Source: Pseudoxanthomonas gei
GTDB lineage: Bacteria > Pseudomonadota > Gammaproteobacteria > Xanthomonadales > Xanthomonadaceae
Assembly: GCF_010119615.1 (NCBI RefSeq)
Contig: NZ_QOVG01000011.1
Location: 1-64,000 of the forward strand
Direction of reading: 5' to 3'
DNA: 64,000 nt
In this document: positions 1-64,000 of the stretch, one piece after another
Position numbering within the stretch: the first letter of the stretch is position 1
How the letters are laid out: each line of letters begins with the position of its first letter
Translations under genes and position numbers: made by a program
Notes under the pieces: generated by a model
Databases searched by the model: none
The model's input: only the letters and a program-made list of their open reading frames with translations
What the model was told of the DNA's origin: nothing

Positions 1-27
1 CAACGGCTAAGATCGGCGGCGGCGCAG

Positions 28-56
28 GAAGTGTATAAGAGACAGGCCCCCCCCCC
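28..56. other. Library-adapter (Tn5 mosaic end) and poly-C artefact at contig end
   Basis: Bases 31-45 read GTGTATAAGAGACAG, the inner 15 bases of the 19-bp Tn5/Nextera mosaic end. A run of ten C follows at 47-56. The coding sequence of the neighbouring dinB is sensible up to base 57 and then runs into this block. Bases 1-56 are therefore most probably untrimmed adapter and low-complexity sequence rather than genome. Confidence 0.85.
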
Positions 57-1051
57 ACCAGCCGGTACAGCGTGGCTTCCGGCTCGTGCACGCGAGCGCA
101 CAACGACAAGGCGATATCGGTCAGCGACTCCAGCGAGGCCGGTGGTGTCTCGGGCGTGAAGCTGCGGGTGAGGATGCGGAACTGCGAGGTCTTCAGTTTC
201 AGCACCACCGTACGGCCCACGCGCTCGGTCTTGCGCGATGCCTCCCAGGTCTTGACCGCCAGCCGGCGGATCGTCGGCGCCAGTTCCGACAATGGCACGT
301 CGTGCTCGAAGGTGTCCTCTGCCGAGATCGACTGCACCGGCTGGTCCGGCTGCACCGGGCGTTCGTCGATGCCGCGCGCGCGCCGGTACAGCGAAGCGCC
401 AAAGCTGCCGAACAAGCGCTGCAGTTCTTCCAGCGGGTAATCGCGCAGGTCGCTGACCCGCTCGATTCCAAGCGCGGAAAGTTTTCCCTGCATCACCTTG
501 CCCACACCGGGAATCTTGGCCACCGGCAAGGGTGCAAGGAAGGCCTCGACCTGCTGCGGTCGGATCACGAACTGGCCGTCGGGCTTGCGCCAGTCCGACG
601 CGATCTTGGCCAGGAACTTGTTCGGCGCAATGCCGGCCGAGGCGGTGAGCGAGGTTTCCTCGCGGATTTGGCGGCGGATGTCCTCGGCGATGGCGGTCGC
701 GCTGGGGAAATCCGTTTTCGGTTCGGTCACGTCCAGGTAGGCTTCGTCCAGTGACAGCGGCTCGACCAGGTCGGTGTGGCGCAGGAAGATCTCGCGGATC
801 AGTTTCGAGGCGGCCTTGTAGCGCACGAAATCCGGGGGCACGAACACCGCCTGCGGACACAGGCGCTCGGCGCGCACCGCCGGCATGGCCGAGCGCACCC
901 CGAACACGCGCGCCTCGTAGGAAGCCGCGCACACCACCGAGCGCGCGCCACGCCAGGCCACCACCACCGGCTGGCCGCGAAGATCGGGATTGTCGCGTTG
1001 TTCGACCGACGCGTAGAAAGCATCCATGTCGATGTGGAGGATCTTGCGCAC
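57..1051 (-). CDS. dinB: DNA polymerase IV, 3'-truncated by contig end
   Basis: Y-family translesion polymerase that copies past DNA lesions and is usually SOS-controlled. Translating the minus strand from a GTG at 1051-1049 gives a protein that starts MRKILHIDMDAFYASVE. Metal-binding D8 and the SLDEAYLD motif with D102/E103 are intact. Residue 13, the steric gate position, is Tyr. Palm, fingers, thumb and most of the little-finger domain are present. About 331 residues are genuine, against a usual 350-365, and the frame then runs without a stop into the poly-C/adapter block. No ATG lies in frame just upstream, so GTG is the likely start. The truncation is an assembly edge, not a pseudogene. 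Confidence 0.9.
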
Positions 1052-1105
1052 GGGTGCATTATGCCCGCGCGGCCGCACGGGCCCAGACCGAGTGCCTGAT
1101 CAGAT

Positions 1106-1194
1106 CGTCATTCCCGCGCAGGCGGGAAGCCATGGACGTTTGGTCTTGGCGTGACAGCAGAGTCCATGGGTCCCCGCCTGCGCGGGGATGACGA
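1106..1194. repeat. Palindromic intergenic repeat (REP-like)
   Basis: Two inverted arms, about 1106-1137 and 1162-1194, contain CGTCATTCCCGCGCAGGCGGG and its near complement and also share GCCATGGAC/GTCCATGG. The element could fold into a long hairpin between dinB and the Rieske gene. A single arm of the same family recurs near 21051. It resembles dispersed palindromes common in Xanthomonadaceae and may also act as a transcription barrier. Confidence 0.75.
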
Positions 1195-1202
1195 TGGATC
1201 TT

Positions 1203-2318
1203 TCACCCTTCGATTGCCCGGGACAAATCCCCATGCAGCAATCGATGGAACAGATGTTCCCCGGCTTCTCGCCGCACCGACAGGCGGCCGGTGGAATATG
1301 CGCGTGAATGCAATCCGCGCTGCACCGACTTGCAGATGGCCATGTCCTCGTCCTGGATGAGGTTGCCCACCTCGATGCTGGCGCGGTTGCGATCGCGCGC
1401 GGACTTGGACACGTCGGCGAAATAGAAGTCGAAGATCACCTCGGTGCGGTCCAGGCCCAGCGGCAGCACCAGGTTCACGTCCATCTGGCCTTCGTACCAG
1501 TTGACCATGAAATTCGGATGCAGCCAGTAGTACAGCGCACGGTCGCCGCTGCGCACCGAGGCGAAGTCGGCATGGTCGCCGTTATTCACCATCGGGCTGG
1601 ACTGCAGGCAATGGTGCCTGCCGTTTTCAATGGTGTAGTTCCTGAAATCCAGCACGCTGTTGAGGCCCTTGTGCAGGTGCGGCACGTGATAGCCGCCGTC
1701 GAGGTAGTTGTCGACGAAGACCTTCCAGTTGCAGTCGAAGAAGTAATGCCGGCGCTCGAACCAGTGCAGGTCCTGCAACTGCAACGCGGCGAATTCCGCC
1801 ACCAGCTGCGGCCCCAGGAATTCCTCCAGGCCGGGGCCTTCGGCATCCAGCCGCACGAACACCCAGTTCTCCCACACCGCGGTCGCTACCGGCACCAGTC
1901 CGTGGCTGCTGCGATCGAAATGGCATTCGCTGTTGAAGCTTGGCGTGCCCTTCAGCGCGCCCTCCAGCGTGTAGGTCCAGCCGTGGTAGGGACAGCGCAG
2001 GTTTCTCGCGCAGCCTGCTGCTTCGGTCATCACCGCCGCGGCATGGTGGCGGCAGACGTTGAAGAAGCCGCGCAGTGCGCCATCGTCGCTGCGCACCACC
2101 AGGATCGGCTCGCCGGCGATCTCGCAGGTGACGTACTGGCCGGGTTCGCGCAGCTGGTCAACACGGCCGGCCAGCTGCCAGGTGCGCGAGAACGTGCTGC
2201 GGTTCTCAAGCGCGGCGATGCGCGGGTCGAGGTACCAGGAAGAGGGGATGGTGCTGGCTTCATCCAGCGGCGCAGACGGATCGTATTGCTGCAACAGGGT
2301 GGCGACCGAGGCTTGCAT
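1203..2318 (-). CDS. Rieske-type aromatic ring-hydroxylating oxygenase, alpha subunit
   Basis: Catalytic subunit of a Rieske non-heme iron oxygenase (371 aa), probably hydroxylating or demethylating a small organic substrate. The [2Fe-2S] motif is complete: C89-x-H91 and C109-x2-H112 in the usual C-x-H-x17-C-x2-H spacing. The mononuclear iron region DNYLDGGYHVPHLH (residues 203-216) supplies H211 and H216. Start is ATG at 2318, preceded by AGGAA; a longer frame from 2432 lacks this site. The overall look is that of the choline monooxygenase/GbcA-like group, but the substrate cannot be read from sequence. No ferredoxin, reductase or small subunit lies nearby, so the electron donor is encoded elsewhere. 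Confidence 0.85.
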   Translation of the reverse strand: MQASVATLLQQYDPSAPLDEASTIPSSWYLDPRIAALENRSTFSRTWQLAGRVDQLREPGQYVTCEIAGEPILVVRSDDGALRGFFNVCRHHAAAVMTEAAGCARNLRCPYHGWTYTLEGALKGTPSFNSECHFDRSSHGLVPVATAVWENWVFVRLDAEGPGLEEFLGPQLVAEFAALQLQDLHWFERRHYFFDCNWKVFVDNYLDGGYHVPHLHKGLNSVLDFRNYTIENGRHHCLQSSPMVNNGDHADFASVRSGDRALYYWLHPNFMVNWYEGQMDVNLVLPLGLDRTEVIFDFYFADVSKSARDRNRASIEVGNLIQDEDMAICKSVQRGLHSRAYSTGRLSVRREAGEHLFHRLLHGDLSRAIEG

Positions 2319-2557
2319 CCGGGTTCCTGGCGAGATGGACCGCAGGGCATCGTGCCATTGCCGGGACGCCGTTGCACGGGCGACATGGCGTCCACGCGGC
2401 CGTGCTTGCCGGCGGCAGAAGACGGAGGCCATGCCTGGGCGGCAATCACTGCTGCCTGCTCATCACCAAGGACTACAAGCCGCTTCTGATTGCCCCTCCT
2501 GCCAGGCCGCTGGCGCATCGGCCTGGTCGGGCAGTCATGCGCCTGCGAAGCGCGTGT

Positions 2558-3337
2558 TCAATGCTGGCTGCTGTCCGGCGATTTGCCGCCAGTGTCGACC
2601 TCGTAGGAACCGAACACCTCTTGCGCCGGCCGGGTTTCCGGCAGGATGTAGACCACCCCACTGCTGTGGGCGAACGCAGGGCTTACCACGCCCTCGTAGA
2701 ACGCCACCGGGACGTTGATGCAGCCGTAGGAAATGCGGTTGTCCTCGGCGCTTGCACTCTGCAACCGCTCGGCCCGTCGTTCCGTCGGCGTGCCCTTGAC
2801 CACGCGATGCAGCGCCAACGCCGAGTCATAGTCGATCCACAGGATTTCCTGGCCTTTCATATCCCTGGCCAGCGAAGCGACGAAGCGGCCGGCGGGCGTG
2901 GTGCGTTCCTGCGGTGCAATGGCCGCGAGCTTGCGCTCGCCCAGGCCCAGGGCCGTTCCATCGCCGCGCTCCATTCCCAGCAGTGCTGGTCCGGCGCCCT
3001 GAAGGCGCCCTTCCTTGTCGAACACGAAGACCCTGGCCTGGACCTTGTCCACGATCATGTACGGCATGCCGGCATGGTCGCCCGAGTGCAGGGCCCAATG
3101 GGCGATGCGCCGGGTCTCGGGCGATGCGGCCTCACCTTTGAAATCCGCCAGCCGCGCGTCGCCTGCCAGGCCACCGGGCCCCGACGCGCTGGCCGAAGTT
3201 GCACCGGCCGAGGTGGCGCCGGCCTGCGCCGCGCTCGCCTGCAGCGCCATGGCCAGGGCCAGGGCGCCCGTCCACGCGGCCATGGCACGCAAGCCGCTGG
3301 AACGGGTATTCGGCACGGGGCGGCTCGTGTTCCCCAC
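2558..3337 (-). CDS. L,D-transpeptidase (YkuD-type) family protein
   Basis: Exported protein of 259 aa with a basic and hydrophobic N-terminus that ends in an AQA cleavage site near residue 39, then a YkuD-like catalytic domain. TTPAGRF (146-152), H177 and SYGCINVP with catalytic C206 match the family, which forms 3-3 peptidoglycan cross-links or attaches proteins to peptidoglycan. The most upstream start is a GTG two bases after the stop of the TpsA gene, so translation is probably coupled; ATG at 3283 is the alternative. As the third gene of the two-partner secretion operon, it might modify the cell wall for, or anchor, the secreted partner. That link is inferred from position. Confidence 0.8.
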   Translation of the reverse strand: MGNTSRPVPNTRSSGLRAMAAWTGALALAMALQASAAQAGATSAGATSASASGPGGLAGDARLADFKGEAASPETRRIAHWALHSGDHAGMPYMIVDKVQARVFVFDKEGRLQGAGPALLGMERGDGTALGLGERKLAAIAPQERTTPAGRFVASLARDMKGQEILWIDYDSALALHRVVKGTPTERRAERLQSASAEDNRISYGCINVPVAFYEGVVSPAFAHSSGVVYILPETRPAQEVFGSYEVDTGGKSPDSSQH

Positions 3338-3339
3338 TG

Positions 3340-5571
3340 CTAGTTGCGGTAGGGCTTGGGCGCGCGCACCGGCGCCACGTACACGGGTACTTCAACCGGT
3401 ACTGGCGTCACCACCAGCGTCTGCGGCGGCTGCACTTCCGGCGCAACGTCCACCACGGTTTCCGGGGGCAGCGGCGGCAAGCCGGGCAGCGGTGGGGTCA
3501 CGAACAACGGCGGTCCTACCGGAGGCACGGTGGTCACGGGCGGAGTGACCGGCGGCGGAGTCACGGGAGGCGGGGTGACGGGCGGCGGAGTCACCGGCGG
3601 CGGGGCGGCGGCGATGATCGTGCCGGTGGTGTGCGCCACGACCGGGCCACAGCAATTGACCGGCAGTGCGTAGGCGCCCGCATTGGTGCCGGCCAGGCTG
3701 TAGCCGGTGAAGGTAATGGCCTTGCCGGTGCCGACTGCGGGCGTGTCGAAGTTGGCGCTGGCGCCCGGACCGGCCACCAGGGTGACGCCGTCGGGGTTGC
3801 CCTTCAATCCGGACAAAGTGGTGTTGGTGGTGCCGTCGAACGGCTTGTCGACGCCGGCGGCGAAGACCAGCATGAACTGGCGCAGCGCCGCGCCCTCGGT
3901 CAGCCTCAAGCGAGTCGAATAGTCAGTCGGTGCGGTGTAGGACACCGGGTTGTAATAGATCGTCACCGGTGCCGCGGTGACCGTGGTCGGCGGAGCCAGC
4001 GAATCGAACACCACCGTGCCGCCGGCAAGGCCCGGGCCGCTCCCATCGGTATCGGCGCTGAGGGTCAGGCCCAGCGGCAGGGCCAGGCTGCGGGTCGGGT
4101 CGCTGGTGCCGCGGGTCAGGGTGATGGCCCCGGCGATGTTGACGTCGTCGGCGGCGCACATCATCAGGTTGCCGTCGGTGACCGTGATGGCGCCCCGCTG
4201 GTTGATGTCGCGGCCTGCGCTGAGCAGCACGCTGCCGTTGGTGGTGGTGATGGCGGCGTTGACGTTGACGTCCTGCCCGCAGCAGACGACCAGGTTGCCG
4301 TTGGTGGCGGTGATGGCCGCGTTGATGTCGACGTTGCGGTCGGCGGTCAGGGTGAGGGTGGTGGGGCCGCCGCTGGCCGACCAGCTGACCGCATCGTTGA
4401 CGAAGATGTCGCCGTTTTCGGTGCCGGCGCCGTTGGTGGTGATCTGGATGTTGTTGGTCACCAGCTGCCCGGACAGGGTGGAACCGGCGATGTTGTCGCC
4501 GGGCGCGCTGCCGATGGTGAAATCCTGCGGATCGATCAGCCAGGTTCCGGTCTGCCCGTGTGGGGCGGCGGTGCTGACGCGGACGCCGGCATCGACGTTG
4601 ACCGTCGCCGCCGAGGTTTCCACGAAACCACCGGCGCCGCCGTTTGGCGCGCTGGCATCGAGGGTGCCGCCGACCTTGACGGTGCCCGTCTGCATGTCGC
4701 CGAGCAGCAGGATGCTGCCGCCGCGGTTGCCGATGCTCTGGGCCTGGATCACGCCGGTGTTGTTGACCGCGGTGTGCAGCAGGCTGCCGGCGGCCTGAGC
4801 GGTCATCAGCACGCGACCGCCATCGGCGCGGATCAGCCCGCCGTTCTCGGCCAGTGCATTGACCGCGCCGGTGGACACCGCCACGTTCAACAGGCCGTCG
4901 CCGGCCACGTCCAGGGTGACCGCCTGGCCTGCAGCCAGCGCCACCGTGCCCAGCCGGGCGACGATCACGCCCTGGTTGCTGACGTTCCTGCCCATCAAGG
5001 CCACATAGCCGCCGTCACCGGCACTGATGCTGCCCTGGTTGACCACCGCGCCGGCACCGGCGCCGGTGAACGCGTATTTGCCCGACTGGAAGTCCGCATC
5101 GCTGATGTTCATGGTCGAGGCCACCAGGCCGCCCACGTTCACCGACGAACCCTTGCCGAACAGGATGCCGTTCGGATTGAGCAGGAACACGCGCCCGTTG
5201 GAGGACAGCTTGCCCAGGATCACCGAGGGATTGGCACCGAGCACGCGGTTCAGCGCGATGGAATCGACGCCGGGCTGTACGAACTGCACCGACTCGCCGG
5301 CGCCGATGCTGAAGTCCTGCCAGTTGATCGACACGTTGCGCGTGGTCTGGTTGATGACCGTGCTGCTGCCGGCCTGGTCGATGCTGGCGGTGCCGGTGGT
5401 CACCACGCCGCCGGACGGCTGCGCCGCCTGGGCCGAGGCGGCGAGGACCAGCAGCAGCGCGCCCGACAGGACGTGAAGTGCCATGCCATTGAGCCCGCGA
5501 ACACCGTTCGTATGGTGCGCGTTGGCGGATGCGGCGCGGGTGGCCTGGCGGGAAGCGGGGGCGATGTTCAT
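3340..5571 (-). CDS. Two-partner secretion exoprotein (TpsA), filamentous haemagglutinin N-terminal domain
   Basis: Secreted beta-helical exoprotein of 743 aa, exported by its TpsB partner. It has an extended signal peptide (cleavage near residue 50, AQAA/QPS) and then the TPS domain with the hallmark NPNGILFG at 132-139. Four rung-like repeats of about 20 residues occupy 410-485 (for example DVNVNAAITTTNG). A YDG-like domain lies at about 576-636 (DKPFDGTT...). Four PPPVT repeats (657-676) and a Pro/Val-rich tail ending in YRN follow. The protein is short for a TpsA. Unusually for this family it carries cysteine pairs at 430/431 and 640/641 plus C472. Start ATG at 5571 has AAGGA upstream. 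The gene lies 49 bp after TpsB. Confidence 0.88.
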   Translation of the reverse strand: MNIAPASRQATRAASANAHHTNGVRGLNGMALHVLSGALLLVLAASAQAAQPSGGVVTTGTASIDQAGSSTVINQTTRNVSINWQDFSIGAGESVQFVQPGVDSIALNRVLGANPSVILGKLSSNGRVFLLNPNGILFGKGSSVNVGGLVASTMNISDADFQSGKYAFTGAGAGAVVNQGSISAGDGGYVALMGRNVSNQGVIVARLGTVALAAGQAVTLDVAGDGLLNVAVSTGAVNALAENGGLIRADGGRVLMTAQAAGSLLHTAVNNTGVIQAQSIGNRGGSILLLGDMQTGTVKVGGTLDASAPNGGAGGFVETSAATVNVDAGVRVSTAAPHGQTGTWLIDPQDFTIGSAPGDNIAGSTLSGQLVTNNIQITTNGAGTENGDIFVNDAVSWSASGGPTTLTLTADRNVDINAAITATNGNLVVCCGQDVNVNAAITTTNGSVLLSAGRDINQRGAITVTDGNLMMCAADDVNIAGAITLTRGTSDPTRSLALPLGLTLSADTDGSGPGLAGGTVVFDSLAPPTTVTAAPVTIYYNPVSYTAPTDYSTRLRLTEGAALRQFMLVFAAGVDKPFDGTTNTTLSGLKGNPDGVTLVAGPGASANFDTPAVGTGKAITFTGYSLAGTNAGAYALPVNCCGPVVAHTTGTIIAAAPPPVTPPPVTPPPVTPPPVTPPVTTVPPVGPPLFVTPPLPGLPPLPPETVVDVAPEVQPPQTLVVTPVPVEVPVYVAPVRAPKPYRN
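3544..3603. repeat. 15-bp tandem repeat encoding PPPVT x4
   Basis: Four consecutive 15-bp units inside the TpsA gene encode PPPVT four times (protein residues 657-676). The units differ mainly at silent positions (ggaggcgg versus ggcggcgg), which suggests an older or selected repeat. It forms a flexible proline linker before the C-terminal tail. Confidence 0.9.
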
Positions 5572-5620
5572 CGGTGATCCTTCGAAAGTGGTTGCGCGGA
5601 GGCAGTGGCTGGCGTGCCGA

Positions 5621-7291
5621 TCAGAAATACTTGATGGCCTGGATCCAGAAGCGGCCGGACCGGTCCGGCGCGGAAATCGCGTCTTCGCTGCCGAGCTTGC
5701 CGGCGTAGTAGGTCCTGACCGCGAAGTCGCCGGGCTCTTCCCAGGTCAGGCCGACGCCGGCGGCACTCAGGTTGCGGTCGCGGGATCCGGCATACCACGG
5801 GTCCTTGTCGGCGGTGATGCGGCCGCCATCGACGAAGCCAAGCACGTGCACCTGTCCCGGGACGCGTTCGCTCAGGCCGGCCAGCAACAGCCGCGCTTCC
5901 AGCGTGGCCACGAAGCCTTCATCACCGAAGCCTTCGCCCTGCGGATAGGCGCGCACGCCATCCATGCCACCCAGCACCAGCTTCTCCGAAGCATCCAGGT
6001 TGCCCGAGGCGACCTGTCCGCCGATCGAGCCGTACAGCGACAACAGATCGGTTACCCGCTGCAGCCGCGAGGCGTTGAAGGCGAGCTTGGAATAGGAGCC
6101 CTGGGCGCGCGCGCTTGCCGCATCGGCCGCGCGCGCGGCCGGGGTGCGTATGTCGAGTTCGCCCGAGGACAGGCCAAGATAGAACGCGTTGGCGCCGCCG
6201 CCGCCCAGGTCGTCGTAGTGGTTGCCATAGAGGCTGGCCGTGGCGACCCGCGCCTTCTTGCGGACGACCGAGGAAATCAGGTCGATGTGGTCTTCGAAGC
6301 TGCGGTCTTCGTAGGCCAGCCCGGCATAGAGATTGGTGTCGCGCGAGCGCAGCAGCGCGATCGAGCCGAACAGGCTGGCGACATCGGCCGTGCCGTGCGC
6401 GTCCAGGTCCTCGTACTGTTCGCCCAGCTCATACCTGAGCCGGCTGTAGGCGACCCCGGCGGTGACCCGGCCGAACGGCATCTGGTAGGCGCCCCGGGCG
6501 TAGTTCAACCCGGAGCCGGAAGTCAGCACGCGCAGCGAAGCCATGTCGCCGCGCCCCAGCGGATTGTTCAAGTTGACGGTGGAACCGAGCCGGTACTCGC
6601 CGGTATACGGATTGCCGGCGTTGTCGGCATCGATGCTGCCGGTGATGCGACGTCCCGGCGCGATGTCCACCACCAGGTCCGAAGTGCCGGGCGCCTGGCC
6701 AGGCACCATCGTCGATTGCACGACCACGCCGGGCAGGTCCGACAGCAGCAGCAGGCGATTTTCGATCGGCTCCAGGGTGACCGGGTCGCCCGGCCGCAGG
6801 CCGGCCAGGCGGCTGTTGGCCACGTCGTCGGCCAAGTGGCTCTGGTTGCGCAGGGTCACCTGTCCCAGCACGCCTTCGCTGACCGCGATGGTCAGCGCGT
6901 TCGAGGTGACGTCCTGCGCAGGAAGGTAGGCACGCGCGACGAAGTAACCCTGGCCGCGGTAGTGCTGGGTGATGCGCGCGGCCATGGCCTGCATCTGGGC
7001 AAGCGTCATTTGCGCGCCGGGGGTGAAGCCGGCGATCGCGACAAGCTCGGCAGCCGGAAATGCGCTGGCGCCGGTGAACTGCAACCGGTTCACCAGCACG
7101 CTGGCGGCGTCATCGGCCGCCGGCGTGGCCGCGGCGTTGTCTTCGATGCGTATGCGCGGCTGCGCCTGCGGCAGCGGCGGCGGGGTCGGCAACTGGCGCA
7201 GTTGGCTGCCCGCTCCGGGCACGTCCTGGGCAAGCGCACCCTGGCAGAGTGCAAGCAGCAACAGCGGCAACAGTTTCATTCTTGGATTCAT
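5621..7291 (-). CDS. Two-partner secretion transporter TpsB (ShlB/FhaC/HecB family)
   Basis: Outer-membrane Omp85-superfamily pore (556 aa) that exports the adjacent TpsA. The signal peptide is MNPRMKLLPLLLLALCQGALAQ. A Pro-rich plug/linker region follows, then two POTRA-like domains (VNRLQFTGASAFPAAELVAI..., about residues 70-220) and a 16-strand barrel that ends in the outer-membrane signature IKYF. Start was set at ATG 7291 because the signal peptide begins there; the open frame extends to 7498 with non-signal-like sequence. It is the first gene of the operon TpsB-TpsA-L,D-transpeptidase. Confidence 0.88.
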   Translation of the reverse strand: MNPRMKLLPLLLLALCQGALAQDVPGAGSQLRQLPTPPPLPQAQPRIRIEDNAAATPAADDAASVLVNRLQFTGASAFPAAELVAIAGFTPGAQMTLAQMQAMAARITQHYRGQGYFVARAYLPAQDVTSNALTIAVSEGVLGQVTLRNQSHLADDVANSRLAGLRPGDPVTLEPIENRLLLLSDLPGVVVQSTMVPGQAPGTSDLVVDIAPGRRITGSIDADNAGNPYTGEYRLGSTVNLNNPLGRGDMASLRVLTSGSGLNYARGAYQMPFGRVTAGVAYSRLRYELGEQYEDLDAHGTADVASLFGSIALLRSRDTNLYAGLAYEDRSFEDHIDLISSVVRKKARVATASLYGNHYDDLGGGGANAFYLGLSSGELDIRTPAARAADAASARAQGSYSKLAFNASRLQRVTDLLSLYGSIGGQVASGNLDASEKLVLGGMDGVRAYPQGEGFGDEGFVATLEARLLLAGLSERVPGQVHVLGFVDGGRITADKDPWYAGSRDRNLSAAGVGLTWEEPGDFAVRTYYAGKLGSEDAISAPDRSGRFWIQAIKYF

Positions 7292-7770
7292 GGCGTGCGT
7301 CCTGACTGGAGTCGGCCGCCAATCCCCCTGCAGTGCAGGAGTATCCCGGGCGGCCGTATTGCGATGAGGGAACGTGTTTTGGCGGCGTACGCTCGGGAGC
7401 AGGTACACGCGCGACGGCCCCTGCGATCGCCACGGCGACTGCAGCAGAAAGACGTTCCACGGTTTCCCTGTTACCTGACGCGAGCTGCGCAGCGGCAACG
7501 CTGATTCCCTGCCTCAGCGGCGCTGGTGTCCAAGCGGATATGGCGATGGTGGGGCGGCACGGACGGACCGTGGGACGGAATCCACTACTGGGCCGGGTGT
7601 AGGGCGACCAGCTGCATCGCGGTAGATGTCCGCATTAGGGACCGTTTGTTATGAATGCGTTGTGAGGTAGTCGCGCTTGGCCCAAAAGCACAGGCTGCGG
7701 TTAACAAACCACCGCCCAAGACCGGGAGCTGGATGGCCTCTGCATTCCGGTCAGGTCGGAAGCTGGCGGG
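7292..7770. other. Gene-free leader upstream of the TPS operon
   Basis: No convincing coding sequence. This stretch must hold the promoter of the minus-strand TPS operon, but I see no clear -35/-10 pair. Short frames on both strands have no recognisable protein and are read as chance. It runs directly into the 42-bp repeat array. Confidence 0.6.
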
Positions 7771-8011
7771 AAAGGCTTTTTTGTATTCCCGAAGGCCGCC
7801 AAGTGATTCCGGAAAGGCTTTTCTGCCTTCCCGAAGGCCAATGAGTGATTCCCGAAAGGCTTTTTTGTATTCCCGAAGGCCGGCGAGTGATTCCGGAAGG
7901 GCTTTTTTGTATTCCCGAAGGCCGCCAAGTGATTCCGGAGAAGCTTTTCTGCCTTCCCGAAGACCGATGAGTGATTCCGCAAAGGCTTTTTTGTATTCCG
8001 GACGGCTCGCC
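7771..8011. repeat. 42-bp tandem repeat array, five full units plus a partial sixth
   Basis: Units start at 7771, 7813, 7855, 7897, 7939 and 7981 (the last is partial). Each begins AAAGGCTTTT or a variant and ends near AGTGATTCC. Two unit types alternate: type A carries TTGTATTCCC and type B carries CTGCCTTCCC. The order is A B A A B A, so a 126-bp higher-order unit seems to have been duplicated; units 1 and 4 differ by a single base. Because 42 is a multiple of three, both strands stay open across the array (14-residue peptide repeats such as KAFLYSRRPPSDSG). AT-rich third positions and lack of a start context argue against coding. The array lies between the mddA stop and the TPS leader and is clearly richer in AT than its surroundings. 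Confidence 0.9.
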
Positions 8012-8114
8012 GCCTTTCAGCGGCCGCTTGCAGGTTCCACGTCAATATCGAAATTGCCTGGCGCTTCTTCCCGCCGGGATGCATGCAGGCATCCCGCTGG
8101 TGCGCACTGAACAA

Positions 8115-8897
8115 CTACTCCCCAGTCACGCTCTTGGCCAGGTGGCGCAACTCGGCCGCGGCGGCGCGCGCTCCCCGCCTGCGTCGCGGCACCAGCATCG
8201 GCACCCGTTTCCTGTAGTCGGCGTATTCGGGCAAGGCCGCCAGCAGATCGCGCTCCTCCCACTGGATGGCGACCAGGATGTAGGCAGTGGTCATCAGCGC
8301 GAACAGCAGGTGGGTCACGGTCATGGTCGGGGTGGCCCAGAAAGTGAAAAGCCAGCCCACGTACAACGGATGCCGGACCCAGCCGTAGATACTGGGCGTC
8401 TTGAACGGCAAGTGGGTGTAAGGACGCCGGCGGAACTGCAGCCAGACCTGGCGCAGCCCGAACAGGTCGAAATGGTTGAGCAGGAAGGTGGTGTACAGCA
8501 GCAGCATCCAGCCGAACGCGAACGCGCAATGGATGAGGGCTCGCGCGATTCCGTTTTCGACCCGCCAGACCACCCCGCCGATCGGGCTCCACAGCCAGAA
8601 CAGCAGGATCAGTGCGACGCTGGACAGAAGGGTATAGGTGCTGCGTTCCGCCGACTCGGGGATGATCCGCGTCCATGCGCGCTTGAACGCTGGTCGCGCC
8701 ATCACGCTGTGCTGGATGGCGAACAACGCCAACAAGCCCAGGTCGATCAGCACGGCCGTGCCGACCGCCGTCGCAGGCGCCGAGTCCATCGCCTTGGGCA
8801 CCCACAGGTTGCCAATGAAACCGATGGCGTACAGGAAGGTGGCCAAGAACACGGCATAGCAAACCACGCCGTACAACAGGATAAGGAAACGTTTCAT
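8115..8897 (-). CDS. mddA: Methanethiol S-methyltransferase (MddA-like, NnrU/ICMT fold)
   Basis: Integral-membrane SAM-dependent methyltransferase (260 aa) expected to convert methanethiol to dimethyl sulfide. It begins MKRFLILLYGVVCYAVFLATFLYAIGF, a characteristic MddA opening. Several transmembrane segments follow, and the C-terminal SAM-binding signature GWVRHPLYVGWL is present. Start ATG at 8897 has a strong GGAGGTCCTG site directly upstream; the frame extends to 8957 but lacks a site there. Other NnrU-like membrane methyltransferases cannot be excluded, but the N-terminal match is close. It diverges from the hydrolase-LuxR gene across a 182-bp promoter region. Confidence 0.8.
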   Translation of the reverse strand: MKRFLILLYGVVCYAVFLATFLYAIGFIGNLWVPKAMDSAPATAVGTAVLIDLGLLALFAIQHSVMARPAFKRAWTRIIPESAERSTYTLLSSVALILLFWLWSPIGGVVWRVENGIARALIHCAFAFGWMLLLYTTFLLNHFDLFGLRQVWLQFRRRPYTHLPFKTPSIYGWVRHPLYVGWLFTFWATPTMTVTHLLFALMTTAYILVAIQWEERDLLAALPEYADYRKRVPMLVPRRRRGARAAAAELRHLAKSVTGE

Positions 8898-9079
8898 CAG
8901 GACCTCCAGGCGCCGGATGTCTTGGCGTGCGGCGCGGACATGTGCAATGGGTGACACAGCTTTGCCCGCGCGCGACCGCGCGCACAGGGGAGCAATGTCC
9001 CGGCGTGTGATCCAGGGCGCGCCTACCCGGTGAGGTTTGTCCCGGCTAGACTGGAACCGGCGCCTTTGCGGGAACCGGC

Positions 9080-10135
9080 ATGCAGCAATCGATCCGCTAC
9101 CTGACCACCGGAGACGGCGCGCGGCTGGCCTGGGCGTCGATGGGCACGGGCATGCCGCTGGTCAAGGCCGCCAACTGGCTGAGCCACCTCGAATACGACC
9201 TGGAAAGTCCGCTCTGGCGGCATTGGGTGCATTTCTTCGGCGAGCACTTCCGGTTCGTCCGTTACGACGAGCGCGGCTGCGGCATGACCGGCGGCACTCC
9301 GCACGGGCTGATCCTGGAGCACTGGCTGGGCGACCTGGAAGCAGTGGTGGATGCGTCTGGTTTCAACCAGCCTTTTGCCCTGCTCGGCATTTCGCAGGGT
9401 GCGGCCGCCTGCGTGGCCTACGCGGTCAAGCATCCACAGCGCGTATCCAGGCTGGTGCTGTATGGCGGCTATGCACGCGGCCCCTACCAGCGCGACAGCG
9501 AAGAGGGCGCGCGCCTGTACCACGCCATCTCCGACATCGCGCGTGTCGGCTGGGCCGATGAGAATCCGGTGTTCCGCCAGTTGTTCACCGCGCGCTTCAT
9601 CCCCGATGCCAGCGACGCCCAGGTGAAGTGGTTCAACGAGCTGGCGCGCACCACCACCAACGCCGAGGCCGCCGGCGCACTGCTGGATTCGCGCGGACAC
9701 GTCAACATCGTGTCGTTGCTTGGCCAGGTCAGCGTGCCCACCCTGGTGCTGCATGCACGCCAGGATGGCGTGGTACCCATCGAGGAAGGCAGGTTGCTGG
9801 CGGCGGGGATCGCAGGATCACGCTTCGTGCAGCTTGAGTCGCGCAACCACGTGCTGCTGGAGAACGAGCCGGCGTGGCAGCGCTTCGCCAGCGAAGTGCT
9901 GGCATTCCTGGGCGAACAGCCGCAACGCGACGGGCGGCTGGCGCTGCTGAGCGCGCGCGAACGCGAGATCGTCGCAGGGCTGGTGGCCGGCCACAGCAAC
10001 GCGCAGATCGCCGCCGCACTGTTCATCAGTGACAAGACCGTGCGCAATACGCTGACCCGGATCTACGGAAAGCTGGGCGTGCAGTCACGGATGCAGGCGA
10101 TGGCCGTGCTCCGCGATCGGCACGACATGCCTTAG
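9080..10135 (+). CDS. Alpha/beta hydrolase fused to LuxR-type HTH regulator
   Basis: A one-protein sensor-regulator of 351 aa. Residues 1-278 form an alpha/beta hydrolase with nucleophile S105 in GISQG, D229 in HARQDG and H257 in NHVLL, so the catalytic triad looks complete. Residues 289-345 are a LuxR/GerE helix-turn-helix (LSAREREIVAGLVAGHSNAQIAAALFISDKTVRNTLTRIYGKLGV, cited here by position only for 288-333). The hydrolase domain may act as a ligand-binding or ligand-cleaving sensor for the attached DNA-binding domain. Start is ATG 9080 with a weak GGGAA upstream. It is transcribed away from mddA, a possible regulatory target; this is inference. Confidence 0.85.
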   Translation: MQQSIRYLTTGDGARLAWASMGTGMPLVKAANWLSHLEYDLESPLWRHWVHFFGEHFRFVRYDERGCGMTGGTPHGLILEHWLGDLEAVVDASGFNQPFALLGISQGAAACVAYAVKHPQRVSRLVLYGGYARGPYQRDSEEGARLYHAISDIARVGWADENPVFRQLFTARFIPDASDAQVKWFNELARTTTNAEAAGALLDSRGHVNIVSLLGQVSVPTLVLHARQDGVVPIEEGRLLAAGIAGSRFVQLESRNHVLLENEPAWQRFASEVLAFLGEQPQRDGRLALLSAREREIVAGLVAGHSNAQIAAALFISDKTVRNTLTRIYGKLGVQSRMQAMAVLRDRHDMP

Positions 10136-10217
10136 CTTCGTGCAGGCGCGCTGTCCGCGCGCTTGTCCGAACATTGCATAGCCCCGCCGCGGTCAACCCG
10201 CCTGCCGCAACGATCGA

Positions 10218-12068
<1,851 letters not shown>

Positions 12069-12124
12069 CAAGCCTGCTCCCGTTCAAAGTGGGTCCAGTG
12101 TAAACGCGCAAACCCCGGCCGACC

Positions 12125-12159
12125 GTCCGCGCGGACGCCACAAGTGTCCGCGCGGACAC
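12125..12159 (+). promoter_or_regulatory. Two palindromic upstream activator sites for the sigma-54 operon
   Basis: Two perfect palindromes, GTCCGCGCGGAC (12125-12136) and GTGTCCGCGCGGACAC (12144-12159), share the core GTCCGCGCGGAC. Their centres are 21 bp apart, two helical turns, so bound dimers would lie on the same DNA face. They sit about 64 and 85 bp upstream of the -12 element at 12213-12216. They are plausible enhancer sites for the Fis-type activator encoded at 18184. They also lie in the glmS leader region, so an effect on glmS is possible. Confidence 0.75.
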
Positions 12160-12200
12160 CGTCACAAGCGGTTATTTACTTGTGATTCAACGGCTTGCAG

Positions 12201-12216
12201 TTGGCACAAGCATTGC
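12201..12216 (+). promoter_or_regulatory. Sigma-54 (RpoN) -24/-12 promoter
   Basis: TTGGCAC at 12201-12207 and TTGC at 12213-12216 (TGGCAC-N5-TTGC) match the RpoN consensus with the invariant GG and GC in correct 12-bp register. Transcription would begin near 12227-12230, about 40 bases before the adaptor start codon. The operon it precedes encodes its own sigma-54 activator. Confidence 0.85.
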
Positions 12217-12267
12217 GTGGGGAATGGCATCCAAGACCCATGCAAGCCAACGGACGCCCGAAACCCC

Positions 12268-13563
12268 ATGGAAACCCGCGATCCCTTCCGTATCCGCGAT
12301 ACCTCCGCACAGGACCAGGTGATCCGGCCCGGGGCGGCCGGCGGGCGCCGCATTCCCCGCGCCTGGCTGGTCGGCGGCGTCGCCGGGCTGGCGGTGCTCG
12401 GGCTGGCGGCTTGGGTGGCCAGCGGCTGGATGTCGGGCGGCCGCTCCTTCGATGCTTCGCGGGTGCGCATCGCCGAAGTGACCCGCGGCGACCTGGTCCG
12501 TGACATTTCCGCCGACGGCCGCGTCATCGCCGCCAACAGCCCGACCCTGTACGCCATCGCCGGCGGCACCGTGTCCCTGAAGGTGGTGGCCGGCGACGTG
12601 GTCAAGCAGGGCCAGGCCCTGGCGGAAATAGACAGCCCCGAGCTGCGCAGCAGGCTGGCCCAGGAAGGGTCCACCCTGGCCAGCATGGAGGCCGAGGCCA
12701 GCCGCGCGCTGCTGGATGCGCAGATCACCCGTTCCAGCGCCTCCAAGCTGCTGGACCAGGCCAATATCGAACGCACGGCCGCCGAACGCGACCTGGAGCG
12801 CTACCAGCGCGCCTATGAGGGCGGCGCCGTGTCGCAGAACGAATACGCCAAGGCCCAGGACGAGCTGAAGAAGGCCCAGATCGGCCTGGCCGCCGCACGC
12901 AAGGATGCCGGCCTGCAGGGCCAGGGCGCCGGCCTGGATTCGCGCAACAAGCGCCTGCTGGCCGACCGCCAGCGCGCGGTGGTGGCTGAACTGCAGCGCC
13001 AGGTCGATGCGCTGACCGTGCGTGCGCCCTTCGACGGCCAGATCGGCCAGGTGCAGGTGCCGCAGGGCACCAACGTGGCCGCCAGTGCGCCGATCCTCAG
13101 CGTGGTCGACCTGAGCGTGTTCGAAGTCGAGATCAAGGTGCCCGAAAGTTTCGCCCGCGACCTGGCCATCGGCATGCCGGCGCAGATCGGCAGCAACAAC
13201 ATCCAGTACCCCGCGCAGGTGTCGGCGGTATCGCCGGAAGTGGTCAACGGCGAGGTCAATGCGCGCCTGCGCTTCGCCCAGGGCAAGCAGCCGCCGGGCC
13301 TGCGCCAGAACCAGCGCCTGTCCGCGCGCATCGTGCTGGACACCCGCCGCAACGTGCTGATGGTCGAACGCGGTTCCTTCCTCGAACAGGGTGGTGGTTT
13401 CGCCTACGTCGTCGATGGCAGCCGCGCCGAGCGCCGGGCCATCCAGACCGGGGTCAGCAGCCTGGGCGCGGTGGAAATCATTTCCGGCCTGCAGCCTGGC
13501 GAAAAGATCGTGGTCTCCGGCAGCGACCAGTTCGGCGATGCCGCGCGCGTCACCCTCAATTGA
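12268..13563 (+). CDS. HlyD/MacA-type efflux periplasmic adaptor
   Basis: Membrane-fusion protein (431 aa) linking an inner-membrane ABC transporter to an outer-membrane channel. It has one N-terminal membrane anchor (about 34-55), a split barrel-sandwich/lipoyl domain (TVSLKVVAGDVVKQGQALAEID and VRAPFDGQIGQVQVPQGTNV, both shown shortened by position near 105 and 245), a coiled-coil hairpin rich in Ala, Glu and Arg (about 135-235), and a C-terminal beta-barrel/MPD. Start ATG 12268 lies about 40 bases downstream of the predicted sigma-54 start point; the frame extends upstream beyond that promoter and is not credible there. It is the first gene of the operon. Confidence 0.88.
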   Translation: METRDPFRIRDTSAQDQVIRPGAAGGRRIPRAWLVGGVAGLAVLGLAAWVASGWMSGGRSFDASRVRIAEVTRGDLVRDISADGRVIAANSPTLYAIAGGTVSLKVVAGDVVKQGQALAEIDSPELRSRLAQEGSTLASMEAEASRALLDAQITRSSASKLLDQANIERTAAERDLERYQRAYEGGAVSQNEYAKAQDELKKAQIGLAAARKDAGLQGQGAGLDSRNKRLLADRQRAVVAELQRQVDALTVRAPFDGQIGQVQVPQGTNVAASAPILSVVDLSVFEVEIKVPESFARDLAIGMPAQIGSNNIQYPAQVSAVSPEVVNGEVNARLRFAQGKQPPGLRQNQRLSARIVLDTRRNVLMVERGSFLEQGGGFAYVVDGSRAERRAIQTGVSSLGAVEIISGLQPGEKIVVSGSDQFGDAARVTLN

Positions 13564-13625
13564 ACCCGGCACTCAATTCCCTTCCGCAATCTGCTTCCCA
13601 CGAATAACCAACAGAGGAAAACCCG

Positions 13626-14354
13626 ATGCTCGACATGCGCCAGGTCACCAAGGTCTACCGCACCGCGATGGTCGAAACGCACGCGCTGCGTTCGCTGGAC
13701 CTGCACGTCAGGGAAGGCGAGTTCGTCGCCGTGACCGGGCCTTCGGGTTCGGGCAAGACCACCTTCCTCAACATCGCCGGCCTGCTGGAGGATTTCAGCG
13801 GCGGCGAGTTCAGCCTGGATGGCGAGAACGTGAAAGGGCTTTCCGACGATGCCCGCAGCCGCCTGCGCAACCAGAAGATCGGCTTCATCTTCCAGGGCTT
13901 CAACCTGATTCCCGACCTCAACCTGTTCGACAACGTCGACGTGCCGCTGCGCTATCGCGGCATGGCCGCCAGCGAGCGCAGGCAGCGCATCGAGGAGGCG
14001 CTGGGCCAGGTCGGCCTGGGTTCGCGGATGAAGCATTTCCCGGCCGAACTCTCCGGCGGCCAGCAACAGCGCGTGGCCATCGCCCGCGCCCTGGCCGGCA
14101 AGCCGCGCCTGCTGCTGGCCGACGAACCGACCGGCAACCTGGACTCGCAGATGGCGCGCGGCGTGCTGGAGCTGCTCGAGGACATCAACGCCAAGGGCAC
14201 CACCATCATCATGGTCACCCACGACCCCGAGCTGGCCGCACGCGCGCAGCGCAACGTGCACATCGTCGACGGCATGGCCACCGACCTGTCGGTGGAGCCC
14301 AGCCTGATCCGCGTGGCGCAGGCCGCCGGCGCGACCGCCGACACCACGGCATAA
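13626..14354 (+). CDS. ABC transporter ATP-binding protein (MacB/LolD-like)
   Basis: Cytoplasmic ATPase (242 aa) powering the following FtsX-type permeases. Walker A GPSGSGKTT (38-46), Q-loop at Q90, signature LSGGQQQR (142-149), Walker B LLLADE (162-167) and H-loop (VTHD) are all present. Start ATG 13626 has AGAGGAAAA upstream. Such type-VII (MacB-like) ABC systems work by mechanotransmission, extruding toxins, peptides or lipoproteins from the periplasm rather than carrying substrates across the inner membrane. Confidence 0.93.
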   Translation: MLDMRQVTKVYRTAMVETHALRSLDLHVREGEFVAVTGPSGSGKTTFLNIAGLLEDFSGGEFSLDGENVKGLSDDARSRLRNQKIGFIFQGFNLIPDLNLFDNVDVPLRYRGMAASERRQRIEEALGQVGLGSRMKHFPAELSGGQQQRVAIARALAGKPRLLLADEPTGNLDSQMARGVLELLEDINAKGTTIIMVTHDPELAARAQRNVHIVDGMATDLSVEPSLIRVAQAAGATADTTA

Positions 14355-14366
14355 GGGAGGCGCGTC

Positions 14367-15677
14367 ATGTTCGCTTATTACTTCAAGCTCGCCCTGCGCA
14401 GTTTCCGGCGCAACAAGGTGCTGACCGCATTGATGGTGCTGGCCATCGCCCTGGGCATCGGCGCCAGCATGACCACGCTGACCGTGTTCTACGTGCTGTC
14501 CGGCGATCCGGTGCCCACGCGCAGCGAGCAGCTGTACTACGTGCAGATGGCGCCGGAGAGCATGAACGGCTTCACCCCAGGCGACGAACCGGCCCAGCAG
14601 GTGACGCGTTTCGACGCGGAGAAACTGCTTCGTGAAAAGCGCGGCGACCGCCAGGCCTACATGACCGGCGGCGGCGTGGCGATCACACCTGACAAACAGG
14701 GCCTGACGCCCTTCCAGGTGGATGCGCGCTACTCGACCGCCGACATCTTCCCGATGTTCGACATGCCATTCCTGTTCGGCACCGGCTGGAGTGCGACCGA
14801 GGATGAACGCCACGGCCGGGTGGCGGTGATCGCCAAGGCACTGAACGACAAGCTGTTCGGCGGCGCCAACAGCGTGGGCAGGACCGTGCGCCTGGACAAG
14901 GCCGACTTCACCATCGTCGGCGTGCTCGACGAATGGCGTCCGACGCCTCGCTTCTACGACATGAACAGCGACCAGTTCGGCGAACTGGAACAGGTGTTCC
15001 TGCCCTTCTCCACCTCGCGCGACATGAAGATGGGCCGCAACGGCAGCATGGACTGCTGGGGCGATACGGGTTCGGACCCGGAAGGCTCGACGGGTGCGAA
15101 CGCGCCCTGCGTATGGATCCAGTACTGGGTGCAGCTGGACAGCGCGGCCAAGGCTGCGACCTACAAACAGTACTTGACCAACTACTCCGACCAGCAGCGC
15201 AGCGCGGGGCGCTTCGAACGGCCCACCAACGTGCGCCTGCGCAAGGTCATGGAATGGCTGGACTTCAACAAGGTGGTGCCGGGTGACGTGCGCCTGCAGG
15301 TGTGGCTGGCCTTCGGCTTCCTGCTGGTGTGCCTGCTCAACACGGTCGGTCTGCTGCTGGCGAAATTCCTGCGCCGCGGTGGCGAAATCGGCGTGCGTCG
15401 CGCCCTCGGGGCATCGCGGCGGGCGATCTTCACCCAGTGCCTGATCGAGGCTGGGACCGTTGGCCTGGCAGGCGGCATCGCAGGCCTGGGGCTGGCCTTG
15501 CTCGGCCTGTGGGCGGTACGCCAGCAACCGGCCAGCTACGCCGAACTGGCGCACCTGGATCCGTGGATGCTGCTGGCCACTTTTGCGCTGGCGATAGTCG
15601 CCAGCCTGCTGGCCGGGATCGTGCCGGCATGGCAGGCGATGCAGGTCACCCCGGCCATGCAGCTGAAATCGCAATAA
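14367..15677 (+). CDS. FtsX/MacB-type ABC permease, first of a pair
   Basis: Inner-membrane permease (436 aa) with one N-terminal transmembrane segment (about 18-42), a large periplasmic MacB-PCD-like domain (about 43-300), and three C-terminal transmembrane helices around the FtsX motif (GGEIGVRRALGASR near 345). Strong GGGAGG before ATG 14367; 12 bp after the ATPase gene. It is probably a heterodimer with the next gene. Confidence 0.9.
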   Translation: MFAYYFKLALRSFRRNKVLTALMVLAIALGIGASMTTLTVFYVLSGDPVPTRSEQLYYVQMAPESMNGFTPGDEPAQQVTRFDAEKLLREKRGDRQAYMTGGGVAITPDKQGLTPFQVDARYSTADIFPMFDMPFLFGTGWSATEDERHGRVAVIAKALNDKLFGGANSVGRTVRLDKADFTIVGVLDEWRPTPRFYDMNSDQFGELEQVFLPFSTSRDMKMGRNGSMDCWGDTGSDPEGSTGANAPCVWIQYWVQLDSAAKAATYKQYLTNYSDQQRSAGRFERPTNVRLRKVMEWLDFNKVVPGDVRLQVWLAFGFLLVCLLNTVGLLLAKFLRRGGEIGVRRALGASRRAIFTQCLIEAGTVGLAGGIAGLGLALLGLWAVRQQPASYAELAHLDPWMLLATFALAIVASLLAGIVPAWQAMQVTPAMQLKSQ

Positions 15678-15722
15678 CCCCCTTATTCAAGGCAGGCGTC
15701 AACGACGCCTACGGAGATCGTC

Positions 15723-16955
15723 ATGGAACTGCGCCCCATCCTTTCCACCCTGCTGCGCCACAAGACCGCCGCCGCATTGATCGTGCTCGAGATCGCGCTG
15801 AGCTGCGCGATCATCTGCAACGCGCTGTTCCTGATCGGCGGGCGCCTCGATCGCCTGAACCTGGTCAGCGGCGTGGCCGAAGACGAAGTGGTCCGCGTGC
15901 AGCTCACCGGCATCGGTGAAGACACCGACGCCGCCGCGCTGACCCGCAGCGACCTGGCCCTGCTGCGCGGACTGCCGGGGGTCAAGGCGGCCTCGGTCAC
16001 CAACCAGGTCCCGTTCGTGAATTCGTCCTGGAACACCTCGGTCAACATGGCCAAGGACCAGAAGCAGCCGACCTTGGTCGCCACCACCTACATGGGCGAC
16101 GAGCAGTTTTTCGCCGCTCTGGGACCGAAGCTGGTCGCGGGCCGCGGCTTCGCCGCCGACGAGTTCATCGAATGGGCGGCACTGGATGCACCCGACAGCA
16201 AGGTTTCGATCCCTTCGATGATCATCACCCGGAGCATGGCCGACAAGCTTTTCCCTGGCCAGAGCGCACTGGGCAAGTCTCTCTACAGTTGGGGCGAGGA
16301 GCCGATCCGCGTCGTCGGCGTAGTCGATCACCTGGTGCGCCCCAGCGAACAGGGCGGAGCGGTGGCGCACGAGTATTCGATGGTGTTCCCGATCCGTGTC
16401 CCCTACTCGCTGGGCGGAAACTACCTGCTGCGCACCGATCCTGCGCGCCGCGACGAGGTGCTGAAGGCGGCGGTGGCCGCGCTGGAGAAGAACGGCCCGA
16501 GCCGCATCATCCTGGAGGAAAACACCAAGACCATGGAAGCGCTGCGTGCAGGCTATTACCGCCAGGACCGCGCCATGGTCTGGATGCTGGCCGCGGTGAT
16601 CATCGCCCTGCTGGTGGTGACGGCGCTGGGTATCGTCGGGCTGGCAAGTTTCTGGGTGCAGCAGCGCACCAAGCAGATCGGCGTGCGCCGCGCCCTGGGC
16701 GCCACCCGTGGGCAGATCCTGCGTTACTTCCAGACCGAGAATTTCCTGCTCGCCAGCATCGGCATCGTGCTCGGCATGTTGCTGGCCTATGCAATCAACC
16801 AGCTGCTGATGGGCAAGTACGAGCTGCCGAGGCTGCCGCTGTACTACCTGCCGGTCGGCGCGGTGCTGCTTTGGGTGCTGGGGCAGATCGCGGTGTACGG
16901 CCCGGCCCGCAAGGCGGCCTCGGTGCCGCCCGCAGTGGCCACGCGCAGCGCGTGA
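15723..16955 (+). CDS. FtsX/MacB-type ABC permease, second of a pair
   Basis: Inner-membrane permease (410 aa) with the same layout as its neighbour: N-terminal helix (about 15-40), periplasmic domain, then three helices with the FtsX-like KQIGVRRALGATRGQ motif near 320. Start ATG 15723 has GGAG upstream; 45 bp after the first permease. The pair plus the single ATPase and the adaptor form a complete tripartite inner-membrane unit; the outer-membrane channel is not encoded here. Confidence 0.9.
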   Translation: MELRPILSTLLRHKTAAALIVLEIALSCAIICNALFLIGGRLDRLNLVSGVAEDEVVRVQLTGIGEDTDAAALTRSDLALLRGLPGVKAASVTNQVPFVNSSWNTSVNMAKDQKQPTLVATTYMGDEQFFAALGPKLVAGRGFAADEFIEWAALDAPDSKVSIPSMIITRSMADKLFPGQSALGKSLYSWGEEPIRVVGVVDHLVRPSEQGGAVAHEYSMVFPIRVPYSLGGNYLLRTDPARRDEVLKAAVAALEKNGPSRIILEENTKTMEALRAGYYRQDRAMVWMLAAVIIALLVVTALGIVGLASFWVQQRTKQIGVRRALGATRGQILRYFQTENFLLASIGIVLGMLLAYAINQLLMGKYELPRLPLYYLPVGAVLLWVLGQIAVYGPARKAASVPPAVATRSA

Positions 16956-16982
16956 GAGGTCACATGCTGATGATCTTGTTTT

Positions 16983-17130
16983 CCCTCTCCCATTTCGGGA
17001 GAGGGTGGCGCGAAGCGCCGGGAGAGGGTTCGGCTTCTGACTTTCGCAAGGCCGCCACAACAGCAAGAGCACGCTCGCTTCGCTTCGCGCCCCCTCTCCT
17101 GCCCTTCGGGCATCCTCTCCTACAAGGGGA
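16983..17130. repeat. Repetitive hairpin-rich spacer (CCCTCTCCC family)
   Basis: CCCTCTCCC (16983-16991) and GGGAGAGGG (16997-17005) form a perfect 9-bp stem with a 5-base loop. GGCGC-gaa-GCGCC (17007-17019), another GGGAGAGGG (17020-17028) and a later CCCCTCTCC/GGGGAGG group (about 17090-17132) follow. This is a dispersed-repeat-like element rather than a simple terminator, and it lies inside the efflux operon between the second permease and the small exported proteins. It could lower expression of the downstream genes. Confidence 0.65.
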
Positions 17131-17239
17131 GGCGATACAGAATCATGTGTCTGAAACATTCCATACTCACCTCCGAGAGGGGAAGCACTCAGACTTCGCT
17201 ACTTATAGTCGTGCTTCCTCCCCCAAACCCCTGCACGCC

Positions 17240-17608
17240 ATGAACCTGCCTCGAGTGTTATCGCTCTCCTTCGTCCTTGTTTGCGCGCTGGCCTGCGCCC
17301 CCGCCGGCGCACAGGAAAAGGAAGCCGCTGCCGACAGCGGCGTGTTCGTGTCGGAAGGCACCCTGGACACCTACGTCGGCAGCTACGTCATCTCGCCGGG
17401 TTTCGAGCTCAGGGTGTGGCGGGAAGGCGAACAACTGATGCTGCAGGCCACCGGGCAGGCGGCATGGCCGCTGCAGGGCATTTCGGAAACGGTGTTCCGG
17501 GTCCAGGCCGTCGATGCCAAGGTGAGCTTCGGCGCCAATGCGGCGGGCGACGTGGACCAGGTGGTTTTGTTCATGGACGGTCGCGAGACCAGGGCAATAC
17601 GAAAATAA
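17240..17608 (+). CDS. Small exported protein with DUF3471-like domain
   Basis: 122-aa protein with a signal peptide (MNLPRVLSLSFVLVCALACAPAGAQ, cited as residues 1-25; a Cys at 19 makes a lipoprotein also possible). The domain LDTYVGSYVISPGFELRVWREG resembles the DUF3471/Pab87-type beta domain often found behind serine beta-lactamase-like peptidases. Here it stands alone. Start was chosen at ATG 17240 because the signal peptide begins there. It lies between the transporter and the regulator genes, so a periplasmic ligand-binding or sensing accessory role is possible but unproven. Confidence 0.75.
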   Translation: MNLPRVLSLSFVLVCALACAPAGAQEKEAAADSGVFVSEGTLDTYVGSYVISPGFELRVWREGEQLMLQATGQAAWPLQGISETVFRVQAVDAKVSFGANAAGDVDQVVLFMDGRETRAIRK

Positions 17609-17633
17609 TCCTTCTTCGCAGGAGCGATACCCG

Positions 17634-18143
17634 ATGAAGATCCACCTGCCGGTGTGGCCGTTGCTGCTGGTCGCCATGCTGCAGCCCGTGCCGGTGCTTG
17701 CCGCCGATGCCGCATTGGCGGGGAGCCAGGGACAAGACCCCCTGTTCGACCAGATCGCCGGGCTGGATGCCAAGGTATTCGATGCCTTCAACCATTGCGG
17801 CGAGCCAGGCCGGCTGCAGGAACATGCCGGCTACTTCGCGCCCGGCATCGAGTTCTACCACGACACCGGCGGAGTGACCTGGAGCCGCGACGACATGATC
17901 GCCAACACGCGCAGGTACGTGTGCGGCCACTTCACCCGCGAACTCATCCCGGGCACGCTGAAGGTGTATCCGGTAAAAGACTTCGGCGCCATCTCGCAGG
18001 GCACGCACCGCTTCTGCCAGATCGACAGCGGCAAATGCGAGGGCCTGGCCGACTTCCTTGTCATCTGGCAACAGTCGCAGGGCCGCTGGGAGATCACCCG
18101 CGTGGTCAGCTACGGGCACCGCGCAGTGGCGGCCGCACAATGA
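17634..18143 (+). CDS. Exported NTF2/SnoaL-like protein (DUF4440-type)
   Basis: 169 aa with a clear signal peptide (cleavage after LAADA, about residue 25). A compact alpha+beta NTF2-like domain follows (FDAFNHCGEPGRLQEHAGYF..., residues 48-160), with four cysteines (C53, C100, C127, C134 by approximate count) that could form disulfides. AGGAG precedes ATG 17634. It is 25 bp after the DUF3471-like gene and 40 bp before the regulator, so it is co-transcribed. NTF2-like folds bind small hydrophobic ligands; the role here is unknown. Confidence 0.75.
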   Translation: MKIHLPVWPLLLVAMLQPVPVLAADAALAGSQGQDPLFDQIAGLDAKVFDAFNHCGEPGRLQEHAGYFAPGIEFYHDTGGVTWSRDDMIANTRRYVCGHFTRELIPGTLKVYPVKDFGAISQGTHRFCQIDSGKCEGLADFLVIWQQSQGRWEITRVVSYGHRAVAAAQ

Positions 18144-18183
18144 AGTTACGATGCCGACCTGTTCCAAGGATGCCGGTCACACC

Positions 18184-19521
18184 ATGTCCAGCCTGCTGAT
18201 CATCGACGACAACCCGGCGGTTGCCACGGCGCTTGAGGTGCTGTTCTCGCTGCACGACATCGCCACGCTGCACGCCGAGACGCCCGAAGCAGGATTGGCG
18301 ATGCTGCAGTCCGAATCGGTGGACCTGGTGATCCAGGACATGAATTTCAGCGCCGACACCACTTCGGGCGACGAAGGCGTCGCCCTGTTTTCCGAGATCC
18401 GCGCGCGCTATCCGGACCTGCCGGTGATCCTGCTCACCGCCTGGACCCACCTGAGCAGCGCGGTGGAACTGGTCAAGGCCGGTGCCGCCGACTACGTGGC
18501 CAAGCCCTGGGACGACCGCAAGCTGCTGGCCACCGTCAACAACCTGCTGGAACTGGCGGAGGCGCGCAGCGAACTGGACCGGCGCCGCAACCGCGAACGC
18601 GCACGCCAGGAGCAACTGGCCAGCAAGTACGACCTGCGCGGCGTGGTCTTCGACGATCCGGCCAGCGAGCGCGTGATCGCACTCGCCTGCCAGGTCGCGC
18701 GCTCGGAACTGCCGGTGCTGATCACCGGGCCCAATGGCAGCGGCAAGGAGAAGATCGCCGAGATCGTGCAGGCCAACTCCTCGGTCCGCAACGGTCCCTT
18801 CGTGACCTTGAACTGCGGCGCGCTGCCGTCGGAACTGATCGAAGCCGAACTGTTCGGCGCCGATGCCGGCGCCTACACCGGCGCCAACAAGGCGCGCGAA
18901 GGCAAGTTCGAGGCGGCCGATGGCGGCACCCTGTTCCTGGACGAGATCGGCAACCTGCCGCTGGCCGGGCAAATGAAGTTGTTGCGTGTGCTGGAAACCG
19001 GGCGCTTCGAGCGCCTGGGCTCCAATCGCGAACGCCAGGTCCGCGTACGCGTGATCAGCGCCACCAATGCCGACCTGCCGCTGCTGATCCGCGAAGGCAG
19101 TTTCCGCGAGGATCTTTTCTACCGCCTCAACGCCATCGAGCTGGCATTGCCGCCATTGGCTGAGAGGCCGGGCGATATCCTGCCGCTGGCCGAAAGCTTC
19201 CGTCCCGCCGACAAGCCCATCGGCGACAGCGCGCGTGCCGCCTTGCTGCGCCATCCGTGGCCCGGCAACGTGCGAGAACTGCGCAACGTGATCCAGCGCG
19301 CCGGCCTGCTGGCCGGCGGCGACCGCATCGAGGCGGCCGATCTAAACCTGCCCAAGGCTACGATCCCCAGGCCCGCGGTAACCGTGGAGCCGGATCGCGC
19401 CGGCATTGAATCGGCGCTGGCGCGCGCCGGTGGCGTGATCGCCCAGGCCGCCGCGGACCTGGGCCTGAGCCGGCAGGCGCTGTACCGGCGCATGGACCGC
19501 TTCAACATTCCACGCGAATGA
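18184..19521 (+). CDS. Sigma-54-dependent NtrC-family response regulator
   Basis: Bacterial enhancer-binding protein (445 aa). The receiver domain (1-120) has acidic D8/D9, phospho-acceptor D52, T85 and K107; the loop after D52 is long (NFSADTTSGDEG). The AAA+ domain has Walker A GPNGSGKE (182-189), the sigma-54 contact loop GAYTGA (229-234, Tyr in place of the usual Phe) and Walker B TLFLDE (249-254). A Fis-type HTH occupies the C-terminus (about 410-443). It probably binds the palindromes at 12125-12159 and drives the operon promoter at 12201 in a positive loop. Start is ATG 18184; the last four bases overlap the kinase start. Confidence 0.92.
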   Translation: MSSLLIIDDNPAVATALEVLFSLHDIATLHAETPEAGLAMLQSESVDLVIQDMNFSADTTSGDEGVALFSEIRARYPDLPVILLTAWTHLSSAVELVKAGAADYVAKPWDDRKLLATVNNLLELAEARSELDRRRNRERARQEQLASKYDLRGVVFDDPASERVIALACQVARSELPVLITGPNGSGKEKIAEIVQANSSVRNGPFVTLNCGALPSELIEAELFGADAGAYTGANKAREGKFEAADGGTLFLDEIGNLPLAGQMKLLRVLETGRFERLGSNRERQVRVRVISATNADLPLLIREGSFREDLFYRLNAIELALPPLAERPGDILPLAESFRPADKPIGDSARAALLRHPWPGNVRELRNVIQRAGLLAGGDRIEAADLNLPKATIPRPAVTVEPDRAGIESALARAGGVIAQAAADLGLSRQALYRRMDRFNIPRE

Positions 19522-20861
19522 TCCGCCGCTCCGTCGCCGGCCGCCTGCTGTTCTGGCTGCTGCCCCTGCTGGCGGTCGCCATCGCGCTGCCCTTGCTGTT
19601 GGTGGACTGGCTGGGCGATGCCAGGCTGGCCGCACTGGTTTCGGCGCTGGTCATCGTGCCGCTCGCCGCATGGGCCGTGAAGCGCGCGCTGGCGCCGGTG
19701 AACTCGCTGTTCCGCGCCCTGGCCGGCAGCGTCAACACCTATCGCGACGGCGAGTACAACTCCGGCATCCACTGGCGCGGGCAGGACGACCTCGGCGACC
19801 TGGTCAAGGCCCATGCAGAGCTGGGTGAGGTGCTGCGCGAGCAACGCCAGGGACTCGTGCAGCGCGAACTGCTGCTCGACACGATGGTCCAGAACACGCC
19901 GGTGGCCATGCTGCTGATCGCCGCCGGCGGCGATGGCGAGCGGCGCGTGGTCTTCGCCAACCTGGCCGCGCGCAAGCTGCTTCACAGCGGCTGGAAGCTG
20001 GAGGGCCAGCGTTTCGACGACCTGCTGGCCGCCGCGCCGGTGGAAATGCGCGAGGCCATGCAACGTGGCGGCGACGGCCTGTTCGCGATCGACAGCGACG
20101 ACGAGGACGAGGCCGACTTCCGAGAAGAGCAGGTCTACCACCTGGCGCGCCGGCACTTCCGACTCAATGGCCGCAAGCATGAATTGCTGCTGCTGCGCCT
20201 GCTGACCAACGAGCTGCGTCGCCAGGAAGTGCAGACCTGGAAGAAAGTCATCCGCGTGATCAGCCACGAGTTGAACAATTCGCTGGCCCCGGTGGCCTCG
20301 CTGGCCCATTCCGGCGCCGAGCTGGTGCGCCGCGGGCGCCACGAACGCCTGGAGGAGATCTTCGGCACCATCGAGGAGCGCGCGCGCCACCTGGAAGGCT
20401 TCATCCGCGGCTACGCGCGTTTCGCCAAGCTGCCGCAGCCGCTGCTCAACACGGTGGACTGGGCGCATTTCCTGGCCAGCCTGCATCGGCAGATCGCGTT
20501 CGAGATGGAAGGCTCGGCCGAGGGCATGAGCAGCCGCATCGACCAGGCCCAGATGGAACAGGCCCTGTTGAACCTGCTCAAGAACGCGCACGAGGCCGGT
20601 GGCGAATCCGGAGGCGTCAGCGTCAGGTTGACGCGCCTGCCGGAGTGGTTGCGCATCGAAGTGCTGGACCGGGGCGCCGGCATGAACGAGTCGGTGCTGC
20701 AGAACGCGCTGGTGCCGTTCTATTCCACCAAGCGCAACGGCACCGGACTGGGCCTGGCGCTGACCCGCGAGATCGTGGAAGCCCACGGAGGCCGACTGTC
20801 GATGCACAACCGCGAGGGTGGCGGGCTATGCGTGGCGATCCAGCTACCGGACGCGGGATGA
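19518..20861 (+). CDS. Membrane sensor histidine kinase (NtrY-like)
   Basis: 447-aa kinase with two N-terminal transmembrane helices (about 8-29 and 36-55) and almost no periplasmic loop. A HAMP-like linker and PAS-like segment (about 120-220) follow, then H250 in SHELNNSLAP and an HATPase domain with N (NLLKNAHEA), G1 (DRGAGMN) and G2 (GTGLGLAL) boxes. The ATGA overlap with the regulator shows translational coupling. The lack of a periplasmic sensor suggests that it senses within the membrane or through partners, perhaps the transporter or the two exported proteins encoded just upstream. Confidence 0.92.
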   Translation: MIRRSVAGRLLFWLLPLLAVAIALPLLLVDWLGDARLAALVSALVIVPLAAWAVKRALAPVNSLFRALAGSVNTYRDGEYNSGIHWRGQDDLGDLVKAHAELGEVLREQRQGLVQRELLLDTMVQNTPVAMLLIAAGGDGERRVVFANLAARKLLHSGWKLEGQRFDDLLAAAPVEMREAMQRGGDGLFAIDSDDEDEADFREEQVYHLARRHFRLNGRKHELLLLRLLTNELRRQEVQTWKKVIRVISHELNNSLAPVASLAHSGAELVRRGRHERLEEIFGTIEERARHLEGFIRGYARFAKLPQPLLNTVDWAHFLASLHRQIAFEMEGSAEGMSSRIDQAQMEQALLNLLKNAHEAGGESGGVSVRLTRLPEWLRIEVLDRGAGMNESVLQNALVPFYSTKRNGTGLGLALTREIVEAHGGRLSMHNREGGGLCVAIQLPDAG

Positions 20862-20899
20862 AAGCCTACACGCTGAAATTCCGCGACACCCGAACGTAG

Positions 20900-20917
20900 G
20901 GCGGGTCTTGACCCGCC
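20900..20917 (+). terminator. Hairpin after the kinase gene
   Basis: GGCGGGTC-tt-GACCCGCC forms a perfect 8-bp stem 38 bases after the kinase stop. There is no U-run, so it may be part of a small repeat or a weak terminator of the efflux/regulator operon. Confidence 0.45.
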
Positions 20918-21050
20918 ATTGCCATGAATAAGTTCGCGATAGCAATGAGCGAACCTGCTTGGTCAGCCGGCGTCGCATTCGGCGGGATGGTAATGGTTCG
21001 GACCACATTCTGGCCGCTCAAGGTATTCCGTAACCAATACACCGACCGTC

Positions 21051-21076
21051 GTTCCCACGCAGGCGGGGATGACGAT
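21051..21076. repeat. Single arm of the REP-like palindrome seen at 1106-1194
   Basis: CGTTCCCACGCAGGCGGGGATGACGA closely matches one arm of the element at 1106-1194 (shown here by position; core GCAGGCGGGGATGACGA). It is a solitary, degenerate copy between two convergent transcription units. Confidence 0.6.
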
Positions 21077-21096
21077 GAGAGAGGAATTCGCAGCCG

Positions 21097-21618
21097 TCAG
21101 CAGACGGGCAGCGAACGCCGCATCACCACCCGCAGCCTCATCGGAAAGCCAAGCATCCGTTCGCGCGCGACAAGCTGCGCAAGCTCCACGCCGCACTCCG
21201 CATCATCGATCTCCACGAAGCCGCGGGCCGCATAGAAGGGCGCATTCCAGGCCACGTCGCGAAGCGTGACCAGCGTGATCACCGGCAGTCCACGCGCAGC
21301 CGCTTCGTCGCAGGCCGACTCAAGCAAGGCGCTGCCGATGCCGCAACGCCCATGCTCGGGAACAACATCCATTTCAAACAGATGCGCGTGGCCGTCGGCC
21401 TGGCCGCACAGTGCGAAGCCGACGACTTCTCCGTCGGCCTCTGCCACGCGCAGGATTCCGTTGGTCACGCCGTCGCGAAGATTTTCCGGCGACAGGCTGT
21501 GCATGGCGAAAAGACCGTAAGCGCCATGGTCGAGCAGCAGGGCGGCGGCGCGGCGCTCGACTTCCAGCAGTGCGTGGACATCGGCCGCCGTGCCCGCCCG
21601 GATCATCGGCGCGGTCAT
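21097..21618 (-). CDS. GNAT-family N-acetyltransferase
   Basis: 173-aa acyl-CoA N-acyltransferase. Motif A (LFEMDVVPEHGRCGIGSALL, residues about 79-98, with the R-x-x-G-x-G acetyl-CoA loop RCGIGS) and motif B (NAPFYAARGFVEID) are clear. Substrate unknown. Start ATG 21618 (a second ATG lies at 21606). It is the last gene of the glmU-downstream operon. Confidence 0.85.
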   Translation of the reverse strand: MTAPMIRAGTAADVHALLEVERRAAALLLDHGAYGLFAMHSLSPENLRDGVTNGILRVAEADGEVVGFALCGQADGHAHLFEMDVVPEHGRCGIGSALLESACDEAAARGLPVITLVTLRDVAWNAPFYAARGFVEIDDAECGVELAQLVARERMLGFPMRLRVVMRRSLPVC

Positions 21619-21655
21619 GGCCGGCGCTTGCTGGCCACAGTGGCGTTCGCCTGTA

Positions 21656-21862
21656 CTAACGTCGCCATTGCCAGACCACTCCCAGACATAGCCCCGCTGC
21701 ACCAATAATGCCGGCCAGCAGGAAGGTCACGCTGGATGGACCAAGCAGCTCAACAAGACCCCACGCAAACAGGCCCCCTGTTGTGGCCGCCAGGAAGAAA
21801 CGCCAGGTCGTGCGGAGGTCAACGACCTCGGCTATCACTTCCACCATGTCAGACAGCGCCAT
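21656..21862 (-). CDS. Small inner-membrane protein
   Basis: 68 aa: a short acidic head (MALSDMVEVIAEVVDLRTT) and two hydrophobic helices (about 20-40 and 45-64) separated by LGPSS, ending WQWRR. It starts 6 bp after the stop of the DinB-superfamily gene and ends 37 bp before the GNAT start, so it fits an operon. I do not recognise the family. Confidence 0.6.
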   Translation of the reverse strand: MALSDMVEVIAEVVDLRTTWRFFLAATTGGLFAWGLVELLGPSSVTFLLAGIIGAAGLCLGVVWQWRR

Positions 21863-21868
21863 CGGAAA

Positions 21869-22381
21869 TCATCGGCTGCAGGCGCACTGGGATAACAGGA
21901 AACCATCGATCCTGGCGGCCAGCCACTGCAAGCCAGCCAGATGCTGCTGGTCGTGACTGCACAGCAGGTGCACCAACCCACGCACGCTGACGGGAACATC
22001 ATCGAACACCGCGGTGCGATCAAGCTGTTCGGCCGTCAGCGCCGAAATGACCCCAAGTGTTTTGCGGCGGGCGCTGCGGAATGTGGCGAATACTTCCGAG
22101 GGATCGGCAACGGCGTAATTGCGCTCGATCGACAACGCCTCGCCGTCTATATTTTGCAGTATGGGGCGGGTTTCCCCCAGCGCGAGGCGGAAGCGTTCAT
22201 GGTAGCCGTCCACTTCGACATCTAGCACATGGCGGATCTGCTCGATGGGGCTGAAAGGCTCGCTGGGTATTCCTTCCCACGACGCAGGCTTCCAGTTGCG
22301 GAAATCCGCCGGGATTGCATCGAAGAACGCTTCCAGCGATTGCGGGAAAGCCCCAAGGGCAACGAGCGTGGCAGGATTCAT
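21869..22381 (-). CDS. DinB-superfamily metal-binding protein
   Basis: 170-aa four-helix-bundle protein of the DinB/YfiT type (unrelated to polymerase IV). The characteristic histidines are seen in IRHVL (about residue 50) and HDQQHLAGL (about 141-149). Such proteins are thiol-dependent S-transferases or metal-binding proteins of unknown substrate. It starts 17 bp after the glmU stop and so is read with glmU. Confidence 0.75.
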   Translation of the reverse strand: MNPATLVALGAFPQSLEAFFDAIPADFRNWKPASWEGIPSEPFSPIEQIRHVLDVEVDGYHERFRLALGETRPILQNIDGEALSIERNYAVADPSEVFATFRSARRKTLGVISALTAEQLDRTAVFDDVPVSVRGLVHLLCSHDQQHLAGLQWLAARIDGFLLSQCACSR

Positions 22382-22398
22382 GCGCCGTGGCTCCCCTG

Positions 22399-23766
22399 CT
22401 ATTCGGGCTTCGTCGGCCGCTGCCAGCCTTCCAGGGTCTGCTGGCGCGAGCGGGTGAGGGTGAGCTCACCGGCCGGTGCATCCTTGCCGATCACCGAGCC
22501 GGCGCCGATGGTGGCGTTGGCCCCGATGGTGACCGGCGCCACCAGCGCCGAGTTGGAACCGATGAAGGCGCCGTCCTCGATGGTGGTGGTCGACTTGTTC
22601 ACCCCATCGTAGTTGCAGGTGATGGTGCCGGCGCCGATGTTGACGCCACTGCCGATCACCGCATCACCGAGGTAGGTCAGGTGATTGGCCTTGCTGCCCA
22701 CACCCAGGGTGGCCTTCTTGGTCTCGACGAAATTGCCGATGTGCACGCCATCGGCCAGCACCGTGCCGGGGCGCAGGCGCGCGTAGGGGCCGATCTGGGC
22801 CGCGCCTTCCGTCACCACGCCGTCGAGGTCGCAATGCGCGCGCACCAGCGTGCCGGCGCCGAGCTTCACGTCCTTCAAGCGGGTGAAGGGGCCGATGCTG
22901 ACGCCGTCGCCGAGTTCGACGTTGCCTTCCAGCACCACGTCCACGTCGATCTCCACGTCACGGCCCACCGTCACCGTGCCGCGCTGGTCGAAGCGCGCCG
23001 GATCCAGCAGGCGCGCGCCCTGCGCGCACAGGGCGCGTGCCTGGCGCAGCTGGAAGGCCCGCTCCAGCTGGGAAAGCTGCCAGGGGTCATTGGCGCCCTC
23101 GGCTTCGATGGCTTCGCTCACCACTACCATCTCGGCAGCGCTGAACTCCTCGGCGGCGGCGGCGAATACATCGGTGAGGTAGTACTCGCCTTGCGCGTTG
23201 TCGTTGGACAGGTGCGCCAGCCAGCGCTTCAGCGCGGTGGATTCGGCGGCGATGATGCCGGTGTTGATGACGTGGATGCGGCGCTGCTCCTCGTCGGCAT
23301 CCTTCTGCTCGACGATGGCGGCGACCCGGCCTTCGGCATTGCGGATGATGCGGCCATAACCGGTAGGATCGGCAAGCTCGGCGACCAGCACGGCCAGGCG
23401 TCCGGGGGCCTCCAGCAATCGTTCCAGGGTGTCGCTGCGGATCAGCGGCACGTCGCCGTACAGCACCAGCACGGTGGCCGCGTCCGGCACCCCGGGCATG
23501 GCCTGCTCCACCGCGTGGCCGGTACCGAGCTGTTGTGCCTGGTGCGCCCAGTGCAGGTCGGGCTGGTCGGCGAACGCTGCCTGTACCTGCTCGCCGCCAT
23601 GGCCGTGCACGATGTGGATGCCGGCCGGGTCCAGCGCGCGCGCCGCGGCGATGACCTGGGCCAGCATCGGCCGCCCAGCCATGGGTTGCAGCACCTTGGG
23701 CCTGGCCGAGCGCATGCGCTTGCCTTCGCCGGCGGCAAGGATGATCACGTGCAAGGGTGAGGCCAT
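22399..23766 (-). CDS. glmU: Bifunctional GlmU: GlcN-1-P acetyltransferase / GlcNAc-1-P uridyltransferase
   Basis: 455 aa. The N-terminal pyrophosphorylase domain starts [20 protein letters not shown], with nucleotide-binding loop G-x-G-x-R and K24. The C-terminal left-handed beta-helix (hexapeptide repeats from about 250, for example [15 protein letters not shown]) carries the acetyltransferase. It makes UDP-GlcNAc for peptidoglycan and LPS, downstream of glmS. In many gammaproteobacteria glmU follows atpC directly; here 7 kb of surface-sugar genes lie between them. Confidence 0.97.
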
Positions 23767-23819
23767 GTGTGTTCCCGGGATTGATTTCGTGGCGCATTCT
23801 AAATCGGCGCGCTGTTAGC

Positions 23820-25871
23820 ATGCGCGCGATGACGCCATCAGACGCCACCCACTCGCCCCCGTTTGCTGTTGCCGATTCGACACCCCGCCCATGGCAGAAG
23901 GCGCTGCTGTGGGCTGGCGTGCCGCTTTGTATGGCGGGCATGGTCCAGTACCGGCTGTGGGAACACTGGCACCCCGGCCGCTTTGGCGAACTGGTGCTGC
24001 TGTCCCTGCTGGCCGGGTCGATCGCCTGGCCGCTGCGGCGTTTCGCTGGCTGGACGTGGGCCTCGGCACTGGCACTGCCCTGGTGCCTGGCGCTGGTGGG
24101 GTTCGCAGGCGTGCTGCCAGTGGCGTGCACCTTGCTGATGGCCATGGCCGCCATTGCACTGGGAGGCATCCTCCTGCCACGCGAATCGGCTGCGTTGCAG
24201 GCAGCCTGTGGCCTGGTCGTGCTGGGCGCCATGCTGGCCTGGTTGCTGCCCTTGCCGCTGCACCATCGGTGGAGCTACCTCGGCGTCTGCGTCGTGCTGG
24301 TCGCGCTGGGGCGAGCCACCGTGGCCAGCACGCTGCGAGGCCTGCGCAGGCAATGGAATTCCGCCATCACGCCCGCGCCGCGCGCCGCGGCATGGGCGGT
24401 GCTCGCGCTGGGCCTGGCCAGCACCGGTTGCTGGTTGCCCACCATGCAACCCGATGACGTGGGCTATCACCTGCGCCTGCCCTGGGAACTGCTGGAACAG
24501 GGCCGCTACACGATGGATCCGGAAACCCACATCTGGGCACTGGCGCCGTGGCTGGGTGATGTCATCCACGCGTTCCCGCAACTGCTTGCCGGCGCCGAAT
24601 CGCGGGGCCCGGTCAATGCCTTGTGGATGCTCCTGACCGCAGCCGGCGTCTGGCAGCTCTGCACGACGCTGGGCGGCGATAGCCGTAGCCGCTGGCTTTC
24701 CGTGGCCTTGTACGCAAGCCTGCCGTTGACCGCGGTACTGGCCGCAAGCATGCAGACCGAGACCCCGACCGCCGCATTGCTGGTCTGGCTCGTGGCGCTG
24801 ATCCTGCGCACGCCCGAGGCCGGTCGCCGATCGCTGCTGGCGGGCGCGATCCTGGTCGGCGGGCTGCTCGGGCTGAAGCTCGCTGCGGCCGCAACGGCGC
24901 TTCTGTTGTTGCCCTGGGCGGCATGGCGACACCGGAGTTTGTTGCGCCTTCTGCCCACGCTGGGCGCCACCGTGGTGGCGCTTGCGATCGGCACCAGCAG
25001 CTATGTTTATGCGTGGACCCTTGCCAGCAATCCGTTCCTGCCGTTGTTCAACAGCTACTTCCATTCCCCGTACTTCGCCGCGTCCGACTTCAACGACCCG
25101 CGCTGGCATGCCGGATTCAACGTCCTGCTGCCTTGGAAGCTGACCTTCGATACCGGCCGCTACCTGGAAGCTTTCGCCGGCGGGGGCGGCTTCGTGCTGG
25201 TCGCCTTGCTGGGGGCGTGGCTGCTGGCGCTGTCGCACCGACGGACCGCGATGACGGCAGTGATGCTGGCCGCCCTGGTCCTGCTCCCGCTGATCCCGCT
25301 CCAGTACCTGCGCTACGCATTTCCCGCCAGCGTGGTGCTGCTGGCCTTGCTGGCGGCAACCGCTTTCCGCGTCCACCCACGCCGCGCCGCCTGGTTGCTG
25401 GGCGGCGTATGCCTGTTGAACTTCGCTTTCCAGTCCAATGGCCACTGGATGCTCCGGACCGGGGCGCTGAAGGAAGCCGTGCTGGCGCGAGGCGATGACG
25501 CGGCGTCGTTCCGCCACTACACGCCCGAGCGCGTCCTGCTGGCCACCTTGCGCAGGTTGCCAACGGACCACGGCAACGTGCTGGCGATGGACCCGCAGCA
25601 GCCCCTCGTTGCGGAGATGGGCGTGCGGGCGCGCACGCTATCGGCCTATGACCCGTCGCTGGCCCGTGCCGCACTCACGGCCGAGGCCGACCTCGGCGGT
25701 GGCGCCTGGGAAGCGCTGCTGCGGCAGCAACATGTCGGCGCGGTGCTGACCCGCACCGGCACACTCTCCGGCGCGCAGCGCGCCGGCCTGCAGCGTGCCG
25801 GCGCGGCCTTGCAGGACGAAGTGGGCGATGCGCAGCTGTGGCTGATTCCAGTGTGGGAAAATGCGCCATGA
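23820..25871 (+). CDS. Polytopic membrane protein, GT39/ArnT-like glycosyltransferase candidate
   Basis: 683 aa with at least ten hydrophobic helices and a soluble C-terminal part (about 560-683). The first large loop contains QPDDVGYHLRLPW (about 219-231), reminiscent of the acidic DD/DE motif of GT-C glycosyltransferases that use polyprenyl-phosphate sugars. Start ATG 23820; ATG 23829 is possible. Its last four bases overlap the GtrA start (ATGA). Probably it transfers a sugar to a lipid, glycan or protein on the periplasmic side. Not recognised more precisely. Confidence 0.65.
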   Translation: MRAMTPSDATHSPPFAVADSTPRPWQKALLWAGVPLCMAGMVQYRLWEHWHPGRFGELVLLSLLAGSIAWPLRRFAGWTWASALALPWCLALVGFAGVLPVACTLLMAMAAIALGGILLPRESAALQAACGLVVLGAMLAWLLPLPLHHRWSYLGVCVVLVALGRATVASTLRGLRRQWNSAITPAPRAAAWAVLALGLASTGCWLPTMQPDDVGYHLRLPWELLEQGRYTMDPETHIWALAPWLGDVIHAFPQLLAGAESRGPVNALWMLLTAAGVWQLCTTLGGDSRSRWLSVALYASLPLTAVLAASMQTETPTAALLVWLVALILRTPEAGRRSLLAGAILVGGLLGLKLAAAATALLLLPWAAWRHRSLLRLLPTLGATVVALAIGTSSYVYAWTLASNPFLPLFNSYFHSPYFAASDFNDPRWHAGFNVLLPWKLTFDTGRYLEAFAGGGGFVLVALLGAWLLALSHRRTAMTAVMLAALVLLPLIPLQYLRYAFPASVVLLALLAATAFRVHPRRAAWLLGGVCLLNFAFQSNGHWMLRTGALKEAVLARGDDAASFRHYTPERVLLATLRRLPTDHGNVLAMDPQQPLVAEMGVRARTLSAYDPSLARAALTAEADLGGGAWEALLRQQHVGAVLTRTGTLSGAQRAGLQRAGAALQDEVGDAQLWLIPVWENAP

Positions 25872-26257
25872 GCGTATTGCGACAGGGACGTTATTACCTG
25901 CTGATCGGCATCCTGCAATGGCTGCTGGACTGGGGCGTGACCGTGGCCCTGAGCCACGGCGGCCTGGCCATCGAACCTGCCAACGTCGCCGGCCGCATCA
26001 GCGGCGCGCTGCTCGGCTTCTGGTTGAACGGACGCTTCACCTTTTCCGGCGACGAACACCACATGGGCCGCAAGCAGTTCGCCCGCTTCCTGCTGATGTG
26101 GACGGTGACCACGGTCATCAGCACGATCTCGATGGGAGCCATCGACGATGTGTTCGGACTGCGGTGGGCGTGGCTGGCGAAGCCCGCCGTGGAAGTGGTG
26201 CTCGGCCTGTTCGGGTTCCTGATGTCAAAGTATTGGGTCTATCGTGCCCACAGGTAA
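25868..26257 (+). CDS. GtrA-family membrane protein (first copy)
   Basis: 129 aa, four transmembrane helices. GtrA signatures are seen in RYYLLIGILQWLLDW, FWLNGRFTFSG and the closing KYWVYRAHR. GtrA proteins are thought to flip undecaprenyl-phosphate-linked sugars. It is coupled to the GT-C-like gene by a 4-base overlap. Confidence 0.88.
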   Translation: MSVLRQGRYYLLIGILQWLLDWGVTVALSHGGLAIEPANVAGRISGALLGFWLNGRFTFSGDEHHMGRKQFARFLLMWTVTTVISTISMGAIDDVFGLRWAWLAKPAVEVVLGLFGFLMSKYWVYRAHR

Positions 26258-26365
26258 TTCCGGCATGTCCGGATGAGGAGTGCCCGCGGGTCCGACTCGA
26301 CAGTGTCCGGGCTCAAACAAATTCCTGCCACAGCACATGACATCCCGCCCCACGAGGAACGCTGC

Positions 26366-28699
26366 ATGCAATCCGGTTCATTGCCATCGCCCCCCGCAGC
26401 CAGGATCCACCGGGGCCGCCTGACTATCGGCTGGCCATGGGCCGCCAAGGCACTGCCACTGACGCTCGTGCTGGGGCTCTGCCTGGCCTTGTTCTGGCCG
26501 GCACTGTTTGGCGGAATGACACTGGCCCATGGCGATGCAATCGTCCATGGCTTGCCAATGCTGACCTATCACGCCGACGCACTCGCCGGATACGAGAGCA
26601 TGCTCTGGTCAGACAAGGTGTATGGCGGCCATGCCTTGCTGGCCGAAGCGCAGACTGCATTCCTGAGCCCGCTCAACCTGGTGCTGGATGCATTGGTGGA
26701 CCCGCGCTACTGCCACGGCCTGTTTCATTTCCTGTGCATGGTGATAGCCGCCTCCGGCATGTACAGGTTGTCACGCAGCCTTGATCTGGACCGCTGGGGC
26801 GCCGCGTTTGCCGCCGTCGCCCTGGTTTTCTGCACCAGCTGGTTGCTGTCGCAGGGGAACATGACCATCACCGGCACACTATCGTGGTTGCCATGGGCCA
26901 TGTGGTCGGTCGAGCGCTGGTATCAGCGGCCCGGACTCCTCAATACGATGACGATGGCGTTGCTCTGTTCGCTGGTGGTGCTGGCCGGCTACCTGCAACT
27001 GGCGCATGGCCTTGCCCTGTATATCTTCTTCGCGTTGGCAAGCCCCCTGCTGTTGCGCTCGGAACGGCTGCATCTGTTCGCACATTGGAAGCCGATGCTT
27101 GGCTATGGCGCGCTGGCCGTCTTCATTGCACTTGGAGTCTGTGCAATCCAGCTGCTGCCATTGATGGAACTGATTCCTTATTCGATACGCAAGGATGGCA
27201 CGGCACTCCTTTTCTACTCGCCCATGATCGACTACCTGCGTGGTGCAGTGCTGCCCACGACAGGCAACGCGCTGGGGCTCGTACCTTCACTGGGAAGTCC
27301 GCTGACGGCGGCGTTGTTCGCTGCCTCGTTGCCGATGCGCAAGCCACCCCGCGTAATGGGCCACGCGATTGCAGCGGTGGCACTCATCGCCCTGGGAGCG
27401 ACCACGCCCCTTTTCATGTTTGCGTATGAGCACCACCTTGTGCCGGGACTCAACTATTTCCGTTCAATGCAGGCCTACATCGGCGTTGCCATGATCCCGG
27501 TTGCGCTGCTGGCCGGGCACTTGTGTAGCGAATTGCGCAGAGCGGCGGCAGTCGGCAGCGGGCCTGCTCGAACACATTTTCTGCCGGTCGCCGTCGCCGC
27601 CGTGTTGGCGCTGTGCACAGTCGCCGCATCGACCCTGTCCTTGATGCCGGCAGGCCAGCTGATCGGTATGACCTCGTCTATCGTGGCGCTGCTGGCGGCC
27701 CCGCTGCTGTGGAGATCGGGGCGTTTGCGCTATTTTCCTGCACTTGCCTTCGTCCTGCTTTTGATCGAGTGCCTGGTCCTGCGCTTTGACACCTTCCGGA
27801 TGGTCGACAAATCCTACCTGGCCATGCCCGGAACGGTACGAACCATCCGCCAGGATCCCGCCTTCGGCCGTTACAAGCTCTACGACTCAACCGGATCGGC
27901 ACTCGCCGTATTCACTCCGCCCCATTCGGAGGCGCTGGGGCCAAATACGGGCAGGCTCATTGCCGCGGTCGGCGGCATGACCAACCTGCTGTGGGGAATT
28001 CCCTCCCTGGATGGCTCCATGGCGCTCTATACCGAGCGCAGCCAGATCGCCAGCAAGGCGGTTGCTTCCGAACTGCAGCAATCGGCCAGCCACGGGCAAA
28101 GGTTGCTCGACATCCTGTCGATCCGGTATGTCTCGTCCAGCTCCGACCCGATCGCCGCGGGACTGCACCGCATCTACCTGGACCGGACCTATGACATCAG
28201 GTTGCTGCGCAACGACCGTGCATTGCCACCCGTCCGCCTCTACGCGAACCACCACTATGTGCGTGACGCGCAGCACGCACTGGAGCTGCTGCATGCCAGC
28301 GGCACCCAGGTGCTTGCACTGGAAGGCGGCGGCAATGCTCCGGGGCCAACCACCGACACCGGCCAGGAATGTGGCGCAGACGATGCCATCCAGGAGGTTT
28401 CGCACGCGTCCACGCGCTACGTCGCGGTAGTGACCACAACAAGGCCATGCTGGTTGTTCTTCGCCGATGCGCCGTATGCCTCATGGGTCGCGCAAGTGAA
28501 TGGCAAGCGGGCAACCGTGTACCCGGCGCAGGTTCTGGGGCGCGCTATTTATCTGCCCCCGGGGCGCAATGAAGTGGTGACGAAATTCACTTCCTCGCCA
28601 TTCCGCGCCGGCCGCGCGATCACCGTCGTCGCGTTGTTATTGCTTGCCACGATGCTGGCGCTGGTTTGGAGGCGCCAGAAGAGACTATTGGCCTTCTAG
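26366..28699 (+). CDS. Large YfhO-like membrane glycosyltransferase
   Basis: 777 aa with a dozen or more hydrophobic helices over the first 490 residues and again at the C-terminus (about 745-768), and a soluble domain between. The GMTLAHGDAIVHGLPM loop (about 50-65) carries the acidic residue expected of GT-C enzymes, and the overall layout is that of the YfhO family, which modifies lipid-linked sugars or teichoic acids in other bacteria. GAGGAA lies 7 bases before ATG 26366. It ends in a 15-bp tail-to-tail overlap with the GT2 gene. Confidence 0.7.
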   Translation: MQSGSLPSPPAARIHRGRLTIGWPWAAKALPLTLVLGLCLALFWPALFGGMTLAHGDAIVHGLPMLTYHADALAGYESMLWSDKVYGGHALLAEAQTAFLSPLNLVLDALVDPRYCHGLFHFLCMVIAASGMYRLSRSLDLDRWGAAFAAVALVFCTSWLLSQGNMTITGTLSWLPWAMWSVERWYQRPGLLNTMTMALLCSLVVLAGYLQLAHGLALYIFFALASPLLLRSERLHLFAHWKPMLGYGALAVFIALGVCAIQLLPLMELIPYSIRKDGTALLFYSPMIDYLRGAVLPTTGNALGLVPSLGSPLTAALFAASLPMRKPPRVMGHAIAAVALIALGATTPLFMFAYEHHLVPGLNYFRSMQAYIGVAMIPVALLAGHLCSELRRAAAVGSGPARTHFLPVAVAAVLALCTVAASTLSLMPAGQLIGMTSSIVALLAAPLLWRSGRLRYFPALAFVLLLIECLVLRFDTFRMVDKSYLAMPGTVRTIRQDPAFGRYKLYDSTGSALAVFTPPHSEALGPNTGRLIAAVGGMTNLLWGIPSLDGSMALYTERSQIASKAVASELQQSASHGQRLLDILSIRYVSSSSDPIAAGLHRIYLDRTYDIRLLRNDRALPPVRLYANHHYVRDAQHALELLHASGTQVLALEGGGNAPGPTTDTGQECGADDAIQEVSHASTRYVAVVTTTRPCWLFFADAPYASWVAQVNGKRATVYPAQVLGRAIYLPPGRNEVVTKFTSSPFRAGRAITVVALLLLATMLALVWRRQKRLLAF

Positions 28700-29698
28700 C
28701 GCCGCAGCCTGGCGGGCGCGGGTTGCCGCACTGCCGCCGCTTCCGCGACTATCGCTATGCTTGGTGGAAACCAACTGGTCGGTGATCAGTCGCAGTATTT
28801 CGCTCGAACGCCGATTCACGGTGTCCAGGATCAATCCCGTAGCCAGGGAGATGATACCGGTCAGGGTAAAAGCCACTGCGAGCACCGCGGTGGAAGGCCT
28901 GGTCACCAAGCCCGTGGCAGTGAATTCACTCAAGACCACGAGGCCACACAGCAGCCCGACGATGATTGACAGCGCCGCCAGGCAGCTAAAGAAAAGCAGC
29001 GGTCGCATATCCTTGAAAAGAAAGAAGATCGTACGCATTACGCGCGCGCCGTCCCGGAAGGTATTGAGCTTGGAGTGGCTGCCTTCCGGACGCACGCCGT
29101 AGGCAACGGTGCGCTCGGTGATCAGGAAGCCACTGGTAAGCGCAAAGACCGTCATCTCCGTCTCGATCTCGAAGCCACGTGACAGCACCGGCATGGACTC
29201 CACGAATCGGCGTGAGAATGCCCTGTACCCCGACAGCACGTCGCGTATCGGGCTTCCGATAAGCCAGCCGATGCTCCAGCGGACCAGCTTGTTGCCAAAC
29301 CCGTGGAAACGCCTGAAGGATGCGTCATCGTGGGATTCCAGTCGCGTGCCCACGACCATGTCGGCACGCCCGGCAATCACATCCTCCAGCATCAGCAAGG
29401 CTGCATCTGCAGGATAGGTGTCGTCACCATCCACCATCAGCACCACGTCGGCATCGACATCGCGGAACATGCTGCGGACCACATTGCCCTTGCCCTTCGC
29501 CGCGACCGGGATGACCATCGCCCCGGCCGCCAGCGCGCAGCGCGCCGTATCATCCGTGCTCGCATTGTCGAAGACGTAGATGTCCGCGTCCGGCAACACC
29601 CTCCGGAAATCCTGCACGACCTTGGCTACCGTGAGTGCTTCGTTGTAGCAGGGAATCACTACGGCAACTGTCGGGTTTTCGCGCTTGTCGTCAGTCAT
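28685..29698 (-). CDS. GT2-family glycosyltransferase (DPM1/GtrB-like, membrane-anchored)
   Basis: 337 aa. The GT-A domain (1-225) shows VAVVIPCYNE (11-20), DNASTDDT and the DxD-like DGDDTYPAD. Two C-terminal transmembrane helices (about 235-260 and 268-295) anchor it. Such enzymes load a sugar from a nucleotide donor onto undecaprenyl phosphate, the step before a GtrA flippase. It diverges from the second GtrA gene, with only 14 bp between start codons. Confidence 0.88.
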   Translation of the reverse strand: MTDDKRENPTVAVVIPCYNEALTVAKVVQDFRRVLPDADIYVFDNASTDDTARCALAAGAMVIPVAAKGKGNVVRSMFRDVDADVVLMVDGDDTYPADAALLMLEDVIAGRADMVVGTRLESHDDASFRRFHGFGNKLVRWSIGWLIGSPIRDVLSGYRAFSRRFVESMPVLSRGFEIETEMTVFALTSGFLITERTVAYGVRPEGSHSKLNTFRDGARVMRTIFFLFKDMRPLLFFSCLAALSIIVGLLCGLVVLSEFTATGLVTRPSTAVLAVAFTLTGIISLATGLILDTVNRRSSEILRLITDQLVSTKHSDSRGSGGSAATRARQAAALEGQ

Positions 29699-29712
29699 GT
29701 GCTCTGGTCTTG

Positions 29713-30153
29713 ATGGTGGGATACTGCGGTGACCAACTACGTCCAGGCCGTGTGGAAGGCAAACCCCTGAAGCTGCTCGCCCATAGAGAATCGCGTTTTG
29801 TGGCCGTCGGGTTGTTCCAGCTCGTGCTCGACTGGACCCTGTTCGTCATCTTAACCGCTTGTGGAGTTCCTACAATCTGGTCCAACACGCTGGGCAGGAC
29901 CTGCATTGCAGTGCTCGGCTTCGCGCTGCATGGCCGCTACACGTTCGGTGAAGCAGGCCAATCCCGGCTGGGGTGGCAGCGATTCGCCCGGTTCGCCGCG
30001 AGCTGGTTGTCACTGACCGCATGCAGCACGGTGGCCATGCAGGCGATACGCGAACAATGGGGACTGTCGGCCGCGTGGATCGCAAAGCCCGGAGTGGAGC
30101 TCGTGCTCGCGATCGTGAGCTACCTGGTGCTGAGGCGCTGGGTTTACCGTTGA
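29713..30153 (+). CDS. GtrA-family membrane protein (second copy)
   Basis: 146 aa, four transmembrane helices, with RFVAVGLFQLVLDWTLFV, FALHGRYTFGE and the closing LRRWVYR. It resembles the first GtrA at 25868 in layout but is clearly diverged. Start is uncertain: ATG 29713 or GTG 29752, the latter giving a more usual GtrA N-terminus (133 aa). It lies head-to-head with the GT2 gene, which should be its functional partner. Confidence 0.8.
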   Translation: MVGYCGDQLRPGRVEGKPLKLLAHRESRFVAVGLFQLVLDWTLFVILTACGVPTIWSNTLGRTCIAVLGFALHGRYTFGEAGQSRLGWQRFARFAASWLSLTACSTVAMQAIREQWGLSAAWIAKPGVELVLAIVSYLVLRRWVYR

Positions 30154-30159
30154 ACTCGT

Positions 30160-30849
30160 TCAGCCCTTGCGGGACGTGAGTATCACGTTCTTTCCGAACA
30201 GCAAGCCGAACAGATGGTCGGTGACGCGGCTCAGCGGGAATATGAACCTGTCGTAGAACTTCAAGGCGCGCAAGTTGATGCCTCCGTCGCCTTCACCGCG
30301 TTCCATTGCACGGTAGGCAAGGGCCGCGAAGAAGCCGATCGAATCAACGTACCGGGCTTTTATTCCGGTGAAGCCGGCGGCTGCCACCTTGGACTGCAGC
30401 TCCAGTCGGCGGTAACGGCGGACATGGCCCACCTTGCGGTCCATGCCTGAGTAAAGCACCTGGAATGCCGGGACGTAGACCAGCAGGCGGCCTCCCGGCC
30501 TGAGCGCGGCAGCGATCTGCGCCAGTGCTTCCCCGTCATCGTCGATGTGTTCCAGGACGTTGAGGGTGTAAATGTAATCCACGCTGCCGGCCGGCACTGA
30601 TGCCATCGATTCGCAGACAAGCATGCCGTCACTGCGCAACTTCGCCGCCTGCGCCGCATCCGGCTCCAAGCAGAGCACGCTGAAACCGGAATCGCGTAAT
30701 CGCTGGGCGAACGTGCCTATGCCGGCGCCGAAATCCAGGATGTTTTTAGTCCCCGAGGCAAGGCGCAGGACGCGCTCGCTGAGGAAATCGTTGTAGTTGA
30801 CGGCCTCGGCCATCACCTCGAGATTGTCAGTGCCGGAATAGTCGGACAT
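30160..30849 (-). CDS. Class I SAM-dependent methyltransferase
   Basis: 229 aa. Motif I ILDFGAGIGTFAQRL (about 37-51), the acidic end of beta 2 (CLEPD) and LEHIDDDGEAL with ALRPGGRLLVYVP are typical of Rossmann methyltransferases. A C-terminal hydrophobic patch (RFIFPLSRVTDHLFGLLFGK) may bind the membrane. Start ATG 30849 gives a compact protein; the open frame to 31017 is a shadow of atpC. Within the surface-sugar cluster it could methylate a lipid-linked sugar. Confidence 0.8.
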   Translation of the reverse strand: MSDYSGTDNLEVMAEAVNYNDFLSERVLRLASGTKNILDFGAGIGTFAQRLRDSGFSVLCLEPDAAQAAKLRSDGMLVCESMASVPAGSVDYIYTLNVLEHIDDDGEALAQIAAALRPGGRLLVYVPAFQVLYSGMDRKVGHVRRYRRLELQSKVAAAGFTGIKARYVDSIGFFAALAYRAMERGEGDGGINLRALKFYDRFIFPLSRVTDHLFGLLFGKNVILTSRKG

Positions 30850-30916
30850 CAAGACGCCACTGCCTGCCTGGAACACCGGGCAGCATACAGCCTGACAAGT
30901 GATCCGTGATACGTGA

Positions 30917-31342
30917 TCAGTGCTTGAGCGTCTTGCGCAGGCGCTCCAGCGCCTGCAGCTGCACGGTGGCTTCCAGCAGCTTCTGTTGCGCCTCGGCGAC
31001 TTCCATGGCTTCGCCACGGTTGGCGAGCACGCGCTCGGCTTCTTCCATGGCGGTGCGCACGGCGGCCTCGTCGATGTCCTGGGCGCGGATCGCGGTGTCG
31101 GCCAGCACGGTCACCACCTGCGGCTGCACTTCCAAGATGCCGCCACCGATGGCGAAATCCAGCTGCTCGCCGCTGGGCAGGGTCACCACGACCTTGCCCG
31201 GCTTCAGGCGCGTGATCAGCGGGGCGTGGCGGGGCGCGATGCCCAGCTCACCCAGTTCGCCGGTCACCACGACCAGCGTCGCTTCGCCGTGGAAGATTTC
31301 CTGCTCGGCGCTGACGATGTCGCAACGGATGGTGCTTGCCAT
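30917..31342 (-). CDS. atpC: ATP synthase F1 epsilon subunit
   Basis: 141 aa. The N-terminal beta-sandwich starts [18 protein letters not shown], then [19 protein letters not shown]; the C-terminal helical hairpin is Ala/Glu-rich (about 90-138). It couples F1 to the c-ring and inhibits ATP hydrolysis. It is the last gene of the atp operon, separated from atpD by a palindromic spacer. Confidence 0.97.
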
Positions 31343-31461
31343 GGTTTTCTCGCTTTGCTCGAAGTAAAGGGTAAATGGTGAAGGGAACGCATGCCGCGCA
31401 TGCTCAAGGTTCGAATCGCTGTTGCTCTAATTCACTCTTCACCCTTCACTCGTTACCGCTC
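31343..31461. repeat. Palindromic spacer element, atpD-atpC
   Basis: Left arm near 31364-31385 (TAAAGGGTAAATGGTGAAGG) pairs with a right arm near 31431-31456 (CTTCACCCTTCACTCGTTAC). GCATGC-type sequences lie at the centre (about 31390-31402). Related elements occupy the other F1 spacers. Confidence 0.7.
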
Positions 31462-33011
<1,550 letters not shown>

Positions 33012-33875
33012 TCAGACAGCGGCCGCGCCGCCGACGATTTCGGAAATCTCTTGCGTGATCGCGGCCTGGCGCGCCTTGTTGTAGACCAGCTGCAGGTCGC
33101 CGATGAGCTTGGTGGCGTTGTCGCTGGCCGACTTCATGGCGACCATGCGCGCGGCATGCTCGGAGGCCACGTTCTCCAGCACCGCCTGGTACACCAGCGA
33201 TTCCACGTAGCGCGTGAGCACGTGCTCGAGCACGCTGGCCGCATCGGGTTCGTAGATGTAGTCCCAGTCGTGCTGGGTGATCGGCGTGTCTGAAGCGGGC
33301 AGCGGCAGCAACTGGTCGAACGCCGCGCGCTGGGTCATGGTGTTGACGAAGTCGTTGTAGGTCAGGTACACGCGATCGACCTTGCCCGACTCATAGGCAT
33401 CCAGCATGACCTTGACCACGCCCACCAGCTGTTCCAGCTGCGGTTTGTCGCCCAGGTGGGTGACCGTAGCCAGCATGCCGACCTTGATGCGGCGGAAGTA
33501 CGACGAGGCCTTCTGGCCGATGGTGACCACGTCGACCTCGGCACCCTTGTCCTGCCACTGGCGGATCTCGCCCAGCAGCTTGCGGAACAGGTTGTTGTTG
33601 AGGCCGCCAGCCAGGCCGCGGTCCGACGAGATGATTACGTAGCCGACGCGCTTGATCTCGGCGCGCTCGACCAGGAACGGATGCTGGTACTCGGAATTGG
33701 CCTGGGCCAGGTGGCCGATGACCTGCTTCATGGCACGCGCATACGGACGCGAGGCCTTCATGCGGTCCTGCGCCTTGCGGATCTTGGAGGCCGAGACCAT
33801 CTCCAGCGCGCGCGTCACCTTGCGGGTGTTCTGCACGCTCTTGATCTTGGTTTTGATTTCTCTGCCGCTTGCCAT
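33012..33875 (-). CDS. atpG: ATP synthase F1 gamma subunit
   Basis: 287-aa central stalk protein. It begins [20 protein letters not shown], with [17 protein letters not shown] in the middle and the conserved C-terminal coiled coil ([22 protein letters not shown], last 22 residues). Normal length. Confidence 0.97.
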
Positions 33876-34000
33876 TCGTTGTCGCTCGCTGTGCTCGCTG
33901 TAAAGGGTGAAGGGTGAAGGGAACGCTTGCTGCGCAAGCTCGAGAGCTGAAGCGGTGACGCTCTACTTCACTCTCGTCCCTTCGCCATTTACCGCCCTTG
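33876..34000. repeat. Palindromic spacer element, atpA-atpG
   Basis: TAAAGGGTGAAGGGTGAAGG (about 33901-33920) pairs with a CTTCACTCTCGTCCCTTCGCC/ATTTACCG arm (about 33967-33994). The centre holds GCTTGC-tgc-GCAAGC-like sequence (about 33925-33938). It is the most regular copy of the family. Confidence 0.7.
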
Positions 34001-35548
<1,548 letters not shown>

Positions 35549-35685
35549 TGCGGTTTCCTTGGTCGTTCCGGCAAGGGGCCGGATACGGGTTTGATTATTC
35601 TGGGAAGGGCGAAGTGGAAATGGAGAATGGTTAGGGCGACAACCGCTGCTCTTACTATTCCCTACTCACGCTTCTCCATTCCCGC
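35549..35685. repeat. Palindromic spacer element, atpH-atpA
   Basis: GGGAAGGGCGAAGTGGAAATGG (about 35602-35623; core GAAGGGCGAAG) pairs imperfectly with CTACTCACGCTTCTCCATTCCC (about 35662-35683; core CTTCTCCATTCCC). Diverged member of the same family. Confidence 0.6.
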
Positions 35686-36213
35686 TTATTGCGCGAGTGC
35701 GGCCTGCAGCCGCGAGAGCTTGCCTTTCAACGAGCCATCGATCACCACGTCGCCCGCGTCGATCACCGCGCCGCCGATCAGCGATGCGTCGACGGCGGTG
35801 CTGATCTCGACTTCGCGACCAAAGCGTTTCTTCAAAGCGGCCTTGAGCACGTCCAGTTCGCCCGCCGGCAGTTCCGTCGCGGAGGTCACGGTGGCCTTGA
35901 CCACGCGCTCGGCCTCGGCCTTCAACTGCTCGTAGAGCGCGACGATTTCCGGCAACTGGGCCAGGCGGCGGTTTTCCGCAAGCAGGGCCAGGAAGCGCGT
36001 GAACGATTCGCCGGCGCCATCCACCGAAAGCAACGAAACCGCCTCGGCATGGGTCAGCTGCGGGTTCAGCAGCAGCGAGGCGGCGCGCGGGTCAGCGGCC
36101 ACCTGCGCGGCGAAACCGAGCGCGCTGGACCACACCGACAGGCCGTTCTCGTCTTGTGCAATGGCAAAGGCGGCGCGTGCGTACGGACGTGCGAGGGTGA
36201 GGGCCTGGCTCAT
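35686..36213 (-). CDS. atpH: ATP synthase F1 delta subunit
   Basis: 175 aa. The N-terminal helical domain starts LTLARPYARAAFAIA; the C-terminal KKRFGREVEISTAVDASLIGG is the OSCP/delta signature. It joins F1 to the peripheral stalk. Starts 3 bp after atpF. Confidence 0.97.
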   Translation of the reverse strand: MSQALTLARPYARAAFAIAQDENGLSVWSSALGFAAQVAADPRAASLLLNPQLTHAEAVSLLSVDGAGESFTRFLALLAENRRLAQLPEIVALYEQLKAEAERVVKATVTSATELPAGELDVLKAALKKRFGREVEISTAVDASLIGGAVIDAGDVVIDGSLKGKLSRLQAALAQ

Positions 36214-36216
36214 CGA

Positions 36217-36687
36217 TCAGATCTCTGCCGCCAGCTCGTCGAGCAGCGCCTTGTGCGCGCTGGCGTCGATTTCACGCCTGAGCAACTTCTCGGCGCCGCT
36301 CACCGCCAGCAGGGAAACGTGCTTGCGCAGGTCTTCCTTGGCACGGGTGCTGGCGGCATCGATCTCGGCAAGGCCCAGCGCCTTCTGGCGGTTGGCTTCG
36401 CTGATGGCGTCGTTCTTGGCGGCTTCAACGATCTGGTTGGCACGCTGGTGCGCCTGGTCGATGATTTCATTGGCCTTGGTGCGCGCTTCTTTCAGCGCCT
36501 CGTTGACCTTTTCCTGCGCCTGCGCGAGGTCTTTCTGGCTGCGGTCTGCCGCGGCCAGTCCTTCTGCGATCTTCTGCTGACGCTCTTCGATGGCCGCGAT
36601 GATGTGCGGCCAGCCGAACTTCATCACCAGCCACGCCACCGCGAAGAACGCGAAGCCCTGGACGATGAAAGTGAGGTTGATATCCAT
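36217..36687 (-). CDS. atpF: ATP synthase Fo subunit b
   Basis: 156 aa: one N-terminal membrane helix ([24 protein letters not shown]) and a long Ala/Glu/Lys/Gln coiled coil that forms the peripheral stalk dimer. Standard length. Confidence 0.97.
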
Positions 36688-36745
36688 TGCGTACTCCTGA
36701 CGCCAGCGCGCTAGGCGCCGGCGTTAGCCAAGACCGGTTGCCTGA

Positions 36746-38336
<1,591 letters not shown>

Positions 38337-38397
38337 ACGCGAAACCTGGTGGTTGGGAAGCGACGAAGCCGTTGAACGCGCCTCGCCGAGCCGCAAA

Positions 38398-38427
38398 AGT
38401 ATAACAGGCGTTAAATTTAAGCGGCAA
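38398..38427 (-). promoter_or_regulatory. Predicted sigma-70 promoter of the atp operon
   Basis: On the minus strand TTGCCG (38427-38422) and TATACT (38403-38398) are separated by 18 bp, in a locally AT-rich patch of otherwise GC-rich DNA. Transcription would start near 38391, about 55 bases before the atpI GTG. Confidence 0.6.
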
Positions 38428-38529
38428 CCGCTGTGCATCCAGAGGCAACAGCCCCACCGCCCGGACCGGTCCAGCCGGCCTGGCGAGGCAAGGATTTCAG
38501 CAGATTTGCCTGTTCAGCCGGGAAGCACG

Positions 38530-38644
38530 GAACTTTCACCAGACAGGTGGGTCACTTCAATACGGTCTGCGCCAACTTCCTCGTCGATGCTCCGTCGCAG
38601 ACCCCCACGAAGCCCCGGCCCGCTGCCGGGGCTTCTTCTTTTCC
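38530..38644 (+). ncRNA. Candidate small RNA with intrinsic terminator
   Basis: A structured stretch on the plus strand, upstream of and divergent from the atp operon. CACC-agaca-GGTG comes first (about 38537-38549), then GGTCTGCG (38564-38571) pairs perfectly with CGCAGACC (38596-38603) around a loop that exposes CTTCCTC, a sequence able to pair with Shine-Dalgarno regions. A Rho-independent terminator follows at once. There is no reading frame ending at the terminator that looks real. A promoter is not clear (TTCACC-N17-CAATAC is weak and would start inside the second stem). Confidence 0.35.
38610..38644 (+). terminator. Rho-independent terminator
   Basis: AAGCCCCGGC-ccgct-GCCGGGGCTT followed by a U-rich tail (CTTCTTTT). 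No plus-strand gene ends here, which is the main reason for proposing a small RNA upstream. Confidence 0.8.
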
Positions 38645-39043
38645 GGCCACGGCGCCAAAGACCGGGGCTGCCGTGACCCACGCCACAATGGCCGGGAACC
38701 GCCGGCCCGACATGCCCGCCAGGAGATCAGTCGGATCCTCGCCAGCAGACTTGAGTGACCCAAACCCGCGTCTGGCGACGTCCGAACTACCTTGGCGCTC
38801 CGTCCGGGGTTGGTGGGCGATGACCTGATCGCCGTCCTGGAGCCTGCCTGCAATACGGTGCTTTTTTGGATTTCCACCAGCTGGCGGGGCCGTGCTGGGA
38901 AGGTCGCCGGATTTGCCGCCCACGCTCGCAGACGCGTCCGGAAAGGCCGGCATTTCACCGGGCGTGCACTTTCAATGGGATTTAATGAACTGCGCAGTAC
39001 ACGATGTGCTGTGCTCTTTATCTTCCATGGAGTACTACCCGCA
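38645..39043. other. Gene-free stretch upstream of the outer membrane protein gene
   Basis: About 400 bp with no recognisable gene. It should hold the promoter of the gene at 39044. The frame is open here in phase with that gene (from 38792) but has no signal-peptide-like start and no ribosome site. Confidence 0.6.
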
Positions 39044-39850
39044 ATGCACAAGCACCTCCCCCTGAGCCTGGCCCTGGCTGCGCCCGGCTTGTTTGCTGCC
39101 AGCTCGGCTCATGCCATCGAAGACGATGGTTTCCACCTGCGCCTTGGCGCGATTTCCGCCGAAGGCAACAGCGACATACGCGGCAGCACGGTTTTTAACG
39201 GTGAAGAATTCGATTTCAGCGAAGGATTCGACTACGGCAGCGCCGAACTCTCGCCGCGCGTCGAAGGCCAGTTCCGCCTCAGCAACCGCAACCGCCTGCT
39301 GTTCAACTATTTCAGCTATGAAAAAGACCAGAGCGCCACCTTGGGCAACGATCTGTCGTATGACGATGTGACCCTGCCGGCGGGAAGCTTTGCCAAAATC
39401 GACAGCAAGTTCGAGCTGGCCAGCCTGGTCTACGACTTCGCCGTCGTCGAGACCGACACCATCAGCCTGGGGCTGCAGGTCGGTGCCGAATACGCCAAGG
39501 TCGAAAGCACGCTCTCGGCCGGAGCGGGCGAGCTCGACTACAGCACCAGCTCGCGTGAGGACGGCTTCGCACCGGTCGTGGGCGCGCGCTTCACTGCGGC
39601 ACCCGGCGAAAAATGGCGTGTAGTGGTGCAGGCGCAGTACCTGGACGCGGACTGGGGCGACCTGGGCAAGTACGAAGGCGACCTGACCCGGGCCAACGCA
39701 CTGGTGGAATACCGCATCACCCCGAAGTTCGGCGTGTTTGCAGGCTATGACTGGTTCAAGCTGGATGTGGAGCAGACCGGCGGCGAAGGGGTCGTGGGCC
39801 TGGACCAGCGCTTCAAGGGTCCGATGGCGGGCGTGACGCTCTCGTTCTGA
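39044..39850 (+). CDS. Outer membrane beta-barrel protein
   Basis: 268 aa with a signal peptide (MHKHLPLSLALAAPGLFAASSAHA, residues 1-24). Alternating amphipathic strands rich in Tyr, Phe, Asp and Gly follow, and the protein ends in GVTLSF, an outer-membrane C-terminal Phe. The size fits an 8- to 12-strand barrel; I do not recognise the exact family. Start is ATG 39044 because the signal peptide begins there. A strong terminator follows. Confidence 0.8.
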   Translation: MHKHLPLSLALAAPGLFAASSAHAIEDDGFHLRLGAISAEGNSDIRGSTVFNGEEFDFSEGFDYGSAELSPRVEGQFRLSNRNRLLFNYFSYEKDQSATLGNDLSYDDVTLPAGSFAKIDSKFELASLVYDFAVVETDTISLGLQVGAEYAKVESTLSAGAGELDYSTSSREDGFAPVVGARFTAAPGEKWRVVVQAQYLDADWGDLGKYEGDLTRANALVEYRITPKFGVFAGYDWFKLDVEQTGGEGVVGLDQRFKGPMAGVTLSF

Positions 39851-39872
39851 GCGAGCCTCTTCACGCAATCAC

Positions 39873-39905
39873 AAAAAAAGCCCCGGGCGAACCGGGGCTT
39901 TTTTT
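39873..39905. terminator. Bidirectional Rho-independent terminator
   Basis: AAAAAAAGCCCCGG-gcgaa-CCGGGGCTTTTTTT. Both strands end in a T run, so it serves the outer membrane protein gene (plus) and lpdA (minus), which converge here. Confidence 0.93.
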
Positions 39906-39924
39906 GATGGCGCCATGAAAGAAG

Positions 39925-41754
39925 TCAGGCTTTCTTTTTTGGGATGTAGAGGTCGGTAATGGTGCCGTCGAACACCTCGGCCGCCATGCCCACCGATTCG
40001 CTGAGGGTCGGATGCGGATGGATGGTGTGGCCGATGTCGGCCGCGTCGGCGCCCATCTCGATGGCAAGCGACACTTCGGTGATCAGGTCACCGGCATGCA
40101 CGCCGACGATGGCGCCGCCGATGATGCGGTGGGTGTCCTCGTCGAAGATCAGCTTGGTGAAGCCCTCGCCACGGCCAATGCCCACGGCGCGCGCCGAAGC
40201 GACCCATGGGAACTTGCCCACGCCTACTTTCAGGCCCTTGGCCTTTGCTTCGGTTTCAGTCACCCCGACCCAGGCGATTTCGGGATCGGTGTAGGCCACA
40301 GATGGAATCACCCGCGCCACCCATTCCTTCTTCTCGCCCGCAGCGACTTCCGCCGCCAGCTTGCCTTCGTGGGTGGCCTTGTGCGCCAGCATCGGGTTAC
40401 CGACGATATCGCCGATGGCAAAGATGTGCGGCACGTTGCTGCGCATCTGCCGGTCCACCGGGATGAAACCGCGATCGGTGACGGTGACGCCGGCCTTGTC
40501 CGCGCCAATCTTGTTGCCGTTGGGCGAGCGACCCACGGCCACCAGCACGCGGTCGAAAGTGGTGGTTGCCAGTTCGGCGGGCTGGCCTTCGGCCGCGCTT
40601 TCAAAGGCGACACTGATGCCCTGCGCGGAAGCCTCGACCTTGGTCGCCTTGGTCTTCAGGTAAATCGCCACGCCTTGCTTCTTCAGGCGATCGGCCAGCG
40701 GCCTGACCAGGTCCTTGTCGGCGCCGGGCATCAGCTGGTCCATGAATTCCACCACTGTGACCTGGCTGCCCAGCGCGCGATACACGGTGGCCATTTCCAG
40801 GCCGATGATGCCGCCACCGACCACCAGCAATTTTTCCGGGACCTCGTCGATCTGCAACGCGTCGGTGGAGTCCATGACGCGCGGGTCGTCCCACGGGAAG
40901 GCGGGCAGCTTCACCGCCTGCGAGCCGGCGGCGATGATGCATTGCTCGAACCGCAGCAACTGGGTCTTGCCGTCTTCGCCGACGATTTCAAGCTCGTTGG
41001 GCGACGCGAACGAGGCCACGCCCTGCACGACGCGCACCTTGCGCTGCTTGGCCATGCCGGCCAGGCCCTTGGTGAACTGGCCGACGACCTTGCCGTCCTT
41101 GAACGCGCGCAGCTTGTCCAGGTCGATCTTCGGCGCGCCGAACTCCACGCCGATATCGGCCGAATGCGCGGCTTCCTCGATCAGCGCGGCGGCATGCAGC
41201 AGCGCCTTGGAGGGAATGCAACCCACGTTGAGGCAAACGCCGCCCAGCGAGGCATAGCGCTCGATCATCACCGTATCCAGGCCCAGGTCGGCGGCGCGGA
41301 ACGCGGCGGTGTAGCCTCCCGGGCCGGACCCCAGCACGACCATGCGGCATTCAATGTCGGCGGGCTTGCCGCTGCCCTGTGCCGCTTTGGGAGCCGGCAC
41401 GGAGGGGGCCGCAGGCATGGCCGGCGATGGCGTGACCGGAGGCTTCGGCATCTCGACGTCGACCCTGGCCGGTGCGGAAATGCCCGGTGCGGGAGCGGCG
41501 GGCGTGGAGACCGCACCCTCCGCTTCCAGGATGGCCACCACGCTGCCTTCGGACAGGGTGTCGCCCAGCTTCACCCTCAATTCCTTGACCACGCCGGCCG
41601 CGGACGAGGGCACTTCCAGCGTCGCCTTGTCCGATTCCAGTGTCACCAGACCCTGGTCCTTCTTCACCGTGTCGCCCACGGCGACCAGGATTTCGATGAC
41701 CGGCACATCGGTGTAGTCGCCGATGTCGGGAACCTTGATTTCAATAGTTGCCAT
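39925..41754 (-). CDS. lpdA: Dihydrolipoyl dehydrogenase with N-terminal lipoyl domain (PDH E3)
   Basis: 609-aa FAD flavoprotein that reoxidises the dihydrolipoyl group of E2. Residues 1-80 are a lipoyl domain with K43 in ESDKATLE. A Pro/Ala linker (82-130) follows, then the dehydrogenase: FAD-binding GSGPGGYTAA (142-150), redox pair C174/C179 in GGVCLNVGC, NAD motif GGGIIGLE and the C-terminal HPHPTLSE active-site histidine. The long form with its own lipoyl domain is usual for pyruvate-dehydrogenase E3 in this group. It lies 83 bp after aceF. Confidence 0.95.
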   Translation of the reverse strand: MATIEIKVPDIGDYTDVPVIEILVAVGDTVKKDQGLVTLESDKATLEVPSSAAGVVKELRVKLGDTLSEGSVVAILEAEGAVSTPAAPAPGISAPARVDVEMPKPPVTPSPAMPAAPSVPAPKAAQGSGKPADIECRMVVLGSGPGGYTAAFRAADLGLDTVMIERYASLGGVCLNVGCIPSKALLHAAALIEEAAHSADIGVEFGAPKIDLDKLRAFKDGKVVGQFTKGLAGMAKQRKVRVVQGVASFASPNELEIVGEDGKTQLLRFEQCIIAAGSQAVKLPAFPWDDPRVMDSTDALQIDEVPEKLLVVGGGIIGLEMATVYRALGSQVTVVEFMDQLMPGADKDLVRPLADRLKKQGVAIYLKTKATKVEASAQGISVAFESAAEGQPAELATTTFDRVLVAVGRSPNGNKIGADKAGVTVTDRGFIPVDRQMRSNVPHIFAIGDIVGNPMLAHKATHEGKLAAEVAAGEKKEWVARVIPSVAYTDPEIAWVGVTETEAKAKGLKVGVGKFPWVASARAVGIGRGEGFTKLIFDEDTHRIIGGAIVGVHAGDLITEVSLAIEMGADAADIGHTIHPHPTLSESVGMAAEVFDGTITDLYIPKKKA

Positions 41755-41837
41755 GAGGCTCGTTCCTTGCGCGGGGCGACTTTCCAGCCGCCTGCGGATG
41801 CGTGGAGGTGGTTAGGCGGTGGCCAGACGCGTTCGCC

Positions 41838-43280
41838 TTACAGCAGCACGCGGCGCATGTCGCCGAGCAGTTGCGCCAGGTACGCGGTGAAGCGGGCGGC
41901 GGAAGCACCATCGATGACACGGTGGTCGTAGCTCAGCGACAGCGGCAGTTGCAGGCGCGGCTGGAAGGCGCTGCCGTCCCACACTGGCTGGATCGAGGAT
42001 TTCGACACCCCCAGAATCGCCACTTCCGGCGCATTGACGATAGGCGTGAAGGCCACGCCACCGATGCCGCCAAGCGAGCTGATGGAGAAGCAGCCACCCG
42101 ACATTTCCGCCGGACCCAGCTTGCCGTCGCGGGCCTTGGCGGCCAGTTCACCCATTTCCCTGGCAAGCTCGGCAAGGCCTTTCTTGTCCACGTCACGGAT
42201 CACCGGCACCACCAGTCCGTTGGGCGTGTCGGCGGCAAAGCCGATGTGGAAATACTTCTTCAGCGTCAGGTTCTCGCCGCTGGCATCCAGCGAGGCATTG
42301 AAATCCGGGTACTTCTTCAGGCCGGCCACTACCGCCTTCATGATGAAGACGAGCATGGTCAGCTTGATGCCGGCTTTCTCGTTCTCCTTGTTCAACAGCA
42401 CGCGCAGTTCTTCCAGTCCGGTGATGTCGGCGTGGTCGTGCTGGGTGACGTGCGGGATCATTGCCCAGTTGCGGGCGAGGTTGGCACCGGAAATCTTCTT
42501 GATCCGCGACAGCGGCTTGACCTCGATCTCACCGAATTTGGCGAAATCTACCTTCGGCCAGGGCAGCAGGCTCAGGCCATTGCCACCGGAAGGCGTCGGG
42601 GAAGCGCCGCCCACGGCAGCGCCGCCACCGGCCAGCGCTTCCTTGACGAATTTCTGCACGTCTTCCTTGCTGATGCGGCCGGCGCGCTCGCTGCCCTTGA
42701 CCTGGGCCAGATCGATGCCGAGCTCGCGTGCGAACAGGCGCACCGACGGACTGGCATGCGGCACTTTCTGCGGCAGCACCGCATCGGCGTTGAATTCCAC
42801 CGGCGGGCTGTTCGGTGGCGAGGCCTCCGGATCCAACCCGGGCCTGCTGTCCACGACCTGCGTTGCAGGCGCTGCTGCCGCCTGAGTCGACGCAGCCTGC
42901 TGGTCGATCTCGCGCTGGGCCAGCTTGTCGGGTTCGGCGGCAACGGCTACCGGCTCGACCTTGGCACCGGTTTCGGCAGTGGCGACTTCGGCCTTGCCTG
43001 GCGTTGCGGCGGCCGCGACAGGCTTGGCAGCCTCGCCATCGGCCGCTTCGATCAGCGCGACCAACGAGCCTTCCGAAAGCGTGTCGCCCAGCTTCACCTT
43101 CAGCTCCCTGACCACGCCGGCAAACGGAGCGGGCACCTCCAGGGTGGCTTTGTCCGATTCCAGCGTGACCAGCCCCTGGTCCTTGACCACCGTGTCGCCG
43201 ACGGCGACCAGGATTTCAATGACGGGCACATCACTGTAGTCGCCGATATCGGGAACGAGTGCTTCCTTGAATCCGGCCAT
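41838..43280 (-). CDS. aceF: Pyruvate dehydrogenase E2, dihydrolipoamide acetyltransferase
   Basis: 480 aa. Single lipoyl domain with K44 in ESDKATLE, an Ala/Pro/Glu linker, a peripheral-subunit-binding domain (SVRLFARELGIDLAQVKGS, about 161-179), a second linker, and the catalytic core with DHRVIDG near 452-458 (His453 and Asp457). Many E2 proteins of gammaproteobacteria have two or three lipoyl domains; here there is one, with a further one on E3. E1 (aceE) is not in the window. Confidence 0.94.
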   Translation of the reverse strand: MAGFKEALVPDIGDYSDVPVIEILVAVGDTVVKDQGLVTLESDKATLEVPAPFAGVVRELKVKLGDTLSEGSLVALIEAADGEAAKPVAAAATPGKAEVATAETGAKVEPVAVAAEPDKLAQREIDQQAASTQAAAAPATQVVDSRPGLDPEASPPNSPPVEFNADAVLPQKVPHASPSVRLFARELGIDLAQVKGSERAGRISKEDVQKFVKEALAGGGAAVGGASPTPSGGNGLSLLPWPKVDFAKFGEIEVKPLSRIKKISGANLARNWAMIPHVTQHDHADITGLEELRVLLNKENEKAGIKLTMLVFIMKAVVAGLKKYPDFNASLDASGENLTLKKYFHIGFAADTPNGLVVPVIRDVDKKGLAELAREMGELAAKARDGKLGPAEMSGGCFSISSLGGIGGVAFTPIVNAPEVAILGVSKSSIQPVWDGSAFQPRLQLPLSLSYDHRVIDGASAARFTAYLAQLLGDMRRVLL

Positions 43281-43409
43281 ACGGAACTCCAGTGATCAGA
43301 TCGGGTGGGGAAACCCTATTGTGGCCATCTGGATGCAATGCGCCAACCTTTCACTGGTAATCCATTGGTCTGCTGCCGCTTTCGCGCTGAGCGGTCCAGC
43401 GCGGCCCGC

Positions 43410-44159
43410 TCACTTTGCCGCAGTCGCGCCTTCGTCCTGCTTGACACGCAACAGATCCAGCGCGGCGCCACCCGGCAGACGATACGCCAGCGCATTGTCC
43501 AGCCGGTCCAGTGCTTCCATCTTCGAACACAGCTGCTCGGCGCGCTTCTCCAGCGCCTTGGCCCGCGGCCCCACACGCGCCTCGATCTGCTTGTCCAGGT
43601 CTTGCATCGCCTCCAGGCGCTTGCTGTCACCACTGAGCGCGGCACGGACCGCCCCGCCGACAATGTCGCCGATGACCATGGGCACGACTTCGGAGACCGC
43701 CTCGCCGATGCCGTTGCCCAGGTCGCTGGAATCGAAACGGTTGGCAGCCACTGCATGCGACAGGCGCGCGTCGATCCTGCTGCGTGCGGTTTCCAGCCTG
43801 GCACGCGTGCTGGGCGGATCGCTGCTGAAGCCGGCTGCGACCTCGCCCAATGCCGTGAACGCGATGTCCGCGGCAGCGCGCCCGATGTCGCGTGCCAGCG
43901 GCAGGATTTCGCGGGTGCCGCGATCGAACTCGGCAATACGCTTGCTGTCCGCTTCGCCCAATGCCACCCATTTGTCATCGACGAACAGGCGCTCGCCACG
44001 GATCACGATCCACTTCGGGGTGCCGCTGCCGCGGGTCAGGATGACGCTCTGTCCGTTGACGCTGAGGTCGTAGTCGCTTTCGATGTTGCAGCGGATGTCA
44101 CGCGATTGCGCGGCGGCCGCCGGCAGCGACAAGGCAACGACAAGAAGTGCGCGGCGCAT
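43410..44159 (-). CDS. DUF2884 (YggN-like) periplasmic protein
   Basis: 249 aa with a signal peptide (MRRALLVVALSLPAAAAQS). The DUF2884 region reads CNIESDYDLSVNG... GERLFVDDKWVALGEADSKRIAEFDRG (about residues 23-95), followed by a long Ala/Arg-rich helical part. Function unknown. Start ATG 44159; sequence upstream in the frame is not signal-like. Confidence 0.82.
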   Translation of the reverse strand: MRRALLVVALSLPAAAAQSRDIRCNIESDYDLSVNGQSVILTRGSGTPKWIVIRGERLFVDDKWVALGEADSKRIAEFDRGTREILPLARDIGRAAADIAFTALGEVAAGFSSDPPSTRARLETARSRIDARLSHAVAANRFDSSDLGNGIGEAVSEVVPMVIGDIVGGAVRAALSGDSKRLEAMQDLDKQIEARVGPRAKALEKRAEQLCSKMEALDRLDNALAYRLPGGAALDLLRVKQDEGATAAK

Positions 44160-44326
44160 AGGAATTCTCGCAGGGTCTGGTGGCGGGCAGCATGCCACCT
44201 GGCGGGTCGCCGACCACGTGCCTTTCGGCAGGAGGCCGCAAGTCACGTGCTGGCCGATGATCCTGGCTGCGCATTCACTTAACGGGACAGACCCTAGGAT
44301 GCCGCGTCCCCACCCGGAAAGTCCCC

Positions 44327-45088
44327 ATGCGCCTGCTCGTCCTGCTGATGTCCCTGGCCATGCCCCTGGTAGCGTGGTTTTCCCAACGGGAAGCCTTCGG
44401 GCCCAGCAATGGCGCCATTTCCGATCGCTATCCGACCCTGGTGGTGGCGGCCGGCTACGCCTTCGCGATCTGGGGACTGATTTTCCTGCTGGATGTGCTG
44501 TTCGGGTTCTGGCAACTGTCCTCGAAGCGCCGCAACGACGGCGCCGTCGCGGGCATCCGCCTGCCTGCCGCGCTGGGCTTTGCCCTGACCACGCTGTGGA
44601 TGCCGGTGTTCTCGAACCAGCGCTTCGGGCTGGCCTTGCTGATCATCTGGGCCAGCCTGGCGTGCCTGCTGGTATGCGCGCTGCGCCTGTCACGCGATCC
44701 GCGGCCGGCACCCGGACAACGCTGGTTTGCCTGGCTGCCGCTGTCGCTGCACGCAGGCTGGCTGTCGCTGGCCGCCATCCTCAACACCGCGCAGGTGATC
44801 GTGGCGTACGAACTGTTGCCAACCGGGAACATGCTGCCCTGGAGCGTGGCCTTGCTGGCCGCCGCCGCCCTCATGCTGCTGGCCCTGAACCAGCGCATGC
44901 GTGGCAACCTGGCCTATGTCGCCGCGGCGCTGTGGGCATTGGTGGCCGTGTACATGAAGCAATCGGCAAGCGAACTGCCGGGCGCCGGCACTGCGGCCTG
45001 GGTGGCCCTGGCCATTGCGGCGATCCTGGCCATCCAGACCCTCTGGCTGCACCTGCGCGCGCGGCCCGCGCTTTCGGTCGCGAACTGA
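44327..45088 (+). CDS. TspO/MBR-like integral membrane protein
   Basis: 253 aa, seven to eight hydrophobic helices, with the YAFAIWGLIFLLD motif near 44-56 seen in TspO-like and tryptophan-rich membrane proteins. Longer than classical TspO (about 160 aa). Ligand unknown. Confidence 0.7.
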   Translation: MRLLVLLMSLAMPLVAWFSQREAFGPSNGAISDRYPTLVVAAGYAFAIWGLIFLLDVLFGFWQLSSKRRNDGAVAGIRLPAALGFALTTLWMPVFSNQRFGLALLIIWASLACLLVCALRLSRDPRPAPGQRWFAWLPLSLHAGWLSLAAILNTAQVIVAYELLPTGNMLPWSVALLAAAALMLLALNQRMRGNLAYVAAALWALVAVYMKQSASELPGAGTAAWVALAIAAILAIQTLWLHLRARPALSVAN

Positions 45089-45107
45089 CGCAGCGCGCCT
45101 GCTTGGT

Positions 45108-45554
45108 TCAGGCCTGCTGCCAGGGCCTGACCACCAGCAAGGCTCCGGCGATTACCAGCAGCGCGCCAAAGACACGCAAACCGTCTATCGGCTGGCGCGC
45201 GTGCAGCACGCCGAAGTGATCGAGCAGCAGCGATCCGGCCACCTGGCCGAACACCACCAGGCAGATCAGCGCGGCCGCGCCCATCCGCGGGATCAGCATG
45301 GTGGCGGCGGCGACATAAACGGCGCCGATCAGGCCGCCGGTCCATGCCCACCACGGAACCCTGCCCAACGCGGCCAGATCCAGCGAAGGCTTGCTGGCAA
45401 GCCACCACACCGCGAGTACTACGCCCCCCACGACGAACGAGGCCAGCGACGCAAACAGCGGTCCGGTGGTCTGCTTGCCAAGGGATGCGTTTATCAAGGC
45501 CTGCAGCGGCAGCAGCATGCCGATCAACAGGGCCAGGGCAATTGCCGATTTCAT
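45108..45554 (-). CDS. DMT-family small transporter (DUF606/YdcZ-like)
   Basis: 148 aa, five transmembrane helices. MLLPLQALINASLGKQTTGPL and VFGQVAGSLLLDHFG are DUF606 hallmarks (cited by residues 13-33 and 101-115). Such half-size transporters usually work as dimers or pairs; only one is present here. Confidence 0.85.
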   Translation of the reverse strand: MKSAIALALLIGMLLPLQALINASLGKQTTGPLFASLASFVVGGVVLAVWWLASKPSLDLAALGRVPWWAWTGGLIGAVYVAAATMLIPRMGAAALICLVVFGQVAGSLLLDHFGVLHARQPIDGLRVFGALLVIAGALLVVRPWQQA

Positions 45555-45965
45555 GAAGGCTTCCTCGCGGGACAGCGGACACGATAAGCCATCGCCCGCG
45601 AACTGTTCCAGGGTGCATGCGCGAACACAAGCGTCAGAGCCGCAGCGCTGCAGCAGACGCGGGACGGTCGTGATGGGAGGCCAGAACGAGGAATCCTTGA
45701 ATAGCGAATCTCCGGAAAACTGCGTAGGGCGGGCGCAGAGAGCGCTTTGACGCGAACGTATACGCGGAGCGAGTCACCGCTGCGACTTCAGGATGAATCG
45801 AATGTCACCTTGCTGAATTTCTTGCGCGGCTTATGAACACGATGAAGCAAGCATGAAAAAATCCGGCTGATCCAAATGTCTTGCTGGCGTGCATTCATGC
45901 GCGAATCGATACCGTGTCCACCGCCCTCTCCCCGGGCGCATTCAAAAGAACATGAGGAGAACCAC
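45555..45965. other. Gene-free stretch between divergent genes
   Basis: About 410 bp with no convincing gene. It holds the promoters of the DUF606 transporter (minus) and the OmpW-like gene (plus). TTGCTG-N16-TATGAA near 45812-45839 is a weak plus-strand promoter candidate. Confidence 0.5.
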
Positions 45966-46610
45966 ATGGCTTCATTTAAGAAACTCAGCATTGCCCTGCT
46001 TTCGGCAATCGCTTTTGCGCCTGCGGCTTTCGCGCAGGACACAGGCAGTACCGATGCCTCTGGCACTGATACCGCATCGGGCAAGCGCATCGCCATCGTT
46101 GGCGGCGGCGCGATCCTGCAGCCGGACTCCAACCCGACCCCGGGCCTGGAAGTGGATGGCGGCACGGCACCTACGTTGAGCGCGAGCTGGTATGTCAACG
46201 ACAACGTGGCCGTCGAACTGTGGGGCGCAGCGGACAAGTTCAACCACCGCGTGCGCGGACCGCAAGGCAAGATCGGCACGGTGGAACAGCAACCCATCGC
46301 CGTCAGCGGCCAGTATCATTTCCGTGACGCCGATGCGGTAATGCGTCCGTTCCTCGGGCTGGGCTACTACGAGTCCAACTTCAGCAACGAGGACATCTCC
46401 GGTGGTGGCCCGCACGTGGGCCTGTCGACCGCCAAGGGTCCCATCGCCACGGCGGGTATGGACTTCAACATCAATAGTCGCTGGTTTGCACGTACCGACG
46501 TGCGTTACATGAAGGGCGACGCGGACGTGAACGTTGCGGGCGAAGGCACCGGTACCGAACTGACGCTGGATCCGTGGACCGTGGGCCTGGGCCTCGGCGC
46601 GCGTTTCTAA
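45966..46610 (+). CDS. OmpW-family outer membrane protein
   Basis: 214 aa. Signal peptide MASFKKLSIALLSAIAFAPAAFAQ is cut after AFA. An eight-strand barrel follows with typical OmpW elements (APTLSASWYVNDNVAVELWG, QYHFRDADAVMRPFLGLG, by position about 70-130) and ends GARF. Strong GAGGAG lies before ATG 45966, and a terminator follows. OmpW proteins form small hydrophobic channels. Confidence 0.85.
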   Translation: MASFKKLSIALLSAIAFAPAAFAQDTGSTDASGTDTASGKRIAIVGGGAILQPDSNPTPGLEVDGGTAPTLSASWYVNDNVAVELWGAADKFNHRVRGPQGKIGTVEQQPIAVSGQYHFRDADAVMRPFLGLGYYESNFSNEDISGGGPHVGLSTAKGPIATAGMDFNINSRWFARTDVRYMKGDADVNVAGEGTGTELTLDPWTVGLGLGARF

Positions 46611-46635
46611 GCCAACGCTGTAACGAGCAAGCTGC

Positions 46636-46665
46636 GGCAGGCCTGGCAACAGGCCTGCCGTTTTT
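46636..46665 (+). terminator. Rho-independent terminator after the OmpW-like gene
   Basis: GGCAGGCCT-ggcaac-AGGCCTGCC-GTTTTTC, a 9-bp GC-rich stem and U run 26 bases after the stop. Confidence 0.92.
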
Positions 46666-46802
46666 CGTTGGCGGCAGCCTAAAGTTGCAGGCTGAATTGC
46701 CCGGCCCTGCATGAGCGGGCGATCACCGGGCCGATGCTCACCGGTACTTAGCGCTGCGGACGGTAGCTTTGTCAGTCCCGTTCCCTTCCCCCAAGGATTC
46801 CC

Positions 46803-47093
46803 ATGCCCACTGTCCGCCTGCGCGTCACCGGTAACGAATATGCCGCCTCCGAGCTCATGCACGCCCTCGAGGCGATCGAAGGCATCGAGCATGTCGAGGA
46901 AGTCGCCGACCTGATGCCGCACATGGATGACGAGGATTCCAGCTCGGCCGGCCTGCCCGATGACGAATCGCCCGGGCTGCACAACATCGAGATCGAAGCG
47001 CCCAATGAGGAAGCCGTGCGCCGCATCCACACCGTGGTGGAAGTGCTGGCCGAGCGCACCGAGAGCGCGATCGAGATCGTCGAAGAGTTCTGA
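46803..47093 (+). CDS. Conserved small acidic protein
   Basis: 96 aa, strongly acidic. A beta-alpha-beta pattern, TVRLRVTGNEYAASELMHAL...IEHVEEV, then NIEIEAPNEEAVRRIHTVVEVLAE, suggests a ferredoxin-like or ACT-like fold of two half-repeats around an acidic loop (MDDEDSSSAGLPDDES). No catalytic motif. Function unknown. Codon use fits the genome. Confidence 0.7.
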   Translation: MPTVRLRVTGNEYAASELMHALEAIEGIEHVEEVADLMPHMDDEDSSSAGLPDDESPGLHNIEIEAPNEEAVRRIHTVVEVLAERTESAIEIVEEF

Positions 47094-47126
47094 GGTGCGG
47101 GCCCCGGGCGTGCCGGCATGCCCGGC

Positions 47127-47657
47127 TTACCTGGTGCGGGGCAAGCGGCGCCGCAGCCCCCAGGTGTAGCTGAGGTAGTAGCCGAGCAGCAGTCCGGCCA
47201 CGGCGAACAGGCTGGCATGGTCCAGCACCGGGATCATCGCCAGCGATTCGCGCCCTTGCCAGTACCGCCACATCTCCACGAATCCCATCGCGATACGGGC
47301 GGTGACCAGCAGGGTCAGCGCCAGTACCAGCCAAGCGTTGGGCGTGTAGAACAGTCCCTGTGGCGTGGCTTCGAAACGGCTGATCCACAAGCCAAGCACG
47401 CCTGCAAGCAGCCCGATCCCCATTCCGCCCAGCGCATAGGCCAGGGCGCCGGGCCACCAGAAGGTGGTCACGGCCATACTGAGCACGAACAACCCAGCGG
47501 ACAGCAACAGCAGCCAAGCATTCAAGTTGACCAGCCAGGGCCAGGCCTTGCGCCGCGCCTTGCCCAGGCGATAGCGCTGCCAGATGGACAGCGGCAGCAG
47601 CACCAGCCACAGCGCCAGCAGGACCAGGATCACCAGCGGCACGATCAGCAACGGCAT
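47127..47657 (-). CDS. Conserved membrane protein
   Basis: 176 aa, five hydrophobic helices, with YRLGKARRKAWPW between helices 1 and 2. The layout is similar to CcdC/DUF1453-type membrane proteins, but the match is uncertain. Its start overlaps the stop of the EamA transporter by one base (TGATG), so the two are coupled. Confidence 0.7.
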   Translation of the reverse strand: MPLLIVPLVILVLLALWLVLLPLSIWQRYRLGKARRKAWPWLVNLNAWLLLLSAGLFVLSMAVTTFWWPGALAYALGGMGIGLLAGVLGLWISRFEATPQGLFYTPNAWLVLALTLLVTARIAMGFVEMWRYWQGRESLAMIPVLDHASLFAVAGLLLGYYLSYTWGLRRRLPRTR

Positions 47658-48538
47658 CAGGGGTGCTCACTTTCCATATGGACTTTTTCGCGGCGCAGCA
47701 GGTACAGGCCGCTGACCACGATGATGCCGGCGCCTATCCAGGTCACGCCATCGGGCAGCACGTGCCACAAGGCCAGGTCAAGGCCTACGCCCCAGACCAG
47801 CGCGCTGTATTCGAATGGCGCAATCAGCGAGGCCTCGCCACGGCGGAAAGCCTCGGTGAGCGCCACCTGCGCCAGCGAACCGGATAAACCGACGCCCGCG
47901 ATCACCCACAGGTCGGCGACCTGCAGCGGCCGCCAGTTCGGCGCAGCCAGCACGCCGGCCCCCAGCGACAACAGCACGATGAACCACAACACCATCGCCT
48001 GGATGCTGTCGCGTTGCGCCAGCAGGCGCACGGTGATGGCGCTGGCCGCGTAGCAGATCGCGGCCAGCAGGATGGCCAGCCCACCCAGTGTCGCCATGCC
48101 CTGTCCTGTAGGGCGCAGGACCACCAGTACGCCGACCAGGCCCACCACGATCGCCACCCAGCGCCCGGGCCCCACTTTTTCGCCCAGCAAGGGCCCGGCC
48201 ATCGCGGTGACCAGCATCGGCGCCACGAAGGTGATGGCGTAGGCGGTCGACAGCGGCATGGTCCGCAGGCCGTAGACGAAGCCGAACATCATGCCGATGC
48301 CCAGCACCCCGCGCAGGACATGCAGCGGCCAGTGCACGTGCCACAGGGTGTTGGGCCTGGCCGTCCATGCGACCCACACCAGCACCAGCGGCAGCGACGC
48401 CAGTCCGCGCAACGCCGCCACCTGCAGTGGCGGATAGTGCGGCGAAAGCAGCTTCAAACCCGCATCCATCAGCGCGAACAGGGCCACGGCCAGCAGCATC
48501 AGGCTGATCGCGGGCAGGTGGCTGGGCTTGGATTCCAT
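47657..48538 (-). CDS. EamA/DMT-family transporter
   Basis: 293 aa with ten transmembrane helices in two EamA repeats (about 1-140 and 150-285). RGLASLPLVLVW and the second-repeat EAFRRGEASLIAPFEYSALVWG are typical of the S-adenosylmethionine/drug-metabolite branch. Substrate unknown. Confidence 0.88.
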   Translation of the reverse strand: MESKPSHLPAISLMLLAVALFALMDAGLKLLSPHYPPLQVAALRGLASLPLVLVWVAWTARPNTLWHVHWPLHVLRGVLGIGMMFGFVYGLRTMPLSTAYAITFVAPMLVTAMAGPLLGEKVGPGRWVAIVVGLVGVLVVLRPTGQGMATLGGLAILLAAICYAASAITVRLLAQRDSIQAMVLWFIVLLSLGAGVLAAPNWRPLQVADLWVIAGVGLSGSLAQVALTEAFRRGEASLIAPFEYSALVWGVGLDLALWHVLPDGVTWIGAGIIVVSGLYLLRREKVHMESEHP

Positions 48539-48652
48539 CCCGCATTATCGCCCACGCCATGCCTGCCTCCGTGTGTCGCGCACGTCGCGATCCGCCCGGC
48601 CCTGCGGGCCATCTGGGTTAACCTAGCGACCTCCCCACGTCCAATCACCGCC

Positions 48653-49135
48653 ATGCCCTCTTTCGACGTCATTTCCGAAGTCAACACCCATGAACTCACC
48701 AACGCCGTCGACCAGGCCAGCCGCGAGCTGACCACCCGCTTCGACTTCAAGGGCGTGGAGGCCAAGTTCGCACTCGACGAAAACGTGATCAGCCAGTCGG
48801 CACCCAGCGAATTCCAGCTCAAGCAGATGTCGGAAATCCTGCGCGCGCGCCTGATCGCCCGCGGCATCGATGTGCGCTGCCTGGAGGAAGGCGAGGTGGA
48901 AACCAACCTGGCCGGCGCGCGCCAGAAGATCACCGTGAAGCAGGGCATCGAGCAGAAGATCGCCAAGAAGATCGCCGCCACGCTGAAGGAAGCCAAGCTC
49001 AAGGTGGAAAGCCAGATCAACGGCGACAAGCTGCGCATCAATGGCAAGAAGCGCGACGACCTGCAGGACGCGATGGCGCTGCTGAAGAAATCGGATTTCG
49101 AATTGCCGCTGCAGTTCGACAACTTCCGCGACTGA
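48653..49135 (+). CDS. yajQ: YajQ-family nucleotide-binding protein
   Basis: 160 aa. MPSFDVISEVNTHELTNAVDQ and FDFKGVEAKFALDE are signature sequences (residues 1-21 and 30-43). In Xanthomonas campestris a YajQ protein (XC_3703) binds cyclic di-GMP and works with a LysR-type regulator in virulence control; the same role is possible here. Standard length. Confidence 0.95.
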   Translation: MPSFDVISEVNTHELTNAVDQASRELTTRFDFKGVEAKFALDENVISQSAPSEFQLKQMSEILRARLIARGIDVRCLEEGEVETNLAGARQKITVKQGIEQKIAKKIAATLKEAKLKVESQINGDKLRINGKKRDDLQDAMALLKKSDFELPLQFDNFRD

Positions 49136-49144
49136 GTCCCGGCA

Positions 49145-49699
49145 ATGGACGACAAAATGCCCGGCGACCCGATCGCCGATACCCGGCGGTGGCTGGAGCG
49201 CGCGGTGATCGGACTCAATCTGTGTCCGTTCGCCAAGGCGGTTTACGTCAAGCAGCAGGTGCGCTTCGTGCTAAGCGATGCGAGCACGCCGGAGGCCCTG
49301 CTGGAACAGCTGGCCGAGGAGCTGCTGCTGCTGCGCGATACCCCGGCCGAAGAAATCGATACCACCCTGATCGTGCATCCGGACGTGCTGCAGGACTTCC
49401 TGGACTACAACGACTTCCTGGACAACGCCGATGCCGCGGTCGAGGCGCTGGACCTGGCCGGCGTGCTGCAGGTGGCCAGCTTCCACCCGGCCTACCAGTT
49501 CGCCGGGACCGCCCCTGGCGACATCGGCAACTACAGCAACCGTTCGCCCTATCCCACCCTGCACCTGCTGCGCGAAGACAGCGTGGCCCGCGCGGTCGAA
49601 GCCTTTCCGGAGGCCGACGCCATCATCGACCGCAACCTGGAAACGCTGGACAGGCTGGGCATCGAGGGCTGGCAGCAAATATTCACGTCAACGCGCTAG
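49145..49699 (+). CDS. DUF1415 family protein
   Basis: 184 aa, soluble, with LNLCPFAKAVYV (about 24-35) and the closing block FHPAYQFAGT...YSNRSPYPTLHLLRE (about 115-143) that define DUF1415. Cys27 and the histidines are conserved-looking. Function unknown. It starts 9 bp after yajQ and is probably co-transcribed. Confidence 0.88.
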   Translation: MDDKMPGDPIADTRRWLERAVIGLNLCPFAKAVYVKQQVRFVLSDASTPEALLEQLAEELLLLRDTPAEEIDTTLIVHPDVLQDFLDYNDFLDNADAAVEALDLAGVLQVASFHPAYQFAGTAPGDIGNYSNRSPYPTLHLLREDSVARAVEAFPEADAIIDRNLETLDRLGIEGWQQIFTSTR

Positions 49700-49740
49700 C
49701 GAAAACACACCCACCGAACGCCGAAACCGAAACCGAACGA

Positions 49741-49815
49741 CGTAGGAGCGACGCAAGTCGCGAAGCTCGTAACCCGTCAGGTCTCCGTATTTTCGCGACT
49801 CGCGTCGCTCCTACG
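49741..49815. repeat. GTAG-type REP palindrome
   Basis: Inverted arms CGTAGGAGCGACGCAAGTCG (49741-49760, continuing to 49763) and CGACTCGCGTCGCTCCTACG (49796-49815) with GTAG at the outer ends, the pattern of SMAG/GTAG REP elements in Stenotrophomonas and relatives. The right end overlaps the stop codon of the HAD gene. No RAYT transposase is present in the window. Confidence 0.85.
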
Positions 49816-50491
49816 CTTGTGCGGTTTGCTTCCCCAGGGCCAGATGCAGCCAGGATTGCAATAGTGGTCGTGCGGCCTCCAGGCTGGCCACGACCTGCGC
49901 CAGCGACCGGCTCAGATCCGAGGCCGGAACCAGATCAGGTACCTGGATGACGCGGATGCCCGCCGCAGAGGCCGCCCGCACCCCGAATTCGGAATCCTCG
50001 AGCGCCACGCAGTCAGCCTTCGCGACACCCAGCCGTGCCGCAGCCAGCAGGTACAGGTCGGGCGCTGGCTTGGCATGGACCACGTCGCTGCTGGTCACCA
50101 CATGCTCGAAATAACGGTCGATTCCGCTACGCGCCAGCTTGGTTCGCGCGCGCTCGCCGCGCGTGGAAGTTGCGACGGCCATCGGCACGCCCAGATCCAG
50201 CAAATCCTGAAGCAGGTCGCGCGCTCCGGGCTTGAGCGGCAGCCCCGCTTCCACCATGCGGTCATAACCGCGGCTGCACTCCAGGCTCAATAGCCTGGCC
50301 TGCGCGACGCCAAGCATGCCGTTCAACAATTCAGCACAGCCGGCTTCGTGCAGGCCGACCATCGACAGCCACAGCCCGTCATCGAGTTCCAGCGACTGCC
50401 CGGCCGCGGCGTCGCGCCAGCACTGGAGGATGGCGCGCTCGCTGTCGATCAGCAGGCCGTCCATGTCGAAGATCACGGCCCGCAAGCTCAT
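49811..50491 (-). CDS. HAD-superfamily phosphatase (beta-PGM/GPH-like)
   Basis: 226 aa. Motif I DMDGLLIDSE (9-18) has nucleophile D9 and D11; motif II ATSTRGE; motif III/IV VALEDSEFGVRAASAAG. The cap domain sits between motifs I and II. Likely a sugar-phosphate phosphatase or mutase. It starts with ATGA overlap of rsuA. The TAG stop lies in the arm of the GTAG repeat. Confidence 0.88.
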   Translation of the reverse strand: MSLRAVIFDMDGLLIDSERAILQCWRDAAAGQSLELDDGLWLSMVGLHEAGCAELLNGMLGVAQARLLSLECSRGYDRMVEAGLPLKPGARDLLQDLLDLGVPMAVATSTRGERARTKLARSGIDRYFEHVVTSSDVVHAKPAPDLYLLAAARLGVAKADCVALEDSEFGVRAASAAGIRVIQVPDLVPASDLSRSLAQVVASLEAARPLLQSWLHLALGKQTAQA

Positions 50492-51189
50492 GCGTTGAAC
50501 AGCGCCGCCCTGTCGGCCTCGTCAAGCGCGCGCCATTGGCCCGATGGCAACCCGCCCAGGGCGAGTCCACCGATGCGGCTGCGATGCAGCGCGGCGACAT
50601 GATTGCCGACCGCCGCGAACATGCGACGGACCTGGTGGTAGCGCCCTTCGTGCAAAGTCAGCCGCACCCGGCCGGCATCGATGATCTCAAGCTCGGCGGG
50701 CAGCAAGGGCGTCTGTTCCGATTCCAGCATCAGCGTGCCGCCTGCGAACAACTCCACTTCATCGCCACGCAAGTCGCTGGCCAGGGTCGCTTCGTAAACC
50801 TTGGACAGCTTCGACTTCGGCGAGGAAATCCGGTGCAGCAGCGCGCCGTCGTCGGTGAACAGCAGCAGGCCGCTGGTGTCGCGGTCCAGACGGCCCACAT
50901 TGGAAAGCAAGGGCGAACGCAGGCGATAGCGCGGCGGCAGCAGGTCGTAGACGATGCGGCCCGGATCCTTGGTCGAGCAGGTATAGCCGACCGGCTTGTG
51001 CAGCGCGATCAGCAGGCCCTGCGGCGGATCGAGCGGTTCGCCGTCGACGCGGGTGTTGTCGTGGTCCAGCGGATCGTCGGCGTACATCACCTCGCCCTGT
51101 GCGTCGGTGATGCGGCCTTCGCGGAACATCAACGCCACCTGCTTGCGGCTGCCATAGCCCAGGTTGGCGAGATGCTTGACCAGTTTCAT
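50488..51189 (-). CDS. rsuA: 16S rRNA pseudouridine synthase (RsuA family)
   Basis: 233 aa. An N-terminal S4-like domain (MKLVKHLANLGYGSRKQVALMFREG, residues 1-25) is followed by the catalytic domain with the active-site Asp in NVGRLDRDTSGLLL. In E. coli RsuA makes pseudouridine 516. The 4-base overlap with the upstream methyltransferase gene fixes the start at 51189. Confidence 0.88.
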   Translation of the reverse strand: MKLVKHLANLGYGSRKQVALMFREGRITDAQGEVMYADDPLDHDNTRVDGEPLDPPQGLLIALHKPVGYTCSTKDPGRIVYDLLPPRYRLRSPLLSNVGRLDRDTSGLLLFTDDGALLHRISSPKSKLSKVYEATLASDLRGDEVELFAGGTLMLESEQTPLLPAELEIIDAGRVRLTLHEGRYHQVRRMFAAVGNHVAALHRSRIGGLALGGLPSGQWRALDEADRAALFNA

Positions 51190-52265
51190 CGCGCGTTCCT
51201 GCCCGGGCTGCGGGAAGGGATAGCCTTGATCGCCTCGATGACCTTGAAGCCGTCGCGCTCGCCCAGCACCTGCACCTGGCCGAAACTGGCGTTCAACACC
51301 GCTTCGTAGGGAAGGTGCCGGTTGGCAACCAGGTACAGGCGCCCGCCCGGCTTCAAGGCTTCGGCGGCTACGGCAATGAAACGCCGGCCCACATCCGGAC
51401 GGTCGGCGCGGCTCTGGGTGTGGAACGGCGGATTGCTGACGATGAAGTCGTACTGCTCGGGCACACCGGTGGTCACGTCGTGCCAGCGGTAACCCAGTTC
51501 GGCCTTGCCTTCGAAGCCGGCGAGATTGTGCCGCGCCAGATCCAGTGCGCGCGCCTCGGCTTCGTAGAGATCGAGGGCGACGACCTTGGCGCTGCGGGCC
51601 AGGACCTCGGCCGACAGGTAGCCATAGCCGGCACCCAGGTCGGCGCCCTTGCCCGCCAGGTCGGGCGGCAGGTGTTCGGCCAGCAGGGCCGAGGCCGGAT
51701 CGATGCGGTCCCAGGCAAACACGCCTGGCCGACTGCGGAAGCGCCCGTCCAGGATCTGCCGCGACGCGTCCAGTCCGTTCCACTTCGAAAGCAGGTCTGC
51801 ATCGTGAGCCGCACCCAGCGGCTTGCTCCAGAACACGCGGCAGTGGTTCTTGGTCAGGCTGCCGCCCAGCCCAGCCAGCTGGTTGAGGTCGGCTTCGCCG
51901 GACTTGGCGCCTTCGTTGTTGGTGATGCTGGCGACCACCACGCCACCCGGGGCGCACAGCGACAACGCGCGTGCGAACAGGGCGCGGGCTTCCTCGCGCT
52001 GGCGCGGCGGCAGCACCAGCACCACCGCATAGCGCGCCGCCAGCGTCGATGCGTCGGCGATGACCTGCAGTCCGCCGCGCTCGAGCTCTTCGGCGAAGGG
52101 TTTGTAACTTTGCTCACAGACCAGCTGCGCCAGCGGAAATTGGCGCATCGCCGCACCTTCGCGGGCGCGCAGGAACAGCACCTCGCCCTGAGGCCAGGCC
52201 AGCAGTCGGCCGGAGAACGGCAGGAACAGGGAATCGAGTGCGGGGTCTGAGTTGCTGGCGGCCAA
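51186..52265 (-). CDS. RsmC-like rRNA guanine-N2 methyltransferase
   Basis: 359 aa in two halves. The N-terminal half is a degenerate methyltransferase-like domain (1-180). The C-terminal half has SAM-binding GADLGAGYGYLSAEVL (about 210-225) and catalytic NPPFH (about 284). This is the RsmC/RlmG architecture. It is followed by rsuA and the HAD gene with 4-base overlaps, a three-gene rRNA-modification operon. Confidence 0.83.
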   Translation of the reverse strand: MAASNSDPALDSLFLPFSGRLLAWPQGEVLFLRAREGAAMRQFPLAQLVCEQSYKPFAEELERGGLQVIADASTLAARYAVVLVLPPRQREEARALFARALSLCAPGGVVVASITNNEGAKSGEADLNQLAGLGGSLTKNHCRVFWSKPLGAAHDADLLSKWNGLDASRQILDGRFRSRPGVFAWDRIDPASALLAEHLPPDLAGKGADLGAGYGYLSAEVLARSAKVVALDLYEAEARALDLARHNLAGFEGKAELGYRWHDVTTGVPEQYDFIVSNPPFHTQSRADRPDVGRRFIAVAAEALKPGGRLYLVANRHLPYEAVLNASFGQVQVLGERDGFKVIEAIKAIPSRSPGRNAR

Positions 52266-52391
52266 ATGGCGTCACCCGGAAAGAATCAGCGCTGATTCTA
52301 CCCGGGCCAGGCCATGCTTCGATTCGAAGGACCACTCTGGCATCACCAAGAGAGAAGAGCCTGCGGACTTCCGCGCAGGCGCCCGCCTTGC

Positions 52392-52751
52392 CTATTTGCC
52401 CCGAGGCGCCCGTGCTTCCCGCTCTATCTCATCAAGCACCGCGCCGCTGTCGCGCAGTACCTCGTCGTTCCAGAACCGCAGGACCCGGTAACCCATGCGT
52501 TCCAGGTACAGGGTGCGCAGATCGTCGGCGTGCTGCTGCCTTGGCTCGAGAGGCTCGTTGCCGTCCAGTTCGATGATCAGGCCCAGCTCCAGGCAGACGA
52601 AATCGAGGTAGAACGGTCCGGCCCGGTGCCGCCTGCGGAATTTGCATTCATGCAGGCGGCGGCCCCGCAGGCACTGCCAGACCAGAAGTTCCGCATCCGT
52701 CTGCTGGCGACCCAGCATTCTCTCTTTGCCCTGATCCCGTTTTGCGCGCAT
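52392..52751 (-). CDS. DUF559 endonuclease-like protein (Vsr fold)
   Basis: 119 aa. TDAELLVWQCLRGRRLHECKFRRRH (about 18-42), FYLDFVCLELGLIIELDG (47-64) and YRVLRFWNDEVL (88-99) are the DUF559 marks; D50 and E61/D63 are the likely catalytic acids. Usually 110-140 aa. It stands alone, with no restriction or repair partner. Confidence 0.82.
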   Translation of the reverse strand: MRAKRDQGKERMLGRQQTDAELLVWQCLRGRRLHECKFRRRHRAGPFYLDFVCLELGLIIELDGNEPLEPRQQHADDLRTLYLERMGYRVLRFWNDEVLRDSGAVLDEIEREARAPRGK

Positions 52752-52889
52752 GACTGCCTCCTTGGCTGATGTCAGCCAAGCTTAGGCAAGCAGGCGCGGC
52801 GTGCGTATCAGCGAACGCCGCGACTTTGTGTAGGGAAATGCCTCACAAGATCCGCAGATTTATCCCACCCAGGCCAACAGGGCGCTGCC

Positions 52890-55385
52890 TCAGCCCTGCA
52901 ACTCACGCAAGGTGACCGACGGTGGCGCGTCCAGTACCCGCCGGGTGGCGAACAGGCCTGCGGCCAACGCGGCCAGCATGCCCAGGCCACCACCGATAAA
53001 GGCGAGTGACCAGTTCGCATGCCACGGCAGATCGAACACCTGGGTTGCGATCACACCGGAGAGCACTGAAGCGGCAATAGCCGCCACCAGGCCCGACAGC
53101 AGCCCGATGGCGGCGAACTCGGAAGCCTGCGCCAGCCGCAACTGCCTGCGGCTGCCGCCGAGCACGCGCATCACGCCGCCTTCCAGCAGGCGCTCGTCCT
53201 GGCTGGCGCTCACTGCGGCCAGCAACACCAGCACGCCGGCGGCCAGCGAGAACCAGAACACCACCTGGACCACGGTCGACACCTGGTCGGCGGTGCTGCG
53301 CACCTGCTTCAACACCGCATCGACGTCGATCACCGACAAGTTGGGGAAGCGCTCGACCAGCTGGGCGGTGAAACGCGTCTGCGTGGCTGGCACGCTCACG
53401 GCGGTGATGTAGCTGGCCGGATAGCCCTGCATCGCGCCTGGCGAGGCGATGACGAAGAAATTCGGCCGGAAGCTTTCCCAGTCCACGCTGCGCAGGCTGG
53501 TGATCCGGCCTTCGAAGGGCTGTCCGGCGATATCGAAGGCCACCCGGTCGCCCAGCTTCCATCCCAGCTGTTCGGCAAAACGCTCCTCCACCGACAGCTC
53601 CGGCGTTGGCGTACGCCCGCTCCAGAACGTGCCCGCGGTGACCTTGTTGTCGTCGCGCAAGGTCGCTGCGGTGGACAGGTTGAACTCGCGCTCGGCGCGG
53701 CGCCGGGCTTCTTCATCGCCTGCGTAGTCGGCGCCGCTGGCGGGCTTGCCATTGAGCGAGACCAGGCGCCCGCGAATCATCGGGAACAGGGTGGGCGCCG
53801 CGATCTTCTGTTCGGCCATGAACGCGTTGACGTCGGCCTGCTGGTCTTCCTGCACATTGATGATGAAGCGATTGGGTGCGTCGGCGGCCAGCGACAGCTG
53901 CCAGCGATCGAGCAGGTCGGTGCGTACGAAGGTGAGCAGCAGCAGTGCCATCAGCCCCAGCCCCAGTGCGGAGACCTGGGCCACGCTGGTGCCGGCGCGG
54001 CGGCTGACGTTGGCAAGACCGTAGCGCAGGCTGCCGCGCAGGCGCGAACGCAGGCGCCTTACCAGCAGGATCATCAGCCAGGCCAGCAACGCCAGCACGG
54101 CGAGCGTGCCGCCGATGCCCAGCAGCATGGCCGTGCCCAGGGTCGCCGAACCCGCCTTCCACCACAGCAATGCGCCGAGGCCGGCAAAGCCGGCCAGCGC
54201 CACCAGCCAGGCGCTGGGTTCGGTCGGATCCAGGTCGCGGCGCAGCACGCGCAGCGCCGGTACGCGGCGCAAGGCCAGCACCGGCGGCGCGCCAAAGGCC
54301 AGCAGCACGACCAGGCCGACCGCGTATCCCTGCAACGCAGGCATCCAGCCTGCCGGCGGAATGGAGATCTTCATTTCCGCCTGGAGCCAGCTGCCGATGG
54401 CCCATTGCAGGCCGAAGGCGACCACCACCCCGACCGTGCAGGCGATCAGCCCCAACAACACCAGCTCGCCCACATGGATACCGACCAGGGTGCGCTGGCT
54501 GGCGCCAAGGCAGCGCATCACCGCGGTGCCGGACAGATGGCGTTCGCTGTGGCGGCGCGCGGCCATGGCCACGGCCACGGCGGCGAGCACCACCGAAACC
54601 AGTGCGGCCAGGCCAAGGAAACGACCGGCGCGATCCAGCGCCGAGCGTACTTCCGGACGCGCGTCCTGGATGGTCTCCAGGCGCTGCCCACGCGCCAGTG
54701 CCGGGCGGGCAACAGCGACGAAGCGCTCGACCGCGGCGGCATCCCCGGCCACCACCAGCCGATAGCCCAGCCGGCTGCCGGGCTGCACCAGGCCGGTTGA
54801 GGCTACGTCGGCGAGGTTGAGGAAAGCCTTGGGCGCCACGTTGAAATAATCGAGCGAGGCGTCCGGCTCCTGCACCACCAGCGCTGCCAGCCTGAGTTTG
54901 ATGTCGCCAATGCCGATGCTGTCGCCCAGCCTGGCATCCAGTGTTTCGGCACCCGACTGGCTGAGCCAGAGCGTGCCGCGCGCCGGGATGCCGCCCGCAT
55001 CGTGTTCCACCGGATTGGCCGTGTCGATGATGCGGAAGCTGCCGCGCAGCGGGAAGCCTTCGCCGAGCGCGCGCAGGTCGCCGAGCCGCAACTGCTCGCC
55101 GGCGCGGATCATGCTGTCCAGGCTCAGGGTCTCGGTGCGACGCAGACCGGTGGCCGAAGCGGCGTCGCGGATCGTGCCGCTGATCGGTGCATCACCGCGG
55201 ACCACCACGTCACCGCCCATCAGGCGGTTGGCCTCGATGGCCAGCGCGCGCCCGGCGCGGTCGGTGACGAAGCCCACTGCAGTCACCGCCACCACCGCCA
55301 GCACCAGCGCCGCGAACAGGATGCGGATATCGCCGGCGGCCACGTCGCGTCGCAACTGGCGCCACGCCATGCGCAAGGTTTTCAT
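52890..55385 (-). CDS. ybbP: YbbP-like ABC transporter permease (FtsX family)
   Basis: 831 aa. MKTLRMAWRQLRRDVAAGDIRILFAALVLA opens the protein (residues 1-30). Two FtsX cores (about 255-380 and 700-820) flank periplasmic regions; ten transmembrane helices in all. Start ATG 55385 overlaps the ATPase stop by four bases. In E. coli YbbA-YbbP sits divergent from tesA, as here. Substrate unknown, thought to act on lipids or the envelope. Confidence 0.88.
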   Translation of the reverse strand: MKTLRMAWRQLRRDVAAGDIRILFAALVLAVVAVTAVGFVTDRAGRALAIEANRLMGGDVVVRGDAPISGTIRDAASATGLRRTETLSLDSMIRAGEQLRLGDLRALGEGFPLRGSFRIIDTANPVEHDAGGIPARGTLWLSQSGAETLDARLGDSIGIGDIKLRLAALVVQEPDASLDYFNVAPKAFLNLADVASTGLVQPGSRLGYRLVVAGDAAAVERFVAVARPALARGQRLETIQDARPEVRSALDRAGRFLGLAALVSVVLAAVAVAMAARRHSERHLSGTAVMRCLGASQRTLVGIHVGELVLLGLIACTVGVVVAFGLQWAIGSWLQAEMKISIPPAGWMPALQGYAVGLVVLLAFGAPPVLALRRVPALRVLRRDLDPTEPSAWLVALAGFAGLGALLWWKAGSATLGTAMLLGIGGTLAVLALLAWLMILLVRRLRSRLRGSLRYGLANVSRRAGTSVAQVSALGLGLMALLLLTFVRTDLLDRWQLSLAADAPNRFIINVQEDQQADVNAFMAEQKIAAPTLFPMIRGRLVSLNGKPASGADYAGDEEARRRAEREFNLSTAATLRDDNKVTAGTFWSGRTPTPELSVEERFAEQLGWKLGDRVAFDIAGQPFEGRITSLRSVDWESFRPNFFVIASPGAMQGYPASYITAVSVPATQTRFTAQLVERFPNLSVIDVDAVLKQVRSTADQVSTVVQVVFWFSLAAGVLVLLAAVSASQDERLLEGGVMRVLGGSRRQLRLAQASEFAAIGLLSGLVAAIAASVLSGVIATQVFDLPWHANWSLAFIGGGLGMLAALAAGLFATRRVLDAPPSVTLRELQG

Positions 55386-56110
55386 GCAGCCACGCCTTCG
55401 CCCACCAGCTCGCCACTGTCCAGGCGCAGGATGCGGCCGCAACGTCCTGCCAGGTGCTCATCGTGGGTCACCAGCACCAGGGTGGTGCCGGCTTCGGCAT
55501 TCAACGCAAACAACAGCTCGATGATGGCCTGCCCGGTGTGGGTGTCGAGGTTGCCGGTGGGTTCGTCGGCGAACAACAGCGAGGGCCGGGTCACGAAGGC
55601 ACGCGCCAGGGCCACGCGTTGCTGTTCGCCGCCCGACAGCTGCCGCGGATAATGCGCCAGGCGCTCACCCAGTCCCACTTTCTGCAGGATCTGCATGGCG
55701 GGCCCGTTGACGTCGGCATCGCCCCTCAGCTCCAGCGGCAACATGACGTTTTCCAACGCGGTGAGCGAAGGCAGCAGCTGGAAACTCTGGAACACGAAGC
55801 CGACCTTTTCACCGCGCACGCGCGCACGGCCGTCCTCGTCCAGGGTGGAAAGCGCTTCCCCATCCAGGACCACGCTGCCGTCGCTGGGACTGTCCAGGCC
55901 GGCAAGCAGTGACAACAGCGTGCTCTTGCCCGAGCCCGACGCGCCCACGATCGCAACGGTATCGCCCTGCCCGATCTCGAACCCCACGTCCTTCAGAATG
56001 GTCAGCTCGCCCGAAGGCAGCGGCACGCGCTTGCCCAGCGCATTCACTTGCAACGCGGGTCGCAGGGTCGGCCGCGCGACTTCAGCGCGCAGTTCGGTGG
56101 AGTCGGCCAT
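55382..56110 (-). CDS. ybbA: ABC transporter ATP-binding protein YbbA
   Basis: 242 aa. Walker A GASGSGKST (about 56-64), LSGGEQQR signature, Walker B LLFADEPTGNLD and H-loop VTHDEH are intact. Partner of YbbP. It starts 30 bp from tesA on the other strand, so both share a very short divergent promoter region. Confidence 0.93.
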   Translation of the reverse strand: MADSTELRAEVARPTLRPALQVNALGKRVPLPSGELTILKDVGFEIGQGDTVAIVGASGSGKSTLLSLLAGLDSPSDGSVVLDGEALSTLDEDGRARVRGEKVGFVFQSFQLLPSLTALENVMLPLELRGDADVNGPAMQILQKVGLGERLAHYPRQLSGGEQQRVALARAFVTRPSLLFADEPTGNLDTHTGQAIIELLFALNAEAGTTLVLVTHDEHLAGRCGRILRLDSGELVGEGVAA

Positions 56111-56140
56111 GATGGTCCTTGGATACAGTGGAGACGCGGG

Positions 56141-56812
56141 ATGAATTCAGGTTATGCGGGCTGGCGCGCCCCGGTTCAATGGGCCATTGGTCTTGTGATG
56201 CTGATGCTCGCCATGGCGGCACCCACGCTGTCCGCGCAGGCAACGCCCAATGCCACCAAGCCCGTACGCACGGTGCTGGTGATGGGCGATTCACTCTCCG
56301 CAGCCTATGGCCTGTCCGCCTCCCAGGGCTGGGTCGCGCTGACCGCCGACCGCGTGACCCGCCTCCGGCCGGGCTGGCGGATGGTAAACGCCAGCATCAG
56401 CGGGGAAACCACCGCGGGCGGCGCTTCGCGCATCGCCGGCGAGCTGAAACGCAGCAAGCCGTCTGTGGTGGTTATCGAACTGGGTGCCAATGACGGCCTG
56501 CGCGGTCTGCCGCTGGCGCTGACCCGCGCCAACCTGGAGCGCATGATCAAACTGTCCCAGGCCTCCGGCGCCAGGGTCCTGCTGGTGGGCATGCGCATGC
56601 CGCCGAACCTGGGCCGCGACTACACCCAGGGCTTCGAACGCAATTACAGCGAACTGTCAAAGCTGCACAAGACCGGTTTCCTGCCGTTCCTGCTGGAGCC
56701 GATCGCCCGGGATCGCGCCAACTTCCAGCCGGACAACCTTCATCCGGTCGCGTCTGCGCAGCCGAAATTGCGTGACCATGTCTGGAAAAGCCTCGCCCCC
56801 TTGCTCGATTGA
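56141..56812 (+). CDS. tesA: Arylesterase / multifunctional lysophospholipase (GDSL family)
   Basis: 223 aa, periplasmic. The signal segment is hydrophobic (about residues 10-32, cut after LSAQA). SGNH blocks: GDSLSAAYG with the Ser nucleophile, ISGETTAGG, GANDGLRG and DNLHPV with Asp/His. Corresponds to E. coli TesA. Start ATG 56141 gives the signal peptide. Confidence 0.93.
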   Translation: MNSGYAGWRAPVQWAIGLVMLMLAMAAPTLSAQATPNATKPVRTVLVMGDSLSAAYGLSASQGWVALTADRVTRLRPGWRMVNASISGETTAGGASRIAGELKRSKPSVVVIELGANDGLRGLPLALTRANLERMIKLSQASGARVLLVGMRMPPNLGRDYTQGFERNYSELSKLHKTGFLPFLLEPIARDRANFQPDNLHPVASAQPKLRDHVWKSLAPLLD

Positions 56813-56954
56813 AGTTCATTCCGTGAACCGCGCTGTAGTCTTCACGCGCGGTTGCCGCAAATACAACGCCAGTTTCATAGAACCCCAACATCGGCTTTGA
56901 GATGCTTTTGCAAGAGGACTCCTCCTCCATAAATTCGCCTGACAGGAGAACCCA

Positions 56955-57218
56955 ATGCGTGCCTTGTTCATCGGTGGCGTGGTCGACAACAGTGAGATGG
57001 ATCTGGATGGCAACCAGCCACCGGTGCATTACCCGGAAAACAGCGGCAGTGGCCGCCCGCGTTATCGACTGCACCAGGTCGGTCAGCGTGACGACGGCAG
57101 CATCGCCTACGCCGTGTACGGCGCGCCGGATGTCGCCGACCAGGAAGTGGAGCGGGTAGCCGATGAACGTGGTTATGCGCGACGGTTCGAGGCCAAGGCC
57201 ACGGTGGCCGAACACTGA
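56955..57218 (+). CDS. Small conserved hypothetical protein
   Basis: 87 aa, hydrophilic, with CAGGAGAAC before ATG 56955. MRALFIGGVVDNSEMDLDG and YRLHQVGQRDDGSIAYAVYG suggest a small beta-rich soluble protein. Not recognised. Strong ribosome site and genome-like codon use support a real gene. Confidence 0.65.
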   Translation: MRALFIGGVVDNSEMDLDGNQPPVHYPENSGSGRPRYRLHQVGQRDDGSIAYAVYGAPDVADQEVERVADERGYARRFEAKATVAEH

Positions 57219-57576
57219 ACTCAAGAGGCGATCCGTCCCAACTTTCCCGACCGGATGGGCGCGTTGTCCCTGACGAAAGAGCGCTTGGACTTACGGGTGC
57301 TTGCCTGCAACGGTTGATTTACTTGAGGACGCGTGCAGGCTTGTAGCGAACCTTCCAGGCTTAATGCCTAGACCCGTCATCAGCCTGCACGTCGATCCGG
57401 ATGGGTTCTCCATGAACGGGTTCCGGGACGCGTCCGCGTCCCGGCAATCGGCGTTAGCGCTTTCGTCATCTACGGCCGCATGCTGAACTCCGGTCACTGA
57501 TCCGCCACATCCAACAGCACCCATCGCCCTCACTGGCTAACCCGCAGCTTGCAAGCGCCGGGTGGCTTGCCACACC
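57219..57576. other. Structured gene-free stretch between convergent genes
   Basis: 358 bp without a convincing gene. It holds CGTGCAGGCT (57332-57341) paired with AGCCTGCACG (57382-57391), and CCGGGACGCG (57423-57432) paired with CGCGTCCCGG (57435-57444). Neither has a U-run. Confidence 0.5.
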
Positions 57577-58239
57577 TCAGGCTTGGGCCGGGGCAATACC
57601 GGACAGCTGGCGCAATGCCTGCTCGAACAGCTCCACAGGTTGCCCGCCCTGGACCAGATGACGATCATTGAAGATCACCGAGGGCACCGCACTGATTCCC
57701 TGTTCGGTGTAGTGGCGCTCCTGGTCGCGGACGGCCTGGGCGTATTCATCGGAGGCCAGCAGCTGCCGCGCACGCACGCCATCCAGGCCCGCCTCTTCTG
57801 CTGACTTCACCAGCACTTCCATTGAAGACACGTCCTTGCCATCCGTGAAGTAGGCGCGCAACAACGCATGCTTCAGCGCGAGCTGGCGCTCGGGATCCGC
57901 CAGCCCTGCCCAGTGCAGCAGACGATGCGCATCGAAGGTGTTGTATACCCGGCGCCGGCGGTCCATGCGGAACTCGAAGCCCAGCTCCGCCCCTCGCACG
58001 CGGATCGCCTCGCCATTCCGTGCCGCCTGCTCGGCGCTGATGCCGTACTTGCGGGTCAGGTGCTCGACCGCGTCCTCGCCGTCGGCGGGCATCTGCGGAT
58101 TGAGTTCAAATGGCTGGAAGTGCAGCTCGGCCTGCAAACCGCGAATCCGGGCCATGGCCTCCTCCAGCGCGCGCAGGCCGACGGCGCACCACGGGCAGGC
58201 GACATCGGAGACAAAGTCGATCTTGATGGGTCGGGACAT
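57577..58239 (-). CDS. DsbA-family oxidoreductase (FrnE/HCCA isomerase-like)
   Basis: 220 aa, cytoplasmic (no signal peptide). Thioredoxin-fold motif CPWC at about 15-18, an inserted helical domain, and cis-Pro region SAVPSVIFNDRHLVQGGQP near 185-203. FrnE proteins act as disulfide isomerases in the cytoplasm. Start ATG 58239 directly precedes SRPIKIDFVSD; a longer frame is not credible. Confidence 0.88.
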   Translation of the reverse strand: MSRPIKIDFVSDVACPWCAVGLRALEEAMARIRGLQAELHFQPFELNPQMPADGEDAVEHLTRKYGISAEQAARNGEAIRVRGAELGFEFRMDRRRRVYNTFDAHRLLHWAGLADPERQLALKHALLRAYFTDGKDVSSMEVLVKSAEEAGLDGVRARQLLASDEYAQAVRDQERHYTEQGISAVPSVIFNDRHLVQGGQPVELFEQALRQLSGIAPAQA

Positions 58240-58434
58240 GCAGGCTGGCATCCGGAGACGGGGGATGCACTGGAGATGGGGTTGGAAACTGGCGCTATCA
58301 ATCGACGCCAACCCCGAATGGTTAATTCGACGTGATGCATCCGTGTGGCGCCGGCTTGCGTAAGCACTCCGAACCCGCGATCCGGCCGCCAGGCCAGCAT
58401 CGCGAGTGCCCACCCACTTCCAACGGAGCCACCC

Positions 58435-59070
58435 ATGAAAAAGAGCCTGATCGCACTCGCCATCCTCACTGCAAGCCTGTCGGCCGCATGCGCGCCCAAA
58501 CAGGAAACCGCCATGCCGGCGCCCGCCGCCGACGCTGCACCGACCACGGAGATGGCGGCTGCACCAGAACCCGCCGAAGCCATGCCAGCGGCCAATCCCA
58601 TGGTGGGCGGCGCCGAAATGTTCGCCGACAAGGACATCATCGACAACGCCGTCAATTCGAAGGACCACACCACGCTGGTCGCGGCAGTCAAGGCCGCCGG
58701 CCTGGTCGAAACGCTGAAAGGCGCCGGCCCGTTCACCGTGTTCGCCCCTACCAACGCCGCCTTCGACGCACTGCCGGCCGGAACAGTGGACGGCCTGCTC
58801 AAACCCGCGATGAAGGCCGACCTGAGCAAGGTGCTGACCTATCACGTGGTTCCGGGCAAACTGGACGCGGCGGCTCTGTCAGCGCAGATCCAGGCCGGTG
58901 GCGGCAGTGCCACGCTCACCACGGTCCAGGGCGAGGCCCTCACCGCCAAGGCCGCCGGCAACGGCATCACCCTGACCGACGCCAAGGGCAACGTGGCCAA
59001 TGTGACCACGGCTGACGTTTACCAGAGCAATGGCGTAATCCATGTAGTGGACAAGGTCCTGATGCCGTAA
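58435..59070 (+). CDS. Fasciclin-domain lipoprotein
   Basis: 211 aa. Lipobox LSAAC (C19) ends the signal peptide of MKKSLIALAILTASLSAAC. An Ala/Pro/Met-rich linker follows, then one FAS1 domain: HTTLVAAVKAAGLVETLKG, FTVFAPTNAAFDALP (H1 box) and the closing NGVIHVVDKVLMP (H2). Likely surface or periplasmic adhesion or matrix protein. A strong terminator follows. Confidence 0.9.
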   Translation: MKKSLIALAILTASLSAACAPKQETAMPAPAADAAPTTEMAAAPEPAEAMPAANPMVGGAEMFADKDIIDNAVNSKDHTTLVAAVKAAGLVETLKGAGPFTVFAPTNAAFDALPAGTVDGLLKPAMKADLSKVLTYHVVPGKLDAAALSAQIQAGGGSATLTTVQGEALTAKAAGNGITLTDAKGNVANVTTADVYQSNGVIHVVDKVLMP

Positions 59071-59098
59071 GCGTCCTCGTCGTCGCTTGCGCATCACC

Positions 59099-59131
59099 GA
59101 AAAGGGGACGACCTCGGTCGTCCCCTTTTTG
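59099..59131. terminator. Rho-independent terminator after the fasciclin gene
   Basis: AAAAGGGGACGACC-tc-GGTCGTCCCCTTTTT: a 10-bp GC-rich stem extended by A/T pairs. Symmetric, so it could also stop minus-strand transcripts. Confidence 0.9.
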
Positions 59132-59252
59132 TTGGTCGCGCCCGTTGCGCCTTGTCGCGGCCACGCGTCATTTTTGCTGCTGCCCGCGTGGCCTGGTGCG
59201 ACGGGCCAGGCCCGGCCTGCAGGTCGTCCGCAGGGCATCCCCTGTCGGCGGG

Positions 59253-59654
59253 TCACGGGTGCGAAGGCAGCCCGTAGTCGAAATCGTAGTAATGCTTGCC
59301 GCTTTCAATCCGGATAACCAGCGTCCCGGTCAGGCCGGCCAGCGCATCGGTTCCCGTGTCCGGTACCACCTCGATCGAAAGGGTCTGCCCCGAGGCCGTC
59401 ATCACGCCGCGGTGCACCAGGGTGAAACTGCCGCCACGGCCGTGCAGGGTGCCGGTGACCCGCTCGATGGCCACGTACGCAGCCGAGGTGGGAATGTTGC
59501 TGCGTGCCGCCAGCATCTCGCCCTTGCCGACGGCCTGCAAATCGCCGTTGAACTGCTTGTCCAGCGACATCCTGCCCAGGCTGGAGCCAGGTCCGACATC
59601 GCCTGGTCCCTGCGGTTGCATCTGCACTTCGAAACTGCCTGTCGCAAACGCCAT
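59253..59654 (-). CDS. DUF3224 family protein
   Basis: 133 aa, beta-barrel type. MAFATGSFEVQMQPQG, SLDKQFNGDLQAVGKGEML and YDFDYGLP are DUF3224 hallmarks. Function unknown. Start ATG 59654; the frame extends to 60341 antisense to msrB and is not credible there. Confidence 0.85.
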   Translation of the reverse strand: MAFATGSFEVQMQPQGPGDVGPGSSLGRMSLDKQFNGDLQAVGKGEMLAARSNIPTSAAYVAIERVTGTLHGRGGSFTLVHRGVMTASGQTLSIEVVPDTGTDALAGLTGTLVIRIESGKHYYDFDYGLPSHP

Positions 59655-59774
59655 TGCCCGTCTCTCCCGGTAATCTGGAAACATGCTGACCCCGCCCCCA
59701 CCTTGGGTCAACACCTGGCCGCTTCGCAAGGCGCGCCCCTGCACAATGGCAATTCCACTGAACAAGGAATCGAT

Positions 59775-60242
59775 ATGAGCGCCTTCGACCTGACCCCGCC
59801 CGATCCCGCCGAACGCCAGGCGCTGGTCGCCCCGCTGACTGGGGAAGAGCGCCGCGTATTGCTGGAACACGGCACCGAGGCTGCGTTCTGCGGCGTGTTC
59901 CTCGACAACAAGCTGGAAGGCGTCTACACCTGCCGCCTGTGCGGCCTGCCGCTGTTCCGTTCCAGTGCCAAGTTCGATTCCGGCACCGGCTGGCCCAGTT
60001 TCTTCCAGCCTTACGACCAGGCGCATGTGAGGACGATCCGCGACACCAGCTACGGCATGATCCGCACTGAAATCGTCTGCGCACGTTGCGACAGCCACCT
60101 GGGTCACGTGTTCCCGGATGGCCCACCGCCCACCGGCGAACGCCACTGCCTGAATTCGCTCTCGCTGGCTTTCACCGAACAGGGCGCAGCCTTTCCTGAT
60201 CCGTTGCGCCGCGGCGGTGCCGAAGGCATTGCGGCCGACTGA
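59775..60242 (+). CDS. msrB: Peptide-methionine (R)-S-oxide reductase
   Basis: 155 aa, repairs methionine-R-sulfoxide in proteins. Zinc site CRLC and CARC, substrate motif GTGWPSFF, and catalytic Cys in RHCLNS are present. AAGGAATCGAT precedes ATG 59775. Standard free-standing MsrB. Confidence 0.95.
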   Translation: MSAFDLTPPDPAERQALVAPLTGEERRVLLEHGTEAAFCGVFLDNKLEGVYTCRLCGLPLFRSSAKFDSGTGWPSFFQPYDQAHVRTIRDTSYGMIRTEIVCARCDSHLGHVFPDGPPPTGERHCLNSLSLAFTEQGAAFPDPLRRGGAEGIAAD

Positions 60243-60353
60243 CGCGGGTTGCGCATGAACAGCCTGCAACCACGGGTGGCTCGACTGCCACCGCGTGACG
60301 CATCGCAGGCCGATCGGAGCAGACTGTGGTCCCCCGGCCACTGGAGTTCGAAG

Positions 60354-60923
60354 ATGAAGATCCCATCACTGGTTGCGGTGTTGCTGTCGGCCTTGCTGTT
60401 CGCGGGCCCGGTCAGCGCCAGGCCCGCCAATGTCACCGACCCCGACGCGCCCCGCAGCCTCCCGGCCAGCGGCCCGGTCAGCGTGAGCTGGAGCGATCCG
60501 GCCCAGTTCACCGAATTGCGTTACAGCCACAATCGCTGGGAAGCGCAACGCGGCGACTGGGTGGTGAAACTGGCGGAGCACCTGCGCAAGGGCACCGAAA
60601 AAGTCTTGCCGGCAGGGCAACGCGTCGAGTTCAACATCACCGACATCAAGCGGGCCGGCGACTACGAGCCCTGGCATGGGACGAGCGGGCAGGACGTGCG
60701 CATCGTGCGCGACATCTATCCGCCGCGCATGACGTTCACCTTCGTCCGCTATGGCAGCGACGGCCAGGTGATCGACCGGGGCGAACGCAAGCTGGTCGAC
60801 ATGGGCTTCCTCTCCCGTGGCGGCAACGGCCTCGACAGCGATCCACTGCGCCATGAAAAACGCATGCTGGACAGCTGGATCCGGCGCGAACTCAATGACC
60901 AGCGCCGGCTCGGGATGCGCTGA
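60354..60923 (+). CDS. DUF3016 family periplasmic protein
   Basis: 189 aa with signal peptide (MKIPSLVAVLLSALLFAGPVSA). VSWSDPAQFTELRYSHNR and the FNITDIKRAGDYEPWHG region (about residues 100-116) define DUF3016. Function unknown; a possible metal- or cell-wall-related role is only a guess from location. Confidence 0.83.
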   Translation: MKIPSLVAVLLSALLFAGPVSARPANVTDPDAPRSLPASGPVSVSWSDPAQFTELRYSHNRWEAQRGDWVVKLAEHLRKGTEKVLPAGQRVEFNITDIKRAGDYEPWHGTSGQDVRIVRDIYPPRMTFTFVRYGSDGQVIDRGERKLVDMGFLSRGGNGLDSDPLRHEKRMLDSWIRRELNDQRRLGMR

Positions 60924-60982
60924 GCGCCGGGCTCTGGCAATCGGCGACGAAGCCGGCGCTTCTTGCCGTTATCCTTGTGCGC

Positions 60983-61756
60983 ATGGACCTGCGCACCGTT
61001 TCCGCCACCCGCTACGTCACTCCGCTGCGCGAAGGTGGCTCGCTGCCGGCGGTGGTCGAGGCCGACGATGACGGCATGTACGTGCTCAAGTTCCGCGGTG
61101 CCGGCCAGGGTGCCAAGGCGCTGGTGGCCGAGCTCATCGCCGGTGGCATTGCGCGGGCGCTGCAGCTGCCCATCCCCGAGATCGTGCTGCTGGACCTGGA
61201 CCCGGACCTGGCGCGTACCGAGCCGGATCCGGAGATCCAGCACCTGATCCGCGCCAGCGCGGGCCTGAACCTGGCGCTGGATTACCTGCCGGGCGCGGTC
61301 AACTTCGATCCGGTCGCCGAACAGCCCAGCGCCGCCCTGGCCTCGCGCATCGTCTGGTTCGACGCCTATGTCAGCAACGTCGACCGCACGCCGCGCAACA
61401 CCAACCTGCTGATCTGGCATCGCAAGCTGTGGCTGATCGACCATGGCGCGGCGCTCTACTTCCAGCACGGCTGGGATGGCGGCAGCGGCAATGCGGGCAA
61501 TCCCTTCAAACTGATCAAGGACCACGTGCTGCTGCCCTGGGCCGATGGCCTGGCCGAAGCGGACGAGGAACTGTCGCGCAGGCTTGGCCGCGAGCTGCTG
61601 GGCGACATCGTGGCGCAAGTGCCCGATGCCTGGCTGGCGGGCGCCGACGCCTTCGCCGATCCATCCACCCAGCGCGCGGCCTACGTCGACTACCTGGTCA
61701 AGCGCCTTGAACAGCGCCAGGCCTTCGTGCAGGAGGCAATCGATGCACGCCGATAG
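60983..61756 (+). CDS. Compact HipA-like kinase
   Basis: 257 aa, shorter than classical HipA (about 440). Kinase features: K36 in YVLKF, E50, a catalytic loop NVDRTPRNTN (132-141, with D134 and N139/N141) and the metal Asp D153 in WLIDHG. The HipA N-terminal subdomain and the HipB antitoxin are absent. The family is that named HipA-like kinase. It overlaps the DUF3037 gene by 14 bp. A GTG at 60977 is an alternative start. Substrate unknown. Confidence 0.85.
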   Translation: MDLRTVSATRYVTPLREGGSLPAVVEADDDGMYVLKFRGAGQGAKALVAELIAGGIARALQLPIPEIVLLDLDPDLARTEPDPEIQHLIRASAGLNLALDYLPGAVNFDPVAEQPSAALASRIVWFDAYVSNVDRTPRNTNLLIWHRKLWLIDHGAALYFQHGWDGGSGNAGNPFKLIKDHVLLPWADGLAEADEELSRRLGRELLGDIVAQVPDAWLAGADAFADPSTQRAAYVDYLVKRLEQRQAFVQEAIDARR

Positions 61757-62144
61757 CCCGTCCAGTCATTACGACTACGCGGTGATCCGGGTGGTGCCGC
61801 GGGTCGAACGCGAGGAGTTCATCAACGTGGGGGTGATCCTGTCCTGCGAAGCCTTGCGCTATCTGGAAGCCCGCATCGAACTTGACGAACCGCGCGTATT
61901 GGCGCTGGCCCCGGACCTGGACCTGGAATCGCTGCGTCGTCACCTGGACACCATCCCGGCCATCTGCCGCGGCGGTGAGGGCACCGGCCCGATCGGACTG
62001 CTGCCCCAGCGCGCGCGCTTCCACTGGTTGACGGCGCGCCGCAGTTCGATCATCCAGACCTCGCCCGTGCACATGGGCAAGTGCGGTGACATGCCGTCGA
62101 TCATGGAACACCTGCTGCAGCGCATGGTGCGCACCGGTAGCTGA
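61743..62144 (+). CDS. DUF3037 family protein, partner of the HipA-like kinase
   Basis: 133 aa. YDYAVIRVVPRVEREEFINVGVILSC (10-35) and RRSSIIQTSPVHMG (about 100-113) are DUF3037 signatures. The start ATG 61743 lies inside the kinase gene, so the two are translationally coupled, as expected of a functional pair. The role is unknown; candidates are an antitoxin-like regulator or a substrate of the kinase. Confidence 0.85.
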   Translation: MHADSPSSHYDYAVIRVVPRVEREEFINVGVILSCEALRYLEARIELDEPRVLALAPDLDLESLRRHLDTIPAICRGGEGTGPIGLLPQRARFHWLTARRSSIIQTSPVHMGKCGDMPSIMEHLLQRMVRTGS

Positions 62145-62271
62145 CGACGGCCGAAACAAGTACTCGCACGACGTTAACAATTGCTTCCCGACAATCGCCG
62201 CTCATTTGGGGTCGCGCCGCCGGAACCACGCTTCTGGGGATCCGCAGCGCCAGCACAGGAGGTCGCAACGC

Positions 62272-62742
62272 ATGAACCAGAAGCTCAAGGCCGGCTCGGT
62301 GGAGTTGGAAGTCGCATTCACCGACTGGATCAAGAAAAACGCCTACAGCCCTTCCGAAGCGATCGATTTCTTCATGGAGCGCTCCGAGTACGTGCGCAAT
62401 GCCGTGGACACGGTGGTCGAGCATGCGCGCAAGAAGATCATGGACCGCACCCGCCAGCACCTGACCCGGCTGTCCGAAGACACCGTCTTCACCGCCCAGT
62501 TCCCCATGGTCTATGGCTGCAAGAACCTGGATGACAAGGACATGCGCTATACCGTGTCCATGACCATCGGCGAGAACGAAGCGCAGTGGGTCGGCAAGGT
62601 GTGGGCCGATGGCGAGTACCTTGGCGAGGTGCACGGCAGCGGCAGCGGGCCCAAGGCGAACTATGTGGAGCTGGCGCGCATGCACATCGAATCACACATC
62701 CGCTGCGCCGGTCCGTTCAAGCCGCGACTGCGGAAGGGCTGA
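62272..62742 (+). CDS. Conserved hypothetical soluble protein
   Basis: 156 aa with an AGGAGG ribosome site. The N-terminal part (about 10-65) is helical and charged (SPSEAIDFFMERSEYVRNAVDTVVEHARKK); the C-terminal half is a beta domain (MVYGCKNLDDKDMRYTVSMTIGENEAQWVGKVWADGEYLGE) with a repeated glycine motif GSGSG. I do not recognise a family. Confidence 0.65.
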   Translation: MNQKLKAGSVELEVAFTDWIKKNAYSPSEAIDFFMERSEYVRNAVDTVVEHARKKIMDRTRQHLTRLSEDTVFTAQFPMVYGCKNLDDKDMRYTVSMTIGENEAQWVGKVWADGEYLGEVHGSGSGPKANYVELARMHIESHIRCAGPFKPRLRKG

Positions 62743-62835
62743 CGGCCGCTTCGGGGCGGATCGGGAGCGGCGCGTGAAAAACGCTTGCTCGCAAGGTCGC
62801 AGGCGGTTAACACGAGGTCCCCTACAACGCGAACA

Positions 62836-62856
62836 CCGGGCACGTTGGGTGCCCGG
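62836..62856 (+). other. Hairpin upstream of a small ORF
   Basis: CCGGGCAC-gttgg-GTGCCCGG forms a perfect 8-bp stem 25 bases before ATG 62881. It may end the previous transcript weakly or lie in the leader of the small gene. Confidence 0.4.
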
Positions 62857-62880
62857 CCAGTCCGCCTACGGAGCACCGCC

Positions 62881-63012
62881 ATGAACAAGCGCACCAACCT
62901 TCCCGCCGACGAACAGGCCGGCAAGCGCAGCTACGCAGCCCAGGAAGACCAGCAGGAAGCCAGCCGCCGCCAGCCATCGCGTGCCCAGGGCGGCGATGAC
63001 GAAGAAGAGTGA
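62881..63012 (+). CDS. 43-aa hydrophilic small protein
   Basis: Very polar, rich in Gln, Glu, Ser, Asp and Arg, ending GGDDEEE; no hydrophobic stretch. GGAG lies 7 bases before ATG 62881, and a strong hairpin follows the stop. It looks like a small intrinsically disordered protein. Function unknown. Confidence 0.55.
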   Translation: MNKRTNLPADEQAGKRSYAAQEDQQEASRRQPSRAQGGDDEEE

Positions 63013-63018
63013 AAGCGT

Positions 63019-63045
63019 GCGGGAGCAGGCTGGCCCTGCTCCCGC
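63019..63045. terminator. Hairpin between convergent genes
   Basis: GCGGGAGCAGG-ctggc-CCTGCTCCCGC, an 11-bp perfect stem lying between the small protein gene and the DUF6630-like gene. No clear U run, so a Rho-independent role is uncertain. Confidence 0.55.
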
Positions 63046-63056
63046 CCCGCTGGGGA

Positions 63057-63599
63057 TCAGAACGAATCGCTGCCCGGGCGCAGTTCGATGTTCATGGCCA
63101 CTGCCACCAGTCGCATTGCCTCGTCATCACGGCTCAGGGTGATCCAGCCGCCGAAGCTGTCGCTGCCGGTGTCCCAGGTCCATAGGGTGTAGCCCCGTTC
63201 GCGCAGTCCATCGTAGGCCGTGGACATCAGGGCGGGAATGTCGGTGCCTTGCAGGAATTCCTCGTCCGACGGATCACCGCCCCAGTCGATCTCCAGGTTC
63301 CAGCGCCGCACCAGCTCGGTGACACTGTCGATGAAGGTCTCGGTGTCTTTCCAGTCGATGAAAAACCCCGAGGTCCAGTCGATGGCGTCCTTGAGCAGCC
63401 ACACCGGCTCGACGTCCTCGCCGGCCTCCGCGGCGGCCTCCTGGTACACCGAGAACTGCCGCAGCGCCGTTTCCTCGTCGCCCGGATTGATCAGCAACAG
63501 CAGCTGCCAGGCCAACGCCTCGCTGGACAGCTCATCGACCTCGTCGGCGTCCTGGGGCTCTGCTTCGTGATCGCCGTAATCGGCTTCGTTGTCAGGCAT
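63057..63599 (-). CDS. DUF6630-like soluble protein
   Basis: 180 aa, acidic. An N-terminal acidic tail (MPDNEADYGDHEAEPQDADEVDE) is followed by LAWQLLLLINPGDEETALRQF and a C-terminal DTGSDSFGGWITL block that resemble DUF6630 proteins. Start ATG 63599. Function unknown. Confidence 0.65.
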   Translation of the reverse strand: MPDNEADYGDHEAEPQDADEVDELSSEALAWQLLLLINPGDEETALRQFSVYQEAAAEAGEDVEPVWLLKDAIDWTSGFFIDWKDTETFIDSVTELVRRWNLEIDWGGDPSDEEFLQGTDIPALMSTAYDGLRERGYTLWTWDTGSDSFGGWITLSRDDEAMRLVAVAMNIELRPGSDSF

Positions 63600-63747
63600 G
63601 GGAAAGGGCCGGAATCGCGGTGCGGGTGCAGATAGTGCCGCCTGCGGACCGGCTTGGAAAGCCTTTCCTCGTGAATAACCGCGACCCGGAGGGCGCAGTT
63701 CGCTGACAGCCTTCGCACGGCGGCGGCGAGTGTGGAAAACTTGGTGC

Positions 63748-64000
63748 ATGACCGTATACGTGGACGATGCAGTGACCTTGTGGCGCGGCCAGCGCTGGGC
63801 CCACCTGATGGCCGACAGCCTGGAAGAACTGCATGCGATGGCCGCGCAACTGGGCCTGCCGCGACGCGCCTTCCAGGACAAGCCCAGCGGCGCGCATTAC
63901 GACATCACCGTCGAGATGCGCGAACAGGCCATGCTGCTGGGCGTGAACCCCATATCGCGCCACGTCGACCGGGAGCGGATGCGTGCGGTGATCCGCAACG
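63748..64000 (+). CDS. DUF4031 family protein, 3' end outside the window
   Basis: At least 84 aa: MTVYVDDAVTLWRGQRWAHLMADS, then LHAMAAQLGLPRRAFQ and HYDITVEMREQAMLLG, the DUF4031 pattern. The gene runs off the right edge. Confidence 0.8.
   Translation, partial: MTVYVDDAVTLWRGQRWAHLMADSLEELHAMAAQLGLPRRAFQDKPSGAHYDITVEMREQAMLLGVNPISRHVDRERMRAVIRN

Follow-up and report, generated by a model that had tools for sequence, protein, structure and literature searches.

Do the two palindromes and the sigma-54-type promoter that precede an efflux operon of Pseudoxanthomonas gei form a switch for the regulator encoded in the same operon, and does such a switch act on this operon alone? We analyzed a stretch of 64,000 nucleotides (the window), for which a first-pass annotation made from the letters alone had described these elements. 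Letters and coordinates of the palindromes and the promoter were correct to the base, and the centers of the palindromes GTCCGCGCGGAC and GTGTCCGCGCGGACAC are indeed 21 bp apart. The description of the promoter as a near-perfect RpoN site also holds, as TGGCAC-N5-TTGC occurs without mismatch at 12202-12216 and this is the single such match in the window. Overlooked by the annotation was a putative IHF site beside the -24 element, which differs at one position from the IHF consensus WATCAANNNNTTR. The predicted elements are:

12125..12136, no strand assigned: predicted enhancer palindrome 1, GTCCGCGCGGAC, with half-sites GTCC (12125-12128) and GGAC (12133-12136)
12144..12159, no strand assigned: enhancer palindrome 2, GTGTCCGCGCGGACAC, perfect over 16 bp, with half-sites GTCC (12146-12149) and GGAC (12154-12157)
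12185..12197, forward strand: IHF-like site ATTCAACGGCTTG, at -17 from the -24 element
12202..12216, forward strand: candidate sigma-54 -24/-12 promoter TGGCACAAGCATTGC, with the start of transcription expected near 12227

Counted from the T of TGGCAC, the half-sites of palindrome 1 lie at -77 (F1, GTCC) and -69 (R1, GGAC), and those of palindrome 2 at -56 (F3, GTCC) and -48 (R3, GGAC).

The operon and its regulatory genes

The domain content of the genes downstream of the promoter agrees with the proposed efflux operon (adaptor, ABC ATPase and two FtsX/MacB-type permeases), which ends, as had been claimed, with a sigma-54 activator of REC-AAA+-Fis composition and then a histidine kinase:

10218..12071, reverse strand: glmS, a divergent conserved neighbor (context only)
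12268..13563, forward strand: periplasmic adaptor (membrane fusion protein, HlyD/RND_mfp)
13626..14354, forward strand: ABC ATPase, MacB/LolD/DarD-like
14367..15677, forward strand: MacB_PCD/FtsX permease 1
15723..16955, forward strand: MacB_PCD/FtsX permease 2
17240..17608, forward strand: small DUF3471 protein whose N-terminus looks like that of a secreted protein; start deduced from the open reading frame
17538..18143, forward strand: DUF4440 protein, open reading frame as listed, true start probably downstream
18145..19521, forward strand: NtrC-type response regulator (REC, AAA+ with GAYTGA, Fis-type HTH)
19518..20861, forward strand: histidine kinase (a pair of neighboring membrane helices with a short loop, then PAS, HisKA and HATPase domains)

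In the window, a gap of ~285 bases and two extra genes separate permease 2 from the regulator, and cotranscription through to the regulator is therefore tentative here; neither a sigma-70-like promoter nor a forward terminator was found in this gap. The DUF4440 gene was matched in part of the orthologous loci only (best 80 of 522). In three loci (L034, L051 and L080) the regulator match begins 19-26 bases after the permease 2 match, a spacing that supports cotranscription.

The regulator scored 214.5 bits against Pfam Sigma54_activat, and its best matches, at 92% each, came from strain CF125 and from P. yeongjuensis, the window's own record possibly being absent from the sequences searched. 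The likely start of the regulator is ~36 bases downstream of the listed one, at the point from which most orthologues align. Among the best 80 of 522 regulator orthologues, GAYTGA was retained in all 80 and the receiver motif (V/I/L)QDM in 79, while SRQALYRRM in the recognition-helix region was present in 70 and differed in 10. The genome also encodes RpoN (PF04552, 210.8 bits, contig C47). Judged by hydropathy only, the two best 17-residue hydrophobic segments in the N-termini of 79 orthologous kinases lie 2-13 residues apart, and both are clearly hydrophobic in 78 of these. Two such close helices, joined by a loop of at most ~13 residues, point to a kinase that probably lacks a periplasmic sensor domain and receives its signal from the membrane or the transporter.

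The available excerpts of the literature that links sigma-54, NtrC or RpoN to ABC exporters, including those of the MacB type, contained no account of this particular operon. The excerpt of one sigma-54 paper (PMC3162934) contains none of the terms efflux, HlyD, ABC transporter, exporter and MacB, and that of another (PMC7280030) mentions an ABC transporter once, as a neighbor of rpoN1.

On the other side of glmS, the window contains an open reading frame (5621-7498, reverse strand) that by eye resembles a two-partner secretion outer-membrane transporter of the ShlB/FhaC type, and a tandem array at 7769-8012 (42-bp unit, 5.8 copies, 80% matches) with a higher-order period of 126 bp (1.9 copies).

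Coupling of palindromes and promoter

The exact sequence GTCCGCGCGGAC occurs twice in the window, both times within this element. Near-matches with up to two mismatches were not enriched in the window (11 found, 13.3 expected in shuffles), and neither was TGGCACN5TTGC with one mismatch allowed (5 versus 9). A lone palindrome would mean little, because near-matches are at chance level in this GC-rich DNA, where the half-site is itself rich in GC and isolated sites are fairly common, and the claim therefore rests on the combination of elements and on its conservation. GTCCN4GGAC followed within the allowed gap by TGGCAN6TTGC matched once in the 3.43-Mb genome, at this operon, and the reversed control of this strict pattern matched nowhere; the coupling of palindrome and promoter is not due to chance. 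In the literature, as far as the excerpts go, the exact palindromes appeared only in PMC3215284 (human CD164) and PMC3873445 (a cytomegalovirus study), neither of them bacterial.

The chance frequency of palindrome near-matches in the GC-rich window and the presence of other repeats in it would suit remnants of a mobile or REP-like palindromic element that were conserved by ancestry only. We regard such an origin as very improbable, since the coupled pattern is unique in the genome, and the positional data given below speak against it as well.

Conservation at orthologous operons

Orthologous loci were taken as the best 80 of 522 by regulator similarity; 69 of them contain the adaptor gene and 11 do not, and together with the window this gave 70 upstream regions, one of which (L033) is cut short upstream. 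Among the best 80 of 522 loci the gene order is usually retained, often with glmS adjoining, and in most of them site and regulator gene lie within one gene cluster. All 70 upstream regions contain a -24/-12 candidate, with no mismatch in 10, one in 58 and two in 2, and almost every one of them also carries half-sites in position. A wider coupled pattern (GTCCG, 20-26 bases, GGAC, 40-52 bases, TGGCAN7TGC), which was derived from these same loci, was found at the right place in 66 of the 70 and had no other match inside them; it was absent at L033 (cut off), L034, L043 and L082. Across the family it matched 192 of 247 genomes compared to 58 of 247 for the reversed control (counted by hand from the table). 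The palindromes are thus conserved next to orthologous operons, a check that the first-pass annotation had proposed.

An adaptor gene lay downstream in 21 of 30 loci fetched from the family-wide pattern search. Among the other nine, seven matches precede small open reading frames, one (L102, in G035) looks like chance, and one (L116) precedes a frame that combines an adaptor start with a kinase. In L116, this open frame lies beside glmS behind the same enhancer; its adaptor-like beginning runs on into the kinase, which suggests either a deletion of the transporter genes or an assembly artefact. A site in G007 (L170), which like that of L102 precedes unrelated genes, also looks like chance.

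The co-occurrence of pattern and regulator was assessed in 80 family genomes: the full set of 55 that lack the pattern, and 25 of the 192 that have it. Of the 25 pattern genomes, 23 encode a regulator orthologue (E < 1e-130), versus 29 of the 55 pattern-less ones (Fisher p = 0.0008); the pattern matches include some chance ones, for example in G003. Regulator and pattern co-vary. Twenty operon regions were then taken from 19 regulator-bearing genomes without the pattern and from G003; in 16 of them a -24/-12 element is accompanied by two or more half-sites between -85 and -45. The adaptor start lies outside the fetched piece in L240, L242 and L246, and L241 has the palindrome and lacks the -24/-12 consensus.

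These data bear on the possibility that the half-sites bind another regulator, for instance a repressor or another NtrC-type protein, while the regulator of the operon has its targets elsewhere. Judging by preliminary counts of candidates, each genome may hold many NtrC paralogues, which would leave room for such a protein. However, site and regulator gene share a gene cluster in most loci, and the pattern is absent from 26 of 28 regulator-less genomes; in G004, one of the two exceptions, the transporter genes are followed by a stretch of the regulator (60% identity) that runs to where the fetched piece ends. As two conserved targets per genome were also found in the eight genomes scanned (see below), we consider a foreign regulator unlikely and favor the one encoded in the operon.

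Beyond the family, the wider pattern matched 16 of 366 genomes in a sample of the class, with the adaptor gene in none of the 16 fetched loci, and an occurrence across the class was rejected. Regulator orthologues at E < 1e-125 were found in only three of these 366 genomes. One distant operon (L309) has half-sites at -77, -65 and -59, and another (L310) has a sigma-54 site with half-sites out of register. A 15-kb contig recorded as betaproteobacterial (Massilia sp. MS-15, L074) holds the operon with a regulator of 75% identity, through either horizontal transfer or contamination.

Positions of half-sites and of the IHF-like site

Dereplication to below 80% identity reduced 125 operon promoters to 85. 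This set mixes loci obtained by regulator similarity with loci fetched by the pattern itself, and is therefore somewhat biased toward the pattern. Counted from the T of TGGCA, the starts of GTCC in the 85 promoters peak near -77, -65 and -54, and those of GGAC near -70, about -58 and -49. The nested form (F1 F2 R2 R3) occurs in 31 of 85 promoters and the tandem form of the window (F1 R1 F3 R3) in 16, the remaining 38 having a partial or mixed layout. The two palindromes annotated as tandem enhancer sites are thus present, but the tandem arrangement is only one of two main layouts and the less frequent one. With six positional windows, which were drawn after the histogram had been seen, the promoters occupied 3.72 on average versus 0.33 (maximum 0.52) in 200 dinucleotide shuffles, and 94% of the promoters versus at most 1.2% in shuffles had three or more windows occupied.

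We read these positions as three putative dimer sites about one helical turn apart, which may be filled fully or by half. The spacings from F to R half-sites are 4, 6, 7 and 8, which is unusual for one rigid dimer site, and a single rigid site therefore does not explain the layout. Several periods in the range of 9.5 to 12 bp concentrated the positions about equally well, so that a period of 10.5 bp is not singled out. Against an origin of the half-sites as remnants of a repeat element, the positions relative to the -24 element are kept while sequence and layout change between the nested and the tandem form.

The best forward match to the IHF-like WATCAANNNNTTR was perfect in 13 of the 85 promoters (shuffle average 0.02), at least 11 of these at -17/-18, and had at most one mismatch in 51 (shuffle average 1.04), at least 48 of these at -17/-18. 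Many Stenotrophomonas promoters contain no forward form. This absence, and a position at -17/-18 that is closer to the -24 element than usual, would also fit an ATCAA-N4-TTG element that is a part of the sigma-54 promoter or the site of another factor. Such a role may apply, with perhaps one chance in a few, but the perfect forward consensus in 13 of 85 promoters, at an expectation of 0.02, argues for IHF as the preferred candidate.

A second target upstream of trmL

Fifteen family genomes with more than one pattern match were searched again; the second matches of G088, G112 and G045 stayed outside the tally. In ten of the fifteen (seven of genus g15, two of g38, and G131) the element precedes the gene of a secreted repeat protein, followed by trmL. 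The protein has 153-157 amino acids (180 in one open reading frame) and contains repeats of the type TLxAVQVRPSAEQ. A homologue lies behind the match of G046, and another small open reading frame behind that of G020. NCBIfam assigns the protein to the XAC0231 family (NF052303), with 218 bits for a Xanthomonas-like member at a cut-off of 140; the homologue in the window's genome is diverged and at 74.1 bits below this cut-off, and it occupies the same place before trmL. Homologues (E 0.001 or better) are spread over 76 of the 247 family genomes, which belong to 10 of 46 genera and include the window's genome; many of the matches are weak, and in 14 genomes a listed match holds a stop codon. The literature searched yielded neither the name XAC0231 nor a paper on this second target.

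In the window's genome, the second target has the following form:

contig C46, just upstream of trmL: gene of the XAC0231-like repeat protein, preceded by TGGCACGCCGCATGC, an IHF-like site without mismatch, and half-sites of the GGAC type at -75, -69, -57 and -48

Since the same element stands before the XAC0231-like gene, this genome has two conserved targets. Protein similarity yielded 49 distinct loci of this kind, of which L211 and L225 are pieces without trmL, leaving 47. A -24/-12 candidate is present in 47 of 47 and an ATCAA-type element in 29. Choosing for each locus the -24 candidate with the most half-sites, which favors the half-site count, 43 of 47 have the half-site at -49 and 36 of these 43 carry at least one more. 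The recurrence of the same positions at a locus unrelated to the operon is a further argument against remnants of a repeat element.

The proposed scan of the genome for further sites was run with the strict pattern, which gave the single match at the operon, and with a looser one (GGACAN42-47TGGCAN7TGC), which gave three: the operon, the trmL-side target and one that looks like chance. With these counts, a general multi-gene regulon was rejected. The looser pattern was also run on eight genomes and hit both targets, operon and trmL-linked site, in each of them, with 10 extra matches versus 4 for the reversed control. The autoregulated circuit that had been suggested is supported in so far as the predicted sites are kept at orthologous operons and appear to co-vary with the regulator; it is not only autoregulatory, because a second target exists elsewhere in the genome.

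Other small open reading frames follow the element before trmL in the genera g36 and g27, and in g20 the element precedes a small open reading frame with trmL not seen; by eye, none of these is recognizably related to XAC0231. Different small open reading frames under the element were noted in L092, L093, L095, L097-L100, L151, L166 and L167, mostly before trmL, and that of L093, the only one scanned, had no NCBIfam or Pfam match. G565 belongs to a different family of the Gammaproteobacteria, and its regulator is 60% identical; here the gene immediately preceding the adaptor (L311, 3310-3822 on the reverse complement of the piece) encodes a protein that looks secreted. It contains two VLL(E/D)(Q/K)V(V/I)VTP repeats, and upstream of it lie a -24/-12 element with one mismatch and GTCC/GGAC half-sites that are not in the usual register.

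Likeness of the repeats to TonB boxes

The window's genome encodes 26 TonB-dependent receptors with N-terminal boxes such as TTLDRIEVTG. On a profile of these boxes, the best repeat scored 14.7 in the genome's own repeat protein and 17.8 in that of L143, compared to 17.2-31.1 for true boxes in a leave-one-out analysis; none of 17530 10-mers from 48 window open reading frames scored as high as the best repeats. Other repeats scored lower, down to 1.0 (background). A best score of at least 14 was reached by 17 of 46 distinct repeat-protein homologues (median 10.9), or 19 of 48 when duplicates are counted, versus 4 of 344 other open reading frames, and the top two of these four look like receptors. 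Strands that resemble TonB boxes include TTLDTVQVRP and VDLPTVTVRP; the distant L311 operon has VLLDKVIVTP. These comparisons are suggestive of TonB-box-like repeats. The protein could then be a secreted decoy, with XAC0231-type repeats that bind periplasmic TonB and damp TonB-dependent uptake while the exporter clears a toxic compound. We regard this idea as speculative and rather doubtful; if true, the regulon would be a shut-the-door-and-bail-out response under one phased sigma-54 enhancer code.

Mosaic ancestry of the operon

Gene trees of up to 25 chosen sequences each gave different affiliations for the parts of the operon. The two permeases of the window (14367-16955), and likewise those of P. 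yeongjuensis, group with Luteimonas mephitis (support 0.98 and 0.97), and the ATPase groups with L. mephitis, Thermomonas haemolytica and L055 (0.89). The clades of the regulator, the kinase and GlmS (17, 17 and 16 sequences; support 0.95, 0.96 and 0.87) contain no Luteimonas, Thermomonas or Lysobacter, and their other Pseudoxanthomonas members have the nested enhancer form; finer nodes are weak, the window's regulator being joined to Pseudoxanthomonas alone at 0.27. L. mephitis has the tandem enhancer, as does the window, and P. yeongjuensis DSM 18204 (L006) shares the layout of the window. Strain CF125 (L007) combines a tandem enhancer with permeases that are not of the L. mephitis type, and enhancer and permeases therefore did not simply travel together. 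This pattern fits a recombination that would have swapped promoter and transporter parts and kept the native regulator. In view of this mosaic ancestry, one type of regulator probably reads both the tandem and the nested form. The family offers a natural experiment that confronts a single type of regulator with both layouts.

Proposed mechanism

Our best explanation, which we hold to be likely, is an autoregulated sigma-54 promoter-enhancer of an exporter operon found widely across the family Xanthomonadaceae (Lysobacteraceae). What we observed are the sequences, their conservation and positions, the second target, the domain content and the co-occurrence; binding, phosphorylation, dependence on RpoN and IHF, signal and substrate are inferred. 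The kinase would sense a signal borne by the membrane or the transporter and phosphorylate the NtrC-type regulator encoded with it. Regulator dimers would bind CGGACA/TGTCCG half-sites, arranged in tandem or nested form, at three positions that lie 45-80 bp ahead of the -24 element. Being about one helical turn apart, the bound dimers could seed a hexamer on a single face of the double helix. Bound just upstream of the -24 element, IHF may bend the DNA, so that the GAYTGA loops would reach the RpoN polymerase. Expression of the operon would yield more exporter and more regulator, a positive feedback, and the same element would drive a second unit, the small secreted XAC0231-like repeat protein upstream of trmL. 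At the sequence level, this reading of the circuit is well supported.

The element offers a testable cis code of half-site, three phased positions, IHF-like site and -24/-12 promoter, with a regulator that is kept across much of the family. It also links an uncharacterized secreted repeat protein to an exporter circuit that probably senses the membrane, giving a first handle on the functions of both.

Comparison with known systems

In architecture the exporter resembles MacAB-TolC and DarBCD, with which it shares the adaptor, the ATPase and the MacB_PCD/FtsX permease, but it has a separate ATPase and two half permeases. Its scores remained below the NCBIfam cut-offs for both systems (MacA 57.6 versus 342; MacB, on the separate ATPase, 210.7 versus 966) and, for DarBCD, below the equivalog cut-offs (DarC 61.4 versus 450; DarD 268.3 versus 375; DarB 28.2 versus 700).

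HssRS-HrtBA and BceRS-BceAB of the Firmicutes are two-component systems that are likewise encoded with an FtsX/MacB-type ABC transporter, and kinases of the Bce type resemble the present one in their two membrane helices with hardly any extracytoplasmic portion. In contrast to these modules, the regulator described here is of the NtrC type and acts, as predicted, at sigma-54 promoters instead of being OmpR-type, and the system includes a periplasmic adaptor, two permeases and a PAS domain in the kinase.

The circuit also resembles NtrC- and NorR-type sigma-54 circuits, which share the AAA+ and Fis HTH domains, the GAFTGA-type loop (here GAYTGA), phased upstream sites and autoregulation. NorR reportedly works with three enhancer sites (Tucker et al. 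2010). The present circuit differs in its TGTCCG/CGGACA half-site and in two main layouts at fixed positions very close to the -24 element, and a receiver domain replaces the signal-binding domain of NorR. The locus thus belongs to a known kind, the NtrC-type sigma-54 circuit, and what appears new, as far as the literature searched goes, is the phased half-site code and the second target.
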